The notes under the pieces were generated by a model. That model had not been told where the DNA came from, searched no databases, and worked only from the letters and a program-made list of their open reading frames with translations. Made by a program: the position numbers and the translations under genes. From Arthrobacter sp. TMP15 (GTDB lineage: Bacteria; Actinomycetota; Actinomycetes; Actinomycetales; Micrococcaceae), in contig NZ_CP154262.1 in NCBI RefSeq assembly GCF_039529835.1, forward strand, positions 1,302,001 through 1,366,000: a DNA stretch of 64,000 bases. Reading direction: 5' to 3'. Below are positions 1-64,000 of the stretch, one piece after another. Each line of letters opens with the position of its first letter. Within the stretch, counting starts at the first letter, position 1.

Positions 1-553
1 CCTCAGGAACGGTGCCCTCACAAATATTGCTCACGGCACCCAACGAACGTCCGGCCAATTGCGCATATAGTTCGGCTGCCCGCGTAGCATCGGCCCAGGC
101 TTGAGTTCGGGCGCCGTCATATGCAGCGGTGAGGTCCGAGACTATGGCGCTCATCCCATTCAAACGAACGTTGTTATTTCCCGTGTCTACAACGGCGGCA
201 ATGATGTCTTCGCCGCCTTGGTCGTAGCGCAGGGCCACCGTCAGCGTGCTGGAGACCGTATAACCAGTCACCACCGACCCTGTGCCTTCCTGCCACCTGG
301 TATCTGCCCGCACGTCCAGTGACGACGAGCCAAGCGCATCCCGTGACACCTCACGAGCAAGCAGTGCGGCATTGACTGCATTCAGGGCTTCGCTGGCGTT
401 TGCGTACGCCTCGCGCACAGTTGGCGCGGCAGCCTCGATGCCAATGTTGATATTGAAATAGTCGGGGGTCGTCTGCACAGTGCCTTGACCCGTGACGGTA
501 ACGGTGTTGGTCAGTGCAGAAGATGTCAGTGCAGAAGTGTTGAGTGCAGTCAT
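1..553 (-). CDS. SIMPL-domain (DUF541) protein, cut by the left window edge
   Basis: The minus frame stays open from an ATG at 553 to the window edge, so only about 184 N-terminal residues are present. After a short Ser/Thr-rich start the protein reads TVTVTGQGTVQTTPDYF, then a pattern typical of SIMPL/DUF541 proteins: a beta strand, a long helix rich in Ala and Asn, then SLDVRADTRWQ and a GYTVSSTLTVAL strand. The family is usually periplasmic or surface-associated, of poorly defined function, sometimes linked to oxidative stress. I see no clear signal peptide, so localisation is open. The start overlaps the stop of the upstream gene (ATGA, 550-553) and a weak AAAGGGA stands a few bases upstream. 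It is the last visible gene of a four-gene minus-strand operon. Confidence 0.72.
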   Translation of the reverse strand, partial: MTALNTSALTSSALTNTVTVTGQGTVQTTPDYFNINIGIEAAAPTVREAYANASEALNAVNAALLAREVSRDALGSSSLDVRADTRWQEGTGSVVTGYTVSSTLTVALRYDQGGEDIIAAVVDTGNNNVRLNGMSAIVSDLTAAYDGARTQAWADATRAAELYAQLAGRSLGAVSNICEGTVPE

Positions 554-1050
554 GACGGCGTCCCTTTCCATGGTGCTCTGGGGTGAGTTGTTTTCAAAGA
601 GGTGAAGCGGCAAAAATAGTTCCGCAGCGCCGGCAACCGAGCGATCGTGGGTAGCTCACGGTAACCGCCCAAGGCCAAACCGGCATTTTGTTCAAAGAAG
701 TTTCGGCTTCCGGGATCACCCGTACGCCACAAGGAGTACACCGCACACGCCGCGTACAAAGGCAAGAATGGCAGGCCCAGGCACCAGGCATACTGTGTTG
801 CGTGGCCGGCTTCGTGCTCCAACAGATCCGGACGGGAGTCAATGAACCTCCGGTCAGCTCGATAGAAAATCACGTTGCCTACAGTAAACGCTCCCGCCAA
901 CGGAAGCTTGGGCCGGTAATTCGTCCCAAAGATCAATCCCTGCGGACCCTTTTCAACCCTTGTCCGGGTTAACACGGCCAGGAGCAGTCCCGCACCGGTA
1001 GAAAAGTTAAGGGTGTTGGCAATGCAACGGATGTGGAGGGAGGTTTTCAC
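550..1050 (-). CDS. small membrane-associated protein with an HEAGH motif
   Basis: 166-residue protein starting at GTG 1050. It has a hydrophobic stretch near residues 18-28 (GAGLLLAVLT), a central LLEHEAGHATQYAW motif, and a second hydrophobic segment LPFLPLYAACAVYSLW directly after it. HEAGH matches the HExxH signature of zinc metallopeptidases, and the pattern of HEAGHATQY followed by a membrane segment recurs in small actinobacterial hypothetical proteins. I cannot name a third zinc ligand, so peptidase activity is inference. The start overlaps the upstream lipoprotein stop (GTGA) and its own stop overlaps the SIMPL gene start (ATGA), so the three are probably translated together. Confidence 0.6.
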   Translation of the reverse strand: MKTSLHIRCIANTLNFSTGAGLLLAVLTRTRVEKGPQGLIFGTNYRPKLPLAGAFTVGNVIFYRADRRFIDSRPDLLEHEAGHATQYAWCLGLPFLPLYAACAVYSLWRTGDPGSRNFFEQNAGLALGGYRELPTIARLPALRNYFCRFTSLKTTHPRAPWKGTPS

Positions 1051-1622
1051 GAACTAATCTCCTGTGGCTCCAGGGTATGGCTGTCGGCAATGGCCAGTGC
1101 CGCGAGTGCGTTCGCGGTTGCCGGTTTGGACTTCCCGCAGTTATCCAGCGGCCACTGAATATGGACTGCATCGGCTGTTCCGTTCACCAGCCAGAGCTCC
1201 GGCAAGCGCTCCCCATAGTCCAGACAGTTGGCAACACCGCCCTTGTCACTGGGTTCGGCAAGGGCTGCCAACAAGGCGCTATAGTCGCCAGTGAGATGCT
1301 CTTGGAGCACTGTGCTCTTTGCCGGAGCCGGTGACGTTGTTGAATCAGCAGAAGGAAACTGGCGCTCAAAGGTGCAGCGCACCACATCTACTGGGAGAAA
1401 TTGCTCAGGAACTCGCCCCATCAGTTTCGTTGAGGGATCCGTGGAATCAGTGCCCGTCCCTGTAGGCAGGGAACAATCCACTGTGCTCTGGATGGCTGCT
1501 GGTTCCGGCAAGTAGTGTTCCAGCAGGTAGGGGGACGATGAACTGCATCCGGCCAGCAGCAGCGCTGTGGCAGCCAATGCCGCTGTGACGGAGCCAGTTG
1601 CCCCGCTCTTGATGACCCTCAC
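1047..1622 (-). CDS. predicted lipoprotein of unknown function
   Basis: 191 residues. The N-terminus is a lipoprotein signal peptide: MRVIKSG, a hydrophobic run AALAATALLLAGC with the lipobox LAGC, then a Ser-rich linker (SSSSP). The mature part contains HYLPEP, a lone Cys in VDCSLP, and a C-terminal half with EHLTGDYSALLAALAEPS. I do not recognise a named domain. It is clearly paralogous to the next upstream gene (shared HY[LV]PEPA, [FV]DC, and EHL.GD[FY].ALLAALA patterns). It is presumably anchored to the outer face of the membrane. It overlaps the following gene by 4 bases and lies 13 bases after its paralogue. Confidence 0.75.
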   Translation of the reverse strand: MRVIKSGATGSVTAALAATALLLAGCSSSSPYLLEHYLPEPAAIQSTVDCSLPTGTGTDSTDPSTKLMGRVPEQFLPVDVVRCTFERQFPSADSTTSPAPAKSTVLQEHLTGDYSALLAALAEPSDKGGVANCLDYGERLPELWLVNGTADAVHIQWPLDNCGKSKPATANALAALAIADSHTLEPQEISS

Positions 1623-1635
1623 TGTGTGAAGTCTT

Positions 1636-2256
1636 TCACTGTGATGGGCCTCGAAGGAAAGAGAGGCTGGTGCTTGAAGTGAGAGCCAGTCCAGCCAAGG
1701 CGGCTAACAAGGCAGGGAAGTCCCCGTCCAGGTGCTCCTCCACCACGGTGTAAACGGACTCTGGAGCAACCTTTGAAGACGGATCCGTGAGAGGCGGATC
1801 TGTTGACGGTGGTCCCGTTGACAGATACAGGTCAAGACTGCCCAGCACCACGCGCGAGGTCGCGAAGCCCTCGGGAACACTCACTCTAGCGAGCGACGCC
1901 GGATCCTTCTGTTGTGCTTCTGGCATACGGGGTACCGCCACCTGGCAGTCAAAGCCGTCAAGGACAACCGCCGGTTCAGGAACGTAGTGGCTGACACCGC
2001 GTTGAATCAGCGAGCACCCTGCCAGCGAACCGACCACTAGAGAACCCTGCACTAGAGATCCCTGCACTAGAGATCCCTGCACTAGAGAACCCTGCACTAG
2101 AGATCCATGCACTACAGATCCCAGCGCCAGAGAACCGACGCGTGCAGAACCCAGCCTCCGCCCGGCCAACCGGGACAATGAGGCAAGGTGCGTGGAGCGC
2201 GCACGGTGAGTGACCGGCGTCGTACCTCCACGGTGGGAGGCGGCAGAGGTGGTCAT
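1636..2256 (-). CDS. paralogous predicted lipoprotein with a minisatellite in its signal region
   Basis: 206 residues. The first third is unusual: an Arg/Ser-rich head of about 45 residues, then tandem GSLVQ pentapeptides leading to SLAGCSL, which could serve as a lipobox. The mature part (HYVPEPAVVL, GFDCQVAVP, VVEEHLDGDFPALLAALAG) matches the downstream lipoprotein, so the pair arose by tandem duplication. The pentapeptides come from 15-bp DNA repeats (separate entry). The hydrophobic core is broken by Gln and Gly, so export may be weak, and the true start could lie further in. A TACGCT hexamer at 2264-2269 sits 7 bases before the ATG and supports the start used here. First gene of the minus-strand operon. 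Confidence 0.62.
   Translation of the reverse strand: MTTSAASHRGGTTPVTHRARSTHLASLSRLAGRRLGSARVGSLALGSVVHGSLVQGSLVQGSLVQGSLVQGSLVVGSLAGCSLIQRGVSHYVPEPAVVLDGFDCQVAVPRMPEAQQKDPASLARVSVPEGFATSRVVLGSLDLYLSTGPPSTDPPLTDPSSKVAPESVYTVVEEHLDGDFPALLAALAGLALTSSTSLSFLRGPSQ
2037..2141. repeat. 15-bp tandem repeat (about 6-7 units) inside the lipoprotein gene
   Basis: Plus-strand unit CTAGAGATCCCTGCA. Five units from 2037 to 2111 are nearly perfect and vary only at a few positions (ATC/AAC, CCC/CCA); two decayed units follow (CTACAGATCCCAGCG and one starting CCAGAG). Read on the minus strand they encode GSLVQ. The unit is a multiple of three, so gain or loss of copies keeps the reading frame but changes the length of the signal region. 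Confidence 0.9.
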
Positions 2257-2263
2257 GAACCAC

Positions 2264-2269
2264 AGCGTA
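2264..2269 (-). promoter_or_regulatory. candidate -10 hexamer TACGCT, 7 bases before the start
   Basis: On the minus strand TACGCT is followed by 7 bases and then the ATG at 2256. No purine-rich ribosome binding site lies between. This spacing fits a leaderless transcript. No good -35 element is seen. Confidence 0.4.
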
Positions 2270-2379
2270 GCAAGGCAAAGGCACGCCTGAGACGTGACGC
2301 TGATAAAGAGTAGGCCGCAGTTTGCCTCAGGGAGCGGCCCAGGATTGAAAACACGCAGGCACAGTCAACTAGACTGGTT

Positions 2380-2404
2380 GCGGCGGGAGGAGCTACCCCG
2401 CCGC
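2380..2404 (+). other. hairpin in the leader upstream of pheS
   Basis: GCGGCGGG (2380-2387) and CCCGCCGC (2397-2404) form a perfect 8-bp GC stem with a 9-base loop. There is no T-run after it. It lies 33 bases before the pheS start, just after a possible promoter (TTGAAA at 2345-2350, TAGACT at 2370-2375, 19-bp spacer). It could be part of a 5' leader that controls pheST, but no tRNA-Phe-specific element or leader peptide is evident. Confidence 0.35.
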
Positions 2405-2437
2405 TTACTCGCACACGAGCTTAGGTAAAAACTGTAG

Positions 2438-3532
2438 ATGTCAGAGATGCCCCACCAGACGGCAGAGATGCCCGAATCAACCACCGAAACCGCAGTAATC
2501 CCGGATCCGCTTGACGAAGGCGCCATTGGCACCGCCGTTGCGAACGCGCTCGCAGCCATCGCTGCTGCGGCTACGCTCGATGGGCTTAAGACCGCGCGGC
2601 TGGCACACACCGGCGAAAAATCCCCGCTGAGCCTGGCCAACCGTGAGATCGGTGGACTCGCCAAAGAGTTCAAGGCCGCCGCAGGCAAAATCATGGGCGC
2701 CTCACGCGGCCGTGTTGCCAAAGCGCTCGCAGCCCGCACAGTAGTGCTGGAAGCAGAGGATGCGGCCCGTATCCTCCTCGAGGAAACAGTGGATGTCACC
2801 GCAGCACCGCGGCGCCGCCGGGCCGGCGCCCGCCATCCGTTGTCCACCTTGCAAGATCGTGTCAGCGATATCTTCGTGGGCATGGGTTGGGAAATCGCCG
2901 AGGGTCCCGAGCTGGAATCGGAGTGGTTTAACTTTGACGCACTGAACTTCGCCCCAGACCACCCAGCACGGGAAATGCAGGACACTTTCTTCGTGGAACC
3001 TCCCGAAGCTCATTTGGTGATGCGAACTCACACCTCTCCGGTGCAGGTCCGTGCGCTGTTGGAACGTGAGCTGCCTGTGTATGTGCTGTGTCCGGGCAAG
3101 GTGTTCCGCACCGATGAGCTGGACGCCACGCACACTCCTGTCTTCCACCAGTTCGAAGGTCTGGCGATCGATAAGGACTTGTCCATGGCGGATCTTGTTG
3201 GCACGTTGGAGCACTTCACCCGGCAGATGTTTGGCGAAGAAGCCCGTGTTCGGATTCGACCGAACTTCTTCCCCTTCACTGAGCCCTCCGCCGAGCTGGA
3301 TATTTGGCACCCGGGAGCAAAGGGCGGTGCGCGTTGGATCGAGTGGGGTGGCTGCGGCATGGTCAACCCTAATGTTCTGCGCGCTGCCGGCATTGACCCG
3401 GATATCTACTCAGGATTTGCTTTTGGCATGGGCATCGAGCGGGCTTTGATGTTCCGCAACGAAGTGGCCGACATGCACGACATGATCGAAGGCGATGTAC
3501 GTTTCAGCGAACACTTTGGGATGGAGATTTAG
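2438..3532 (+). CDS. pheS: phenylalanine--tRNA ligase alpha subunit
   Basis: 364 residues, the usual size. PheS forms the catalytic half of the alpha2-beta2 enzyme that charges tRNA-Phe with phenylalanine in the cytoplasm. The N-terminal 110 residues are the helical tRNA-binding arm. The class II catalytic core follows, with HPLSTLQDRVSDIFVGMGW, the motif 2 region (MRTHTSPVQVRALLE, then FRTDELDATHTPVFHQFEG) and the motif 3 region FAFGMGIERALMFR near the C-terminus. The stop is 3 bases before the pheT start, so the two subunits are made from one transcript. A near-consensus TAAAAA lies 6 bases before the ATG. Confidence 0.97.
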   Translation: MSEMPHQTAEMPESTTETAVIPDPLDEGAIGTAVANALAAIAAAATLDGLKTARLAHTGEKSPLSLANREIGGLAKEFKAAAGKIMGASRGRVAKALAARTVVLEAEDAARILLEETVDVTAAPRRRRAGARHPLSTLQDRVSDIFVGMGWEIAEGPELESEWFNFDALNFAPDHPAREMQDTFFVEPPEAHLVMRTHTSPVQVRALLERELPVYVLCPGKVFRTDELDATHTPVFHQFEGLAIDKDLSMADLVGTLEHFTRQMFGEEARVRIRPNFFPFTEPSAELDIWHPGAKGGARWIEWGGCGMVNPNVLRAAGIDPDIYSGFAFGMGIERALMFRNEVADMHDMIEGDVRFSEHFGMEI

Positions 3533-3535
3533 TCC

Positions 3536-6079
3536 GTGCGTATTCCACTGACTTGGCTGCGCGAGTATGCGCAGGTACCGGCAGGAGCAACTGCCGAAGA
3601 CGTTATGACCGATCTTGTTAAGGTTGGTTTTGAAGAAGAAGCTGTTCACCGTCCCATGGATGAGCTCAGCGGCCCCATTGTGGTGGGCCAGGTGTTGTCC
3701 AAGGAGCCAGAAGCGCAGTCCAACGGCAAAACCATCAACTGGTGCTCCGTTCGTGTGGTGCCCGAAGGCACGCAGCAGACCCTGGACATAGAGGGCATTG
3801 ACCCTTCCGGCATACAGGGCATTGTGTGCGGTGCGCACAACTTTGAGGTGGGGGACAAGGTTGTTGTCACCCTGCCCGGATCCGTGCTGCCAGGAGACTT
3901 CCGCATCACCCCGCGTAAGACCTATGGTCATGTCTCCGCCGGCATGATCGCCTCCGTCCGTGAGCTTGGCATTGGCGAGGATCATGATGGCATCCTGGTG
4001 CTTTCAACCCTGGGCCTTGACCCGGAAGTGGGCTCCGACGCGCTAGCGTTGCTGGGCCTGGATGATGAAGCTGCGGAAATCAACGTCACCCCGGACCGCG
4101 GCTACGTGTTCAGCATCCGTGGCGCAGCCCGCGAATACGCGCACGCCACCGACAGTGTCTTCACCGATCCGGCATCGCTGGTTTCGCTCACGGAAACTAC
4201 CGGACCCGGATATGGGGTGCGGCTAGCTGACGATGCCCCCATTTACGGGAAGGAGGGCTGCGATCGTTTTGTAGCCCGGACAGTCAGTGGGGTCAATGCT
4301 GGCGCGCCGACTCCCACCTGGATGTCCTCGCGCTTGCGTTTAGCGGGCATTCGCTCGATTTCGCTGCTTGTGGACATCTCCAACTACGTCATGTTGGAAC
4401 TGGGACAGCCGCTGCACTTCTACGACGCCGACAAGTTGGCCGGAGAGATTGTGGTCCGCCGGGCAGTGGCCGGAGAAACGCTAAAAACCCTTGACGGCAA
4501 GGTCCGCAAGCTCAATCCAGAAGACCTGCTGATCACCGATGACAATGGAGCCCTTGGCGTTGCCGGTGTTATGGGGGGCGCTTCCACCGAGGTCACTGCC
4601 GGGACAATAAACGTCCTTATTGAAGCAGCGCGCTTTGAAGAAGTTTCCATTTCCCGTTCGCGTCGCCGTCACAAGTTGCCCTCCGAGGCGTCTAAGCGGT
4701 TTGAACGTGGCGTGGATCCTGCTGTGGCCCAGGTGGGCGCTCAGCGTGCCGTGAACCTGCTGGTTGAACTCGCCGGCGGTACCGAGGAAACCACTGTCAC
4801 AGATGTTGGTACGCCCGCCGTCGCAGGTCCCGTGTTCCTGCCTCTGGGCTTCACTTCGTCACGGATCGGGATCGACTTCTCACAGGAGCAGATCATCGGT
4901 TCGCTGACGGATCTAGGTGCCGCAGTGGAAAAGGTCGACGGCGGATATTCCGTCACAGCCCCGAGCTGGCGATACGACCTTGTCACCAAGGAAGACCTGA
5001 CGGAGGAAGTAGTCCGCCTGGTGGGCTACGAGCAGATCCCTTCCACACTGCCCACTGCACCTCCGGGTCGGGGTTACTCCCGCACCCAGCAGCAGCGCCG
5101 CGGCACTGTGCAAGCATTAGCCCACTCAGGCCTGACAGAAGTTCTGGCTTACCCGTTCGTATCAAAGGCCTCCAATGAGACCTTTGGTGTGGCGAAGGCA
5201 GGGGAAGCACGCGCAGCGGTGAAGCTTGCCAACCCGTTGAGTGAGGAATTTGGGTACTTGCGGACCTCGGTACTGCCTGGGCTGATTGAGATTGCAAAGC
5301 GTAATCACTCGCGCGGATTCCATGATCTTGCGTTATTTGAATCAGGTCTTGTATTTTTGCCCTCGGGTGTGATGGGTTCACCTTCGATCCCACCTCTGGG
5401 TGTCAAGCCAACAGATGAGGTTCTGGATGCCTTGGATGAGGGCATTCCGTACCAGCCATTGACCATGGGCGCGCTCTTCACAGGTAAAGATTCACCCGCG
5501 GCTGTCGCCCATACCCCACGCGCCTGGGACTGGGCGGATGCCATTGACGCTGCCGTGCTGGTGGCCGATGTAGTGGGTGTTGAACTGGTGATCTCACAAG
5601 GAGAGCACCAGGCATTCCATCCGGGCCGCACTGCACAGCTTGCGCTACGCGGCGGAGAGGTTGTTGGCTACGCTGGCGAGCTTCACCCTAAGCTGCTTGC
5701 GGACCTGCACATGCCTGCCCGCTCGGTGGCCATGGAAATCAATGCCGAGAAGGTCTTTGCTGCGGCACCAGATGTCATTGTTGCTAAGCCGATCTCAACC
5801 TTCCCGGTTGCTACTCAGGATGTTGCCCTTGTGGTTCCGGTAGAAATTCCGGCACAGCGTGTGTTGGAAACCCTGCGCGAGGGCGCCGGTGTGCTCCTTG
5901 AAGATGTTGCCTTGTTTGATGATTATCAGGGCACGGGCATTCCCGAGGGACGCAAGTCGCTGGCATTTGGGCTGCGTTTCCGTGCTGCTGACCGCACATT
6001 GACAGCCGATGAAGCCTCAGGCGCCCGCGCCGCAGCGGTGGAACTGGCTGTTGAGAGGTTCGGCGCCACCCAGCGCTGA
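3536..6079 (+). CDS. pheT: phenylalanine--tRNA ligase beta subunit
   Basis: 847 residues, typical for actinobacterial PheT. It starts with GTG directly after pheS. Visible domains in order: the N-terminal MRIPLTWLREY segment; an EMAP-like tRNA-binding fold (about residues 40-160, with VCGAHNFEVGDKVVVTLPG); the B3/4 editing domain with HKLPSEASKRFERGVDP; the B5 domain (about 425-500, ending in APSWRYDLVTKEDLTEEVVRLVGY); the catalytic-like core with AYPFVS and LANPLSEEFGYLRTSVLPGL; and a C-terminal anticodon-binding FDX-ACB domain (FPVATQDVALVVP ... SLAFGLRFRAADRTLT). It works only with PheS and is followed by a terminator. Confidence 0.97.
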   Translation: MRIPLTWLREYAQVPAGATAEDVMTDLVKVGFEEEAVHRPMDELSGPIVVGQVLSKEPEAQSNGKTINWCSVRVVPEGTQQTLDIEGIDPSGIQGIVCGAHNFEVGDKVVVTLPGSVLPGDFRITPRKTYGHVSAGMIASVRELGIGEDHDGILVLSTLGLDPEVGSDALALLGLDDEAAEINVTPDRGYVFSIRGAAREYAHATDSVFTDPASLVSLTETTGPGYGVRLADDAPIYGKEGCDRFVARTVSGVNAGAPTPTWMSSRLRLAGIRSISLLVDISNYVMLELGQPLHFYDADKLAGEIVVRRAVAGETLKTLDGKVRKLNPEDLLITDDNGALGVAGVMGGASTEVTAGTINVLIEAARFEEVSISRSRRRHKLPSEASKRFERGVDPAVAQVGAQRAVNLLVELAGGTEETTVTDVGTPAVAGPVFLPLGFTSSRIGIDFSQEQIIGSLTDLGAAVEKVDGGYSVTAPSWRYDLVTKEDLTEEVVRLVGYEQIPSTLPTAPPGRGYSRTQQQRRGTVQALAHSGLTEVLAYPFVSKASNETFGVAKAGEARAAVKLANPLSEEFGYLRTSVLPGLIEIAKRNHSRGFHDLALFESGLVFLPSGVMGSPSIPPLGVKPTDEVLDALDEGIPYQPLTMGALFTGKDSPAAVAHTPRAWDWADAIDAAVLVADVVGVELVISQGEHQAFHPGRTAQLALRGGEVVGYAGELHPKLLADLHMPARSVAMEINAEKVFAAAPDVIVAKPISTFPVATQDVALVVPVEIPAQRVLETLREGAGVLLEDVALFDDYQGTGIPEGRKSLAFGLRFRAADRTLTADEASGARAAAVELAVERFGATQR

Positions 6080-6173
6080 TGACTGCGCCACGCAGTGCTA
6101 ACAACTGATCCACCCGTGGTAACTGGGATGGAAACATAAGTGCTAGAAATACGTGCGCCAGGAACAACAGAAG

Positions 6174-6207
6174 AGGCGGCTTCCCTTGCCAAGGGGGCCG
6201 CCTTTTC
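6174..6207 (+). terminator. rho-independent terminator after pheT
   Basis: AGGCGGC (6174-6180) pairs with GCCGCCT (6197-6203), and CCCTT/AAGGG extends the stem inside. A short T-run follows the stem. It ends the pheST transcript. Confidence 0.8.
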
Positions 6208-6214
6208 GGCACTT

Positions 6215-6250
6215 TCACTGGCTGATCAAAACTGTCACTGGCTGATCAAA
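6215..6250. repeat. 16-bp direct repeat at the edge of a gene remnant
   Basis: TCACTGGCTGATCAAA occurs at 6215-6230 and again at 6235-6250, 20 bases apart start to start. Each copy contains the palindrome TGATCA. The repeat stands exactly where the decayed gntR begins, so it may mark a slippage or deletion junction. It has no other features of a mobile element. Confidence 0.7.
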
Positions 6251-6258
6251 TAGCGGTC

Positions 6259-6411
6259 TAAATCCGCACCGGTGCGTTTGTTCACCAAGACGGGGGTCCA
6301 AGGCTCATTGGCGTCACGGAATTGGCAGGACAAATAATGGCAGAAGCGCGCAAGTTGGGGATGTCTCAGCAGGAAATTGTGCGACTAATTGGGGGATTTA
6401 AAAACGAATGA
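6259..6411 (+). pseudogene. C-terminal remnant of a GntR (YtrA-type) regulator
   Basis: After an in-frame stop at 6259-6261, the frame reads TGAFVHQDGG, which matches the end of a GntR winged-helix domain, and continues to AEARKLGMSQQEIVRLIGGF, the typical C-terminal helix of short YtrA-like GntR regulators. The helix-turn-helix N-terminus is missing. The stop overlaps the start of the next remnant (ATGA, 6408-6411), as is usual for intact gntR/DUF1648 pairs in actinobacteria. The region upstream holds only the 16-bp direct repeat and the pheT terminator. Identification rests on family pattern alone. Confidence 0.6.
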
Positions 6412-6964
6412 CACGGAAAAGACAATACTTCTGACGTGGTCCAACGGCTTTTGGCCGCACTAACGGTGCTGCTGCCGGTGCTGGCCGTGGTGGTTTCGTG
6501 GCCAGCTCGGCCCGGGCGCATTGCCGGCCGAGCTGGCCTCACACTGGTCAGGCAATGGACCAGCAGATGAATCCATGAAAACGGGCACACTGCGGGCACT
6601 CTCGCTTGCCCTGACGGGAGTTCCGGCCGTCGCCGCTCTTGTGGTTGTCTTCCGGTGTGGGATGGGTGCCGCGGTACGTGGCTGGTGGGCGATCGTCCTA
6701 ATGGTGTCCTTGGTGGAGGCGGGCGCCTGGTCCAAGACCGTCACTTCGAAAGTTCTGCAGCTGCTCCCGCTCAGGATCCTGCTTTTGGGTGTTTTTATCT
6801 ACGTGCCAGAAGAAGCGAGGGGGAACGGAGGTGCATCGGTTTTGGGGATTGCAGGCATAGTGCTTGCTGGACATTGCGGACGTGGAGGCTACCGAGCTGA
6901 AGCCGACGGATTGGGGTGGCTGGGGCTACCGCGTTACGGCATGGGGGAGCGCGCAACGGGGTAG
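6408..6964 (+). pseudogene. frameshifted DUF1648-type membrane protein remnant
   Basis: Three frames carry successive pieces. An ATG at 6408, overlapping the gntR stop, runs only eight codons to a TGA. The next frame (from 6436) encodes a membrane segment, LLAALTVLLPVLAVVV. A third frame (from 6521) encodes LPAELASHWSGNGPADES, the hallmark of DUF1648 proteins, followed by two hydrophobic segments and a C-terminal GLGWLGLPRYGMG, ending at 6964. At least two frameshifts are needed to join them, so the gene is broken. Intact relatives are small membrane proteins often encoded after a YtrA-like regulator. The third segment could still be translated, but I see no good start for it. Confidence 0.6.
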
Positions 6965-6992
6965 ACGAGTCCCATCATAGGGTTGGAGGATC

Positions 6993-6998
6993 TAAAAT
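6993..6998 (+). promoter_or_regulatory. candidate -10 hexamer TAAAAT, 6 bases before the start
   Basis: TAAAAT at 6993-6998 is followed by 6 bases and the ATG at 7005. This argues for the ATG at 7005 rather than the in-frame TTG at 7002, and for a leaderless mRNA. A GGAGGA further upstream is 14 bases from the ATG. Confidence 0.5.
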
Positions 6999-7004
6999 TG
7001 GTTG

Positions 7005-7952
7005 ATGACGTATCAGCGCACAGATTTTCAAAGCGGTTGGGTTGCCGTTCCCAACGCAGAGATTTATTGGGAAGCAACAGGCAATCCGGAGGGTGTTCCC
7101 GTCTTGTATCTTCACGGTGGCCCTGGGAGTTCGCTTGGCGCGGGCGGCTACCGTAAAAGACACGATCCAGAGGAATTTTGGACTGTTGGTATTGACCAGC
7201 GTGGCTGCGGTAAAAGCACACCGGCGGTCCAAGATGATTTAGAGAACCTCTCTAAAAACAACACCCAACAATTACTTGCCGACATTGAGGTGGTTCGTGA
7301 ACATTTAGAGATCCAGAAATGGATCGTCACGGGTATTTCTTGGGGCAGTACTCTCGTGCTGGCCTACGCATTGGCGCACCCGGAACGAGTTATGGGAATT
7401 GCGCTGATGGCAGTGACAACAACAAGCCGCGAAGAAGTCAACTGGATCACCGAAGGTGTGGGACGCATCTTTCCGGAAGCCTGGCATGAGTTTGCTGCGG
7501 CGTCAGGGCAAATGCCGGGGGAACGAATAGTTGAAGCGTACGCCCGGAGATTGGCTGGCCCGGATCGAAGCGATGCGCTCTTGGCTTCTGCGGCTTGGGA
7601 CCGGTGGGAAGCCTGGCACATATCCTTTGGTGCCCCGCGGCAGCCCGGTCCCATGATCGCTGATGAGCGCCAGCGCCTAACATTTACCACGCTTGTGACA
7701 CACTATTTCTCTCACGACGGCTTCCTTGGCGGTGAAACGGAAATTCTCCGGCGGGTACATGAACTTGCCGGTATTGCCGGTCACCTCATTCATGGCCGCC
7801 TAGATGTCAGCGGGCCCCTCATTACGCCGTGGAGATTGCATCAGCAGTGGGAGGGGAGCACATTGCGCATCATTGAGGACGAAGGGCACGGGGGCACTGC
7901 CTCTATTGCTGCACTCACGGCAGCCGTGGAGGAGATCAAGGCCGGGCTTTGA
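7005..7952 (+). CDS. pip: proline iminopeptidase (alpha/beta hydrolase)
   Basis: 315 residues, the usual size for prolyl aminopeptidases of peptidase family S33, which remove N-terminal proline from small peptides in the cytoplasm. Visible motifs: LYLHGGPGSS (oxyanion-hole HGGPG), DQRGCGKSTP, and the nucleophile elbow GISWGSTLVLAYA, where Ser is in GxSWGS. The catalytic Asp and His are probably in the C-terminal HGRLDVSGP and EDEGHGG. Upstream is the DUF1648 remnant, 40 bases away; downstream is a convergent polyphosphate kinase. The gene stands alone and appears to have its own leaderless promoter. Confidence 0.88.
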   Translation: MTYQRTDFQSGWVAVPNAEIYWEATGNPEGVPVLYLHGGPGSSLGAGGYRKRHDPEEFWTVGIDQRGCGKSTPAVQDDLENLSKNNTQQLLADIEVVREHLEIQKWIVTGISWGSTLVLAYALAHPERVMGIALMAVTTTSREEVNWITEGVGRIFPEAWHEFAAASGQMPGERIVEAYARRLAGPDRSDALLASAAWDRWEAWHISFGAPRQPGPMIADERQRLTFTTLVTHYFSHDGFLGGETEILRRVHELAGIAGHLIHGRLDVSGPLITPWRLHQQWEGSTLRIIEDEGHGGTASIAALTAAVEEIKAGL

Positions 7953-8201
7953 AATTGTGACGGTAAGAGTGCCGCACCCATGGAGGCGATCCTGAAATCA
8001 TGCCTGAACCTTTCGGTGTGGCTCTGTACTCTCCTTGCTGCCACCAGTTTGGGTAGTGGGTAGCAAGTCTGCCCAGACGCGCAATAATGTACCCATAACA
8101 CGGTTCAAGGCAGGCAGTACCGGCTGATTCTGCTCTGACGGGGTTGGCTCAACTATGGACCCAACGTGGGCGCAGCGTCCGGGCCCAACCCGTGCAATAA
8201 A
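7953..8201. other. 249-base gap between convergent genes
   Basis: Lies between the stop of the iminopeptidase and the stop of the minus-strand polyphosphate kinase. I see no gene, tRNA or clear terminator hairpin with a T-run. Confidence 0.5.
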
Positions 8202-9086
8202 CTAAAACTCTTCACCCTCGCCCACCACTGCGGAGGCGGGGCCAACGATCAGTGGATCAGGTATCCCTACCAGCGCATGGTCCTTACCTGTGTAGTCAAA
8301 CAGGTTGAGCACATGCCGCATCGCTTCCAACCGGGCCCGCTTCTTGTCATTGGACTTCACCACGGTCCACGGTGCATGTCGTGTGTCAGTTTTTTTAAAC
8401 ATGCGTTCCTTGGCAGAGGTGTAAGCATCCCACTTATCCAGCGAGGCCACATCCATGGGGGAGAGCTTCCACTGCCGTACGGGGTCCACCTGGCGAATGA
8501 TGAAACGGGTGCGTTGCTCGGCTTGGGTGACGGAAAACCAGAACTTCACCACAGTCATTCCGTCATTGACAAGCATGCGCTCAAACGCTGGGGCCTGGCG
8601 GATGAATTCCTCATACTGCTCCTTGGTGCAAAAACCCATGACCCGTTCAACGCCCGTGCGGTTATACCAAGACCTATCGAATAACACCATTTCACCAGAG
8701 CTTGGCAGGTGTGCCACATAACGCTGGAAATGCCATTGAGTAGACTCACGCTTACTGGGCTTTTCCAGTGCAACCACGCGTGTGCCGCGAGGATTCAAAT
8801 GCTCGGTGAAGCGTTTGATGGTACCGCCCTTACCTGCGGCATCACGGCCCTCAAATAAGATTATTACGCGCCGCCCGGTAGCCTTGATCCATTGCTGAAG
8901 CTTTAAAAGTTCAATTTGCAGCAACCGCTTTTCAACGTCGTAAACCTCCCTCTCCAGACGGGCGTCATACGGGTAGCCGTGGCGCCACGTGTCAACTTGG
9001 GAGCCGTCCGGCGCCAACAGGATGGGATCGTCGTCGTCGCTGTCAATAACACTAAAACCGGTGAATTCCGGGTGTGGTTCAGTCAT
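8202..9086 (-). CDS. ppk2: polyphosphate kinase 2
   Basis: 294 residues. PPK2 proteins transfer phosphate between polyphosphate and nucleotides, most often making GTP or ATP from the diphosphate. The P-loop-like LFEGRDAAGKGGTIKRF (Walker A, about residues 87-103) and VLFDRSWYNRTGVERVMGFC (Walker B and lid) are diagnostic, as is the DPVRQWKLSPMD segment. A longer open frame reaches 9275, but its extra 63 residues are low-complexity and overlap the divergent gene. I chose ATG 9086 because TACGCT stands exactly 6 bases upstream and the sequence then begins like other family members. The end of the gene faces the iminopeptidase. Confidence 0.93.
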   Translation of the reverse strand: MTEPHPEFTGFSVIDSDDDDPILLAPDGSQVDTWRHGYPYDARLEREVYDVEKRLLQIELLKLQQWIKATGRRVIILFEGRDAAGKGGTIKRFTEHLNPRGTRVVALEKPSKRESTQWHFQRYVAHLPSSGEMVLFDRSWYNRTGVERVMGFCTKEQYEEFIRQAPAFERMLVNDGMTVVKFWFSVTQAEQRTRFIIRQVDPVRQWKLSPMDVASLDKWDAYTSAKERMFKKTDTRHAPWTVVKSNDKKRARLEAMRHVLNLFDYTGKDHALVGIPDPLIVGPASAVVGEGEEF

Positions 9087-9092
9087 GGCCTG

Positions 9093-9098
9093 AGCGTA
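9093..9098 (-). promoter_or_regulatory. candidate -10 hexamer TACGCT, 6 bases before ppk2
   Basis: Minus-strand TACGCT, then CAGGCC, then the ATG at 9086. It supports the shorter start and a leaderless transcript. Confidence 0.5.
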
Positions 9099-9141
9099 GT
9101 GGCAAAGAAAAAACTCTGTATGAACGGAAGGTGGAGCGGGG

Positions 9142-9903
9142 ATGAACGGAATAGGGTTTGACGTACTTGCGCGCGAGCACGTTGCCGTGGAGGCCTTTGA
9201 CTTGGCACAGGTGGATAAAAATTTGGCCACACTCTTGGACCCTGCTGAACATTTCCGCGCCGCTTCCATTGTCAATGCTGCAACGCGTCATGACTTCATT
9301 GCCGGACGCGTGGTGCAACGCCTAATGGCTGCGCAATTGCTTCAGGTTGACCCGCGTGCACTCGTGGCAGACTATAACTGCCCCGATTGTTCTGCGAGTC
9401 CGCTCTCTTCCCATGGCCGCCCCGGCTACCAGCTCGGGGGCGTACCTGCGCCCGTGTCAATTAGTTTCTCCCGCAGTCACGGTTGGGCACTGGCAGCCAT
9501 GATCCCTACAGCCATGATTCCTATAGCCTTGATTCCTAGAGCCATGATTCCTAGAGCCGGGATCGGCCTCGGCATCGATGTTCAGCACATCCCCGCGGTG
9601 GTCTTTGCCGGGTACGACGACGTGGCGCTGAGCGCCGCCGAAAAGTTCTCTCTCGCTCAGCTGGAGCCAGCGACGCAGGATCAGTGGCGGGCCAGAACGT
9701 GGGCCCGGAAAGAAGCGTTGGCTAAAGTCACGGGTTTGGGTCTGCGCACCGATCCGCGTGACATCATGGCCTACCCAGAATTAGAAGAGGCAGTAACAGG
9801 CACAGATGCTAAAACCGATGTGTGGGATCTTGCTCCGGGGGAGTGCGGCCTACCCAAGGACTTTGCCGGAGCTGTCGCTTTGCGCGTCAGCGGTAAAATT
9901 TAG
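9142..9903 (+). CDS. 4'-phosphopantetheinyl transferase
   Basis: 253 residues. This Sfp-like enzyme moves the phosphopantetheine arm of CoA onto a serine of a carrier domain. Motifs: the N-terminal RHDFIAGRVVQRLMAAQLL (RxxAxR-type helix), a CPDC...HGRPG element, SISFSRSHGWALAAM, the Mg-binding GIGLGIDVQ, and WARKEALAKVTGLGLRTDP, the W(x)RKEAxxKxxGxG signature. A purine-rich GGTGGAGCGGGG precedes the ATG. A 20-residue stretch of repeated AMIP-type pentapeptides is inserted between SHGWALA and GIGLGIDV (separate entry); relatives usually have only a short loop there. The gene faces the Pls-type synthetase, whose carrier serine is the likely local substrate. Confidence 0.88.
   Translation: MNGIGFDVLAREHVAVEAFDLAQVDKNLATLLDPAEHFRAASIVNAATRHDFIAGRVVQRLMAAQLLQVDPRALVADYNCPDCSASPLSSHGRPGYQLGGVPAPVSISFSRSHGWALAAMIPTAMIPIALIPRAMIPRAGIGLGIDVQHIPAVVFAGYDDVALSAAEKFSLAQLEPATQDQWRARTWARKEALAKVTGLGLRTDPRDIMAYPELEEAVTGTDAKTDVWDLAPGECGLPKDFAGAVALRVSGKI
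9496..9555. repeat. 15-bp tandem repeat (4 units) inside the phosphopantetheinyl transferase gene
   Basis: Four units of the form GCCATGATTCCTAGA (9496-9510, 9511-9525, 9526-9540, 9541-9555), differing at 1-3 positions and encoding AMIPT, AMIPI, ALIPR and AMIPR. The unit shares the CTAGAG hexamer (across the unit boundary) and the 15-base period with the lipoprotein repeat at 2037. Confidence 0.9.
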
Positions 9904-9912
9904 CTGGGGCGT

Positions 9913-11373
9913 TTAGTGGTGTGACAATGGTGGCAGTGGCTGTTGGTATAGCCACGGTGCTAAAACGTCAGCGGCCGAGAATCCCTGCACAGTGGCACAT
10001 ACTCGGTCAGCTAGCGCTATGAATCCCGCCGTCGTGACCGATCCGTGGCGGTTTTCCGCCACCCAACGCTGCAGTAGAGCGAAGAAATGGGTGTCGCCGA
10101 CGGTAGTGCGGAGGGCTTCCAGGGCCAAGGCTCCGCGCTTGTAAACGACGTCATCGAACATGTCCCTCGGACCAGGATCGCCGATTGCCAGGTTGTTGCG
10201 CTCTGATTGTAGTTTTTCATGCGCAGCGGTTGCACGTTCGGCAACACTCATTGACCCGCTGTCCTCGGACCACAGCCATTCGGCGTAGCAGGCAAAACCT
10301 TCGTGCAGCCAGATGTCACACCACGATGTCAGGGTTAATGAGTTGCCAAACCACTGATGTGAGAGTTCGTGGGCAATCAGCCGCTGGGACTCCCAGCCGG
10401 TGTCCAGGTGGTTGCTGCCGATAATGGATAGGGACTGCGCCTCCAAGGGAATCTCCAGTTCGTCCTCGGTCACCACCACCGTATACGTCTCAAACGGGTA
10501 CGGCCCAAAGTTCGCTGCGAAAACATCCACCATCTCTCGCTGCCTGGCCAAAGCAACCGCAGCCTGAGCTTGCAATTTTTTGGGCACAGCCACTGTAATG
10601 GGTAGCTTTGTTCCGTTTTTACTCTCAGGCAGCCTCAATAGTTTGTAGCGGCCGATCTGCAGCGTGGCCAAGTAGGGGGCCATGGGTGCCAGCTGTTCGT
10701 ACACCCATGTTTCCCGACTGGATTTCCTTGTGTGGGACACAAGCGTCCCATTACACACAGCCGTGTAGTCGGCGTCGGTGGTGATGGTAAAGCGGTACGA
10801 AGCCTTGTTATCGGCTCTATCGTTGCAAGGGAACCACGTGGGCGCCCCTGTAGGCTGGCCGGCGACCAACACGCCGTCGTCCAGTTCTTCCCAACCAACA
10901 TCGCCCCATTGATCGTTATCAGGTGATGGGATCCCGCTATAGCGGATGTCCATAGTGAATTCCGCCCCCGCCTGCACAGGAACAGGCAGGAGTAACTGCA
11001 GTTTCCCGTTGCGGTGGGAATGTTTAACGACCCGGGCTCCGTCCACAGTTGCTTTGTCCATGCCCAAGCCTGTGAGATCAAGTTCAACGTGTGTCAAAGC
11101 CACGAGTGCTCGTGCAGTCATAATGGCACGGCCCGTGAGCTGGTTGCCGGCAAGCCGGGCTTCCAAATCAAGCTCGTAATGCACCATCGAGTAGCTGGTG
11201 TTCCCGTGCAGCGGAATATAAGGATCCGGACGTGCTGGAACCACCGTGGCCTGTAAATCAGTGACTTCAGCGGACTCAGTGACCTCAGCCGACTCAGGGG
11301 CTGAGGCTGAGACGTTGGGCCCCGAGGTGCTGGCCGCCAAGGCGGAGTGCCGGGTGCGGTGAAGAAAATTCAT
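9913..11373 (-). CDS. M1 family zinc aminopeptidase
   Basis: 486 residues from ATG 11373. The catalytic zinc site is plain: LIAHELSHQWFGNSL followed by WLHEGFACYAEWLW, that is HExxH-(18)-E. Upstream, DELEIPLEAQSLSIIG replaces the classical GAMEN loop with a PLEAQ form seen in a bacterial subgroup. The N-terminal domain is the beta sandwich (FPCNDRADNKASYRFTIT). No signal peptide is visible. It lies 32 bases downstream of the Pls-type synthetase on the same strand, so probably in one operon. From family knowledge, poly-lysine producers carry membrane or cytoplasmic zinc aminopeptidases that degrade the polymer; a similar trimming or self-protection role is inference here. An earlier in-frame start would overlap the synthetase gene. 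Confidence 0.9.
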   Translation of the reverse strand: MNFLHRTRHSALAASTSGPNVSASAPESAEVTESAEVTDLQATVVPARPDPYIPLHGNTSYSMVHYELDLEARLAGNQLTGRAIMTARALVALTHVELDLTGLGMDKATVDGARVVKHSHRNGKLQLLLPVPVQAGAEFTMDIRYSGIPSPDNDQWGDVGWEELDDGVLVAGQPTGAPTWFPCNDRADNKASYRFTITTDADYTAVCNGTLVSHTRKSSRETWVYEQLAPMAPYLATLQIGRYKLLRLPESKNGTKLPITVAVPKKLQAQAAVALARQREMVDVFAANFGPYPFETYTVVVTEDELEIPLEAQSLSIIGSNHLDTGWESQRLIAHELSHQWFGNSLTLTSWCDIWLHEGFACYAEWLWSEDSGSMSVAERATAAHEKLQSERNNLAIGDPGPRDMFDDVVYKRGALALEALRTTVGDTHFFALLQRWVAENRHGSVTTAGFIALADRVCATVQGFSAADVLAPWLYQQPLPPLSHH

Positions 11374-11405
11374 GCTTGGGATGGTATCCAAATCAGTCTG
11401 GGATT

Positions 11406-14400
11406 CTAAGCGCGGTCGGCAAACTCGGGACCCTTCCAGGGGCTGATTGGGTTTCCCATCCAATAGCTGCTGGCAGGTACTGTTTCTCCGCGCATGACAA
11501 GGGAGGCCGGGCCCACAGTGCCGCTGCGAGCAATCCGTGCCGCGGGCAGGATCACACCATGCGGACCCATGGTGGCACCCTCTTCAAGCGTAACCGAATC
11601 AATGGCCATGACCCTGTCATGGAAGAGGTGCGTTTGGATTACGCACCCTCGGTTGACAGTGGAACTTTCACCCAGCGTGACAAGGTCGGCTTCGGGGAGC
11701 CAATAGCTTTCACACCAGGCTCCGTGCCCGATTTTCGCTCCGAGAGCACGCAACCACCAGACCATGGCCGGGGTGCCCACAGCCGCGCGGGCAAACCAAG
11801 GGGCACTGACCATTTCAATAAATGTATCGACCACTTCGTTACGCCAAATGAACGAGCTCCACAGCGGATGCTCCCCGGGTTTGATGCGGCCCACCAGGAC
11901 CCACTTGGCGGCCACTGAGCTGCCAGCGCCAAACGCACCGGCGGCCATCATGACGATGCCGCTGAAGAGTGCAGCCAACCAGTAATTGCCGGCAAGTGCG
12001 ACGCCGTCAAAGGTAACCAGCACTGCTGCGGCCACGGCCACAGAAAGAACCGTTGGTACCAGCCGGCAGCTTTCCCAGAGGGCTCGAGCCAGCTTGAGCC
12101 GCAAGGGTGGGGCGAAAGTGAGTGACTCATCGGTGTTGAGATTGGTGCGGCGCAAGCGCACAGGCGGGCTGCCTAGCCACGACGTACCAGCCTTTGCCTT
12201 GGCAGGGGCTGCCGAGAGGACCGCCACCAAAGAATTCCGTGGCATTGTGCGCCCTGCCGCTGCCATGCCGGAGTTGCCAAGGAATGAACGCTTACCCACT
12301 TTTGCGGGTGCGATGTGGATGTATCCGCCACCCAGCTCATAGGAGGCGATCATGGTGTCATCGGCCAAGAAAGCGCCGGAACCGATAGTTGTCATTTTGG
12401 GCAGCAGCAACACCGTTGAAGCCTCCACGTTCTTGCCGACCTTGGCCCCCAAAAGACGCAACCAGATGGGTGTGAACAGGCTGGAATAGATCGGGAACAA
12501 GAGATCCCGAGCCATATCCAGCACGCGTTCGGTGGCCCAAACCTGCCATCCAATCCGGCTACGCACCGGGTAGTGCCCCTCGCGGAGGCCTATGCCCAGC
12601 AACCGAACCGTGAGCAGGATCAGCCCAACCAAGGTGAGGAACCATGCCAGTGCTGCCACGGGAACAGACCACAACAGGGTAGGAATTGAGGCAGATAATG
12701 AACTCTGTCCATTGATGCTCAGCAACACTGCGCCAACGGCCACAGCCGCCGCCATGAAAGGCAGCAGGGATAGCAATGCGGCTGCGCTTGCAAAGGGTAG
12801 TTCATGCCACCCGTTGGTGGGCGTACGCAGATCCGGCCAGGAGTGTTTAGCCTTCCCAGTCCTTTCTGCCGGGGAGCCGGAAACCGTCACCCCGGGTTTG
12901 ACCTTGCCGCGCACCGCGGAACCTGGTGCCACATGAGCACCGGCGCCAACGCGTGCTCCCGGCATCAGAGTGCTGCGGGCTCCTACGACAGCGCCGCTAC
13001 CAATGGATATCTCGCCTATGTGCACCCAGTCTCCGTCGATCCACCAGCCGGAGAGATCCACCTCGGGTTCGATCGAGCAACCTTCGGCCAAGCGAAGCAA
13101 TCCAGTCACAGGCGGCACTGAGTGGAGATCCACATTGCGGCCCATCTTTACGCCCAAAGCTCGGGCGTAATACGGTACCCAGGGGGCACTGGCCAGGCTG
13201 ACAGCGCTGGCCATGTCCGCAATTTGTTCTGCTAGCCACAACCGCAGGTGCACTTTACCGGAGCGGGGATAACTGCCCGGCTGAACGCCGTGGAGGAGCA
13301 GACGCGCGCACACTACCGAGATCGCCATGCGACCCCACGGTGAGACAAAAACAAGCCAGGAGGCCCCTACCCACCACCAGGAAATGGTGGGGGCGCCGGG
13401 CAGGATGCCCTGCCACGCTGCCACATTGTTCAAGGCCATAAGGTATGTGAGCCAGCGCATTCCCACAAGGAGGTGCAGTGGCACACCCATGAGCGTTTGG
13501 AACACCTGGGATTTTCGCCGCGTGCGCCCCACTGTGCGATCGACTATTTTCAGAGGATCGCCGGCAGGATTGGAGCCCACGGCCAATTCCAGCAGGGCTC
13601 CGATCCTGGGGTGGGAATAGACCTCTGCAACCGTTATTCGCGGGTAGCGCTGTCGTAGCGCAGAAACCAGCTGAGCTGCGGCCAGACTGCCGCCGCCGCT
13701 GGCGAAGAAATCTGTGTCGAGCGAAGCGGGGGTACCACCCAAAACGCTATGCCATTGTTCCAGCACCCACTCGGCATCCGGGCCCAGTGTGCCCGCGAGC
13801 GAGACGCCCTCGTCCATGTCCTGATCCAACGGCCAGGGCAGAGCGGTGCGATCCACTTTGCCGCTTGTTTTGGTGGGCAGTGAATCCGTGAAAGTCAGAA
13901 GCGGAATCATGGGTGCTGGAAGCGACTCGGCCAGTAGTTCCCGCAGCGCGCCGGGATCCGGGCTGGTGCCCGGAGCCGGTACCAGGTAGCCGACAAGGAG
14001 CTGGTTGCCACCAGCCGTTTCCTGCACTGCAGCAGCGGCACCAGAGATGTCCGGCAGGCCCTGCAAAGCCGCGTCGATTTCGCCGAGTTCAATGCGCCGC
14101 CCGCCCAGTTTTATCTGATCATCCGCCCGGCCCATGAACACAAGGCCTACGCTCTCAAGACGCACAAGATCGCCACTGCGGTAGGCACGCTCCCAACCGA
14201 ATTCAGGCAGGGGAGCGTATTTCTCGGCATCCTTGGTCGGGTCAAGATAGCGTGCCAAGCCCACACCGGCAATGATTAACTCGCCCACTTCGCCCTCAGT
14301 TACGGGCCTTCCAGCCCCATCAACAACTGCCAGGTCCCAACCGTTTAGCGGCAGCCCGATACGCACAGGGCCTGGCCCGCCCAACGGCGCAGCACATGCC

Positions 14401-15389
14401 ACTACGGTTGCCTCTGTGGGGCCATAGGTGTTCCAGACTTCCCTACCGGGAACTGCCAATCGAGTGGCGAGTTCTGGCGGGCAGGCCTCTCCACCAAAGA
14501 TCAGCAGGCGCACCGATTCCAGTGCCTCGGCGGGCCACAGCGCCGCCAGCGTTGGCACGGTTGAGACCACCGTTATACCGTGCGAGATCAGCCACGGGCC
14601 CAAATCCATGCCGGATCGGACTAATGAGCGGGGTGCTGGAACCAAAGCGGCTCCGTAGCGCCAGGCCAGCCACATTTCCTCGCAGGAAGCATCGAAAGCT
14701 ACAGACAATCCGGCCAGAACTCTATCCTCCGGGCCGAGCGGATCTGACTGCAAAAAAATGCGGGCCTCAGCATCAACAAAGGCAGCAGCGGAACGGTTGC
14801 TGACAGCCACACCTTTCGGGGTACCGGTTGAGCCGGAGGTGAAAATAATCCAGGCATCGTCGCTGGGAAGCGGTGCCCTGGGCTCAGGGAAGGGACCTGG
14901 GCATGCCCTGTCAAGTGTTAGCGTTATCGCCTCTCCTGTTAGTTCATCTCCAAGGACGGCAGCCACGCCGGCTTCAGTAAAGACCAGCGAAGCACGTTCG
15001 GCGGGATCGTCAGCGTCCACTGGCACGTAGGCGGCCCCAATGGAGAGGATTGCCAGAATGGCAAGGTAAAGCCCGGACGTGCCTGAGGGTATCCGCACAC
15101 CTATTCTGTCGCCAGCGCCTAGACCGGCTTGAGTCAATTCCTGAGCCTTGCCGTGCACTGCTTTCAAGAGGTCTTCGTAGCTAAGCGCTTTCACGCCATC
15201 GTCCAGTGCTGTGGCGTCAGGGTGCAGCTCGGCCGTGGCTTGCAGTACCTCCCACAGGGTTCGGGGATCTGGCGCAAGCTCGCTGCCAGGCATTTGTGCG
15301 GCGAATTTGGCTGCTGCCGGTTTTGCTGCTGCCGGTTCGGCTGACACGGCAGCCTGGGGCAAGGGGTCACTCAAAGGGGCGGGGTTCAC
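11406..15389 (-). CDS. Pls/PosA-type non-ribosomal peptide synthetase (poly-lysine synthetase-like)
   Basis: About 1327 residues from GTG 15389, which has AAGGTGGG just upstream; the frame is open to a TTG at 15440, so the start is uncertain. An adenylation domain (about 43-520: IIFTSGSTGTPKG, NTYGPTEAT, YRSGDLVR, LPTKTSGKVDR) is followed by a carrier domain (FFASGGGSL, Ser about 568). There is no condensation or thioesterase domain. Instead come pairs of membrane helices alternating with three similar soluble repeats, each opening with LG[VA]K[MIV]G and rich in left-handed beta-helix hexapeptides. This is the layout of epsilon-poly-lysine synthetase, a membrane enzyme that polymerises one amino acid. 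Specificity-pocket residues, aligned by eye to GrsA, read D-A-E-S-I-G-T-V-V-K, close to a known lysine code. Flanked by an M1 peptidase and a phosphopantetheinyl transferase. Confidence 0.9.
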   Translation of the reverse strand: MNPAPLSDPLPQAAVSAEPAAAKPAAAKFAAQMPGSELAPDPRTLWEVLQATAELHPDATALDDGVKALSYEDLLKAVHGKAQELTQAGLGAGDRIGVRIPSGTSGLYLAILAILSIGAAYVPVDADDPAERASLVFTEAGVAAVLGDELTGEAITLTLDRACPGPFPEPRAPLPSDDAWIIFTSGSTGTPKGVAVSNRSAAAFVDAEARIFLQSDPLGPEDRVLAGLSVAFDASCEEMWLAWRYGAALVPAPRSLVRSGMDLGPWLISHGITVVSTVPTLAALWPAEALESVRLLIFGGEACPPELATRLAVPGREVWNTYGPTEATVVACAAPLGGPGPVRIGLPLNGWDLAVVDGAGRPVTEGEVGELIIAGVGLARYLDPTKDAEKYAPLPEFGWERAYRSGDLVRLESVGLVFMGRADDQIKLGGRRIELGEIDAALQGLPDISGAAAAVQETAGGNQLLVGYLVPAPGTSPDPGALRELLAESLPAPMIPLLTFTDSLPTKTSGKVDRTALPWPLDQDMDEGVSLAGTLGPDAEWVLEQWHSVLGGTPASLDTDFFASGGGSLAAAQLVSALRQRYPRITVAEVYSHPRIGALLELAVGSNPAGDPLKIVDRTVGRTRRKSQVFQTLMGVPLHLLVGMRWLTYLMALNNVAAWQGILPGAPTISWWWVGASWLVFVSPWGRMAISVVCARLLLHGVQPGSYPRSGKVHLRLWLAEQIADMASAVSLASAPWVPYYARALGVKMGRNVDLHSVPPVTGLLRLAEGCSIEPEVDLSGWWIDGDWVHIGEISIGSGAVVGARSTLMPGARVGAGAHVAPGSAVRGKVKPGVTVSGSPAERTGKAKHSWPDLRTPTNGWHELPFASAAALLSLLPFMAAAVAVGAVLLSINGQSSLSASIPTLLWSVPVAALAWFLTLVGLILLTVRLLGIGLREGHYPVRSRIGWQVWATERVLDMARDLLFPIYSSLFTPIWLRLLGAKVGKNVEASTVLLLPKMTTIGSGAFLADDTMIASYELGGGYIHIAPAKVGKRSFLGNSGMAAAGRTMPRNSLVAVLSAAPAKAKAGTSWLGSPPVRLRRTNLNTDESLTFAPPLRLKLARALWESCRLVPTVLSVAVAAAVLVTFDGVALAGNYWLAALFSGIVMMAAGAFGAGSSVAAKWVLVGRIKPGEHPLWSSFIWRNEVVDTFIEMVSAPWFARAAVGTPAMVWWLRALGAKIGHGAWCESYWLPEADLVTLGESSTVNRGCVIQTHLFHDRVMAIDSVTLEEGATMGPHGVILPAARIARSGTVGPASLVMRGETVPASSYWMGNPISPWKGPEFADRA

Positions 15390-15440
15390 CTGCCCACCTT
15401 GCACGGTCAAGGTGAACAGCAGTTGAATAGCAGGCAACAA

Positions 15441-15655
15441 GTAAGTTCATACACAGCCAAGTTCAGGCTTGCCCCGCTCACGCACAACCCAGGTGGGGAA
15501 CCCCGGATGGCCGGCTGCGCCCCTGACTACCGCACACCCTAGTGCGGCTTGGCCTGGGGTCTCCAGCGAAAAATTCACCCTCCGGCAACCTGTCCGCCGA
15601 AATCACCTGCCTACCAGGTGGCCTATCCTTCCATTTCCCGTATTGGAGCCGCCGT
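15441..15655. other. 215-base gap upstream of the synthetase
   Basis: Lies between the end of the quinone oxidoreductase and the earliest start of the synthetase (both minus strand). It holds a short palindrome, CACCTG-CCTAC-CAGGTG (15604-15620), that could act as a weak terminator for the oxidoreductase. I see no gene and no clear promoter. Confidence 0.4.
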
Positions 15656-16630
15656 CTAGGGCTCCAAAATAACTTTGCCAGTGGTGTTTCTGCCTTGCAG
15701 CGCAGTGTGCGCCGCGCCGGCCTCGGAGAGCGGGAAGCGGGCACCAAGCCGAGCGATTAGCCGGCCGGAGGCTGCTGCGTCGAACACTTCGGTTGAGCGC
15801 CACAAGCGTTCCTTGCCGTTACGAAGATAGTCTCCGAGCTTGGGTCTGACTACTGTTAGCGAGCCGCCAGCATTGAGCCTCTGCAAATCAAAGGGAGGCA
15901 CTTGCCCGGAGGCGCCCCCAAAGAGTACAAGGGTCCCTCGGGTGCGCAGCGACGCAAGCGAACCATCGAAAGTGTCCTTACCAACGCCGTCGAACACCAC
16001 ATCCACACCTTCGCCATCCGTGAGCTCACGGGCCTGCTCGGCAAAGTCCTCGTAACGCAACACCTCATCGGCACCGGCAACTCGGGAGAGCTCTTCCTTT
16101 TCTTCCGTTGACACTGTTGTGAAGACTCGGGCCCCGCGTTCCTTGAGCATCTGGGTCAGCAGCAGGCCCACACCACCAGCGCCGGCGTGTAGCAGGATTG
16201 TCTGCCCGGGCTCAACATGGTAGGTGGAATTCATCAGGTAGTGCGCCGTCATGCCCTGAAGCGGGAGAGCTGCCGCCACGTCCAGCGGCACACTGGAAGG
16301 GACGGGCAGTGCCTTATCGGCAGGGAAAATAGCGTACTCGGCATAGCAGGCCACGCCCTCGGCCGTGGCCACGCGATCTCCTACGGCATAGGAGCTCACT
16401 CCGGAGCCCACAGCAACAACTTTTCCGGCCGCCTCCGCACCGGGAATGAACGGGAAATCCACAGGATAAATACCCTCACGCTGGTAGCTCTCAATGAAGT
16501 TCACACCCACGGCGGCGATTTTGACAAGCAATTCACCGGGCCCAGGGACCGGCATAGGAACCTGGGTGAGCTTCAAAACCTCCGGGCCGCCCGGGGCCTG
16601 GGCGAGGATGGCGTTGGCGTACTCGGTCAT
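15656..16630 (-). CDS. NADPH:quinone oxidoreductase (zeta-crystallin type)
   Basis: 324 residues from ATG 16630. Zinc-free medium-chain dehydrogenase/reductase that reduces quinones with NADPH in the cytoplasm. Visible: the GroES-like N-terminal domain with VGVNFIESYQREGIYP and PFIPGAEAAGKVVAVG; the nucleotide-binding HAGAGGVGLLLTQM (Rossmann GxGxxG-like); DVVFDGVGKDTFDGSL; and the C-terminal TGKVILEP. The open frame extends another 138 codons upstream, but that part looks non-coding and runs into the argC gene. ATG 16630 begins with MTEYANAILAQAPGGPEVL, typical for the family, and has TTGGAG about 8 bases before it. Confidence 0.9.
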   Translation of the reverse strand: MTEYANAILAQAPGGPEVLKLTQVPMPVPGPGELLVKIAAVGVNFIESYQREGIYPVDFPFIPGAEAAGKVVAVGSGVSSYAVGDRVATAEGVACYAEYAIFPADKALPVPSSVPLDVAAALPLQGMTAHYLMNSTYHVEPGQTILLHAGAGGVGLLLTQMLKERGARVFTTVSTEEKEELSRVAGADEVLRYEDFAEQARELTDGEGVDVVFDGVGKDTFDGSLASLRTRGTLVLFGGASGQVPPFDLQRLNAGGSLTVVRPKLGDYLRNGKERLWRSTEVFDAAASGRLIARLGARFPLSEAGAAHTALQGRNTTGKVILEP

Positions 16631-16722
16631 GATGGACTCCAAATCGGTGGTGGTCGGCTGCGGTCGGAGCGGACTCCTGATGTTAATCATAGGACCCCAA
16701 AGCAACATTAAACCGAGCAATA

Positions 16723-16763
16723 TGGATAAATATCGGTGAGGATGAATAGTTCTGCTGTATAGT
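16723..16763 (+). promoter_or_regulatory. argC promoter with two degenerate ARG boxes
   Basis: TGGAT-AAAT-ATCGG (16723-16736) and TGAAT-AGTT-CTGCT (16743-16756) resemble ArgR half-site pairs (TGNAT-N4-ATNCA) and have centres 20 bases apart, the same spacing as at argG. A -10 element TATAGT (16758-16763) follows, 6 bases before the argC ATG, with no ribosome binding site. This fits ArgR repression of a leaderless argCJBDFR mRNA. The right-hand halves are poor matches. Confidence 0.45.
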
Positions 16764-16769
16764 CGACTT

Positions 16770-17816
16770 ATGACAATTTCAGTAGCTGTCTCCGGAGCCA
16801 GCGGATATGCCGGGGGAGAAGTGCTGCGTCTGCTGGCCAGCCATCCCAACGTAAGCATCGGTGCCATCACGGCCCACAGCAACGCCGGAGCTCGATTAGG
16901 CTCCCTCGTGCCGAATCTGCACGCGCTGGCAGACCGGGTCCTGGTCGAGACCACAGTTGATAACCTTTCCGGGCACGACGTCGTCTTTCTGGCCTTGCCG
17001 CATGGGGCCTCTGCTGCCATTGCCGCGCTGTTGCCAGCTGACACGCTCGTAATCGACGCCGGTGCCGATCACCGTCTGGAAGATGCAGCGGCTTGGGAAA
17101 AATTCTACGGTTCTGAGCACGCAGGCACCTGGCCCTATGGCCTGCCCGAACTGCCCGGCCACCGCGAAAAAATTCGTGGCGCCAAACGAATCGCCGTTCC
17201 CGGCTGCTACCCAACAAGCTCCCTGCTGGCCCTCCTGCCGGGTTTCGCAGCTAACGCACTGCTGCCCGATGACGTAGTCATCGTCGCAGCGTCCGGGACC
17301 TCCGGGGCTGGCAAAGCCGCCAAAATCAACCTGATAGGTTCCGAAGTTATTGGCTCAATGAGCCCCTACGGCGTGGGAGGCGGGCACCGCCACACCCCGG
17401 AGATTGAACAGGGGCTCTCCAACGCTTCCGGCAAGGAAGTAACTGTTTCATTCACACCTACTTTGGCCCCTATGAGCCGCGGTATCCTCACAACTGCCAC
17501 GGCCAAGGTCTCGGCTGAGTTCGCGGCATTGGCTGATCCCGCAGCGGCTTTACGTGAAATCTGGGTGGATGCCTATGACGAGGAACCTTTTGTGCATGTG
17601 CTTGAGGAGGGCCAGTGGCCTGCAACAAAGTCTGTGCAAGGGTCCAACTATGCAGCTATCCAAATTGCCTATGACGCCCACGTTAACCGAGTGATTGTTT
17701 GCTGTGCCATTGATAATCTCACCAAGGGCACTGCCGGCGGGGCAGTGCAGTCAATGAATATTGCCCTCGGCCTGCCTGAAACAACAGGTCTGACCTTCCA
17801 AGGAGTAGCACCATGA
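16770..17816 (+). CDS. argC: N-acetyl-gamma-glutamyl-phosphate reductase
   Basis: 348 residues, full length. Third step of arginine synthesis: NADPH-dependent reduction of N-acetylglutamyl phosphate to the semialdehyde. The N-terminus has the Rossmann motif [18 protein letters not shown]. The active site Cys is in [15 protein letters not shown] (about residue 148), and the catalytic His region is [14 protein letters not shown]. First gene of the argCJBDFR operon; it overlaps argJ by 4 bases (ATGA, 17813-17816). Confidence 0.97.
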
Positions 17817-18982
17817 GCGTGACCTCAGCACTGGGCTTTCGGGCCTCCGGCGTAACAGCTGGATTGAAAACCTCAGGTAGCCCTGACATGGCCCTCGTTG
17901 TTAACGAGGGGCCACATCGCAGCGCCGCCGCAGTCTTTACTTCCAACCGCGTGGCGGCGGCACCCATCCATTGGTCGCGGCAGGTGCTCGGCGACGGAAG
18001 GGTTGACGCCGTCGTGCTGAATTCTGGCGGGGCCAATGCCTGCACCGGTCCCGAAGGTTTCCAAAACACCCACGCCACTGCCGAAAAAGTTGCCGAACTT
18101 TTGGGCCTTTCAGCAACGGATATTGCCGTATGCTCCACTGGCCTCATTGGTGAACAGCTGCCGATGGATAAGATCCTGGCCGGCGTGGAAGCTGCTGCCA
18201 CCGCCTTGACGGACGACGGCGGAGCTGCGGCCGCCACCGCCATCATGACCACCGATAGCGTCTCCAAAGAGGCGCTCTGGACTTCACCGGCCAATGCCGA
18301 CGGCGTCACGTACACCATCGGTGGCATGGCTAAGGGTGCAGGTATGTTGGCACCCGGTCTGGCCACCATGTTGGTGGTCATCACCACGGATGCAGGAGTT
18401 GAAACCGAAGGCCTGGACGTTGCCCTGCGCGACGCCGTTCGCCTCACCTTTAACCGTGCCGACTCCGACGGCTGCATGTCCACCAATGACACAGTGCTCC
18501 TCATGGCCTCGGGCTCCTCAACTGCTTTCCCTGACATGGAGGAATTCACGGCCGGACTAACCCATGTTTGCGCAGCCCTGGCCAGAGCACTGATTGCCGA
18601 TGCCGAAGGTGCCAACCACGACATAGCCATCACCACCAGGCACGCGGACAGCGAGCGCGACGCCGAAACCGTTTCCCGTTCCGTGGCCCGATCCAACCTG
18701 TTTAAGGCCGCGATCTTTGGCAACGACCCCAACTGGGGTCGCGTGCTTGCCGCCGTTGGCACCACTGACGCCGTTTTTGATCCCGATAAGATCAACGTCA
18801 GCATCAATGGTGTTCAGATCGCCCGCAACGGTTGCATCGGGGACTCCCGGGACCTGGTTGATCTGGCTCCGCGCGAAGTCAGCGTTGAAATCGATCTCAA
18901 CGCCGGCATCGCCGAAGCCACCATCTGGACCAACGACTTAACGCACGCCTACGTCGAAGAAAACAGCGCCTACTCCTCGTAA
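17813..18982 (+). CDS. argJ: bifunctional glutamate N-acetyltransferase / ornithine acetyltransferase
   Basis: 389 residues. ArgJ recycles the acetyl group from N-acetylornithine to glutamate, so the pathway is of the cyclic type and needs no ArgE. The autocleavage site is [16 protein letters not shown]; the nucleophile that becomes the N-terminus of the beta chain is Thr185. Other conserved pieces are [21 protein letters not shown] and [13 protein letters not shown]. No separate N-acetylglutamate synthase gene is in the window, consistent with a bifunctional ArgJ, but monofunctional activity cannot be excluded from sequence. Confidence 0.96.
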
Positions 18983-19073
18983 CGCCGCCGGTTGATTGTG
19001 GTTGGCTTTGGTGGCTGTCCAACTCCAGGACGGGGCCCGCCTTGATGTATACGAACACAGAAGAAGGACTTTC

Positions 19074-19972
19074 ATGATGACTTCGGTGGAAACCGCGCAG
19101 GATAAGGCTGGCACGCTGATTGAGGCGCTGCCTTGGATTCAGCAATTTGCCGGCACCGTGGTGGTGGTCAAGTACGGTGGCAACGCCATGGTCAATGATG
19201 AACTGCGCCGTGCGTTTGCGCAGGATATTGTCTTTATGCACCACGTCGGCATCAAGGCGGTAGTTGTGCATGGCGGTGGGCCGCAAATCAATGCCATGCT
19301 CAAGCGCTTGGACATCCAAAGCGAATTCAAGGGAGGCCTGCGCGTCACCACACCCGAGGCAATGGATGTTGTCAGGATGGTCCTTACCGGTCAGGTTGGC
19401 CGCGAGCTGGTGGGCCTGATCAACGAGCACGGACCCTATGCCGTCGGACTTTCTGGTGAGGATGGCGCCCTACTGCAGGCCGAACGCACGGGGACCATTG
19501 TTGATGGCCTTGCCGTAGATCTGGGGCTTGTTGGCGAGGTGGTGGGTGTGAATCCCGGGGCCATTCTTGACCTCTTGGAGGCCGGCCGGATCCCGGTGAT
19601 CTCCACCGTGGCTCCCGAAGTTGGGAATGCCTCAACGGTGTTGAATGTCAATGCTGATACCGCAGCCGCAGCGTTGGCGGTGGCTCTGCAGGCCTCGCGG
19701 TTGGTGATCCTGACCGACGTCGAGGGCCTCTATTCGAATTGGCCCGATAAGTCCTCACTGCTTAGCGAGATTGGGTCGGAGGCATTGCGTGCAATGTTGC
19801 CGTCACTGGAATCTGGCATGATCCCCAAGATGGGGGCGGCTTTGGCCGCGGTCGACGGCGGTGTGGCCCGTGCCGCTGTTGTCGACGGGCGCAGCGCCCA
19901 TTCAATGTTGTTGGAATTGATGACTTTTGAGGGCAACGGAACGCAAATTTTCCCGGACAAGGACGGCCACTG

Positions 19973-19973
<1 letters not shown>
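19074..19973 (+). CDS. argB: acetylglutamate kinase
   Basis: 299 residues from ATG 19074, with AGAAGGA a few bases upstream. Phosphorylates N-acetylglutamate with ATP; usually the arginine-feedback-controlled step. Motifs: [14 protein letters not shown] (nucleotide binding), [33 protein letters not shown] and [14 protein letters not shown]. The N-terminal helix ([20 protein letters not shown]) is the one that mediates hexamer formation and arginine inhibition in related enzymes. The open frame runs back to 18996, but that region has no binding site. The 91-base gap after argJ is the only sizeable gap in the operon. The stop overlaps the argD start by one base (TGATG). Confidence 0.96.
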
Positions 19974-22259
<2,286 letters not shown>

Positions 22260-22260
<1 letters not shown>

Positions 22261-22811
22261 TGACAGTGACCAAACTCGGTACTGCCAGCGGTGTCGGGGG
22301 CGCAATGCCGGCAACTAAAACTGCCCGGCAGGCACGCGTCTCCGCGCTGCTCACCAGCCGTGCTGTTAGATCTCAGGCTGAGCTGGCCACGTTATTGGCC
22401 GACGACGGGTTAGTGGTTGGTCAGGCGACGTTATCGCGAGATCTGGTGGAACTGCGAGCGGTGCGGGTGCGGGGCAAGGACGGTGGGTTAATCTATGCGT
22501 TACCGCGTGAAGGAGGGGACCGCAGCGTGCATTCCGTTTCCTCCCAAGAGCTTCTTGACACGCGTTTGGTCCGCCTGTGCGGTGAGTTGCTGGTGACGGC
22601 CGAGGCCTCGGCAAACATTGCAGTTTTGCGAACGCCTCCGGGTGCTGCAAACTTTCTGGCCTTGGCTATTGACCACTCGGTGATGCCATCCATTCTGGGC
22701 ACGCTTGCCGGAGATGACACTGTCATGGTTATCACTCGGAACCCATTAGGAGGTGCGGATGTTGCCGAGCGGTTCCTGCAATTTGCGGCCGAATCAAGCG
22801 CTGGAGCCTAG
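22260..22811 (+). CDS. argR: arginine repressor
   Basis: 183 residues, a little longer than the usual 150-170 because of a 20-residue head. ArgR is a hexameric, arginine-dependent repressor that binds ARG boxes. The N-terminal winged helix is RQARVSALLTSRAVRSQAEL followed by LLADDGLVVGQATLSRDLVEL, where SQ.EL..LL and ATLSRDL are the recognition signature. The C-terminal arginine-binding and oligomerisation domain has TPPGAANFLALAIDH and LGTLAGDDTVMVI. It is cotranscribed with the genes it would control, so it is probably autoregulated. The candidate targets in this window lie before argC and argG. Confidence 0.95.
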
Positions 22812-22847
22812 CCGGGGAAGCATTGCACCTGACCTCCTAAACTATAT

Positions 22848-22883
22848 TGAATATATTTTAGTAAGAATGCATAACCATGCATT
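22848..22883 (+). promoter_or_regulatory. ArgR operator upstream of argG (two ARG boxes)
   Basis: Box 2 is a perfect inverted repeat, AATGCAT-AACC-ATGCATT (22866-22883). Box 1, TGAAT-ATAT-TTTAG (22848-22861), has a good left half and a weak right half. The centres (22854.5 and 22874.5) are exactly 20 bases apart, close to the two-box layout known for ArgR hexamers. The site lies about 105 bases before the argG start. Confidence 0.7.
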
Positions 22884-22987
22884 ATGCTTGTTAGTAACGC
22901 GAAGGACGCTCGGAGTCGTTTTTGTTAAAACCTCAACGAGTAGCAACAAATTCTCAAGAACTTTTTAATGAATTAGGGAGAGCGAAC

Positions 22988-24193
22988 GTGACTGAACGCA
23001 TTGTATTGGCTTACTCCGGTGGCCTGGACACCTCGGTTGCCATTGGCTGGATCGGTGAAGCTACCGGTGCCGAAGTTATCGCAGTGGCTGTTGATGTAGG
23101 GCAGGGTGGGGAATCACTTGAAGACATCCGCCAGCGCGCCCTTGGCTGTGGGGCGGTGGAGGCTTACGTTGCGGATGCACGTGACGAGTTCGCTAACGAG
23201 TACGCCATGCCCACGCTGCAGGCCAATGCGCTGTACCAGGGCCACTACCCGCTGGTTTCGGCCATCTCGCGGCCCGTGATCGTCAAGCACTTGGTCAAAG
23301 CTGCCAGGGAATTTGGGGCTACCACTGTTGCCCACGGATGCACAGGAAAAGGTAACGACCAGGTTCGTTTTGAAGTTGGCATCCAGACCCTCGGCCCGGA
23401 CCTGAAGTGCATTGCACCAGTTCGCGACTTGGCCCTGACCCGCGATAAAGCGATTATTTACGCCGAGTCCCACAACCTGCCCATCGAGACAACGAAGAAA
23501 AACCCGTACTCGATTGACCAGAACGTCTGGGGTCGCGCTGTTGAAACCGGCTACCTCGAAGACATCTGGAATGCACCTACAAAGGACATTTACGACTACA
23601 CGGCCACCCCGGAATTCCCTCCGGCACCTGATGAAGTTATTATTTCCTTCAGCCGCGGCATCCCTGTCGCCATTGACGGGGTGAAAGTCTCACCCCTGCA
23701 AGCGATCCAGGAATTGAATCGCCGTGCGGGCGCTCAAGGAGTGGGCCGTATCGACGTTGTTGAGGATCGACTTGTTGGCATCAAGAGCCGTGAGATCTAT
23801 GAAGCACCCGGCGCCATGGCCCTGATGACTGCCCACAAGCACCTTGAAGACATCACGATTGAGCGCGAGCAGGCTCGCTTCAAGGCCACTGTTAGCCAGC
23901 GCTGGGCAGAGCTTGTCTATGATGGCCAGTGGTTCTCCCCGCTGAAGCGCTCCTTGGACGCCTTCATCCAAGACACTCAGCAGCACGTCAACGGTGATAT
24001 CCGCATGACCATGCACGGCGGCCAGGCAATCGTCAACGGTCGTCGTTCAGAAACCTCCCTCTACGACTTTGACCTTGCCACTTACGACACCGGAGATACC
24101 TTCGATCAGTCGCAGGCGAAGGGCTTCATCGAGCTCTGGGGGATGTCCTCGAAGGTTGCCTCGACTCGTGACCAGCGCGCTCTGGGTCTGTAA
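22988..24193 (+). CDS. argG: argininosuccinate synthase
   Basis: 401 residues from GTG 22988, preceded by AGGGAGA. Joins citrulline and aspartate using ATP. The N-terminal P-loop [14 protein letters not shown] binds pyrophosphate, [15 protein letters not shown] is the second signature, and [17 protein letters not shown] is also conserved. Another 22 in-frame codons upstream (from 22922) look like leader. The gene has its own promoter region with ARG boxes, separate from argCJBDFR. argH follows after 3 bases. Confidence 0.97.
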
Positions 24194-25621
<1,428 letters not shown>

Positions 25622-25651
25622 CCGGCGTCGCACTTCCCCAGTAACAAAGCG

Positions 25652-25684
25652 AAATGCCCGTATCCATAGTGGATGCGGGCATTT
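25652..25684 (+). terminator. terminator after argGH
   Basis: AAATGCCCGTATCC and GGATGCGGGCATTT form a 14-bp stem with one G-T pair and a short loop, flanked by A and T at its base. Confidence 0.8.
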
Positions 25685-25692
25685 CCTGCTCC

Positions 25693-25802
25693 AGCGCCTA
25701 GCGGCCTCCCACCACTGGCAGGCTCGCGCCGGGCCCCTCGGCCGTCTAGCGCCTAGCGGCCTCCCACCACTGGCAGGCTCGCGCCGGGCCCCTCGGCCGT
25801 CT
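25693..25802. repeat. 55-bp perfect tandem duplication upstream of a gene
   Basis: Two adjacent copies, 25693-25747 and 25748-25802, appear identical. Each begins AGCGCCTAGCGGCC and ends CCTCGGCCGTCT. The end of the second copy joins the following bases to make TAGGCT, the candidate -10 of the next gene. The copies lie between the argH terminator and the start at 25815. Confidence 0.92.
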
Positions 25803-25807
25803 AGGCT
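25802..25807 (+). promoter_or_regulatory. candidate -10 hexamer TAGGCT, 7 bases before the start
   Basis: TAGGCT is formed at the right edge of the 55-bp duplication and stands 7 bases before the ATG at 25815, so the mRNA may be leaderless. Confidence 0.45.
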
Positions 25808-25814
25808 GGGGTTC

Positions 25815-26549
25815 ATGACTGATATTTCTAACGCGCAGCTGATGGAGCGGCTCAAGGCCGCAACAGAGAATGTGAGCGCAAAGTTGGGGGGCCTCAGCGA
25901 CGCCGATGTCTTGGCCCCCACAGAGCTGGAGGGCTGGACACGCGGGCATGTTTTGGCACATATTGCGCATGTTTCCCATGCAGTTGCCCGCCAGGTTGAA
26001 TATGCTGTGCGCGGGGAGCTCATTGAGTTCTATGACGGCGGTCAGGGCGGCCGAACGCAAGCGATTGAGATGAATGCCGGCCACACGGCGCAGGAGCACA
26101 AGGAGTATATTTCTGCTGGATTTACTCGTGTGTTGACGGCTCTGGACGGCCTTGACGACGAGCAATGGAATCTACCTATCAGTTACCGCAATGGTGTGGT
26201 TCGCGATGGTGCGCTGGCATACTGGCGCGAGATGGTCATCCACTTGGCAGACCTGCAGTTGGGGCGCGGCCCGGAAACCTGGTCTAAAGAGTTCGCCCTC
26301 TATGTGATCGAGTTCCTGACCTCTCGGGTGCCGGCGGATATTCAGCTGAAGTTACTGCCGCTGGGGCTGCCTCCCATGACAGTCGGAGCCGGCGAGAATA
26401 CTGTGTCGATTCAAGGAATGATCACCGATATTGCGGCATGGCTGGCGGGCCGCACACCCTCTATGGGCAGCCTGCGTGCCGAAGCTGCCGCGGATTCGGT
26501 CCAATTGCCAACACTGTTGCCTTGGCCTTCGGCTTTCAACGCTAAATAG
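25815..26549 (+). CDS. maleylpyruvate isomerase family mycothiol-dependent enzyme
   Basis: 244 residues. The N-terminal half is the MDMPI/DinB-type four-helix fold: LEGWTRGHVLAHIAHVSHA, with the metal-binding His in the WTRGHVLAHI helix, then EHKEYISAGFTRVLTALDGL and YWREMVIHLADLQLG, which supplies the second and third ligands. Members of the family use a metal and mycothiol or a similar thiol; the exact substrate of this one is unknown. The frame is open upstream to 25509, but that part overlaps argH and the duplication. It stands alone, convergent with the rhamnose genes. Confidence 0.8.
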   Translation: MTDISNAQLMERLKAATENVSAKLGGLSDADVLAPTELEGWTRGHVLAHIAHVSHAVARQVEYAVRGELIEFYDGGQGGRTQAIEMNAGHTAQEHKEYISAGFTRVLTALDGLDDEQWNLPISYRNGVVRDGALAYWREMVIHLADLQLGRGPETWSKEFALYVIEFLTSRVPADIQLKLLPLGLPPMTVGAGENTVSIQGMITDIAAWLAGRTPSMGSLRAEAAADSVQLPTLLPWPSAFNAK

Positions 26550-26563
26550 CTCCCATGGCCGGC

Positions 26564-26597
26564 GCCGTCGTTGTCCCCTTTTTTGGGGGACGACGGC
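26564..26597. terminator. strong hairpin between convergent genes
   Basis: GCCGTCG-TTGTCCCC and GGGGGACGACGGC flank a T-rich loop and give a long GC stem. It serves the end of the mycothiol-dependent enzyme gene and perhaps also the rhamnose operon from the other side. Confidence 0.65.
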
Positions 26598-26708
26598 GGT
26601 TCTTGCGTTGTGGGGGTGGGTACGGATTTAGTTGTGGTCGGCCCCGCAAATACTTGGTACCGGGAAAGTCACAGAGGATTCTCGCTGGATTGCCTTGCTG
26701 TTTGCTTT

Positions 26709-28118
26709 CTATTTTGCCAAATATTCCGTAAGTCGTTGCTGGGAGTGTGCGGGAATGAACCCCGTGGCCTTGATGCGCGATAAGTCTAGAACGCTGTTCA
26801 TTGGACGAGGTGCCGCCGGTTTCCCTTCGAAGTAGACCTGTGTGCTGACACCCGTCACGTGGTCACGGCTGGCGCCGGAAAGTTCGTAAATGTCAGCGGC
26901 AATGTCGGCCCACGACTGTGGCTCTCCGGTGTTGGTCAAGTTGTAGACGCCAAAGTCTGCCCCGGTTTGGAGTAGATGCAGAATCCCGGCAGCGATGTCT
27001 TGGGCAAAACTCAATCGACCAATTTGATCGTTGACCACGGTTGGAGCGATTCCTTGGCGGGCCAGTGAAGCCATGGTGCGCACAAAGTTCTTGCCCTCGC
27101 CTATGACCCAACTAGTGCGCACAATGTAGTGCCGGGGAATGACAGCGACTACTGCCTCTCCCGCTGCCTTAGTTTGTCCGTAGACTCCGAGGGGTGTGAG
27201 CTCTTCATCCTCGGCATGCCATTCCTGACTTCCATCAAAAACGTAGTCGCTGGAGACGTGAACCAAGGTGATGCCATGGTGAGCGCACACTGCCGCCAAG
27301 CGGGCGACTGCTGTCACATTGATGGCCCAAGCCGTTTTGCGACCTTCAGCAGTCTCAGCAGCATCCACGGCCGTAAAAGCGGCAGCGTTGATAACGGTGG
27401 AGTAATTCTTCCACTTCCGACGTGTGTACGACGCCTGTGCGCCAAGATCGAAGTCCGAACGGGTAGCAAATTCCACGCTGGTGTTGTCATGGTAGGCCTC
27501 CCGCAAAGCCTTCCCGAGCTGTCCATCTGCGCCCAGAACTAATATCTTCTTGGGCATCATGGGCTTGACCTTGGATAAGCGTGGATGCGACTCGTCTTTC
27601 AGAGACAATTCAGCCTGATCCAGAGGGATGGGCCAGTCAATAGCGGCTTTCTCATCCGCAAGATTTAGGAAAGTATATTGGTCCTGTGCATCTGCTGACC
27701 AGTGATCATTTACCAAGTAGGTGTATGCGGTGGAATCCTCCAAAGTTTGAAACGCGTTGCCAACACCACGGGGTATAAAGATGGCATGGGAGGGATCCAT
27801 GACTGTGGTGAATACGGCGCCGAACGAATCGCCTTCACGTAGATCCACCCACGCGCCAAAAATTCTGCCCGAAGCCACGGAAATGAATTTGTCCCACGGT
27901 TCAGCATGAATACCGCGAGTGGTTCCAGCCTTGGCATTGAAGGAAATATTATTCTGCACTGGCAAAAAATCGGGTAGGCCCAGAGCCATCATTTTCTCGC
28001 GCTGCCAATTTTCCTTAAACCATCCTCTGTTGTCGCCGTGGACGGGCAGCTGATAGAGGACCACTCCAGGAATTGGAGTTGTAGTTGTGGTCAATGATTT
28101 GGAGAACTCAATTGACAT
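26709..28118 (-). CDS. rfbCD: fused dTDP-4-dehydrorhamnose 3,5-epimerase / dTDP-4-dehydrorhamnose reductase
   Basis: 469 residues. Residues 1-185 are an RmlC cupin: VHGDNRGWFKENWQ, NNISFNAKAGTTRGIHAE and FIPRGVGNAFQTLEDST. From residue 190, KKILVLGADGQLGKALREAY opens an RmlD Rossmann fold with HVSSDYVFDG, YGQTKAAGE (YxxxK) and the C-terminal substrate domain. In most bacteria these are two proteins; the fusion lets one polypeptide carry out the last two steps to dTDP-L-rhamnose. Both halves look complete. The start is 2 bases after the rfbB stop, so rfbB and the fusion are one operon. Confidence 0.93.
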   Translation of the reverse strand: MSIEFSKSLTTTTTPIPGVVLYQLPVHGDNRGWFKENWQREKMMALGLPDFLPVQNNISFNAKAGTTRGIHAEPWDKFISVASGRIFGAWVDLREGDSFGAVFTTVMDPSHAIFIPRGVGNAFQTLEDSTAYTYLVNDHWSADAQDQYTFLNLADEKAAIDWPIPLDQAELSLKDESHPRLSKVKPMMPKKILVLGADGQLGKALREAYHDNTSVEFATRSDFDLGAQASYTRRKWKNYSTVINAAAFTAVDAAETAEGRKTAWAINVTAVARLAAVCAHHGITLVHVSSDYVFDGSQEWHAEDEELTPLGVYGQTKAAGEAVVAVIPRHYIVRTSWVIGEGKNFVRTMASLARQGIAPTVVNDQIGRLSFAQDIAAGILHLLQTGADFGVYNLTNTGEPQSWADIAADIYELSGASRDHVTGVSTQVYFEGKPAAPRPMNSVLDLSRIKATGFIPAHSQQRLTEYLAK

Positions 28119-28120
28119 TC

Positions 28121-29131
<1,011 letters not shown>

Positions 29132-29172
29132 CCGGTTTGGACACTCAGCCAAGACACGGGATCATAGGCACT

Positions 29173-30042
29173 ATGCGCGGAATAATCCTTGCCGGCGGTA
29201 CCGGCTCACGACTGCACCCGATCACTTTAGGGATCAGCAAGCAACTCGTCCCTGTTTTCGACAAACCGATGATCTATTACCCACTGTCGACGCTAATTCT
29301 GGCGGGTATTCGCGACATTCTTATTATTACAACACCACACGACGCGGACCAGTTTCAGCGCCTTTTGGGTGATGGTTCACAATTCGGCATATCCCTGACC
29401 TACGTGCAGCAACCATCGCCCGATGGCCTCGCACAGGCCTTTGTTCTGGGACGCGAACACATAGGTGACGGACCCGTCGCGTTGGTCCTCGGGGATAACA
29501 TCTTTTATGGTCAGGGCATGGGCACCCAGCTCAGCCGCCACGCCAATGTGGATGGCGCTACTATTTTCGGTTACCAGGTTGTTAATCCCAAGTCCTATGG
29601 CGTGGTTGAATTTGATGCTGCCGGGAATGCCATTTCACTCGAGGAGAAGCCGGACTCTCCTAAGAGTAACTACGCTGTCCCTGGGCTCTATTTTTACGAC
29701 AATAACGTCGTGGAAATTGCCCGGAATCTGAAGCCCTCTGCACGAGGTGAACTTGAGATCACTGATGTGAACCGTATTTATCTAAAGCAACGCAAACTCA
29801 AGGTCGAAATCCTGCCACGAGGGACTGCATGGCTTGACACGGGAACCTTCTCAGATCTAAATGATGCTTCCAATTTTGTTCGTACGATTGAGAATCGACA
29901 AGGACTGAAAATCGGAGCACCGGAAGAGATTGCTTGGAGGCAGGGATTCCTCAATGACGACGAACTCCGTGCGCGGGGCGAGCTTCTGTCAAAGAGTGGC
30001 TACGGACAGTATTTGCTAAATCTAATTGACCAAAAGATTTAA
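29173..30042 (+). CDS. rfbA: glucose-1-phosphate thymidylyltransferase
   Basis: 289 residues. Makes dTDP-glucose, the first step to dTDP-rhamnose. The N-terminus [18 protein letters not shown] is the nucleotidyltransferase signature, followed by [45 protein letters not shown] and the C-terminal [12 protein letters not shown]. An earlier in-frame TTG at 29137 would add 12 residues; the ATG at 29173 gives the family N-terminus. Together with rfbB and the rfbCD fusion it completes the pathway to a cell-wall rhamnose donor. Confidence 0.95.
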
Positions 30043-30527
30043 ACCTGGAGTAATTGTGGCCACTGACCAATCTTGAACGGTCAGTTACGCGGGAAACTCT
30101 GGCAGAAAGAACCTCACTTTAGATCTGAAATCCTTTGCTGCATGAGCGCCCTTTTGGTGCGCCCGTAGTCTCATCAGGGGAGTGTAATTTCCCCCCTTCA
30201 CTAAGGGGAAGGGGAATGGGCAACGGCCAGGCTTTAGTGTGAGACATTTTATCTTGCTGGTTGAGCTTGAAATCTCCCTAAATACCTGAGTATCTGATTT
30301 CGGGCGGGATTCAATGGTTACGGGCGTGGTTGCGGACCCCGCTGAGTGTTAGGAACAACCTGACACATCGGATTCCCAAGCAGCAAAAATTCGGATCTAG
30401 TCCGCATCCAGCCGGCCTCCGATTTTTCAGGCTCGTGACAGCTATGAAGGGTGGCCAAATGATGTTGTATAGAATGTTTCTTCTAGGAACTATAGCGTTT
30501 CGGTCACGACGGGCGTAGACTTGTGGT
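30043..30527. other. 485-base gap after rfbA
   Basis: No gene is visible. CCCCTT-CACT-AAGGGG (30193-30208) is a 6-bp hairpin without a T-run. An imperfect AAAATTCGGA ... TCCGATTTT pair (about 30386-30427) could be a terminator-like structure. The right end contains the candidate promoter of the HNH gene. Confidence 0.4.
30516..30521 (+). promoter_or_regulatory. candidate -10 hexamer TAGACT, 6 bases before the start
   Basis: TAGACT, then TGTGGT, then the ATG at 30528. No ribosome binding site lies between. Confidence 0.45.
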
Positions 30528-32750
30528 ATGAGTATTCCGGTGATGGCCCCCGGGGAACGGGGCGAGGAAGCCACACAGGATGTGGCCGCACTCCTTGGTG
30601 CGATAGCCGCTCTTCCTTCTATTGAACCCTTCGGCACTGACAATCCATCGTTGGCAGGATTACCGCCACTGATTGGCTTTCCCCCGCCACAGCCGGAGCC
30701 GCCCTCTCAGTTAGGTGTGGTGCGTGGTGTTCATGATGGTGCTATCGCCGCTTTGGCGGTAGTGAAGCGTTTAGAAGACGCTACCGCGGCGTGTAAAGCG
30801 GCCCTGTTGGGACGATTAATGGGTGCGGTAGAAGTAGAACGAGTTTTAGTTGATCTAGACCGGAACCAATCATCACTAGCGCAAAGTAGTGCCGTGTTGG
30901 AAGCAGCTTTGGTCTTAGGGATCCCTGAACGAACAGCTGCCGCACTCACGCATCACTGCGTGGAGGTTCTAAAACACCCAGTCACTTTCAAGGCTTTACA
31001 AGCAGGGGTTTTATCTTGGCGGCACGCATGCACGATCGCTGATGAGATCACCACTGTCAAAGAGAGCAGTGGCATCAGTGCCCCTGAAGTCGCCGCTTTC
31101 CAGACCCGATTGCTGGTGCTAGCACCCGGGGCTACCGCATCAGTGTTTGCCTCCAAAGCCCGCCGGGCCCGTGAGTCAACATTCCCAGATACCCTCACCA
31201 CCGCCACCAAGGAAGCCTTCACACGGCGTAAAATGTTCTGCGAAGAAGGCCGCGACGGGATGTCCTGGCTAAGCTTGCATCTACCCACCCTGGCCGCAGC
31301 AGGAATCATGACGCACTGCACCCGCACAGCACGAGCCATCAAAAACCACACCAACACCCACCCCACACCACACCCTAACCCCGGCCCCGACCCCAGCTCC
31401 GGTCATGGTTCCGGTGCTGGGAATGGGGTTGGGGGAGATCGTGGGGAATACAGAACTCTGGATCAACTTCGTGTTGACGTTGCTGCACTACTACTGATGG
31501 GCCAAGAACTACCCACCAACAACTACACCAAGACCGGCAGTAACAACGCCAGCACCAGCAAGACCAGCACCAGCGCTCCAGAGCACAACGACGATCGCAG
31601 CAACGCTCCTGAGAGTAGTTTCGGGGGATCTAGCTCGGGCTTTGGGGTGAGGTTGGTTGATCCGGAGCCTATCTGGACACACACAGACCCTGACCCCAAA
31701 GACCGTGATGCCACAGGCGGTGGTGCCATAGGTGGTGACGTGCGTGAATCCTGCCCTGGACGTGAGGCTGACTCCCTGCATAATCCAGGTAACCCGATTC
31801 AGGGGTACCTCCCTGTTCAAGAGCGCCCCGCGGCTGAGAAGGGGGCTGGGAAGGGATTAGGTGGTGAGGGCAGTGCGGTGGATGATGCGCACCCTACCCT
31901 TGCCCAGGACGTCGCTGGCGATAGTGGTGTAGCTGCTGGAGTAGATGTTGGGGTGGATGTTCTGGTGGTGGGGGAGTTAGTGGGGGATGGTTCAGGTTTC
32001 GTCAATGGGGTCATTGACGGGATCGTGGAAGATCAGCAACAAGAATACTTAGACCAGCTTCACGCACTGGCTCAGGGGAAAGTCATTACGGATCCGCCGC
32101 TACCAAAGGCATTGATTCTCCTGAAGGTTCCTTTCCTGGGCTTGTTAGGGATAACTGATGAGCCCGCGGAGCTTGTGGGTATCGGCACCGGTCCGGTACC
32201 AGAAGAAATCGCAAGGAAACTCATGGCAGCCTCACACACGTTCCTGCGCGTGCTCACCGATCCGATCAGTGGGGAAGCGTTAGCGTTGAACCCTGACCGG
32301 TACACACTTAGCAACGCTGAAAAAGCTGTGCTGCAAGCCCTGACTGGGGGTTGTTACATCCCTAATTGTCCTTATCCAGTAATGGACACTGAGCTGGATC
32401 ACCTGAACGCGTGGGAACACGGGGGGACCACGGCCATGACTAATCTTCGCCCTGCCTGCGCACGTCACCACCGCCTCAAGCACTTCAAGGACGATAAAGA
32501 CCGCCACGGTAACTACCGCCGCTATCAAGAACCACACCGGCAAAACATTCGTCTTCGTGGCTGGACCCCTCAACCCACCCCCGACGGACGCATCGGCTGG
32601 ATCACCCCATCAGGGAACTACCAAAAACCCCAACATCAAGAACCCCAACGCACCCAATACCCCACCTGGCTCAAAAAACACATCAACCACACCCTCAACC
32701 CACCAAAAGAAAACACCACCAAACACCCCAAAAAACGCCACAATCCATAG
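30528..32750 (+). CDS. DUF222 / HNH endonuclease signature protein (13E12-type)
   Basis: 740 residues. Residues about 65-260 form the helical DUF222 domain (AALAVVKRLEDATAACKAAL, LEAALVLGIPERTAAALTHH, LSWRHACTIADEITTV). The C-terminus has an HNH zinc-finger nuclease fold: GGCYIPNCPYPV, ELDHLNAWEHGG, TNLRPACARHHRLKH. Between them, about residues 270-505 are low-complexity, rich in Asn, Pro, Thr, Ser, Asp and Gly, with no recognisable fold. The last 80 residues are Pro, Lys, His and Asn rich. The family is multicopy in Arthrobacter and mycobacteria; its role is not established, though mobility or DNA-damage functions are often guessed. Composition is more A/C rich at the 3' end than in neighbouring genes. 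Confidence 0.85.
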   Translation: MSIPVMAPGERGEEATQDVAALLGAIAALPSIEPFGTDNPSLAGLPPLIGFPPPQPEPPSQLGVVRGVHDGAIAALAVVKRLEDATAACKAALLGRLMGAVEVERVLVDLDRNQSSLAQSSAVLEAALVLGIPERTAAALTHHCVEVLKHPVTFKALQAGVLSWRHACTIADEITTVKESSGISAPEVAAFQTRLLVLAPGATASVFASKARRARESTFPDTLTTATKEAFTRRKMFCEEGRDGMSWLSLHLPTLAAAGIMTHCTRTARAIKNHTNTHPTPHPNPGPDPSSGHGSGAGNGVGGDRGEYRTLDQLRVDVAALLLMGQELPTNNYTKTGSNNASTSKTSTSAPEHNDDRSNAPESSFGGSSSGFGVRLVDPEPIWTHTDPDPKDRDATGGGAIGGDVRESCPGREADSLHNPGNPIQGYLPVQERPAAEKGAGKGLGGEGSAVDDAHPTLAQDVAGDSGVAAGVDVGVDVLVVGELVGDGSGFVNGVIDGIVEDQQQEYLDQLHALAQGKVITDPPLPKALILLKVPFLGLLGITDEPAELVGIGTGPVPEEIARKLMAASHTFLRVLTDPISGEALALNPDRYTLSNAEKAVLQALTGGCYIPNCPYPVMDTELDHLNAWEHGGTTAMTNLRPACARHHRLKHFKDDKDRHGNYRRYQEPHRQNIRLRGWTPQPTPDGRIGWITPSGNYQKPQHQEPQRTQYPTWLKKHINHTLNPPKENTTKHPKKRHNP

Positions 32751-32751
32751 C

Positions 32752-32826
32752 TGCTCCAGCTACTCCAGTTGCTCCGGCTACTCCAGCTACTCCAGTTGCT
32801 CCGGCTACTCCCGTTACAGCAGTTAC
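32752..32826. repeat. short tandem repeats after the HNH gene
   Basis: Immediately after the HNH stop the sequence is built of a 9-base motif, CTCC(A/G)G(C/T)TA or CTCCAGTTG, arranged in a 27-base higher unit that recurs about two and a half times. It is a multiple of three and would encode Ser-Gly-Tyr or Gly-Val-Ala type strings, but no credible gene uses it. The rest of the gap to 32991 shows nothing. Confidence 0.75.
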
Positions 32827-32991
32827 TGCCGTAAGGAATGTCGTCAGAGCGGGTCCCGCCGAACCTCCAACCCAGAACGGCCACTCCAGAAAATGAGCGC
32901 TCCGGAAAGCGTAGCCTCGGCGTCGACTGCTAACGTTTCCGGTAGGTGCTATGACTCGTCTGGTTTGTTGAATAGTTTTTAGGAACTGAAA

Positions 32992-33866
32992 CTATTTTTC
33001 CCCCGACACCCGCCACAGGTGCAGTGTCAGGTAGGAGCGCCATGGTTGGAACGGTTCGGCCATGCGACCCAGCTCTGTGGCCTTGATAGTGCGAGCTTGG
33101 GCGAGCGAATCTCCTCGAAGGAGGCCATAGCCGTTTCGCACCGCTGCGTCGCTGGGCAGGAAGATGTCGCTGCTGCCGAGTATTCGCATGGCTAAGTACC
33201 CGACAGTCCAGGGGCCTATGCCTGGGATAGGGAGTAGCTTCTGGACGAGCGTTTCCTGGGTGTCATCTGGCTCGAGCCTCAAGGACCCCTCGGACAGCAT
33301 TCCAGCGACAGCCACAATGGAGTCAATCCGGCGTTGGGGGCCCCGAAGAATCTGACGGCCATTGACGGCAATCTCCTGTGAACTTGGAAAAAAATGACTC
33401 ATGGTCCCGTGAGGAAGGCGACTGGGCGTGCTTGTCGCCACCAGTTGGTTAAGTGCCGTTCTGGCAGCAGCTACCGTTATTTGCTGGCCAACCATGGCCC
33501 TGATCAGTATTTCTGCTTTATTCACGCAGCCTGGCAGCCTGATTCCAGGAATCAAATTCACACGCTCAGCTAGCAATGGCAATGTTCTCAACTTATCGTC
33601 GGCTAGTGCGGGATGTGATCCAGATTAAAGAGATGGCGGACTTTGCCCAATAGTTGGGCAGCGTCGGCTGGGTCCTCCAAATCTTGCTCCAACCATAACG
33701 CTTGCCCGTCCCAGCTAACGCGGAGCCATCCATGCCCGCCATCGAGCAACACCGTCCGGGCATAACATAGCGAATCAGCCTCCTCGACCCCGGTCACTGC
33801 ACGGGCAGCGAGGAAGTCAAAGATTCCCGGATCAAACGGGGGAGTGAAATCGAGTTTAATGCTCAT
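32992..33866 (-). pseudogene. alkA: AlkA-type DNA-3-methyladenine glycosylase II, single-base frameshift
   Basis: Two frames together spell one protein of about 291 residues. The first (ATG 33866 to TAG 33603-33605) has the AlkA N-terminal domain: LDFTPPFDPGIFDFLAARA and DGGHGWLRVSWDG, ending LFNLDH-IPH-stop. The second continues with DPALADDKLRTLP, GIRLPGCVNKAEILIRAM, VGQQITVAAARTALNQL, the helix-hairpin-helix LLPIPGIGPWTVGYLAMR, and FLPSDAAVRNG with the catalytic Asp. Restoring one G between 33614 and 33615 rejoins them perfectly. The enzyme would remove alkylated bases. The lesion is either a recent inactivating mutation or a sequence error; the rest looks intact. A GGAAGA precedes the ATG. 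Confidence 0.8.
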
Positions 33867-33970
33867 AGTTGATCTTCCCATCCCAACTGGTCAAGCAGTA
33901 CAGCAGTAAACAGCAACACATTATCCGGCTCAGGCTCTCGAACAGCCCATGTCCTGTGTGAGCCGGGCAT
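33863..33970 (-). CDS. possible 35-residue leader protein coupled to alkA
   Basis: An ATG at 33970 opens a 35-codon frame whose TGA overlaps the alkA ATG (ATGA). The product contains TWAVREPEPDNVLLFTAVLL and ends QLGWEDQL. A stop lies two codons before the ATG, so this is not the tail of a longer gene in its present form. It may be the end of a decayed upstream gene such as an alkylation-repair partner, or chance. I cannot assign a function. Confidence 0.3.
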   Translation of the reverse strand: MPGSHRTWAVREPEPDNVLLFTAVLLDQLGWEDQL

Positions 33971-34140
33971 GTTTTAGTCAGCAAGTGATAGTTCTAGCGA
34001 AATTGCCAACCCGACAGGAATCCTCCTCGGGGTATTGGGACATCCGTATTAAAAAGTGGCTCCGATCACTGCGTAGCCGCAGACCTGGGCATGGTACCCG
34101 TGTGGTTCAGCTCGTGCAGAGCGTGCTTGGTAACCCCTGC

Positions 34141-34146
34141 TAAATT
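34141..34146 (+). promoter_or_regulatory. candidate -10 hexamer TAAATT, 6 bases before mpg
   Basis: TAAATT, then GAGAAT, then the ATG at 34153. No ribosome binding site lies between. Confidence 0.4.
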
Positions 34147-34152
34147 GAGAAT

Positions 34153-34818
34153 ATGGGCGAACAAGTTAACATCCTTGAACTTCTTCAGAGGCCTGCCATC
34201 GAGGTGGCACCATACCTGCTGGGTGCACTGGTGCGCCATGAAAGTCCGGAAGGTCCGGTGGCCGTCCGCCTGACCGAGGTGGAAGCATACCTAGGACCAG
34301 CCGATTCTGATGCTCCGGATCCCGGCGCGCACAGCTATCGAGGCAAGACTAACCGTAACGCTGTAATGTTCGGTCCGCCCGGTCACCTCTATGTGTACTT
34401 CACCTATGGTCTGCACTTCTGTGCCAACCTCGTGTGCAGGCCGGAAGGGACCTCGTCAGGTTGTCTGATGAGAGCCGGAGAAGTCGTAGAAGGTCTAGAG
34501 TTAGCGCGCTTGCGCCGTCCAACTTCCAAGCGTGACTCTGAACTTGCGCAGGGGCCGGCGAGACTTACTAAGGCGATGGGAATTTCTGGGGAACACAATG
34601 GAATCCCCGCCCTTGCCGGTGAAGTGACAGTGACACTTCCGGAAACACCAGTGAGTGGGGTTATGACGGGACCGCGAGTCGGTATCAGTGGGTCTGGTGG
34701 CACAGCCGAGTACCCTTGGCGATTTTGGATCGGTGGGGATCCAACAGTCTCGAGATTCAAACCCGGAGTGATTCGTGCACCACGTCGGGGCGTAAAAGCA
34801 GGTCCAGGACTTAGGTAA
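34153..34818 (+). CDS. mpg: DNA-3-methyladenine glycosylase, Mpg/AAG family
   Basis: 221 residues, full length. Excises 3-methyladenine and other alkylated or deaminated purines. Typical elements: APYLLGALVRHE, RLTEVEAYLGPADSDAPD (the catalytic Glu is in TEVEAY), GAHSYRGKTNRNAVMFGPPG, HLYVYFTYGLHFCANLVC, and LAQGPARLTKAMGI. It is unrelated in fold to the adjacent alkA but overlaps with it in substrate range, so it could cover for the frameshifted gene. It stands alone, divergent from alkA with a 182-base gap between them. Confidence 0.94.
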   Translation: MGEQVNILELLQRPAIEVAPYLLGALVRHESPEGPVAVRLTEVEAYLGPADSDAPDPGAHSYRGKTNRNAVMFGPPGHLYVYFTYGLHFCANLVCRPEGTSSGCLMRAGEVVEGLELARLRRPTSKRDSELAQGPARLTKAMGISGEHNGIPALAGEVTVTLPETPVSGVMTGPRVGISGSGGTAEYPWRFWIGGDPTVSRFKPGVIRAPRRGVKAGPGLR

Positions 34819-34943
34819 GTACTGATCGTTAGATGTGGGCTAGCAAATGGCATTACGCACCAATATTTTTTGGGCGCCGTGCCGGTGTCGAGAGGTACGG
34901 AGCACCTTTCAAGTGGAGGGGAGTGCCAGCACTGTTCAGGCTG

Positions 34944-34949
34944 TACGGT
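34944..34949 (+). promoter_or_regulatory. candidate -10 hexamer TACGGT, 6 bases before apt
   Basis: TACGGT, then TGAAGA, then the GTG at 34956. It supports the GTG start. TGAAGA could instead be a weak ribosome binding site. Confidence 0.4.
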
Positions 34950-34955
34950 TGAAGA

Positions 34956-35540
34956 GTGAACGAGAGATTAGACGCCCCCGGAACACAATTTTCAGTCACT
35001 ACACCCGTGGAGCAATGTCCCCAAGTGTCCACCGTCATTGAGAATTTATGCGCCACCGTTCAGGACTACCCCTCGCCCGGGATCGTGTTTAAAGATCTCA
35101 CCCCTGTTTTTGCCGACGGGCCGGCTCTGAAACTGGTGGTGGATTCCATCACTGCGGCCTTCAGTGGAGAGTTTGATGCCGTGGCCGGAGTGGAGGCTCG
35201 TGGTTTTCTCCTAGCGGCTGCCGCCGCCTACGCCACTGGAACCGGTGTAATCACTATCCGCAAGGCCGGAAAACTGCCGCGCGAAGTTTATGCCCAGAGC
35301 TATGAGCTTGAGTATGGTCATGCAACCCTGGAACTGCATCAGGAAGATGTCCCTGCTGGCACGCGTGTATTAATACTCGATGACGTCCTGGCCACGGGTG
35401 GAACGCTCAGTGCCGCTGCTGCACTGCTTGAACTTACAGGCGCCGTCGTGGCAGGCATCGGGGTGGTGCTGGAAATTGACACACTCTCGGGACGCGAGAC
35501 TCTTAACAGCCATGACGTGGTTTCCCTGCTTCACGTGTAG
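34956..35540 (+). CDS. apt: adenine phosphoribosyltransferase
   Basis: 194 residues, slightly longer than most because of a 25-residue head. Salvages adenine to AMP with PRPP. Conserved pieces: VQDYPSPGIVFKDLTPVF, AVAGVEARGFLLAAAAAY, VITIRKAGKLPREVY, and the PRPP loop RVLILDDVLATGGTLSAA. It begins with GTG. In many actinobacteria apt lies near relA and secDF, but here it sits between mpg and a helicase. Confidence 0.94.
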   Translation: MNERLDAPGTQFSVTTPVEQCPQVSTVIENLCATVQDYPSPGIVFKDLTPVFADGPALKLVVDSITAAFSGEFDAVAGVEARGFLLAAAAAYATGTGVITIRKAGKLPREVYAQSYELEYGHATLELHQEDVPAGTRVLILDDVLATGGTLSAAAALLELTGAVVAGIGVVLEIDTLSGRETLNSHDVVSLLHV

Positions 35541-35790
35541 CTGTTCCTGCTTGGGAAGCCACAGTGCCTCTCACCTGCCCAACCCGTGACACAGGCACTT
35601 TCGGATTGAAGCGACGTAGGCGGTGATCAGCTGAGAAGCAAAGAAGTGTGCAGGATGTGGGGCCTCCCGATGGCACGTGCTTAGCGGCCTTCATGTCTCG
35701 GCAATCACAAGTGAAAGCACCCACGCACATAGAGGGATAGAATAGACGGTCTGCCTTTTGGGGGTATGCCTTACGTATCAGGAGCCTTGC

Positions 35791-38031
35791 ATGTATGACG
35801 ACGAGTTGGCCCAAGAACGCAGCTATGTTGACGGTCTTTATTCACGCTTAGATGAACTTCGCGCTGAAAAGGTCGAGCAACTCGGTGATGTGCGCCGGAC
35901 TAAATCCATGGGCACACATCAGAACCGTTCCGAACGAGACGCTTTTGCAACGTTATACGAGAACCGTCTGGCACAGCTGAATGCAGTTGATGACAAACTC
36001 GTGTTTGGCCGGCTGGACCTAGATGATGGGCAAGCCAGATATATTGGCCGCATAGGCCTTTCCACCAAGGATTTGCGTCAGCTGATGGTTGACTGGCGCG
36101 CCCCCGAAGCCGGTACTTTCTATCAGGCCACCGCCTTTGAGCGGTTGGGGGTGCGTCGCCGTCGTCATTTGTTGTTAAACGGGCGCAATGTCAAAGCCAT
36201 AGAGGATGACGTTCTTGACCACACAATGCTTGTTGACGGTGAACACTTACAGGGCGAAGGTGCGCTGCTGGCTGCACTAAATTCCAAGCGCACGGGCCGC
36301 ATGAATGACATCGTCGGTACCATTCAGGCGGAGCAGGACAGGATCATTCGCTCACCTTTGAGTGGCGCATTAGTGGTCCAAGGCGGGCCCGGCACAGGAA
36401 AAACTGCCGTGGCGCTCCACCGGGCAGCATATCTGCTCTATACCCACCGCGAGCGACTTCAGGCTGCCGGTGTACTGCTGGTAGGACCTTCAAATGCGTT
36501 TATGAAATACATTGAGCGGGTTTTGCCTTCGCTGGGTGAGACAGGTGTAGTCATGGCAAGCGTCGGCAATCTTTTCCCCGGCGTCCAAGCAACTGCAGCC
36601 GAATCCCCTGAAATGGCAGAACTGAAGGGCCGCATCGGTATGGCCCAGATTGTGGCAAACGCCGTCGCGAACCGTCAGCGAACCCCTTGTGAAGATGTCA
36701 GGCTCGACGTCGAAGGCACACGTTTGATTCTTACCGTTCGTCAAGTACGCCGTGCCAGAGACAAGGCTCGGGCCACAGGTCTGCCGCACAACGAAGCGCG
36801 CGTAACTTTCGTGAAAACTCTGCTGCGCGAACTTACCGAGCAACTGCGTGAACACATTGAATCTGCGGGTGCTGGCAACAACGCAGATAGGTCATATCTG
36901 GGCGAGGATGTCCGCTCTGCACGCGACGTTCGCGTGATACTCAACCTGTGTTGGATGCCCATGAGCGCTCAGCAGCTTATCAATGACATGTTCAGCAAAC
37001 CCGAGATCCTTGCTGCAGTCACACCGGAATTTAGCCAAGCAGAACGGGATTTACTGCTGCGCAGTCCGGGCTCGCCCTGGAGCGAGTCTGATATACCCCT
37101 GCTCGATGAGGCAGCCGAACTTCTCGGTGACATGGATGCCAGCGGCGGGCGCGCTCAAGCAAGTGCGCAGTCACAGAGGAAGCGCGACCTAGCTAACGCC
37201 GAAAAGGCTATCTCCAACATGAACCAACAGTTGGAAGACTCCGGCGTGGACGGCATCCTTACGGCTGAGCAGCTGGCTGATTACAACCTTGTTGAAGCCG
37301 AATCGCAGACCAGTGCCGAGCGTGCCCTGACTGACAGGTCTTGGGCGTACGGCCATGTGGTGGTTGATGAGGCCCAGGAACTTTCGCCCATGCAGTGGCG
37401 TCTGTTGGTGCGCCGCTGTCCCGTGAAGTCATTCACAATTGTTGGTGATATTGCTCAAACAAGTTCCGCGGCTGGAGCCATGTCATGGGATCGGGCGTTG
37501 ACTCCCTTGTTGGGGGACCGATGGAACATTGAGGAGTTGACTGTCAATTACCGCACGCCCACGCAAATCGCGGAGGCAGCAGTGCGCATGGCTAATGCTG
37601 CCGGCCAAGTGGTCTCTGCACCGAAGGCGGTGCGCGACGGTGAGTGGGAGCCCATCGTTGACTTCGTAGACGCTTCGGAAGTTATCAACCAGGTAGTTGC
37701 CGTGGTGCCGGCGGAAACGGCCGCCGTGGGTGGTGGGTTATTGGCAGTAATTACCCCCGCCTCCATGGTGCGCGCCACTGCCGCGGCCTTGCGGAGCGTC
37801 TATGGGAATCGTATTGGTCATGGGGCTGGCTCGCTGGAGCAAAATATCGTGGTGATCGATCCTCACGAGGCAAAGGGACTGGAGTTCGACGGCGTCATCA
37901 TCGTTGAGCCGGCCGCTCTACTTGCAGGTGCAAGCGGTCGGGTCGGGGATCTCTACGTTTCAATGACCCGTCCAACCCGTCGCCTGCGGTTGATCACATC
38001 GGAACCTCTCCCCGCCGGTATCCAAAAGTAA
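35791..38031 (+). CDS. helD: HelD-like superfamily 1 helicase / RNA polymerase recycling factor
   Basis: 746 residues from ATG 35791 (CAGGAG nine bases upstream). UvrD-like ATPase of the HelD/HelR type, which in other actinobacteria binds RNA polymerase and removes it from DNA or from rifampicin. The N-terminal arm (DELAQERSYVDGLYSRLDEL ... residues 1-70) is an anti-parallel coiled coil that would enter the secondary channel. Walker A is VVQGGPGTGKTAVALHRAAY (about residue 197); the preceding IVGTIQAEQDRIIR is a HelD signature. Walker B is HVVVDEAQELSPMQW and motif III is FTIVGDIAQTSS. Domain C ends with VIDPHEAKGLEFDGVIIVEP and YVSMTRPTRRL. A TAGAAT -10-like element lies at 35738-35743. Confidence 0.88.
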   Translation: MYDDELAQERSYVDGLYSRLDELRAEKVEQLGDVRRTKSMGTHQNRSERDAFATLYENRLAQLNAVDDKLVFGRLDLDDGQARYIGRIGLSTKDLRQLMVDWRAPEAGTFYQATAFERLGVRRRRHLLLNGRNVKAIEDDVLDHTMLVDGEHLQGEGALLAALNSKRTGRMNDIVGTIQAEQDRIIRSPLSGALVVQGGPGTGKTAVALHRAAYLLYTHRERLQAAGVLLVGPSNAFMKYIERVLPSLGETGVVMASVGNLFPGVQATAAESPEMAELKGRIGMAQIVANAVANRQRTPCEDVRLDVEGTRLILTVRQVRRARDKARATGLPHNEARVTFVKTLLRELTEQLREHIESAGAGNNADRSYLGEDVRSARDVRVILNLCWMPMSAQQLINDMFSKPEILAAVTPEFSQAERDLLLRSPGSPWSESDIPLLDEAAELLGDMDASGGRAQASAQSQRKRDLANAEKAISNMNQQLEDSGVDGILTAEQLADYNLVEAESQTSAERALTDRSWAYGHVVVDEAQELSPMQWRLLVRRCPVKSFTIVGDIAQTSSAAGAMSWDRALTPLLGDRWNIEELTVNYRTPTQIAEAAVRMANAAGQVVSAPKAVRDGEWEPIVDFVDASEVINQVVAVVPAETAAVGGGLLAVITPASMVRATAAALRSVYGNRIGHGAGSLEQNIVVIDPHEAKGLEFDGVIIVEPAALLAGASGRVGDLYVSMTRPTRRLRLITSEPLPAGIQK

Positions 38032-38117
38032 TTCGCAGGTCAGGCTGCACACTGCATTGGCGGCTTCAGCGCAACACTGCGGCGGGCAGGAATGTCGTGG
38101 AAACGCCGTCGTGCTGG

Positions 38118-38123
38118 TAATTT
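38118..38123 (+). promoter_or_regulatory. candidate -10 hexamer TAATTT, 6 bases before tyrS
   Basis: TAATTT, then TGAACC, then the GTG at 38130. No ribosome binding site lies between. Confidence 0.4.
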
Positions 38124-38129
38124 TGAACC

Positions 38130-39440
38130 GTGTCTTTGCAAACTAACCTTCGCGTCCCCGAGAATGATCCCAGTTTCGCCAATGTGTGGCAGGAGCTCAA
38201 GTGGAGAGGCCTCGTTCAGGTCTCCACTGACGAGGCAGCCCTTGAGGGGCTACTCGCCGGTGCGCCGATCACGTACTATTGCGGTTTTGACCCCACCGCG
38301 CCTAGCCTGCACCTAGGCAATCTAGTGCAGCTCCTCACCATGCGGCGTATGCAGCTAGCTGGTCACAAACCGTTGGGGCTGGTGGGCGGATCAACTGGTT
38401 TGGTGGGGGACCCGCGTCCAACAGCGGAACGCACCATGAACACCAAGGAAACCGTTACCGAGTGGGTAGGGTTCCTCCAAGGACAGGTGCAGCGCTTCTT
38501 GTCCTTCGAAGGTGAGAACGCTGCGCGGATGGTCAACAATCTCGACTGGACCGAGCCCATGTCAGTGCTGGACTTCCTGCGCGACGTCGGTAAGTACTTC
38601 CGTGTGGGCACGATGATCAAAAAAGACATTGTTGCTTCGCGGCTGAATTCCGACGACGGCATTAGCTACGCTGAATTCAGTTACCAAATCCTCCAGGGTA
38701 TGGATTACCTTGAGCTTTTCCGCCAATACGGATGTGTTCTGCAGCAAGGTGGCTCCGACCAGTGGGGGAACCTGACCAGCGGCACGGACTTGATTCGCAA
38801 AGTTGAGGGAGCCACCGTTCATGCGCTGGGTACACCGCTGATCACCAACTCAGACGGCACCAAATTTGGCAAGAGCGAAGGCAACGCCATCTGGCTCGAC
38901 GCCGGCATGTGCAGCCCCTTTGACATGTATCAGTTCTGGCTAAACACTGCCGATGACGATGTGGTTGATCGCCTGAAGGTCTTCACGTTTCTATCGCGTA
39001 AACAGATCGTTGAGATTTCGGAGTCAGTGACATCAAAGCCGCAGGCTCGTGAAGGCCAGCGCACTCTAGCATTCCAAGTGACTGCTCTTGTTCATGGAGT
39101 GGATACCACCTTGAAGGTCATCGCAGCCTCTGCCGCGCTTTTTGGCCAAGGAGATCTAGCCAAACTTGATGAGGGGACCCTGGCCTCGGCGACCAGTGAA
39201 TTGCCACGTACAAGCGCCCCGTACGACGGATTGAACATTATTGAACTCCTAGTTGCTTCGGGGCTATCCAACAGCAACTCTGCCGCTCGCCGGACGGTGA
39301 GCGAAGGCGGAGCCTACGTAAACAACGTCAAGATCAGTGATCCGGACACTATTTTGGGTGCTGCCGATGCATTGCATGGGAAGTACCTGCTGGTCCGTCG
39401 AGGAAAACGCACCCTGTCCATGGTGGAGCTGGCCAACTAG
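38130..39440 (+). CDS. tyrS: tyrosine--tRNA ligase
   Basis: 436 residues, class I, TyrRS type with a C-terminal S4 domain. The HIGH-like motif is PSLHLGNLVQLLTMRRMQ (about residue 60) and the KMSKS-like motif is TKFGKSEGNAIW (about residue 244). YCGFDPTAPS and GGSDQWGNLTSGTDLIRK are the tyrosine-site segments. The S4 RNA-binding domain (about residues 365-436) contains SNSNSAARRTVSEGGAYVNN. It begins with GTG and is followed by a strong terminator, then the rRNA operon. Confidence 0.97.
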   Translation: MSLQTNLRVPENDPSFANVWQELKWRGLVQVSTDEAALEGLLAGAPITYYCGFDPTAPSLHLGNLVQLLTMRRMQLAGHKPLGLVGGSTGLVGDPRPTAERTMNTKETVTEWVGFLQGQVQRFLSFEGENAARMVNNLDWTEPMSVLDFLRDVGKYFRVGTMIKKDIVASRLNSDDGISYAEFSYQILQGMDYLELFRQYGCVLQQGGSDQWGNLTSGTDLIRKVEGATVHALGTPLITNSDGTKFGKSEGNAIWLDAGMCSPFDMYQFWLNTADDDVVDRLKVFTFLSRKQIVEISESVTSKPQAREGQRTLAFQVTALVHGVDTTLKVIAASAALFGQGDLAKLDEGTLASATSELPRTSAPYDGLNIIELLVASGLSNSNSAARRTVSEGGAYVNNVKISDPDTILGAADALHGKYLLVRRGKRTLSMVELAN

Positions 39441-39472
39441 TTTTAGAACAGGCCTTGTATTGCGGTTTTGAT

Positions 39473-39508
39473 GATGCCCGTCCCCGATTTGCATCGGGGA
39501 CGGGCATC
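39473..39508 (+). terminator. terminator after tyrS
   Basis: Perfect 16-bp stem, GATGCCCGTCCCCGAT with ATCGGGGACGGGCATC, and a TTGC loop. A weak T-rich tail follows. Confidence 0.88.
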
Positions 39509-39967
39509 GGTGTATTGTTCTATCTGTTGCTTGCGCAACGCTGACCCACTCCGCTTGCGGAGCAGAGATCACCACCTCGCAAGAAACCACAAACCTTACA
39601 AACTACCGAATATCAACGTCTCTTCGATTCGAAAATATTCAGGTAAGAATGGGTTTATGGAAAACACCAAGTGACGAGCCACACATGCTGTGGATTGGAC
39701 AAAGTGAATTCCAATGAAATAAAGTATGAATATCGCAACGACGAAAACTAATTATTTAGTATTGATTAGTAACTACTCGAATGTAATTGTTGTTTGAGAA
39801 CTCAATAGTGTGCCAAGTTTTATTGATACCAATTTATTTATATTGAATTGGTTATTTGACTGTTTGTTGCCGCCCCTGTGGTGATGAATGGTTGTTTAGC
39901 TGGTTTCGAATTTAGTGCATGCATTCATGACCTTTTTCCGGTGTGTTTGTGTGTGTCTGTTTAGTTA
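39509..39967 (+). promoter_or_regulatory. rRNA operon promoter and leader region
   Basis: No gene is seen. The GC content falls sharply compared with the flanking genes. A possible promoter is TTGGAC (39695-39700) with TAAAGT (39720-39725), spacer 19, weak. Further on, TGTTTGAGAACT (39791-39802) is a boxA-like antitermination element that recurs before the 23S. AGTGTGCCAA (39807-39816) pairs with TTGGCACACT in the spacer (41725-41734) to form the stem that releases the 16S precursor. Confidence 0.6.
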
Positions 39968-45254
<5,287 letters not shown>

Positions 45255-45278
45255 CACACACACTTTATAAAAACAAGT

Positions 45279-45297
45279 ATGCTCGCGTTCACTATGT
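45279..45297 (+). other. right arm of the 23S processing stem
   Basis: ATGCTCGCGTTCACTATGT is the exact reverse complement of 41945-41963. The 19-bp duplex would bracket the 23S precursor for RNase III cleavage. Confidence 0.85.
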
Positions 45298-45499
45298 GGT
45301 TCCCAACCAACAAACCCACCCGTTTGTTCGGACAGGAAACAAAAAAAACATGACACCACCAAAACCTATAAACCCCTAAACAAAGGTTTATAGAAATGGT
45401 AATTACATGTATAATAAAATAGAAATAGAAGTTGTTCATCACAAGAACACCCAACAAACCACCCACACCAACACAGTCGTGCTGGCCCGTGGGGAATGA

Positions 45500-45619
45500 G
45501 TTACGGTGGTCATAGCGTGGGGGAAACGCCCGGTCCCATTCCGAACCCGGAAGCTAAGACCCACAGCGCCGATGGTACTGCATTCGTGAGGATGTGGGAG
45601 AGTAGGACACCGCCGGACA
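45500..45619 (+). rRNA. rrf: 5S ribosomal RNA
   Basis: About 120 bases, from GTTACGGTGGTCATAGCGTG to ACACCGCCGGAC. Internal CCCATTCCGAACCCGGAAGC is the 5S signature. It lies about 245 bases after the 23S, and a terminator follows. Confidence 0.96.
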
Positions 45620-45634
45620 ACACATAAAAAGGTC

Positions 45635-45664
45635 GAGGCCCCACACCACACGGTGCGGGGCCTC
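45635..45664 (+). terminator. rRNA operon terminator
   Basis: GAGGCCCCACACC and GGTGCGGGGCCTC form a stem of 12-13 pairs with one bulge. An A-run precedes the hairpin. Confidence 0.85.
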
Positions 45665-45910
45665 CCTCAATTTAACACACCACCCAAGCCCACCACCCCA
45701 AGATGCGCACGGCGCAACGAGCCGGGAACTACGACCTGGGCCCAGGACCTTAGCTGCACCACCAACGCACAAAGAGTGTCAGGAGCCTCAGCCTCAACGC
45801 AGCGGGTATGTATTTGGGCCTGAGTGGGACATCCTTGAGGATTCCTGTCCACCACGATTCCTACGGGACCGTGTTTTCTCTAGCCTGTGACTCTGCGGAA
45901 GAGAGCCGAG
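45665..45910. other. gap between the rRNA operon and the next gene
   Basis: About 250 bases. I see no gene, tRNA or repeat. The right edge carries the promoter of the SRPBCC gene. Confidence 0.5.
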
Positions 45911-45916
45911 TAAACT
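45911..45916 (+). promoter_or_regulatory. -10 hexamer TAAACT, 6 bases before the start
   Basis: GTGACT, 18 bases, TAAACT, 6 bases, ATG 45923. This is the best -35/-10 pair among the leaderless candidates. Confidence 0.55.
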
Positions 45917-45922
45917 GGACTG

Positions 45923-46414
45923 ATGTCCAACTTGTTTTCTCATGCCCCAAACGCCGTTCCCGGAAATGATTCGATACCTGCCGCACGAGTGAGCGCTGTA
46001 ACCGTGCCTGTGCCAGTAAGGGAAGCTTTTGACGGGTTTACTGATGGCATCCATCTTTGGTGGCCCGTGGAAGGTCACAGTATTTTTGGCGCCGAATCTC
46101 ACATAGGTTTCGAGACAGGCCTCCTACTGGAGGATTCATTTACAGGGTCTCAGTCCGTGTGGGGTGAGATAAGAACGTGGGCGGAACCGACGTCGTTGGC
46201 TATTAATTGGCACCGGGGGAGTAATCCCTTGAACCCGACGATCGTTAGCGTGAACTTCAGCGTTCTTGACGATGAGTCAACAACAGTCGTATTGACACAC
46301 GATGGGTGGGCTCCCGGTGACCTCGGACACGAACAATTTGAGATCCACTGTGATTGGCCCCTCATCTTGTCCAGATACGTCAGATTCATGGGTGGATCCT
46401 CCAAGCTGGACTAG
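45923..46414 (+). CDS. SRPBCC / AHSA1-like START-domain protein
   Basis: 163 residues. The fold pattern is that of the AHSA1 branch of the SRPBCC superfamily: VSAVTVPVPVREAFDGFTDGIHLWWPVEGHS, FETGLLLEDSFTG, VWGEIRTWAEPTSLAINWHR, VSVNFSVLDDESTTVVLTHDGW and a C-terminal helix HCDWPLILSRYVRFM. Such proteins have a hydrophobic pocket and varied roles. The substrate is unknown. It stands between the rRNA operon and the repeat protein. Confidence 0.78.
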   Translation: MSNLFSHAPNAVPGNDSIPAARVSAVTVPVPVREAFDGFTDGIHLWWPVEGHSIFGAESHIGFETGLLLEDSFTGSQSVWGEIRTWAEPTSLAINWHRGSNPLNPTIVSVNFSVLDDESTTVVLTHDGWAPGDLGHEQFEIHCDWPLILSRYVRFMGGSSKLD

Positions 46415-46519
46415 ACTGTAGTCTGGACAATTGGGTTCATGGTTTTTTCAATAGAAGATCACAAGTGAAGAGCGGCTGTTACTGTGCCAGTTAGTGCGCT
46501 CATAGTTTTAGGAGTCGGC

Positions 46520-48955
46520 ATGGCTGAGCAGTACGAAGGACAGCGCGACAATAACTCTCGCGGACAAGACGCTAACGGAAAGTCCTACACAGAGCGTCCG
46601 GCAACGAACGATCGTCAGCCCGCGCGTCCATATAGTGAGCGTAGCGGGCAGGGTGCGCGTCCCGCAGGTGGACGCCCGGTAAGAAACAATGAGCGTCCAT
46701 CTTTTGGTGGCCGTGATGATCGTGGTGGCCGCGATGATCGTCCGGCGCGTAGCAACGACCGTCCCTCCTATGGTGATCGCGATAACCGTGGCGGCCAGGG
46801 TGGACGCCCGGCACAGGACCGCGATTCACGCCCCAGCTACGGCAACCGCGAAGACCGCCCCGCACGCAGTGCTGACCGGCCAATGGTTAACGGCCGCCGC
46901 GAAGACCGCAAGCCTTTCGGTGATCGCGATAACCGTGGCGGCCAAGGTGGACGCCCGGCACAGGACCGCGATTCACGCCCCAGCTACGGCAACCGCGAAG
47001 ACCGCCCCGCACGCAGTGCTGACCGGCCAATGGTTAACGGCCGCCGCGAAGACCGCAAGCCTTATGGTGATCGCGATAACCGTGGTGGCCAGGGTGGACG
47101 CCCGGCACCGGACCGCGATTCACGCCCCAGCTACGGCAACCGCGAAGACCGCCCCGCACGTCCCGCTTTCGGTGGCCGCGAAGATCGCCCCGCACGCAGC
47201 AACGACCGTCCCTATGGTGATCGCGATAACCGTGGTGGCCAGGGTGGACGCCCGGCACCGGACCGCGATTCACGCCCCAGCTACGGCAACCGCGAAGACC
47301 GCCCCGCACGTCCCGCTTTCGGTGGCCGCGAAGATCGCCCCGCACGCAGCAACGACCGCCCCTACGGTGATCGCGATAACCGTGGTGGCCAGGGTGGACG
47401 CCCGGCACCGGACCGCGATTCACGCCCCAGCTACGGCAACCGTGAAGACCGCCCCGCACGCCCCGCTTTCGGTGGCCGCGAAGATCGCCCCGCACGCAGC
47501 AACGACCGCCCCTACGGTGATCGCGATAACCGTGGTGGCCAGGGTGGACGCCCGGCACAGGACCGCGATTCACGCCCCAGCTACGGCAACCGTGAAGACC
47601 GCCCCGCACGCCCCGCTTTCGGTGGCCGCGAAGATCGCCCCGCACGCAGCAACGACCGCCCCTACGGTGATCGCGATAACCGTGGTGGCCAGGGTGGACG
47701 CCCGGCACCGGACCGCGATTCACGCCCCAGCTACGGCAACCGTGAAGACCGCCCCGCACGCCCCGCTTTCGGTGGCCGCGATGATCGCCCCGCACGCAGC
47801 AACGACCGCCCCAGCCATGGCAGTGCCCGTGACGATCGTGGACCCCGCACCACAGGTCCCCGCACCACAGGTCCCCGCACACCCCCGGAACGGAACGCTG
47901 GCGATCTTCGCAGCTCCAACCGCCCTGACCGTGAACGTTCACCAGAGATCGATCCCGATGTCACAGGGGAGGAGCTTGATAAGGTAACCCGCGCGCAGCT
48001 TCGTATTTTGGACGCCAAAAACAACGAGTGGGTTTCCAAACACCTTGTCATGGCCGGACGCTTAATCGACTTCGTCCCTGAGGTCGCCTTTGAGCACGCT
48101 TTGGCCGCTAGCCGTCGTGGCGGTCGCTTGGCCTGTGTCCGTGAAGCTGTTGCCATGACTGCCTACGCCGCCGGCAAATACGGTGAGGCGTTACGTGAAC
48201 TTCGCACCTTCCGCCGCATCAGTGGTTCCAACGCTCACTTGCCTCTCATGGCAGATTGTGAACGCGGTTTGGGCCGCCCGGACCGTGCACTTGATCTGAT
48301 CAAGTCAGAAGACGCTGAAGGTCTGGATCTGGCCGGCAAGGTTGAGTTGGCCATCGTTGAATCCGGGGCTCGCGGGGATCTTGGTGAGATGGAGGCGGCA
48401 TTATCTGCCCTCGAGATCCCGCAGCTGGATATCAACCGTGCGTTCTCCTTCAGCCCGCGTCTGTTCCGTGCTTACGGCATGATTTTGCGTGCGGCCGGTC
48501 GCAAGGATGAGGCTAAAACATGGGAGCGTCAGGCTCTTGTTGCCGAGGAAGCTCTGGGCATCGATGAGGGAACCGATCAGATCATCATCGACCTCGGTGA
48601 CGATGAAGAGATCCCCTTGGAGTCCCCGCGCGTTCGCGTGTCAGATGTCATGGCTGCACCTGTTGCGCCTGTGATGAACGACGCCGACATCCAGGCCGCT
48701 GCGGAACTGCCCTCAGGCGATGCTGAAGTTGCGCAGCACGACGAGCTCAATGTGGATGATGCGCAGTCATCCTACTTTGATTCCGATGACGCCGAGTCAG
48801 ATGCCGACAGTGCTGACACAGACAGTCATGATGCCGACAGTGCTGACACAGACAGTCATGACGCTGAGAGCCTCGAGCAGGTCCACGAAGAAACTGTTGT
48901 AGAAGATGCCGCTGAAGGCGAGGACGTCCAGGAGCCCGGCCACAGTGACAGCTAA
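46520..48955 (+). CDS. arginine/glycine-rich repeat protein with a TPR-like C-terminal domain
   Basis: 811 residues from ATG 46520 (TAGGAG upstream). Residues about 1-480 are disordered and rich in Arg, Asp, Gly, Pro and Asn. Residues about 85-432 are seven near-identical repeats of 49-50 residues built from units such as GDRDNRGGQGGRPA, DRDSRPSYGNREDRPAR and FGGREDRPARSNDRP. Residues about 490-690 are alpha-helical repeats of TPR type (VAFEHALAASRRGGRLACVR, AAGKYGEALRELRTFRRI, RALDLIKSEDAEGLDLAGKV). The last 65 residues are very acidic. The helical domain resembles a conserved actinobacterial protein found before the HAD-tlyA genes, but I cannot name a function. The RG-like arm suggests RNA or protein binding (inference). 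The HAD gene start overlaps its end. Confidence 0.8.
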   Translation: MAEQYEGQRDNNSRGQDANGKSYTERPATNDRQPARPYSERSGQGARPAGGRPVRNNERPSFGGRDDRGGRDDRPARSNDRPSYGDRDNRGGQGGRPAQDRDSRPSYGNREDRPARSADRPMVNGRREDRKPFGDRDNRGGQGGRPAQDRDSRPSYGNREDRPARSADRPMVNGRREDRKPYGDRDNRGGQGGRPAPDRDSRPSYGNREDRPARPAFGGREDRPARSNDRPYGDRDNRGGQGGRPAPDRDSRPSYGNREDRPARPAFGGREDRPARSNDRPYGDRDNRGGQGGRPAPDRDSRPSYGNREDRPARPAFGGREDRPARSNDRPYGDRDNRGGQGGRPAQDRDSRPSYGNREDRPARPAFGGREDRPARSNDRPYGDRDNRGGQGGRPAPDRDSRPSYGNREDRPARPAFGGRDDRPARSNDRPSHGSARDDRGPRTTGPRTTGPRTPPERNAGDLRSSNRPDRERSPEIDPDVTGEELDKVTRAQLRILDAKNNEWVSKHLVMAGRLIDFVPEVAFEHALAASRRGGRLACVREAVAMTAYAAGKYGEALRELRTFRRISGSNAHLPLMADCERGLGRPDRALDLIKSEDAEGLDLAGKVELAIVESGARGDLGEMEAALSALEIPQLDINRAFSFSPRLFRAYGMILRAAGRKDEAKTWERQALVAEEALGIDEGTDQIIIDLGDDEEIPLESPRVRVSDVMAAPVAPVMNDADIQAAAELPSGDAEVAQHDELNVDDAQSSYFDSDDAESDADSADTDSHDADSADTDSHDAESLEQVHEETVVEDAAEGEDVQEPGHSDS
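46772..47815. repeat. 147/150-bp tandem repeats (7 units) inside the repeat protein gene
   Basis: Units begin with GGTGATCGCGATAACCGTGG at 46772, 46919, 47066, 47216, 47366, 47516 and 47666. The first two are 147 bases and the rest 150 (the last ends near 47815). Copies differ at few positions, so they were recently homogenised. Other frames stay open through the array as an artefact of the repeat. Confidence 0.93.
48800..48859. repeat. 30-bp tandem repeat in the acidic tail
   Basis: Two identical 30-base units beginning GATGCCGACAGTGCTGACAC at 48800 and 48830. They encode Asp/Ser-rich decapeptides (DADSADTDSH) in the acidic C-terminal tail of the repeat protein. Confidence 0.85.
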
Positions 48956-49967
48956 CGCGTTGCTTAGTGGTTTTGATGCCGTACTGGCGGATTTGGATGG
49001 CGTTGTATACGCCGGTCCAAGGGCCATCGATGGAGCAATCGAAGCCCTGATCGGACTCGCTGATATCGGTGTTTCGCTGGTGTATGTGACGAACAATGCG
49101 TCCCGTACACCAGCGCAGGTCGCGGCACATTTGCGTGAGCTTGGGGCACCAGCAAATGAGGATCAGGTAGTTAGTTCTGCTCAAGCCGGTGCTGCTTTAC
49201 TGGCGCAGAAGTTCCCTAAAGGCGCCAAAGTGCTTGTCACAGGCAGCGTCGCTTTGTCGCAAGAAGTTGCGGCGTTGGGTATGGAGGTTGTAACCAGTGC
49301 CACGGATTCCCCCGACGTTGTGATCCAAGGGTTTGACCCCTCACTTGGCTGGGCCGATCTTGCCGAGGCTAGCTATGCTATCAACGCTGGCGCGCTCTGG
49401 ATTGCTACGAATACCGACATGACGATCCCTCGGGATCGCGGAATCGCCCCGGGTAACGGAACCTTGGTTGCTGCGGTCCGAGCCGCCGTCGAACATGATC
49501 CGTTGGTGGCTGGAAAACCTGAGGCGCCGCTGTTTCGCACGGCCGCCAACCGTTTGAAGTCCAAGGCCCCGCTGGTCGTGGGGGACAGGCTGGATACTGA
49601 CATTTTGGGCGGCAACAACGCTGGGATGGCTACTGCTCTGGTGCTGACGGGTGTGGACACATGCGAAACTGCGCTGCGGGCACGCACTGCGGAAAGGCCA
49701 CGGTTCATCGTAGATACTCTGGCGCAGCTGTATACGGCGTACCCCGAAGTGAAGTTCGACGGCGCGAGAGTCACTTGTGGCGTTGCTGCCGCGACTGTAA
49801 TGACGTCCGAATCGGGGGATGCAGCCCTGCACATTGCCGGCCGTGCTGATGACACCGATTCATGGCGGGCCGCATGCGCTGCCTGGTGGGCAGCAGTTCC
49901 GAGCGCCGCAGAGCCAACGGACCCCACTATTACCTGGGCTAAAACCGGCGCTGGACCGGCAGAGTAA
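48945..49967 (+). CDS. HAD-superfamily phosphatase (NagD-like, subfamily IIA)
   Basis: 340 residues from GTG 48945, with AGGAG at 48930-48934. Motif I is DAVLADLDGVVYAGP, motif II is YVTNNASRTPAQVAAHL and the C-terminal motif IV is LVVGDRLDTDILGGNNAGM, typical of NagD/PGP-type phosphatases that act on small phosphate esters. The substrate is unknown. A further C-terminal part of about 70 residues (DTDSWRAACAAWWAA) is found in actinobacterial relatives. An upstream in-frame ATG (48906) is possible but lies deeper within the preceding gene. The overlap with the repeat protein is 11 bases. Confidence 0.9.
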   Translation: MTANALLSGFDAVLADLDGVVYAGPRAIDGAIEALIGLADIGVSLVYVTNNASRTPAQVAAHLRELGAPANEDQVVSSAQAGAALLAQKFPKGAKVLVTGSVALSQEVAALGMEVVTSATDSPDVVIQGFDPSLGWADLAEASYAINAGALWIATNTDMTIPRDRGIAPGNGTLVAAVRAAVEHDPLVAGKPEAPLFRTAANRLKSKAPLVVGDRLDTDILGGNNAGMATALVLTGVDTCETALRARTAERPRFIVDTLAQLYTAYPEVKFDGARVTCGVAAATVMTSESGDAALHIAGRADDTDSWRAACAAWWAAVPSAAEPTDPTITWAKTGAGPAE

Positions 49968-49969
49968 TC

Positions 49970-50185
49970 ATGAGAATAGAAGAATCTCCAGAGGAGTCTT
50001 TAGAAAAAAAGTCTCTCTCTCAACCCACGGGAGATCCTGCTGTGGACGCTCTAATCGAGCTTGCCAAGGAGACGCTTCAGAGCCCGGTCAGCCAGCATAA
50101 GGAACGCTACACACAGATGCTAGAAGGCCTAGAGCGTGAGCTTGATGCCGATCCAGCTGTCGCTATGAGCGGTAAAGAAGCATGA
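49970..50185 (+). CDS. small conserved protein between the HAD gene and tlyA
   Basis: 71 residues, acidic, with no Cys and no membrane segment. The middle, DPAVDALIELAKETLQSPVSQ, continues into HKERYTQMLEGLERELDAD and looks like a helical hairpin. I recognise no domain. It starts two bases after the HAD stop and its stop overlaps the tlyA ATG (ATGA), so it is an integral member of the operon. Similar short genes stand at this place in related genera, from memory of the gene order only. Confidence 0.7.
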   Translation: MRIEESPEESLEKKSLSQPTGDPAVDALIELAKETLQSPVSQHKERYTQMLEGLERELDADPAVAMSGKEA

Positions 50186-50997
50186 CTCGACTCGACCAGG
50201 AGTTAGTAAATCGTGGTTTGGCGCGATCGCGAACTGTGGCAGCTACTCTCATCAAGGCCGGCCGCGTCACCGTTGCCGGAGCTCCAGTGATCAAGGCGGC
50301 CTACGCCGTTGACACGGAGTCGCTGGTGGTCATTCTCCCAGGCAACGAAGAAGACTATGTGTCCCGGGCAGGCCACAAACTTGCCGGGGCTTTGGCACAT
50401 TTTCCGCAGGTGCGCGTAATCGGAAAGCGCTGCTTTGATGCGGGAGCTTCCACGGGGGGATTCACCGACGTGCTGTTGCGACGGGGAGCTTCTGCGGTGG
50501 CGGCCGTGGATGTTGGGCACGGCCAGCTGGTCGACTCGCTACGTAATGATCCTCGCGTTGAAGTCTACGAGGGCATGAATATCCGCTACATGTCAGCCGA
50601 TGATATTGGTGGACCCGCCGATCTCACCGTTTGCGACCTCTCTTTCATCTCACTGACGCTTGTCATGGCACCACTTGTCCTTGCCACCAAAATTGGCGGT
50701 GACCTGCTCCTGATGGTAAAGCCACAGTTTGAGGTGGGCAAGGATCGTCTTGCCCGTACTGGTGTGGTCAGCAGCGAGAATGAACGACGGCGCGCAGTCG
50801 CCCTGGTTGCCTCAGCGGCGGTTGCCAACGGACTTGTTCTGCAGGGTATTGGAGTGAGCGCATTGCACGGTCAAGATGGAAATGTTGAGTATTTTCTACT
50901 CGCCACGCGTGTTGTGTCCGGGGCTGCGCATAAGATCGAAGAACAGGAACGTTCTGTGAGGACGTTGCTAGCTACACTATGGCCCGGATCCATGTGA
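50182..50997 (+). CDS. tlyA: TlyA family rRNA 2'-O-methyltransferase
   Basis: 271 residues. In mycobacteria TlyA methylates the 2'-OH of C1409 in 16S and C1920 in 23S rRNA, which gives sensitivity to capreomycin. The N-terminal S4 RNA-binding domain is TRLDQELVNRGLARSRTVAA with LIKAGRVTVAG. The FtsJ-like methyltransferase core has CFDAGASTGGFTDVLL (SAM motif I), LTVCDLSFISLTLVM and LLMVKPQFEVGKDRL, with a Lys-Asp-Lys-Glu type active site. Strongly coupled to the small gene before it. Confidence 0.95.
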   Translation: MTRLDQELVNRGLARSRTVAATLIKAGRVTVAGAPVIKAAYAVDTESLVVILPGNEEDYVSRAGHKLAGALAHFPQVRVIGKRCFDAGASTGGFTDVLLRRGASAVAAVDVGHGQLVDSLRNDPRVEVYEGMNIRYMSADDIGGPADLTVCDLSFISLTLVMAPLVLATKIGGDLLLMVKPQFEVGKDRLARTGVVSSENERRRAVALVASAAVANGLVLQGIGVSALHGQDGNVEYFLLATRVVSGAAHKIEEQERSVRTLLATLWPGSM

Positions 50998-51116
50998 AGA
51001 CCAGCCATTAGGGCCCAACTTGTTTGAGTTTGAGCATTGTGGGCTTGTGTACGCAGTCCTGACATTAGTGGTTCCGCAACTATGCGGTCCCGCGGAAAGC
51101 GATGAGGAAACAACAC

Positions 51117-52193
51117 ATGACACGGCGCGTCTTGATTCTGGCCCACACTGGCCGTGAAGAGTCGATGCTTGCCGCCCTCGAGGCGTGCGTTGAGCTTCAT
51201 GCAAACAACATTGTCCCGGTTATGTATGCCGATGAACTCTCCGACATGACAGGTTACCTGGGCGTATCCGGAGTAAATATGGAGATTCTTGACAAAGATG
51301 TCACTCTGGCAGAGATAGAGCTGGTGATGGTTTTGGGCGGGGATGGCACCATATTGCGTGCAGCCGAGATCGTCCGGGAGTACGATGTTCCCCTGCTTGG
51401 GGTGAACTTAGGTCACGTCGGTTTCCTTGCAGAAAGCGAACGTGAGGAACTCATTCAAACCGTCGCAGCCGTTGTCCAGCGCAGATACTCGGTGGAAGAG
51501 CGTATGTGTCTTGACGTGATAGTCAGGGTGGCTGGAAAGATGGTCGCACACACTTGGGCGCTGAATGAGGTTGCACTTGAAAAAGGCAATCGTGAACGGA
51601 TGATCGAGGTGGTTACCGAGGTGGACGGGCGCCCGCTGACATCCTTCGGTTGTGACGGTGTTGTCATGGCAACACCAACAGGTTCAACAGCGTATGCATT
51701 TTCTGCCGGCGGCCCCGTTGTATGGCCCGGTGTGGAAGCGCTTTTGATGGTTCCCATCAGCGCCCACGCGCTCTTTGCTAAACCGTTGGTCGTTGCTCCA
51801 ACCTCCACGCTTGCCGTTGAGGTGTTGAGCCGCAACGGCGCCTACGGAGTTATTTGGTGCGATGGACGGAGAACAGTTGACCTTTTGCCTGGCGCGCGGA
51901 TTGAAGTGACGCGTTCCCCTAAACCTGTGAAACTGGCACGGACCCAGCAATCAACGTTCTCCGAACGACTTGTGCGCAAGTTTGAGCTGCCAGTTCAAGG
52001 CTGGCGTGGCCCCTCGGCCGAAAATCCGCTGCCCCCAACTACACAGCTGCCGATCATCAAGTCACCAAGGCCCAAATCGGCGCTTGAGGGTACGCGCAGC
52101 GGTGTGATCCGGCCCGTCCCTGACCTTACCGTTCCGCCGCAGCAAAGTTCATATTCCGGTACAACCTCTGTTTATGGGGAGGATGAGAGATGA
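51117..52193 (+). CDS. nadK: NAD kinase
   Basis: 358 residues from ATG 51117; ATG 51102 is an in-frame alternative. AGGAAAC precedes 51117 and GGAAAG precedes 51102, so the choice is uncertain. Phosphorylates NAD to NADP using ATP or polyphosphate. The GGDGT loop is VMVLGGDGTILRAAE (about residue 74), then LGVNLGHVGFLAE, LNEVALEKGNRERM and DGVVMATPTGSTAYAFSAGG. The last 70 residues are Pro/Ser-rich and disordered, longer than in most relatives. The stop overlaps recN (ATGA). Confidence 0.94.
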   Translation: MTRRVLILAHTGREESMLAALEACVELHANNIVPVMYADELSDMTGYLGVSGVNMEILDKDVTLAEIELVMVLGGDGTILRAAEIVREYDVPLLGVNLGHVGFLAESEREELIQTVAAVVQRRYSVEERMCLDVIVRVAGKMVAHTWALNEVALEKGNRERMIEVVTEVDGRPLTSFGCDGVVMATPTGSTAYAFSAGGPVVWPGVEALLMVPISAHALFAKPLVVAPTSTLAVEVLSRNGAYGVIWCDGRRTVDLLPGARIEVTRSPKPVKLARTQQSTFSERLVRKFELPVQGWRGPSAENPLPPTTQLPIIKSPRPKSALEGTRSGVIRPVPDLTVPPQQSSYSGTTSVYGEDER

Positions 52194-53917
52194 TCGAGGA
52201 AATTCGCATCCGTGACCTGGGCGTCATCTCAGAATCAACGCTGCCACTGGGGCCCGGCTTAAGTGTTGTCAGTGGTGAAACTGGTGCGGGAAAGACCATG
52301 GTGGTGACCGCCGTCGGACTCTTATTGGGTAACAGGGCTGATGCTGGAGCTGTACGTAATGGAGCCAAGTCGGCCTCTGCCGAGGCCACACTAACCCTGC
52401 CTTCAGGCCACCCAGCGCTTGTGCGCGCGTTGGAAGCTGGTGCCGACATTGACGAACACAACGGCAGCGCTCAACTGATTCTGGCCCGCTCCGTCAATGC
52501 CGATGGCCGTAGCCGAGCCCACGTAGGCGGACGTAGCGCACCCATTGGTGTACTTAACGAGTTGGGTGAGACACTCGTGGCTGTGCATGGTCAATCAGAC
52601 CAGATTCGGCTTAAAAACCCTTCCGCACAGCGGGCGGCACTAGATAAATTTGCGGCCGAGGCCCACAAAGGCTTTGCCGCCAAAATGCATAGCTACCGCA
52701 GTGTCTTTGAACGGTGGAGAATTACGCAGTCCCAACTGCATGAATTGCACACGGCCAGCCGAGAACGGTTGCGAGAAGCGGATGCGCTAACCACAGCCTT
52801 AGCCGAGATCGACGCTGTCGAACCACTTGGCGCCGAAGATGAACTCCTCAAAGCCGAGGCGGTCAGGCTGGGCAATGTTGAAGTGCTCCGAAAAGCCGCC
52901 TTGGGAGCTCACGAGGCGCTGAGTGCTGCCGACTATGGCGATGGAATCGATGCCGCCACACTTGTGGACAGTGCCCGGCGACTTGTGGAAACCGTCGCCG
53001 AGACTGATGAGGAACTGGGGCAGACAACCAAACGACTCGCCGAAGTTGGCTACCTTCTCGCTGACATCGCCCGTGATCTGGTCAGCTACGCCACATCTCT
53101 AGACTCCGAGGGGCCTGGTCGACTTGCCGAGGTTGAAGACAGGCGCGGAGAATTGGCCGTATTGGTGCGCAAATATGCCCCTAGTATCGATGAAGTTATC
53201 AAGTGGGCTGACACCGCAAGGATCCGGTTGACCGAACTCAGCGATGATTCAGGGCGGATAGAGACGCTGGAAGCCCAGGAAACTGCGGCAGTTCACGAAC
53301 TCGGCGTGCTGGCCATGGAACTTACCTCACTGCGCAGGAAAGCCGCAGAGAAGCTTGCCAAGGCTGTTAGCGCCGAGTTGAAGGCACTAGCTATGCCAGA
53401 TGCCAGCCTTGTCATTGAAATCAGTGCAGCCGAGCGCAGCATTCACGGCCAGGATGAGATTGCCTTCCTCCTTGCACCCCATGCCGGTGCGCTCCCGCGT
53501 CCATTGGGCAAGGGAGCCTCCGGTGGTGAACTCTCACGGGTCATGTTGGCGCTGGAAGTGGTCCTTGCCGCCGTGGACCCTGTGCCCACGTTTGTCTTTG
53601 ACGAAGTGGACTCCGGGGTGGGTGGTAAAGCCGCAGTGGAAATTGGCCGCAGACTGGCCATGCTCGCTGAACACGTGCAAGTGTTGGTTGTCACGCACCT
53701 GCCCCAAGTGGCTGCTTTTGCTGACCAGCATATCTTGGTGACCAAGAGCTCTGTGAGCAAAAACTCAACCGGAATCACTACCAGCAACGTGCGACTTTTG
53801 AATGATGAAGAACGGGTCGTGGAACTGGCGCGCATGCTCGCAGGGCAGGAGGATTCAGCAACAGCGCAGGCACACGCCAAGGAATTATTGCTGCAAGCTG
53901 CCCGACCCGTTAAGTAA
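52190..53917 (+). CDS. recN: DNA repair protein RecN
   Basis: 575 residues, SMC-like ATPase that acts in recombinational repair of double-strand breaks. Walker A is VVSGETGAGKTMVVTAVGLL (about residue 29), the ABC signature is LGKGASGGELSRVMLALEVV, and Walker B is TFVFDEVDSGVGGKAAVEI. The central 300 residues are coiled coil with a hinge. It overlaps nadK by 4 bases, the usual actinobacterial pairing. Confidence 0.96.
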   Translation: MIEEIRIRDLGVISESTLPLGPGLSVVSGETGAGKTMVVTAVGLLLGNRADAGAVRNGAKSASAEATLTLPSGHPALVRALEAGADIDEHNGSAQLILARSVNADGRSRAHVGGRSAPIGVLNELGETLVAVHGQSDQIRLKNPSAQRAALDKFAAEAHKGFAAKMHSYRSVFERWRITQSQLHELHTASRERLREADALTTALAEIDAVEPLGAEDELLKAEAVRLGNVEVLRKAALGAHEALSAADYGDGIDAATLVDSARRLVETVAETDEELGQTTKRLAEVGYLLADIARDLVSYATSLDSEGPGRLAEVEDRRGELAVLVRKYAPSIDEVIKWADTARIRLTELSDDSGRIETLEAQETAAVHELGVLAMELTSLRRKAAEKLAKAVSAELKALAMPDASLVIEISAAERSIHGQDEIAFLLAPHAGALPRPLGKGASGGELSRVMLALEVVLAAVDPVPTFVFDEVDSGVGGKAAVEIGRRLAMLAEHVQVLVVTHLPQVAAFADQHILVTKSSVSKNSTGITTSNVRLLNDEERVVELARMLAGQEDSATAQAHAKELLLQAARPVK

Positions 53918-53986
53918 CTCGTGGAGATGGACGGCAGAAAAGCAAAAAACAATGTTGCCGTTCTCAAACTTTTATTGGCTCATTAG

Positions 53987-55693
53987 ATGATAGGCTCGAA
54001 CTCCGTGGTGCAACGATCAAATTCCCGGTTCAGTGGTCAGTCCAAGACGACCAAACATATCTTCGTCACCGGTGGGGTCGCGTCCTCGCTTGGTAAGGGG
54101 CTGACGGCTTCTAGCCTCGGTCACCTACTGCGTGCGCGCGGACTCTCTGTGACAATGCAAAAGCTCGATCCCTATCTCAATGTGGATCCAGGGACAATGA
54201 ATCCCTTCCAACACGGTGAAGTCTTCGTTACCGATGACGGCGCCGAAACGGATTTGGATATTGGCCACTACGAGCGCTTCCTCGATGAAAATTTGGAAGG
54301 CTCCGCTAACGTCACAACAGGACAGGTGTACTCAACTGTCATCGCCAAGGAACGCCGAGGCGAGTACCTGGGGGACACCGTGCAGGTCATCCCGCACATC
54401 ACCGATGAGATCAAACGTCGCATGCGTCTGCCCGCCGAGGGCCCCAACGCACCCGACGTGATCATCACGGAAATTGGCGGCACAGTAGGAGACATCGAGT
54501 CCCAGCCGTTCCTAGAGTCGGCACGGCAAGTGCGCCAGGACGTTGGCCGGAACAATGTGTTCTTCGCCCATGTTTCCCTTGTCCCCTACATTGGTCCCTC
54601 CCAGGAACTGAAAACCAAGCCCACCCAGCACTCTGTTGCTGCGCTGCGCTCATTGGGTATTCAGCCGGATGCCATCATCTTGCGCTCGGACCGGGTCTTG
54701 CCTGAGGCCATGCACACCAAGATCGGCCGCGCCTGCGACGTCGACGTTGAAGCCGTCATTGGCTGCCCGGATGCCTCAAGCATCTATGACATCCCCAAGA
54801 TCCTGCACTCTCAGGGACTTGACTCCTACATTGTGCGCGCACTTGATCTGCCTTTCAAAGACGTTGACTGGACCAAGTGGGACAAGCTGCTGGACGTGGT
54901 GCACAATCCGGCGCATCACATTGAGATTGCGCTTGTGGGCAAATACATTGATCTACCTGACGCCTACTTGTCAGTGACCGAGGCGTTGCGTGCAGGCGGC
55001 TTCGCCAATGCCACCAAGGTTAAAATCCGTTGGGTCCCTTCAGATGACTGCGCCACGGAAGCCGGAGCCATCAAGGCTCTTGGCGATGTTGACGCCATCT
55101 GTGTCCCTGGTGGATTCGGCATCCGCGGGCTAGAAGGCAAGCTGGGTGCGTTGCGGTTTGCTCGCGAAAACAAGATCCCCACACTGGGACTCTGCCTAGG
55201 TCTGCAATCAATGGTTATTGAATACGCACGCAACGTTGTTGGGCTTGATGGGGCTTCCTCCTCAGAGTTTGATGAGAACCCCACTTACCCCGTTATTGCC
55301 ACCATGGAAGAGCAGCAAGACATTGTTGCTGGCAAGGGGGATCTTGGCGGAACCATGCGCCTTGGCCTATACCCCGCGGTACTGGCTGAGGGATCCGTCG
55401 TTGCGCAAACATATGGCAGAACGGATGTCTCTGAACGTCACCGCCACCGCTACGAAGTTAATAATCTGTACCGCGATCAGATTGCTGCGGCAGGACTCGT
55501 CTTCTCCGGCACCTCACCGGATGGCAAATTGGTTGAATACGTTGAGCTTCCCCGCGACGTTCACCCGTATTATGTGTCCACGCAGGCACACCCGGAATTG
55601 AGCTCGCGACCCACCCGGCCGCATCCGCTCTTCGCCGGGTTGGTTGCTGCAGCGCTGGAACGCCAGAGCGCCACACGGTTGTTGGAGGTATAG
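53987..55693 (+). CDS. pyrG: CTP synthase
   Basis: 568 residues. Makes CTP from UTP with glutamine and ATP. The synthase domain has [20 protein letters not shown] (P-loop-like), then [20 protein letters not shown] and [17 protein letters not shown]. The C-terminal class I glutamine amidotransferase has GGFGIRG, the nucleophile Cys in [15 protein letters not shown], and a His-Pro-Glu triad segment in [18 protein letters not shown]-like sequence ([10 protein letters not shown]). About 20 extra residues precede the core. The gene has its own short leader of 69 bases after recN. Confidence 0.96.
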
Positions 55694-55698
55694 AGACG

Positions 55699-56382
55699 AT
55701 GCGCCTGGGTACACCGGAGAACCGGGAGCATCCTGTTGCGGCAGAACTGTCAGCTGTTGTGGCTGATGAAGAAAGCTGTAGGCCACTGCATGCGCGGTCC
55801 ACGGTGTACCAAGGGCGTATCTGGAACGTCGTCTCAGACACGTTTTCACTGTCTGCTGACTCTGCACCTTTAACCCGGGACTATATTGATCACCCGGGAG
55901 CAGTAGCCGTTGTTGTCCTCAACGAGCAGAACCAAGTGTTGTTGCTGCGTCAATACAGGCACCCTGTCCATATGAACCTGTGGGAGATTCCTGCCGGATT
56001 ATTGGACATTGAAGGTGAAGACTTTGTTGTTGGTGCGGCCCGTGAACTCGCTGAAGAAGCCGATCTGGTGGCAGGACAATGGCATGTGCTCACCGACTTC
56101 TTCAATTCGCCCGGCTCCTCCAGCGAGGCCATAAGAATTTATCTGGCCCGCCAAATTACGGAGGTACCAGAAGACCTGCGGCACGTGCGGACCGAAGAGG
56201 AAGCTGAAATTAAGTTTGCCTGGGTTGACCTGGAAGAAGCGGCCGCCGGCGTCCTGGAGGGCCGCATACATAACCCATCCGCCGTCGTCGGTATCTTAGC
56301 TGCCGCACAGGCGGTTCGAACAGGGTTCTCCACGCTGCGCCCCGGCAATGCGCCCTGGCCCGAGCACCCGTCCCAGCGGTGA
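55699..56382 (+). CDS. Nudix hydrolase, ADP-ribose pyrophosphatase-like
   Basis: 227 residues. The core (about residues 55-195) reads [37 protein letters not shown] and the Nudix helix with [12 protein letters not shown]; the Gly-Glu spacing is one longer than the canonical box, as usual in this branch. [19 protein letters not shown] also fits the ADP-ribose type. It lies between pyrG and xerD as in most actinobacteria. The stop overlaps the xerD GTG (GTGA). Confidence 0.9.
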
Positions 56383-57446
56383 CGGCTTCCGGCGCTGCCA
56401 GCTCAACGGCATCCAGTGCCGGTGCACCAGATTCCGGGATCATTAGGGGTGCTACCTCGCCGTCACCTTCGTCAAGAGTGAGCCCGCTGCCCTCAAGCTC
56501 GCTTCCTCCCACGAAGCTGTCTCGCGCCATCGCAGATTATCTACTCCATGTGGGTGTTGAACGTGGTCTGGCCCCCAACACTTTGGCGGCTTATAGGCGA
56601 GACCTTAGACGGTACGAAGATTTTTTGGTGTCTGCACACGTCAGTGAGCCCGCCCGTGTTACGAGACATCACGTCAGCGAATTTGCACAAGGACTCTCCG
56701 ACGGTGCCGACGGCGGGTCCACCCTCGGATTAAGGTCTGCGGCCAGAACCATCGTGGCGGTCCGTGGTTTGCACAAATTCTGGGCACTAGAAGGTCTCAG
56801 TGACGCAGATCCGGCGGCGGACGTTCATCCGCCACAGCCGGGTAGGCGGCTGCCCAAGGCCATCAGCGTTCATGACGTCACGCGTATTCTTGAGGTGGCC
56901 GTCACGGATACCCCCTCCGGGCTCCGCGATGGAGCGATGCTTGAATTTTTGTATTCTACCGGTGCCCGTATCAGCGAAGCCGTTGGCCTCGATATCGATG
57001 ACCTGGTGTTGCCTGATTCTGTGGAAGACGGGCCCTCACTTGTCCGGCTCTTTGGTAAGGGCTCCAAGGAACGTATTGTGCCGATTGGTTCCTATGCTCT
57101 GCGGGCACTGGAAGCGTATTTGGTGCGTGGCCGGCCCGTTCTGGTGGCCAAAGGCCGCGGTACGCCGGCGTTGTTCCTCAATGCACGGGGTGGGCGGATA
57201 AGCCGGCAGAGTGTTTGGACAATATTAAAAGTTGCTGCCGAGAAGGCGAACGTCACTGTGGATGTCTCACCCCACACACTTCGGCATTCATTTGCTACGC
57301 ACCTGCTTGAAGGTGGTGCAGATGTACGGGTGGTGCAGGAATTGCTGGGACACGCTTCAGTGACCACCACTCAGGTTTATACACTTGTCACCGCGGAAAC
57401 CCTGCGTGAAGTGTATGCCGCCGCACACCCGCGGGCTTTGGGCTAG
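56379..57446 (+). CDS. xerD: site-specific tyrosine recombinase XerD
   Basis: 355 residues. Resolves chromosome dimers at dif with XerC. The first 45 residues are a Ser/Pro-rich head not needed for the fold; [31 protein letters not shown] begins the SAM-like DNA-binding domain. The catalytic residues are all present: Arg in [12 protein letters not shown], Lys in [11 protein letters not shown], His-x-x-Arg in [14 protein letters not shown], His in [11 protein letters not shown] and Tyr in TTQVYTLV. The GTG at 56379 is coupled to the preceding Nudix; an internal start nearer KLSRAI is possible. Confidence 0.94.
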
Positions 57447-57571
57447 CTTTTTGCATTCGATTCTCGGCCACCCATCCTCAGCCGACCTCTTCACGATGAT
57501 CCAGCCATCAAACTAGCTGATTCTCCGGTGATCAGCTGAACGCTGTACGGAATATTGAGCGCACAAGGACG

Positions 57572-57577
57572 TATGCT
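57572..57577 (+). promoter_or_regulatory. candidate -10 hexamer TATGCT, 6 bases before the start
   Basis: TATGCT, then CAATGG, then the ATG at 57584. No ribosome binding site lies between. Confidence 0.45.
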
Positions 57578-57583
57578 CAATGG

Positions 57584-58096
57584 ATGAGTGCACCCGTAAC
57601 CCTGTGTTTTTTGCTCCGCAACCACAACGCCGAGCAGCAGGTGCTGCTCGGCGTGAAAAAGACCGGCATGGGTGTTGGCAAGGTGGTTGGTATTGGCGGT
57701 CATGTGGAAGCCGGGGAAAGTGTTGTCCAAGCCATCTGCCGCGAAGTGGACGAGGAAACCAGCATCGGTATTGCAGCCATGGACCTGATTCCCGCCGGCA
57801 CAGTTGAGTTTATTTTTCCGGCCAAGCCGGTATGGGACATGTTCACTACTATTTTCTTATGCAGAAAATATACTGGCAGTGCTATCGAGAGTGATGAAAT
57901 CAAGCCGCACTGGTACAGCGTGCACAACCTGCCACATGCTCAGATGTGGGCTGACGCCAGCCATTGGTTGCCAGCCTTTTTGGCAGGGGAGGGAGGTCAC
58001 TGGCGAGTGGTGCTTAATGACGACAATGAGACCGTCTCCGAGAGTACTCACATGCTCTCCCCAGCCGATGCCGACGAATCTTTGCGAGGCAGCTAA
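57584..58096 (+). CDS. Nudix hydrolase, 8-oxo-dGTP diphosphatase (MTH1/MutT-like)
   Basis: 170 residues. The complete Nudix box is GGHVEAGESVVQAICREVDEETSI (as GG-(5)-E-(7)-REV-DEE). The N-terminal VTLCFLLRN and LLGVKKTGMGVGKVVGIGGH, and the later FIFPAKPVWDMFTTIFLCRKY, resemble the human MTH1 branch that cleans oxidised purine nucleotides. Residues such as WYSVHNLPHAQMWADASHWLP match that branch too. It stands alone before a convergent cupin gene. Confidence 0.85.
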   Translation: MSAPVTLCFLLRNHNAEQQVLLGVKKTGMGVGKVVGIGGHVEAGESVVQAICREVDEETSIGIAAMDLIPAGTVEFIFPAKPVWDMFTTIFLCRKYTGSAIESDEIKPHWYSVHNLPHAQMWADASHWLPAFLAGEGGHWRVVLNDDNETVSESTHMLSPADADESLRGS

Positions 58097-58120
58097 CCGG
58101 GGCAGGTATCCGAGAAAAAG

Positions 58121-58450
58121 TTAGGGTTTAGCCACTGTCAGCAGAAAAGCTGAGTCCTCAACGGCATCAACACTGTGGCGTGCCTGCGGGACCACCAGGT
58201 GATCTCCTGGGGAGCCTTCCCACTGAACGTCGCCGGCGTTGAGTCGAATCCTGCCGACAAGCACCTGAACGGTGGCTTCACCGGGGTTGTCGTGCTCATC
58301 CAGTGATGCTCCTGCGCTGAGGGCCACAAGTGTCTGGCGGAGAACCCGCTCATGGCCGCCATACACCGTTCTGGCACTGCGGCCGCTGCTCTTAGTTTTG
58401 GCGGAAGCCATGAGTTCGCGGGCTAGTGCTGTCAGCGATGACTTTTCCAT
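58121..58450 (-). CDS. small cupin-domain protein
   Basis: 109 residues from ATG 58450, which has AAGGAG at the right distance. A single cupin barrel is visible: LVALSAGASLDEHDNPGEATVQVLVGRIRL, then PGDHLVVPQARHSVDAVEDSAFLLTV. Possible metal ligands are the His in DEHDN, the Glu in GEATVQ and the His in ARHSV. The function is unknown; similar proteins accompany stress or sensory genes. The open frame extends 23 codons upstream, but those lie beyond the binding site. Confidence 0.82.
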   Translation of the reverse strand: MEKSSLTALARELMASAKTKSSGRSARTVYGGHERVLRQTLVALSAGASLDEHDNPGEATVQVLVGRIRLNAGDVQWEGSPGDHLVVPQARHSVDAVEDSAFLLTVAKP

Positions 58451-58520
58451 GATGCTCCTTGAAAACTGCGTGGTGGTCTGGGTGTTCTCTTCACAGTACC
58501 TTTGAATGGCGTTAAACACG

Positions 58521-58583
58521 GTTGAGGTTGGAGATCGTGACGCCTATTCGTCCCTCATAGGCGTCACGATCTCCAACCTCAAC
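58521..58583. terminator. 26-bp perfect inverted repeat after prpC
   Basis: The arms 58521-58546 and 58558-58583 are exact reverse complements over 26 bases, with an 11-base loop. The left arm begins GTTGAGGTTGGAGATC. It ends 13 bases before the prpC stop, so it lies just after the minus-strand prp operon and upstream of the cupin gene. There is no long T-run on either strand. It probably acts as a terminator or mRNA-stabilising hairpin. Confidence 0.75.
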
Positions 58584-58596
58584 GTACAAGGTGCAG

Positions 58597-59736
58597 CTAA
58601 CTTACGTGTCGCTCAGCCACACCGTTGTAAGCGCTCAACGGACGAATCAACGCATTGGCAGCGCGCTGCTCCATGATGTGTGCCGTCCACCCCGTGATGC
58701 GGGCTGCGATGAAAATAGGCGTGAACATCTCGGTGTCAAAGCCCATCAGGTGATACGTGGGACCGGCAGGGTAATCGAGGTTGGGCTTGATGGCCTTTGC
58801 CTCTTCCATTGCCTGCTCTAGGCCGTCATACAAACCCATCATTTCCGGGCGGTTGTAGTGAGCCACCATCCGCTCCAACGCACCCTTCATGGTGGGAACG
58901 CGTGAGTCACCGTTTTTATAGACACGGTGGCCAAAGCCCATGACCTTCTTCTTCTGCGCCAGGGCATCTTCCATCCACGCCTTGGCACGTGCGGCGGCCT
59001 CTTCGCGAGACTCATCGGCATTGATCCCGATCTCGTTAAAGGTGTGCATGACAGCCTCATTGGCGCCGCCGTGAAGGGCACCCTTAAGAGCGCCAATGGC
59101 GCCTGTCACGGCCGAATGCAGATCAGAGAGCGTGGAAGTGATGACTCGGGCCGTGAACGTTGAAGCATTGAAGGAATGCTCCGCGTACAGCACCATGGAG
59201 ACACGGAAAGCATCCACAACCTCCGGGGCCGCTTCCTCTCCAAAGGTCATCCACAAGAAGTTTGCCGAGTAGTCCAAGTCGCTGCGCGGTTCCACTACCC
59301 CTAAACCACGACGGCGGCGCTGGTCATAGGCCACCACCGAAGGGAACTGCGCAAAGAGTGCTTGAGCCTTCTCCAACTCCGCTTCCGGGGATGAGTCCTC
59401 GGCGCGAGGATGACGAGCACCCAGAACAGAGACAGCAGTCCGGCCCACATCCATCGGGTGGCAGTGCAGCGGCAACAGATCGATCGCGGCTTTGAGGTTT
59501 TCATCTAAGGCACGATTACTCCGTTCGAACGTCTCAAAAACGTTCAGTTCCTGTGCAGAGGGTAATTCGCCGGTCCACAGTAGCAGGGCTACCTCTTCAA
59601 AGGACTTGCTAGCGGCCAGTTCCTGTACCGGATAGCCGCGATAGAGCAGCGAATTGGAGTCGGGGTTGACCTTGGAGACAGCGGTGTAGTCCGCAACCAC
59701 CCCAGCTAGACCTTTGCGTACTTCTTCTTCACTCAC
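58597..59736 (-). CDS. prpC: 2-methylcitrate synthase / citrate synthase
   Basis: 379 residues from GTG 59736. Condenses propionyl-CoA (or acetyl-CoA) with oxaloacetate in the methylcitrate cycle. The N-terminus has VSKVNPDSNSLLYRGYPVQEL. The citrate synthase signature GFGHRVYKNGDSR is present, and also LHGGANEAVMHTF and FTPIFIAARITGWTAHIMEQ; together these give the His-His-Asp active site. The earlier GTG at 59745 abuts AAGGAG too closely, so I prefer the one 9 bases later. Last gene of gntR-prpD-prpB-prpC. Confidence 0.95.
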   Translation of the reverse strand: MSEEEVRKGLAGVVADYTAVSKVNPDSNSLLYRGYPVQELAASKSFEEVALLLWTGELPSAQELNVFETFERSNRALDENLKAAIDLLPLHCHPMDVGRTAVSVLGARHPRAEDSSPEAELEKAQALFAQFPSVVAYDQRRRRGLGVVEPRSDLDYSANFLWMTFGEEAAPEVVDAFRVSMVLYAEHSFNASTFTARVITSTLSDLHSAVTGAIGALKGALHGGANEAVMHTFNEIGINADESREEAAARAKAWMEDALAQKKKVMGFGHRVYKNGDSRVPTMKGALERMVAHYNRPEMMGLYDGLEQAMEEAKAIKPNLDYPAGPTYHLMGFDTEMFTPIFIAARITGWTAHIMEQRAANALIRPLSAYNGVAERHVS

Positions 59737-59771
59737 AGTGTGCACTCCTTCTTCTAAACGACATTGTTGAC

Positions 59772-60701
59772 CTAGAGGGTTGCGTTGTTGGTGGCAATAT
59801 CCAGGCTGGGGACCTGGAAGTTGAAAATACCCGCATCAAATTGGTTATACGCCTCATAGTCAACCAGATCATAAAGGCGCGCGCGTGTGAGCATCTGGTC
59901 CACCGCCGCTTCCTGGGTCCCATCCGCGCTGATAGCGTCCAAAACCCGCTCGGCTGCCCCCATCGCACTGCGTAACAAAGTGACGGGGTAGATGATCATA
60001 GCCACCCCGGCGGCAGCCAGAGCATCCTTTGTGAACAGTTCACTTTTGCCAAACTCCGTCATATTGGCAAGGACAGGTACATCAACTGCCTTGACGACAG
60101 CTTCGAATTCGGCCACGCTCTTCATGGCTTCGGGGAAGATGGCGTCAGCGCCTGCATCGACGAGTGCCTTAGCCCGATCGATTGCAGCATCCAGACCTTC
60201 CACGGCACGAATGTCCGTGCGGGCCATGATCAAAAAATTTGGATCGCGACGGGCATCAGCTGCGGCGGCAATGCGTTTGACAGCTGTCTCGAGGTCAACC
60301 ATATTTTTACCATCAAGGTGACCGCAACGCTTGGGGTTGAACTGGTCCTCAATATGGCAACCAGCCAACCCGGCGTTTTCCAACTCTGCGATGGTGCGGG
60401 CCACATTCATGGGCTCGCCAAAGCCCGTGTCAGCGTCAATCAGGCAGGGCAGGTCAGTCATTCGGGCAATCTGTCCGCCGCGGGTTGCCACCTCGGTCAG
60501 CGTGGTCATGCCAATGTCCGGCAAGCCCAGTTCGTTGGCCAGGACGGCGCCTGAGATGTAGACGCCGTCGAACTTTTTCTCCTCAATGAGGCGGGCCGAG
60601 AGCGGGTTGAAGGCACCAGGGAACTGACGGGCCGAGCCCGGGACCAGCATGGCACGCAGGTCCTGGCGCTTCTCTTCAGCGGTTTTCTTGGAGTACAGCA
60701 T
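59772..60701 (-). CDS. prpB: methylisocitrate lyase
   Basis: 309 residues, isocitrate lyase/PEP mutase superfamily. Splits 2-methylisocitrate to succinate and pyruvate. The nucleophile Cys is in NPKRCGHLDGKNMV, and the Mg-site DADTGFGEP is also present. LPDIGMTTLTEVATRGGQIA near residue 60 matches the family. One base separates it from prpD, and 35 from the prpC start. Confidence 0.96.
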   Translation of the reverse strand: MLYSKKTAEEKRQDLRAMLVPGSARQFPGAFNPLSARLIEEKKFDGVYISGAVLANELGLPDIGMTTLTEVATRGGQIARMTDLPCLIDADTGFGEPMNVARTIAELENAGLAGCHIEDQFNPKRCGHLDGKNMVDLETAVKRIAAAADARRDPNFLIMARTDIRAVEGLDAAIDRAKALVDAGADAIFPEAMKSVAEFEAVVKAVDVPVLANMTEFGKSELFTKDALAAAGVAMIIYPVTLLRSAMGAAERVLDAISADGTQEAAVDQMLTRARLYDLVDYEAYNQFDAGIFNFQVPSLDIATNNATL

Positions 60702-60702
60702 C

Positions 60703-62223
60703 TTAGAAGAGCCCCTTGGGTGCGGCTGCCAGATCCACGACGCCAGGAGCTGCCAGGATGTTCAACTGTCCCAGTTCCCCGTTCGTTAGGTTGGGCAAAT
60801 TCTCTGCTGCCGTGATGAAGCGGCTGATCTCAGCTTCCTCCACCAGACCAGCGGCCAGGGTGCGGAATTTGTTGATGTACTGCTCACGGGCGAAGGGCCG
60901 GGCGCCCAGTGGGTGGGCGTCGGCCACTGCGATGGAATCCGTAATGACGTTTCCGTCATTGAGGGTGATTTCCACTGTTCCGCCAAAGGCCTTCTCGGCG
61001 ATATCGAGGGAGTGGTACCGGCGCGTCCACTCGGCGTCCTCCTCCGTGGTTACCTTGTGCCACAGCTCTACGGTGTCGGGGCGGCCGGCACGCTCGGGGG
61101 AGTAGGAGTCTACGTGGTGCCAAGCACCATCTTGGAGGGCCACGGTGAAGATGTACGGGATGGAGTGATCGAGAGTTTCCCGTGATGCCGTGGGGTCGTA
61201 CTTCTGCGGATCGTTGGCGCCTGAACCAATCACAAAGTGGGTGTGGTGGCTGGTCTTGATCAGCACGGAGGCCACGTTTGCCGGATCGGTGGCCTCAGGG
61301 TGCGTTCCATGGAGTTTGCGGGCAAGGTCAATCCAAGCCTGAGCCTGGTACTCGGCAGAGTGTTCCTTGGTGTAAGTGTCCATGATGGCGCGCTTGGCTT
61401 CGCCCTCGGCCGGCAACGGCACCGTGTACTGGGCGTCGGGGCCATCCAACATCCAAGCGATGACACCGTCTTCGCCTTCGTAGATCGGTACGGGGGAGGT
61501 CTGTCCACGCATGGCACGGTCAGCAGCCTCAACGGCCATCTTGCCGGCAAATGCGGGGGCGTGCGCCTTCCACGTGGAGATCTCGCCCTTGCGCGACTGT
61601 CGGGTAGCTGTGGTGGTGTGCAAGCCCTGACCCACAGCTTGGAAAATAGTTTCAACTTCAAGGTTCAGCAGTGTGCCAATACCTGCCGCGGCGGAGGGGC
61701 CGAGGTGGGCAACATGGTCAATCTTGTGTTTATGCAGGCAGATTGATTTGACCAAATCGACCTGGATCTCATAACCGGTGGCAAGCCCACGAAGCAAGTC
61801 AGCACCGGAGGCTCCGGTGTGCTGGGCGACGGCGAGGATCGGCGGGATATTATCGCCTGGGTGTGAGTACTCGGCTGCGAGGAAGGTGTCATGATAATCC
61901 AGCTCGCGGACGGCCACGCCGTTGGCCCAGGCCGCCCACTCGGGAGAAACCAGCTCTGCAATGCCGAAAACGTTGGCGCCGGAGCCGCCGGTGGAAGGAG
62001 CGTGTGCAAGTGCCTGAGCACGGGCGGCAACGATCGGGCCACGGTTCAAGGAGGCAATCGCCACGGAGGCGTTGTCTATGACGCGGTTAATGATCATGTC
62101 TGTGACCTCGGCGGTCACGGGGACGGGATCGGCGGCGACCTTGGCGATCTTGTGTGCAAGCTGGTCCTCGCGGGCCAGGTTCTCATCGCTCTTGTAAACG
62201 CGGACAGTGTGATCAATTGTCAT
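60703..62223 (-). CDS. prpD: 2-methylcitrate dehydratase
   Basis: 506 residues, MmgE/PrpD family. Dehydrates 2-methylcitrate to 2-methylaconitate, or interconverts the isomers. Conserved: [77 protein letters not shown] and the [17 protein letters not shown] segment. It follows the regulator by 39 bases and leads the prpDBC part of the operon. Confidence 0.95.
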
Positions 62224-62262
62224 GGTGTTCCTTTCGCAGGGTGTGTCAGAAATGTGGAAGCT

Positions 62263-62898
62263 CTAGGGGTTTGTGCTCAGTAGGTGACGCAGACTGTTAT
62301 CCAGATGCATAGTGGTGGCAGCGCTGGCAACAGTGGGGTTGCCATTGGCAATTGCCAAGGCGATCGCGGCGTGCTCACGAGCCGCATCGCGCAGTCGTGC
62401 TGGGTTGTCTTTACCTAAACGCCGTACACGTACCAAGTGCACTCGTAGGTTCTTTAGCGCTAGATTCAGGTAGTGATTGCCAACCGCAGCGTCCACTGCA
62501 GCATCTAAGTCACCCGCCAGCTGGTAGTAATCAGTGCGGGTGGGGTCATCGGAGGTGATGAGCTCACCGGCGTTGGCAAGTTGTTGATGCAGGGTCCTGA
62601 AAATGTCAGGGTCACAGCGCTGAGCAGCCAGTTCAGCTGCACGGCACTCAAGAGCGGAGCGGAGCTCGAAAAGTTCACCCAGATGGTCAAGTGAAATCTC
62701 ACTAACAACCATCCCACGCCCACTTTGTGGCTCAGTCAACCCCTCAGCGGTGAGTTTTGCCAATGCTTCACGGATGGGAGTACGGGAGACGCCCAAGCGT
62801 TCGGAGAGTTCAACCTCTCCCAACACTGTGCCAGGAGTCAGGTGCCAGTTGATGATGTCGGTGCGCAACGTGACATAGGCCCGTTCACTAGCTCTCAT
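62263..62898 (-). CDS. GntR/FadR-type regulator of the prp genes
   Basis: 211 residues from ATG 62898, with AAAGGAGGGG just upstream (the strongest ribosome binding site in this part). The winged helix is VTLRTDIINWHLTPGTVLGE with LSERLGVSRTPIREALAKLTAEGL; the rest is an all-helical FCD ligand-binding domain. It lies directly before prpD on the same strand and divergent from prpE. By analogy it senses a methylcitrate-cycle intermediate or propionyl-CoA and controls both sides. Its likely operators are the TGTATACA sites in the gap. The ligand is inference. Confidence 0.92.
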   Translation of the reverse strand: MRASERAYVTLRTDIINWHLTPGTVLGEVELSERLGVSRTPIREALAKLTAEGLTEPQSGRGMVVSEISLDHLGELFELRSALECRAAELAAQRCDPDIFRTLHQQLANAGELITSDDPTRTDYYQLAGDLDAAVDAAVGNHYLNLALKNLRVHLVRVRRLGKDNPARLRDAAREHAAIALAIANGNPTVASAATTMHLDNSLRHLLSTNP

Positions 62899-62950
62899 GA
62901 CCCCTCCTTTAGCTCTTCCTGACGTGCAATACAGCAACAATACCCCCTTA

Positions 62951-63032
62951 TTGTATACAATGAACTGGGCGTTTGGGCAATATCCACGTAAAGTTAGCTA
63001 AAATAACGCCTAAAAAAGGTTTTGTGTATACA
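62951..63032. promoter_or_regulatory. two TGTATACA operators between gntR and prpE
   Basis: TTGTATACAA (62951-62960) and TGTATACA (63025-63032) are palindromes of the kind bound by GntR/FadR proteins. The centres are 73 bases apart, about seven helical turns, so both could face the same side of the DNA and allow looping. The first lies 53 bases before the gntR start and the second 73 before prpE. Confidence 0.65.
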
Positions 63033-63104
63033 TTAGGGCTTGATATGGGTCAACCTACGCATGTAGCATGGCTCACATCACATCAACGTGGATGGAGACC
63101 CACC

Positions 63105-64000
63105 ATGGCATTGCAGGCCGTTAGCTACCGAGATGAATACCAGCGCAGCATGACCGAGCCAGAGAAGTTCTGGCTCGAAGCGGCACAAGCCGTGGATTGG
63201 GTGGTGCCGCCACAGCAGGGCCACAATAAGGCAGATTCTCCCGATGGCCGGTGGTTCGCTGACGCTGAACTGAACACCTGCTACAACGCTCTGGATAGGC
63301 ATGTTGCCGCCGGGCGCGGTGCACAGAGCGCTCTCATCCACGATTCAGCGATGACTGGTCGCCAGCACAGCTATAGCTACGCAGAGCTGACGGAACAAGT
63401 AGCACTTTTTGCCGGGGTGCTCAGAGCTCAGGGGGTAGGCAAGGGGGACAGGGTACTGATTTATCTGCCCATGATTGCCGAAGCAGCCATTGCCATGCTT
63501 GCCACCGCCCGATTAGGGGCCATTCACTCGGTGGTTTTTGGCGGCTTTGCCGCCAGCGAACTGGCTGTGCGTATCCGGGACGCTGCTCCGAAAGTTATTG
63601 TCACCACCTCCGGCGGGCTAGAACCGAACCGTCACGTTGAATATCTGCCCACCGTTCATGAAGCGTTGGCTAAGGCAGGTGTCACCGAACTCCCCGTAAT
63701 CCTCAAACACCGTGATGGCTTCGCCACTGACCCCAAAAGCCTGAATCTAAAGATCGTGGACTGGGATACTGCGCTCGCAGCCGCTGAACCCGCGGAACCG
63801 GTTCCGGTCAAGGCGACGGACCCTCTCTACATTCTCTACACTTCAGGAACTACGGGTGCGCCCAAAGGGGTGGTCCGCGACAATGGCGGGCACGCCGTCG
63901 CACTTTTATGGACCATAGCCAACCATTACAACATCGGCCCTGGTGATGTTTGGTGGACGGCGTCGGACGTTGGCTGGGTAGTGGGGCATTCCTACATTGT
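63105..64000 (+). CDS. prpE: propionyl-CoA synthetase, cut by the right window edge
   Basis: About 298 residues are in the window, starting at ATG 63105 with GATGGAG upstream. AMP-forming acyl-CoA synthetase: SYRDEYQRSMTEPEKFW is the N-terminal ACAS element, followed by FAGVLRAQGVGKGDRVLIYLPM, LGAIHSVVFGGFAASELA and the A3 motif YILYTSGTTGAPKGVVRDNG, then WWTASDVGWVVGHSYI at the edge. The RDNGGH continuation after A3 is typical of PrpE rather than acetyl-CoA synthetase. It supplies propionyl-CoA to the methylcitrate cycle. The C-terminal lid domain is outside. Confidence 0.92.
   Translation, partial: MALQAVSYRDEYQRSMTEPEKFWLEAAQAVDWVVPPQQGHNKADSPDGRWFADAELNTCYNALDRHVAAGRGAQSALIHDSAMTGRQHSYSYAELTEQVALFAGVLRAQGVGKGDRVLIYLPMIAEAAIAMLATARLGAIHSVVFGGFAASELAVRIRDAAPKVIVTTSGGLEPNRHVEYLPTVHEALAKAGVTELPVILKHRDGFATDPKSLNLKIVDWDTALAAAEPAEPVPVKATDPLYILYTSGTTGAPKGVVRDNGGHAVALLWTIANHYNIGPGDVWWTASDVGWVVGHSYI

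Follow-up and report, generated by a model that had tools for sequence, protein, structure and literature searches.

The locus analysed here lies in a window of 64,000 bp from Arthrobacter sp. TMP15 (contig NZ_CP154262.1, positions 1,302,001 to 1,366,000) and consists of four closely spaced genes. In order of increasing coordinates, these encode a polyphosphate kinase 2 (PPK2; 8202..9086, reverse strand), an Sfp-type 4'-phosphopantetheinyl transferase (PPTase; 9142..9903, forward strand), a PldII-like M1 zinc aminopeptidase (9913..11373, reverse strand) and a homopolymer synthetase of the Pls/PosA family (pls; 11406..15389, reverse strand). PPK2 and the PPTase gene are divergent and separated by 55 bp, the PPTase gene is convergent with the M1 gene with 9 bp between them, and the M1 gene, which shares the strand of pls, has its ATG at 11373, 32 bp past the end of pls, and its stop at 9913. 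The next gene upstream of pls (QOR; 15656 to about 16630, reverse strand) resembles quinone reductases according to Pfam, with NCBIfam models below their cut-offs. Beyond it are argC, argJ, argB, argD and argF, and on the far side of PPK2 is pheT (3536-6079); the arg genes and pheT were named by eye. Between 8000 and 16800, no promoter-like sites were found (2.7 in shuffles) and terminator-like sites number 7, against 8.9 in shuffles.

The pls gene starts with GTG at 15389, ends with TAG at 11406-11408 and encodes 1327 amino acids, as the preliminary description of this DNA had it. Its product scores 693.7 bits against TIGR02353, the model of the Pls/PosA C-terminal domain (cut-off 423.1), over residues 629-1315, and no other protein of the genome (3.7 Mb, 99.98% complete) exceeds the cut-off. 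By sequence, the gene is a Pls/PosA-family synthetase, a kind of enzyme that is already known and that the preliminary description had named correctly. Pfam identifies AMP-binding at residues 50-380, PP-binding at 540-601 and one hexapeptide stretch at 794-828. The adenylation (A) domain, delimited at about residues 43-522 (13824..15263, reverse strand) by the Pfam AMP-binding match and by identity to the solved structure 7WEW, precedes the thiolation (T) or carrier domain at residues 540-601 (13587..13772, reverse strand; E 4.6e-10). AMP-binding_C at residues 437-511 reaches 21.4 bits, below its cut-off of 24.5, and the general amino-acid-adenylation model TIGR01733 is narrowly missed at 316.2 versus 317.4 bits. 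No condensation or thioesterase domain was found in Pls by the Pfam scan at E <= 0.001, in agreement with the A-T layout described earlier.

Residues 610-1327 (11409..13562, reverse strand) form the C-terminal membrane part, for which helices alternating with three similar soluble domains had been proposed. The three soluble domains are indeed related to one another in hhalign comparisons (C1-C2, E 3.3e-18; C1-C3, 1.8e-17; C2-C3, 8.1e-10). An AlphaFold2 model of residues 610-1327, made from 27 sequences and of moderate confidence (pLDDT 75.9, pTM 0.80), has three pairs of long helices that alternate with C1-C3, and the soluble domains have ladders of short strands that are evident in C1 and C2 and less clear in C3. 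By hydropathy alone, only helix pairs two and three stand out clearly, and two further peaks fall within the A domain, which is soluble.

The nearest solved relative of Pls by sequence is 7WEW (E 1e-192), which is named epsilon-poly-L-lysine synthase, and 324 of 487 aligned residues of the A domain are identical between the two. With the pocket columns placed at what we take to be the GrsA positions, the pocket of Pls consists of D233, A234, E237, S276, I297, G299, T321, V329, V330 and K511. The spacing of these columns agrees to one residue with the numbers reported for PosA (PMC10522769). All ten residues, DAESIGTVVK, are the same in 7WEW. The preliminary description had read the ten letters correctly but placed them one substitution away from the lysine code; this was wrong because the reference code had been misremembered, the solved lysine enzyme itself having T at the position in question. 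DAESIGTVVK is found in 112 of 122 aligned rows (the window and 7WEW counted; the set includes the best 80 of 595) and DAESIGTVIK in nine that make up a variant clade; the remaining row, L060, is an incomplete sequence gapped at the pocket columns. The carrier motif FFASGGGSL, previously regarded as unusual, is common in the family: of the 121 rows with a T domain (the best 80 of 595 again included), 108 contain GGGSL. Pockets of coryneform homologues, among them those of Arthrobacter, are reported to be identical or highly similar (PMC8117764). Full agreement of the pocket with the solved Pls makes lysine a likelier substrate than ornithine, diaminobutyrate or diaminopropionate, and so narrows the poly-diamino acid of the earlier suggestion towards its lysine version.

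The M1 protein matches PF01433 and PF17900 and carries an HELSH-x18-E motif, which confirms the zinc aminopeptidase that had been placed after pls; a TTG upstream of the ATG is a possible alternative start. It was compared with the post-pls peptidases of one Streptomyces and one Kitasatospora. Identity is 43.6% to the protein of Streptomyces sp. NBC_01454, where the annotated M1 gene overlaps the end of pls by 4 bp, and 46.2% to that of Kitasatospora sp. NBC_00039, where the M1 gene lies 128 bp after pls. pldII is reported to be translationally coupled to pls and its product to lie outside the membrane (PMC9223678). In hydropathy plots the window M1 has no strong hydrophobic N-terminal stretch and no obvious signal peptide, and its location may therefore differ from that of PldII. 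In a published comparison, the peptidase partner sets the epsilon-poly-L-lysine (epsilon-PL) type apart (PMC8117764). As far as gene content and order can tell, pls and M1 are the published and already known pls-pldII arrangement (PMC8117764, PMC9223678), which makes epsilon-PL the most likely product. The parts of the make-activate-trim set put forward in the preliminary description are supported, and its trimming idea is the known pls-pldII pairing and not new (PMC8117764).

The locus can be read, with a probability of roughly 0.85, as an epsilon-PL cassette comprising Pls, a PPTase and a PldII-like M1 peptidase, most likely with an ATP-restoring PPK2. In such a cassette, the Sfp-type PPTase would furnish the T domain of Pls with its phosphopantetheine arm, and the A domain would activate L-lysine with ATP, releasing AMP and PPi, and transfer it to that carrier. 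C1-C3, embedded in the membrane and taking the place of a condensation domain, would then join the lysine carboxyl to the next side-chain amine, the chain growing in this way until it leaves. The PldII-like M1 would cut epsilon-polylysine for self-protection or recycling, and the adjacent PPK2 would most likely help to regenerate ATP from polyphosphate while Pls yields AMP. The sequence itself establishes the family, the matching pocket, the order of domains, the linkage of the genes and their shared presence or absence; substrate, product, cutting by the peptidase and pairing of the PPTase with Pls are inferred from it. Epsilon-polylysine is a commercial food preservative and a natural antimicrobial. 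In favour of this reading, the Pls of Corynebacterium variabile is reported to have made epsilon-PL when placed in S. coelicolor; against it, none was detected in C. variabile itself (PMC8117764). The Pls/PldII systems of Streptomyces albulus and C. variabile share with the window the A-T-membrane layout and a peptidase gene directly downstream, and the likeness to S. albulus Pls extends to the pocket, identical to that of the solved A domain. The window locus differs in that it adds a PPTase and a PPK2 to the neighbourhood, in the 32 bp that separate the M1 ATG from pls, versus the translational coupling reported for pldII (PMC9223678), and in the lack of an obvious signal peptide on the M1. 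What is known covers Pls, its pocket and the pldII pair; the dedicated-looking PPTase and the pls-bound PPK2 lie beyond it.

PPK2 scores 375.7 bits against TIGR03707 (cut-off 301.8), and its closest relatives of solved structure bear the name Polyphosphate kinase 2. The gene lies outside the coordinates of the preliminary description, and it probably belongs to the functional cassette as well. A second PPK2-family protein is encoded elsewhere in the genome. Synteny, which had been proposed as a check in other Micrococcaceae, was followed through 121 loci (the window, 40 hand-picked stretches and the best 80 of 595; not a random set), named loci being assigned to families from their genus. In this set, best 80 of 595 included, M1 lies no farther than 8 kb from pls in 65/65 Micrococcaceae loci, in 47/47 pls-clade loci of other actinobacteria and in 2/9 loci of the DAESIGTVIK variant clade; the corresponding numbers are 53/65, 5/47 and 3/9 for the PPTase and 21/65, 0/47 and 0/9 for PPK2. 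Since no PPK2 lies within 8 kb of pls in 44/65 and 47/47 of these loci (the best 80 of 595 among them), it is not essential. The gene orders seen in the same set, best 80 of 595 included, are PPK2-PPTase-M1-pls, PPK2-M1-pls, PPK2-M1-pls-PPTase and PPTase-M1-pls-PPK2; the order at L044 differs between two listings, probably as an artefact of a long frame. A blind search for conserved neighbours gave, in its top 45 clusters, mainly pls, M1 and shadow frames outside the Micrococcaceae.

At the family level, 245 genomes evenly drawn from a larger group were divided into 139 with pls (E <= 1e-100) and 106 others. Their PPK2 matches split into those of at least 452 bits and those of at most 439 bits, and the group at or above 450 bits occurs in 40/139 pls+ genomes and 0/106 pls- genomes. 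In 39 of these 40, pls is at most 10 kb away, and in 37 at most 5 kb; in G198, PPK2 and pls are on different contigs. Two more pls-linked PPK2s, in G029 (locus L041) and G244 (L074), fall in the lower-bit group. Fisher's exact test of PPK2 against pls gives 2e-6 within the genus and 1e-11 within the family, values that are not true probabilities because the genomes are related. On a tree of 46 PPK2 rows, in which L074 and L194 are one G244 gene fetched twice, a single 36-row fork (94/100) contains 24 of the 26 linked rows together with a clade of ten unlinked rows plus the G244 gene. The linked label changes three times on this tree compared with 15.2 times in shuffles, and none of 500 shuffles was as low. 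Most of the pls link thus goes back to a single old association that persisted while gene order changed, with a separate one in G244.

Within the genus, 23 genomes were compared at the site between pheT and argC. PPK2, PPTase, M1 and pls are all present in 8/8 pls+ genomes, and none of the four was found in the approximately 12 kb upstream of argC in 15/15 pls- genomes, which keep QOR and argC; 12 of these 15 stretches also cover pheT. Weak AMP-binding matches (25-28%) beyond pheT in nine pls- stretches were not counted as Pls. The distance from PPTase to M1 is 6.3 kb in G231. Two genomes, G245 and G246, have pls broken into two frames while the neighbouring genes are still present, possibly through assembly error. 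On the best tree of argC plus QOR (28 rows), pls status changes seven times, at least three of the changes being forced by well-supported branches, and 33 of 500 shuffles required no more than seven; the trait is therefore scattered and not bound to a clade. The joint absence is weaker evidence than it appears because adjacent genes can go in one deletion, and block deletion could explain it by itself. The repeated joint presence and absence in close relatives offers natural pls+/pls- pairs for probing the benefit of the polymer to its maker.

What PPK2 does beside pls is the most conjectural part of the cassette. PPK2 enzymes of the TIGR03707 type act on ADP and run mostly towards nucleoside triphosphate; adenylate kinase would have to make ADP from AMP for them. 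ATP shortage is reported to be a major limit on epsilon-polylysine production, and adding PPK2B of Corynebacterium glutamicum to S. albulus raised epsilon-PL by 17.61%, or by 21.24% together with a polyP:AMP phosphotransferase (PMC10012588). Because every lysine handled by Pls would cost ATP, which ends as AMP, and ATP is limiting for epsilon-PL in S. albulus, recycling is the preferred role, with PPK2 most likely drawing on polyphosphate to help replenish the ATP that Pls uses. As in the engineered S. albulus, PPK2 is supplied along with Pls; unlike there, where it was introduced (PMC10012588), it occurs naturally beside pls in some Micrococcaceae, and what engineers added looks like a link that exists in nature. 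A search of open-access full texts for a natural pls-PPK2 or pls-PPTase link brought up mainly engineering studies, omics studies and reviews. A natural link, if true, would mean that bacteria met the ATP limit themselves, would single out PPK2 enzymes that have already partnered with Pls and would make polyphosphate-driven nonribosomal synthesis directly testable.

A passenger PPK2 with a housekeeping job, kept or deleted together with pls through adjacency alone, has close to an even chance of being the right account. It fits the lack of PPK2 near pls in most lineages and the tree, which traces the greater part of the link to a single old event of association (24/26 linked rows in a fork shared with an unlinked clade). 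It fits less well with the 0/106 pls- family genomes that have the PPK2 group of at least 450 bits, with the retention of PPK2 while gene order varies, and with G244, in which the second pls copy is adjoined by a PPK2 of the otherwise unlinked clade. The fuller proposal that part of the Micrococcaceae evolved a self-powered cassette, in which Pls comes with a dedicated PPTase and peptidase and with a pls-bound PPK2 that regenerates nucleotide from polyphosphate, much as later engineered in S. albulus, is tentative, at somewhat less than even odds. PPK2 might instead act via polyphosphate itself, a polyanion that would bind or store the polycation. PPK2 enzymes do act on polyphosphate, as the family name says, and charge pairing with polylysine would be chemically plausible, but such enzymes mostly make nucleoside triphosphate, which leaves this role unlikely.

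The PPTase matches PF01648 with 41.2 bits (cut-off 25) and has a WxRKEA motif. D146, W187, K190, E191 and K195 are invariant in 19 relatives, and position 148 is Q in the window and E in most relatives. A 15-bp tandem repeat inside the gene (9494..9558, forward strand) encodes MIPxA units, four here and five in a same-species genome. At E <= 0.001, PF01648 has two matches in the genome, the PPTase and a 118-aa frame that is presumably AcpS, and PP-binding has two, the T domain of Pls and a 96-aa frame that is presumably the fatty-acid ACP. With two carriers and two transferases, the most economical assignment has AcpS act on ACP and the PPTase on Pls, and the PPTase looks dedicated to Pls, in line with the earlier view that the transferase facing the synthetase is its own activator. 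Among the 23 genus genomes, a close PPTase (E <= 1e-72) is found in 8/8 with pls and 0/15 without; four of the 15 have a weaker match (E 1e-21 to 1e-26), and the other 11 have none at E <= 1e-4. The pls+ genomes G157, G245 and G248 have weaker matches in addition. It is quite unlikely that the PPTase serves other carriers and is placed here incidentally: although 12/65 Micrococcaceae and 42/47 other loci have no PPTase within 8 kb of pls (best 80 of 595 included), the only other PP-binding match is the presumed ACP, which the presumed AcpS would serve, and the close PPTase is absent from all 15 pls- members of the genus.

PosA, the delta-poly-L-ornithine synthetase of Acinetobacter baumannii, resembles the window Pls in family and overall layout and differs in its pocket, DMEHNGTVSK versus DAESIGTVVK (PMC10522769). 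That Pls polymerises ornithine, diaminobutyrate, diaminopropionate or beta-lysine, with the nearby arginine genes supplying ornithine, is very improbable: although the family is reported to make such polymers (PMC10522769) and arginine-pathway genes, named by eye, adjoin the locus, 10/10 pocket residues equal those of 7WEW, position 2 is A and not the M of PosA or the F of the PDAP/PDAB synthetase (PMC10522769), the peptidase partner is reported to mark the epsilon-PL type (PMC8117764), and argC lies beside QOR in 15/15 pls- genus members too.

A plasmid-borne pls copy of Rhodococcus opacus B4 lies near CYTH-CHAD, PhoU and PstB genes, and no M1 match was found in the 15.8 kb stretch around it. 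The idea that pls is generally linked to genes of polyphosphate or phosphate metabolism was considered and rejected, as PhoU and CYTH-CHAD occur in only 1 of 84 loci. PstB-like matches occur in 10 of the 84, and those listed comprise the Rhodococcus source and eight at 26-35% identity.

The second Pls clade (L063-L071, nine of the 121 pls loci compared) has the pocket DAESIGTVIK and may use the same substrate as the main pls clade. The M1 partner is usually missing from this clade; an M1 gene lies near pls in 2 of the 9. Two members of the genus (G245, locus L174, and G246, locus L175) have pls divided between two reading frames, with PPK2, PPTase and M1 still present, and the split reflects either gene decay or an assembly error.

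Pls-family matches also occur on 81 plasmid records, 18 of which cover at least 80% of the query. The Rhodococcus opacus B4 plasmid pROB01 (L203) carries pls in a neighbourhood of CYTH-CHAD, PhoU and PstB genes, and no M1 match was found near it.

An in-frame 15-bp tandem repeat lies within the PPTase gene (9494-9558); the window has 4 units of it, and G157 (L037), a genome of the same species, has 5. Judged by eye, the relatives L086 and L126 have different repeats at approximately the same loop. Elsewhere in the window, an 823-aa reading frame (46484-48955) contains in its first half about seven copies of a 150-bp repeat (46724-47812) in which R, G, D and P are abundant. A 55-bp tandem duplication, two copies with 100% matches, occupies 25693-25804, just past an argH-like frame (24197-25621) named by eye.
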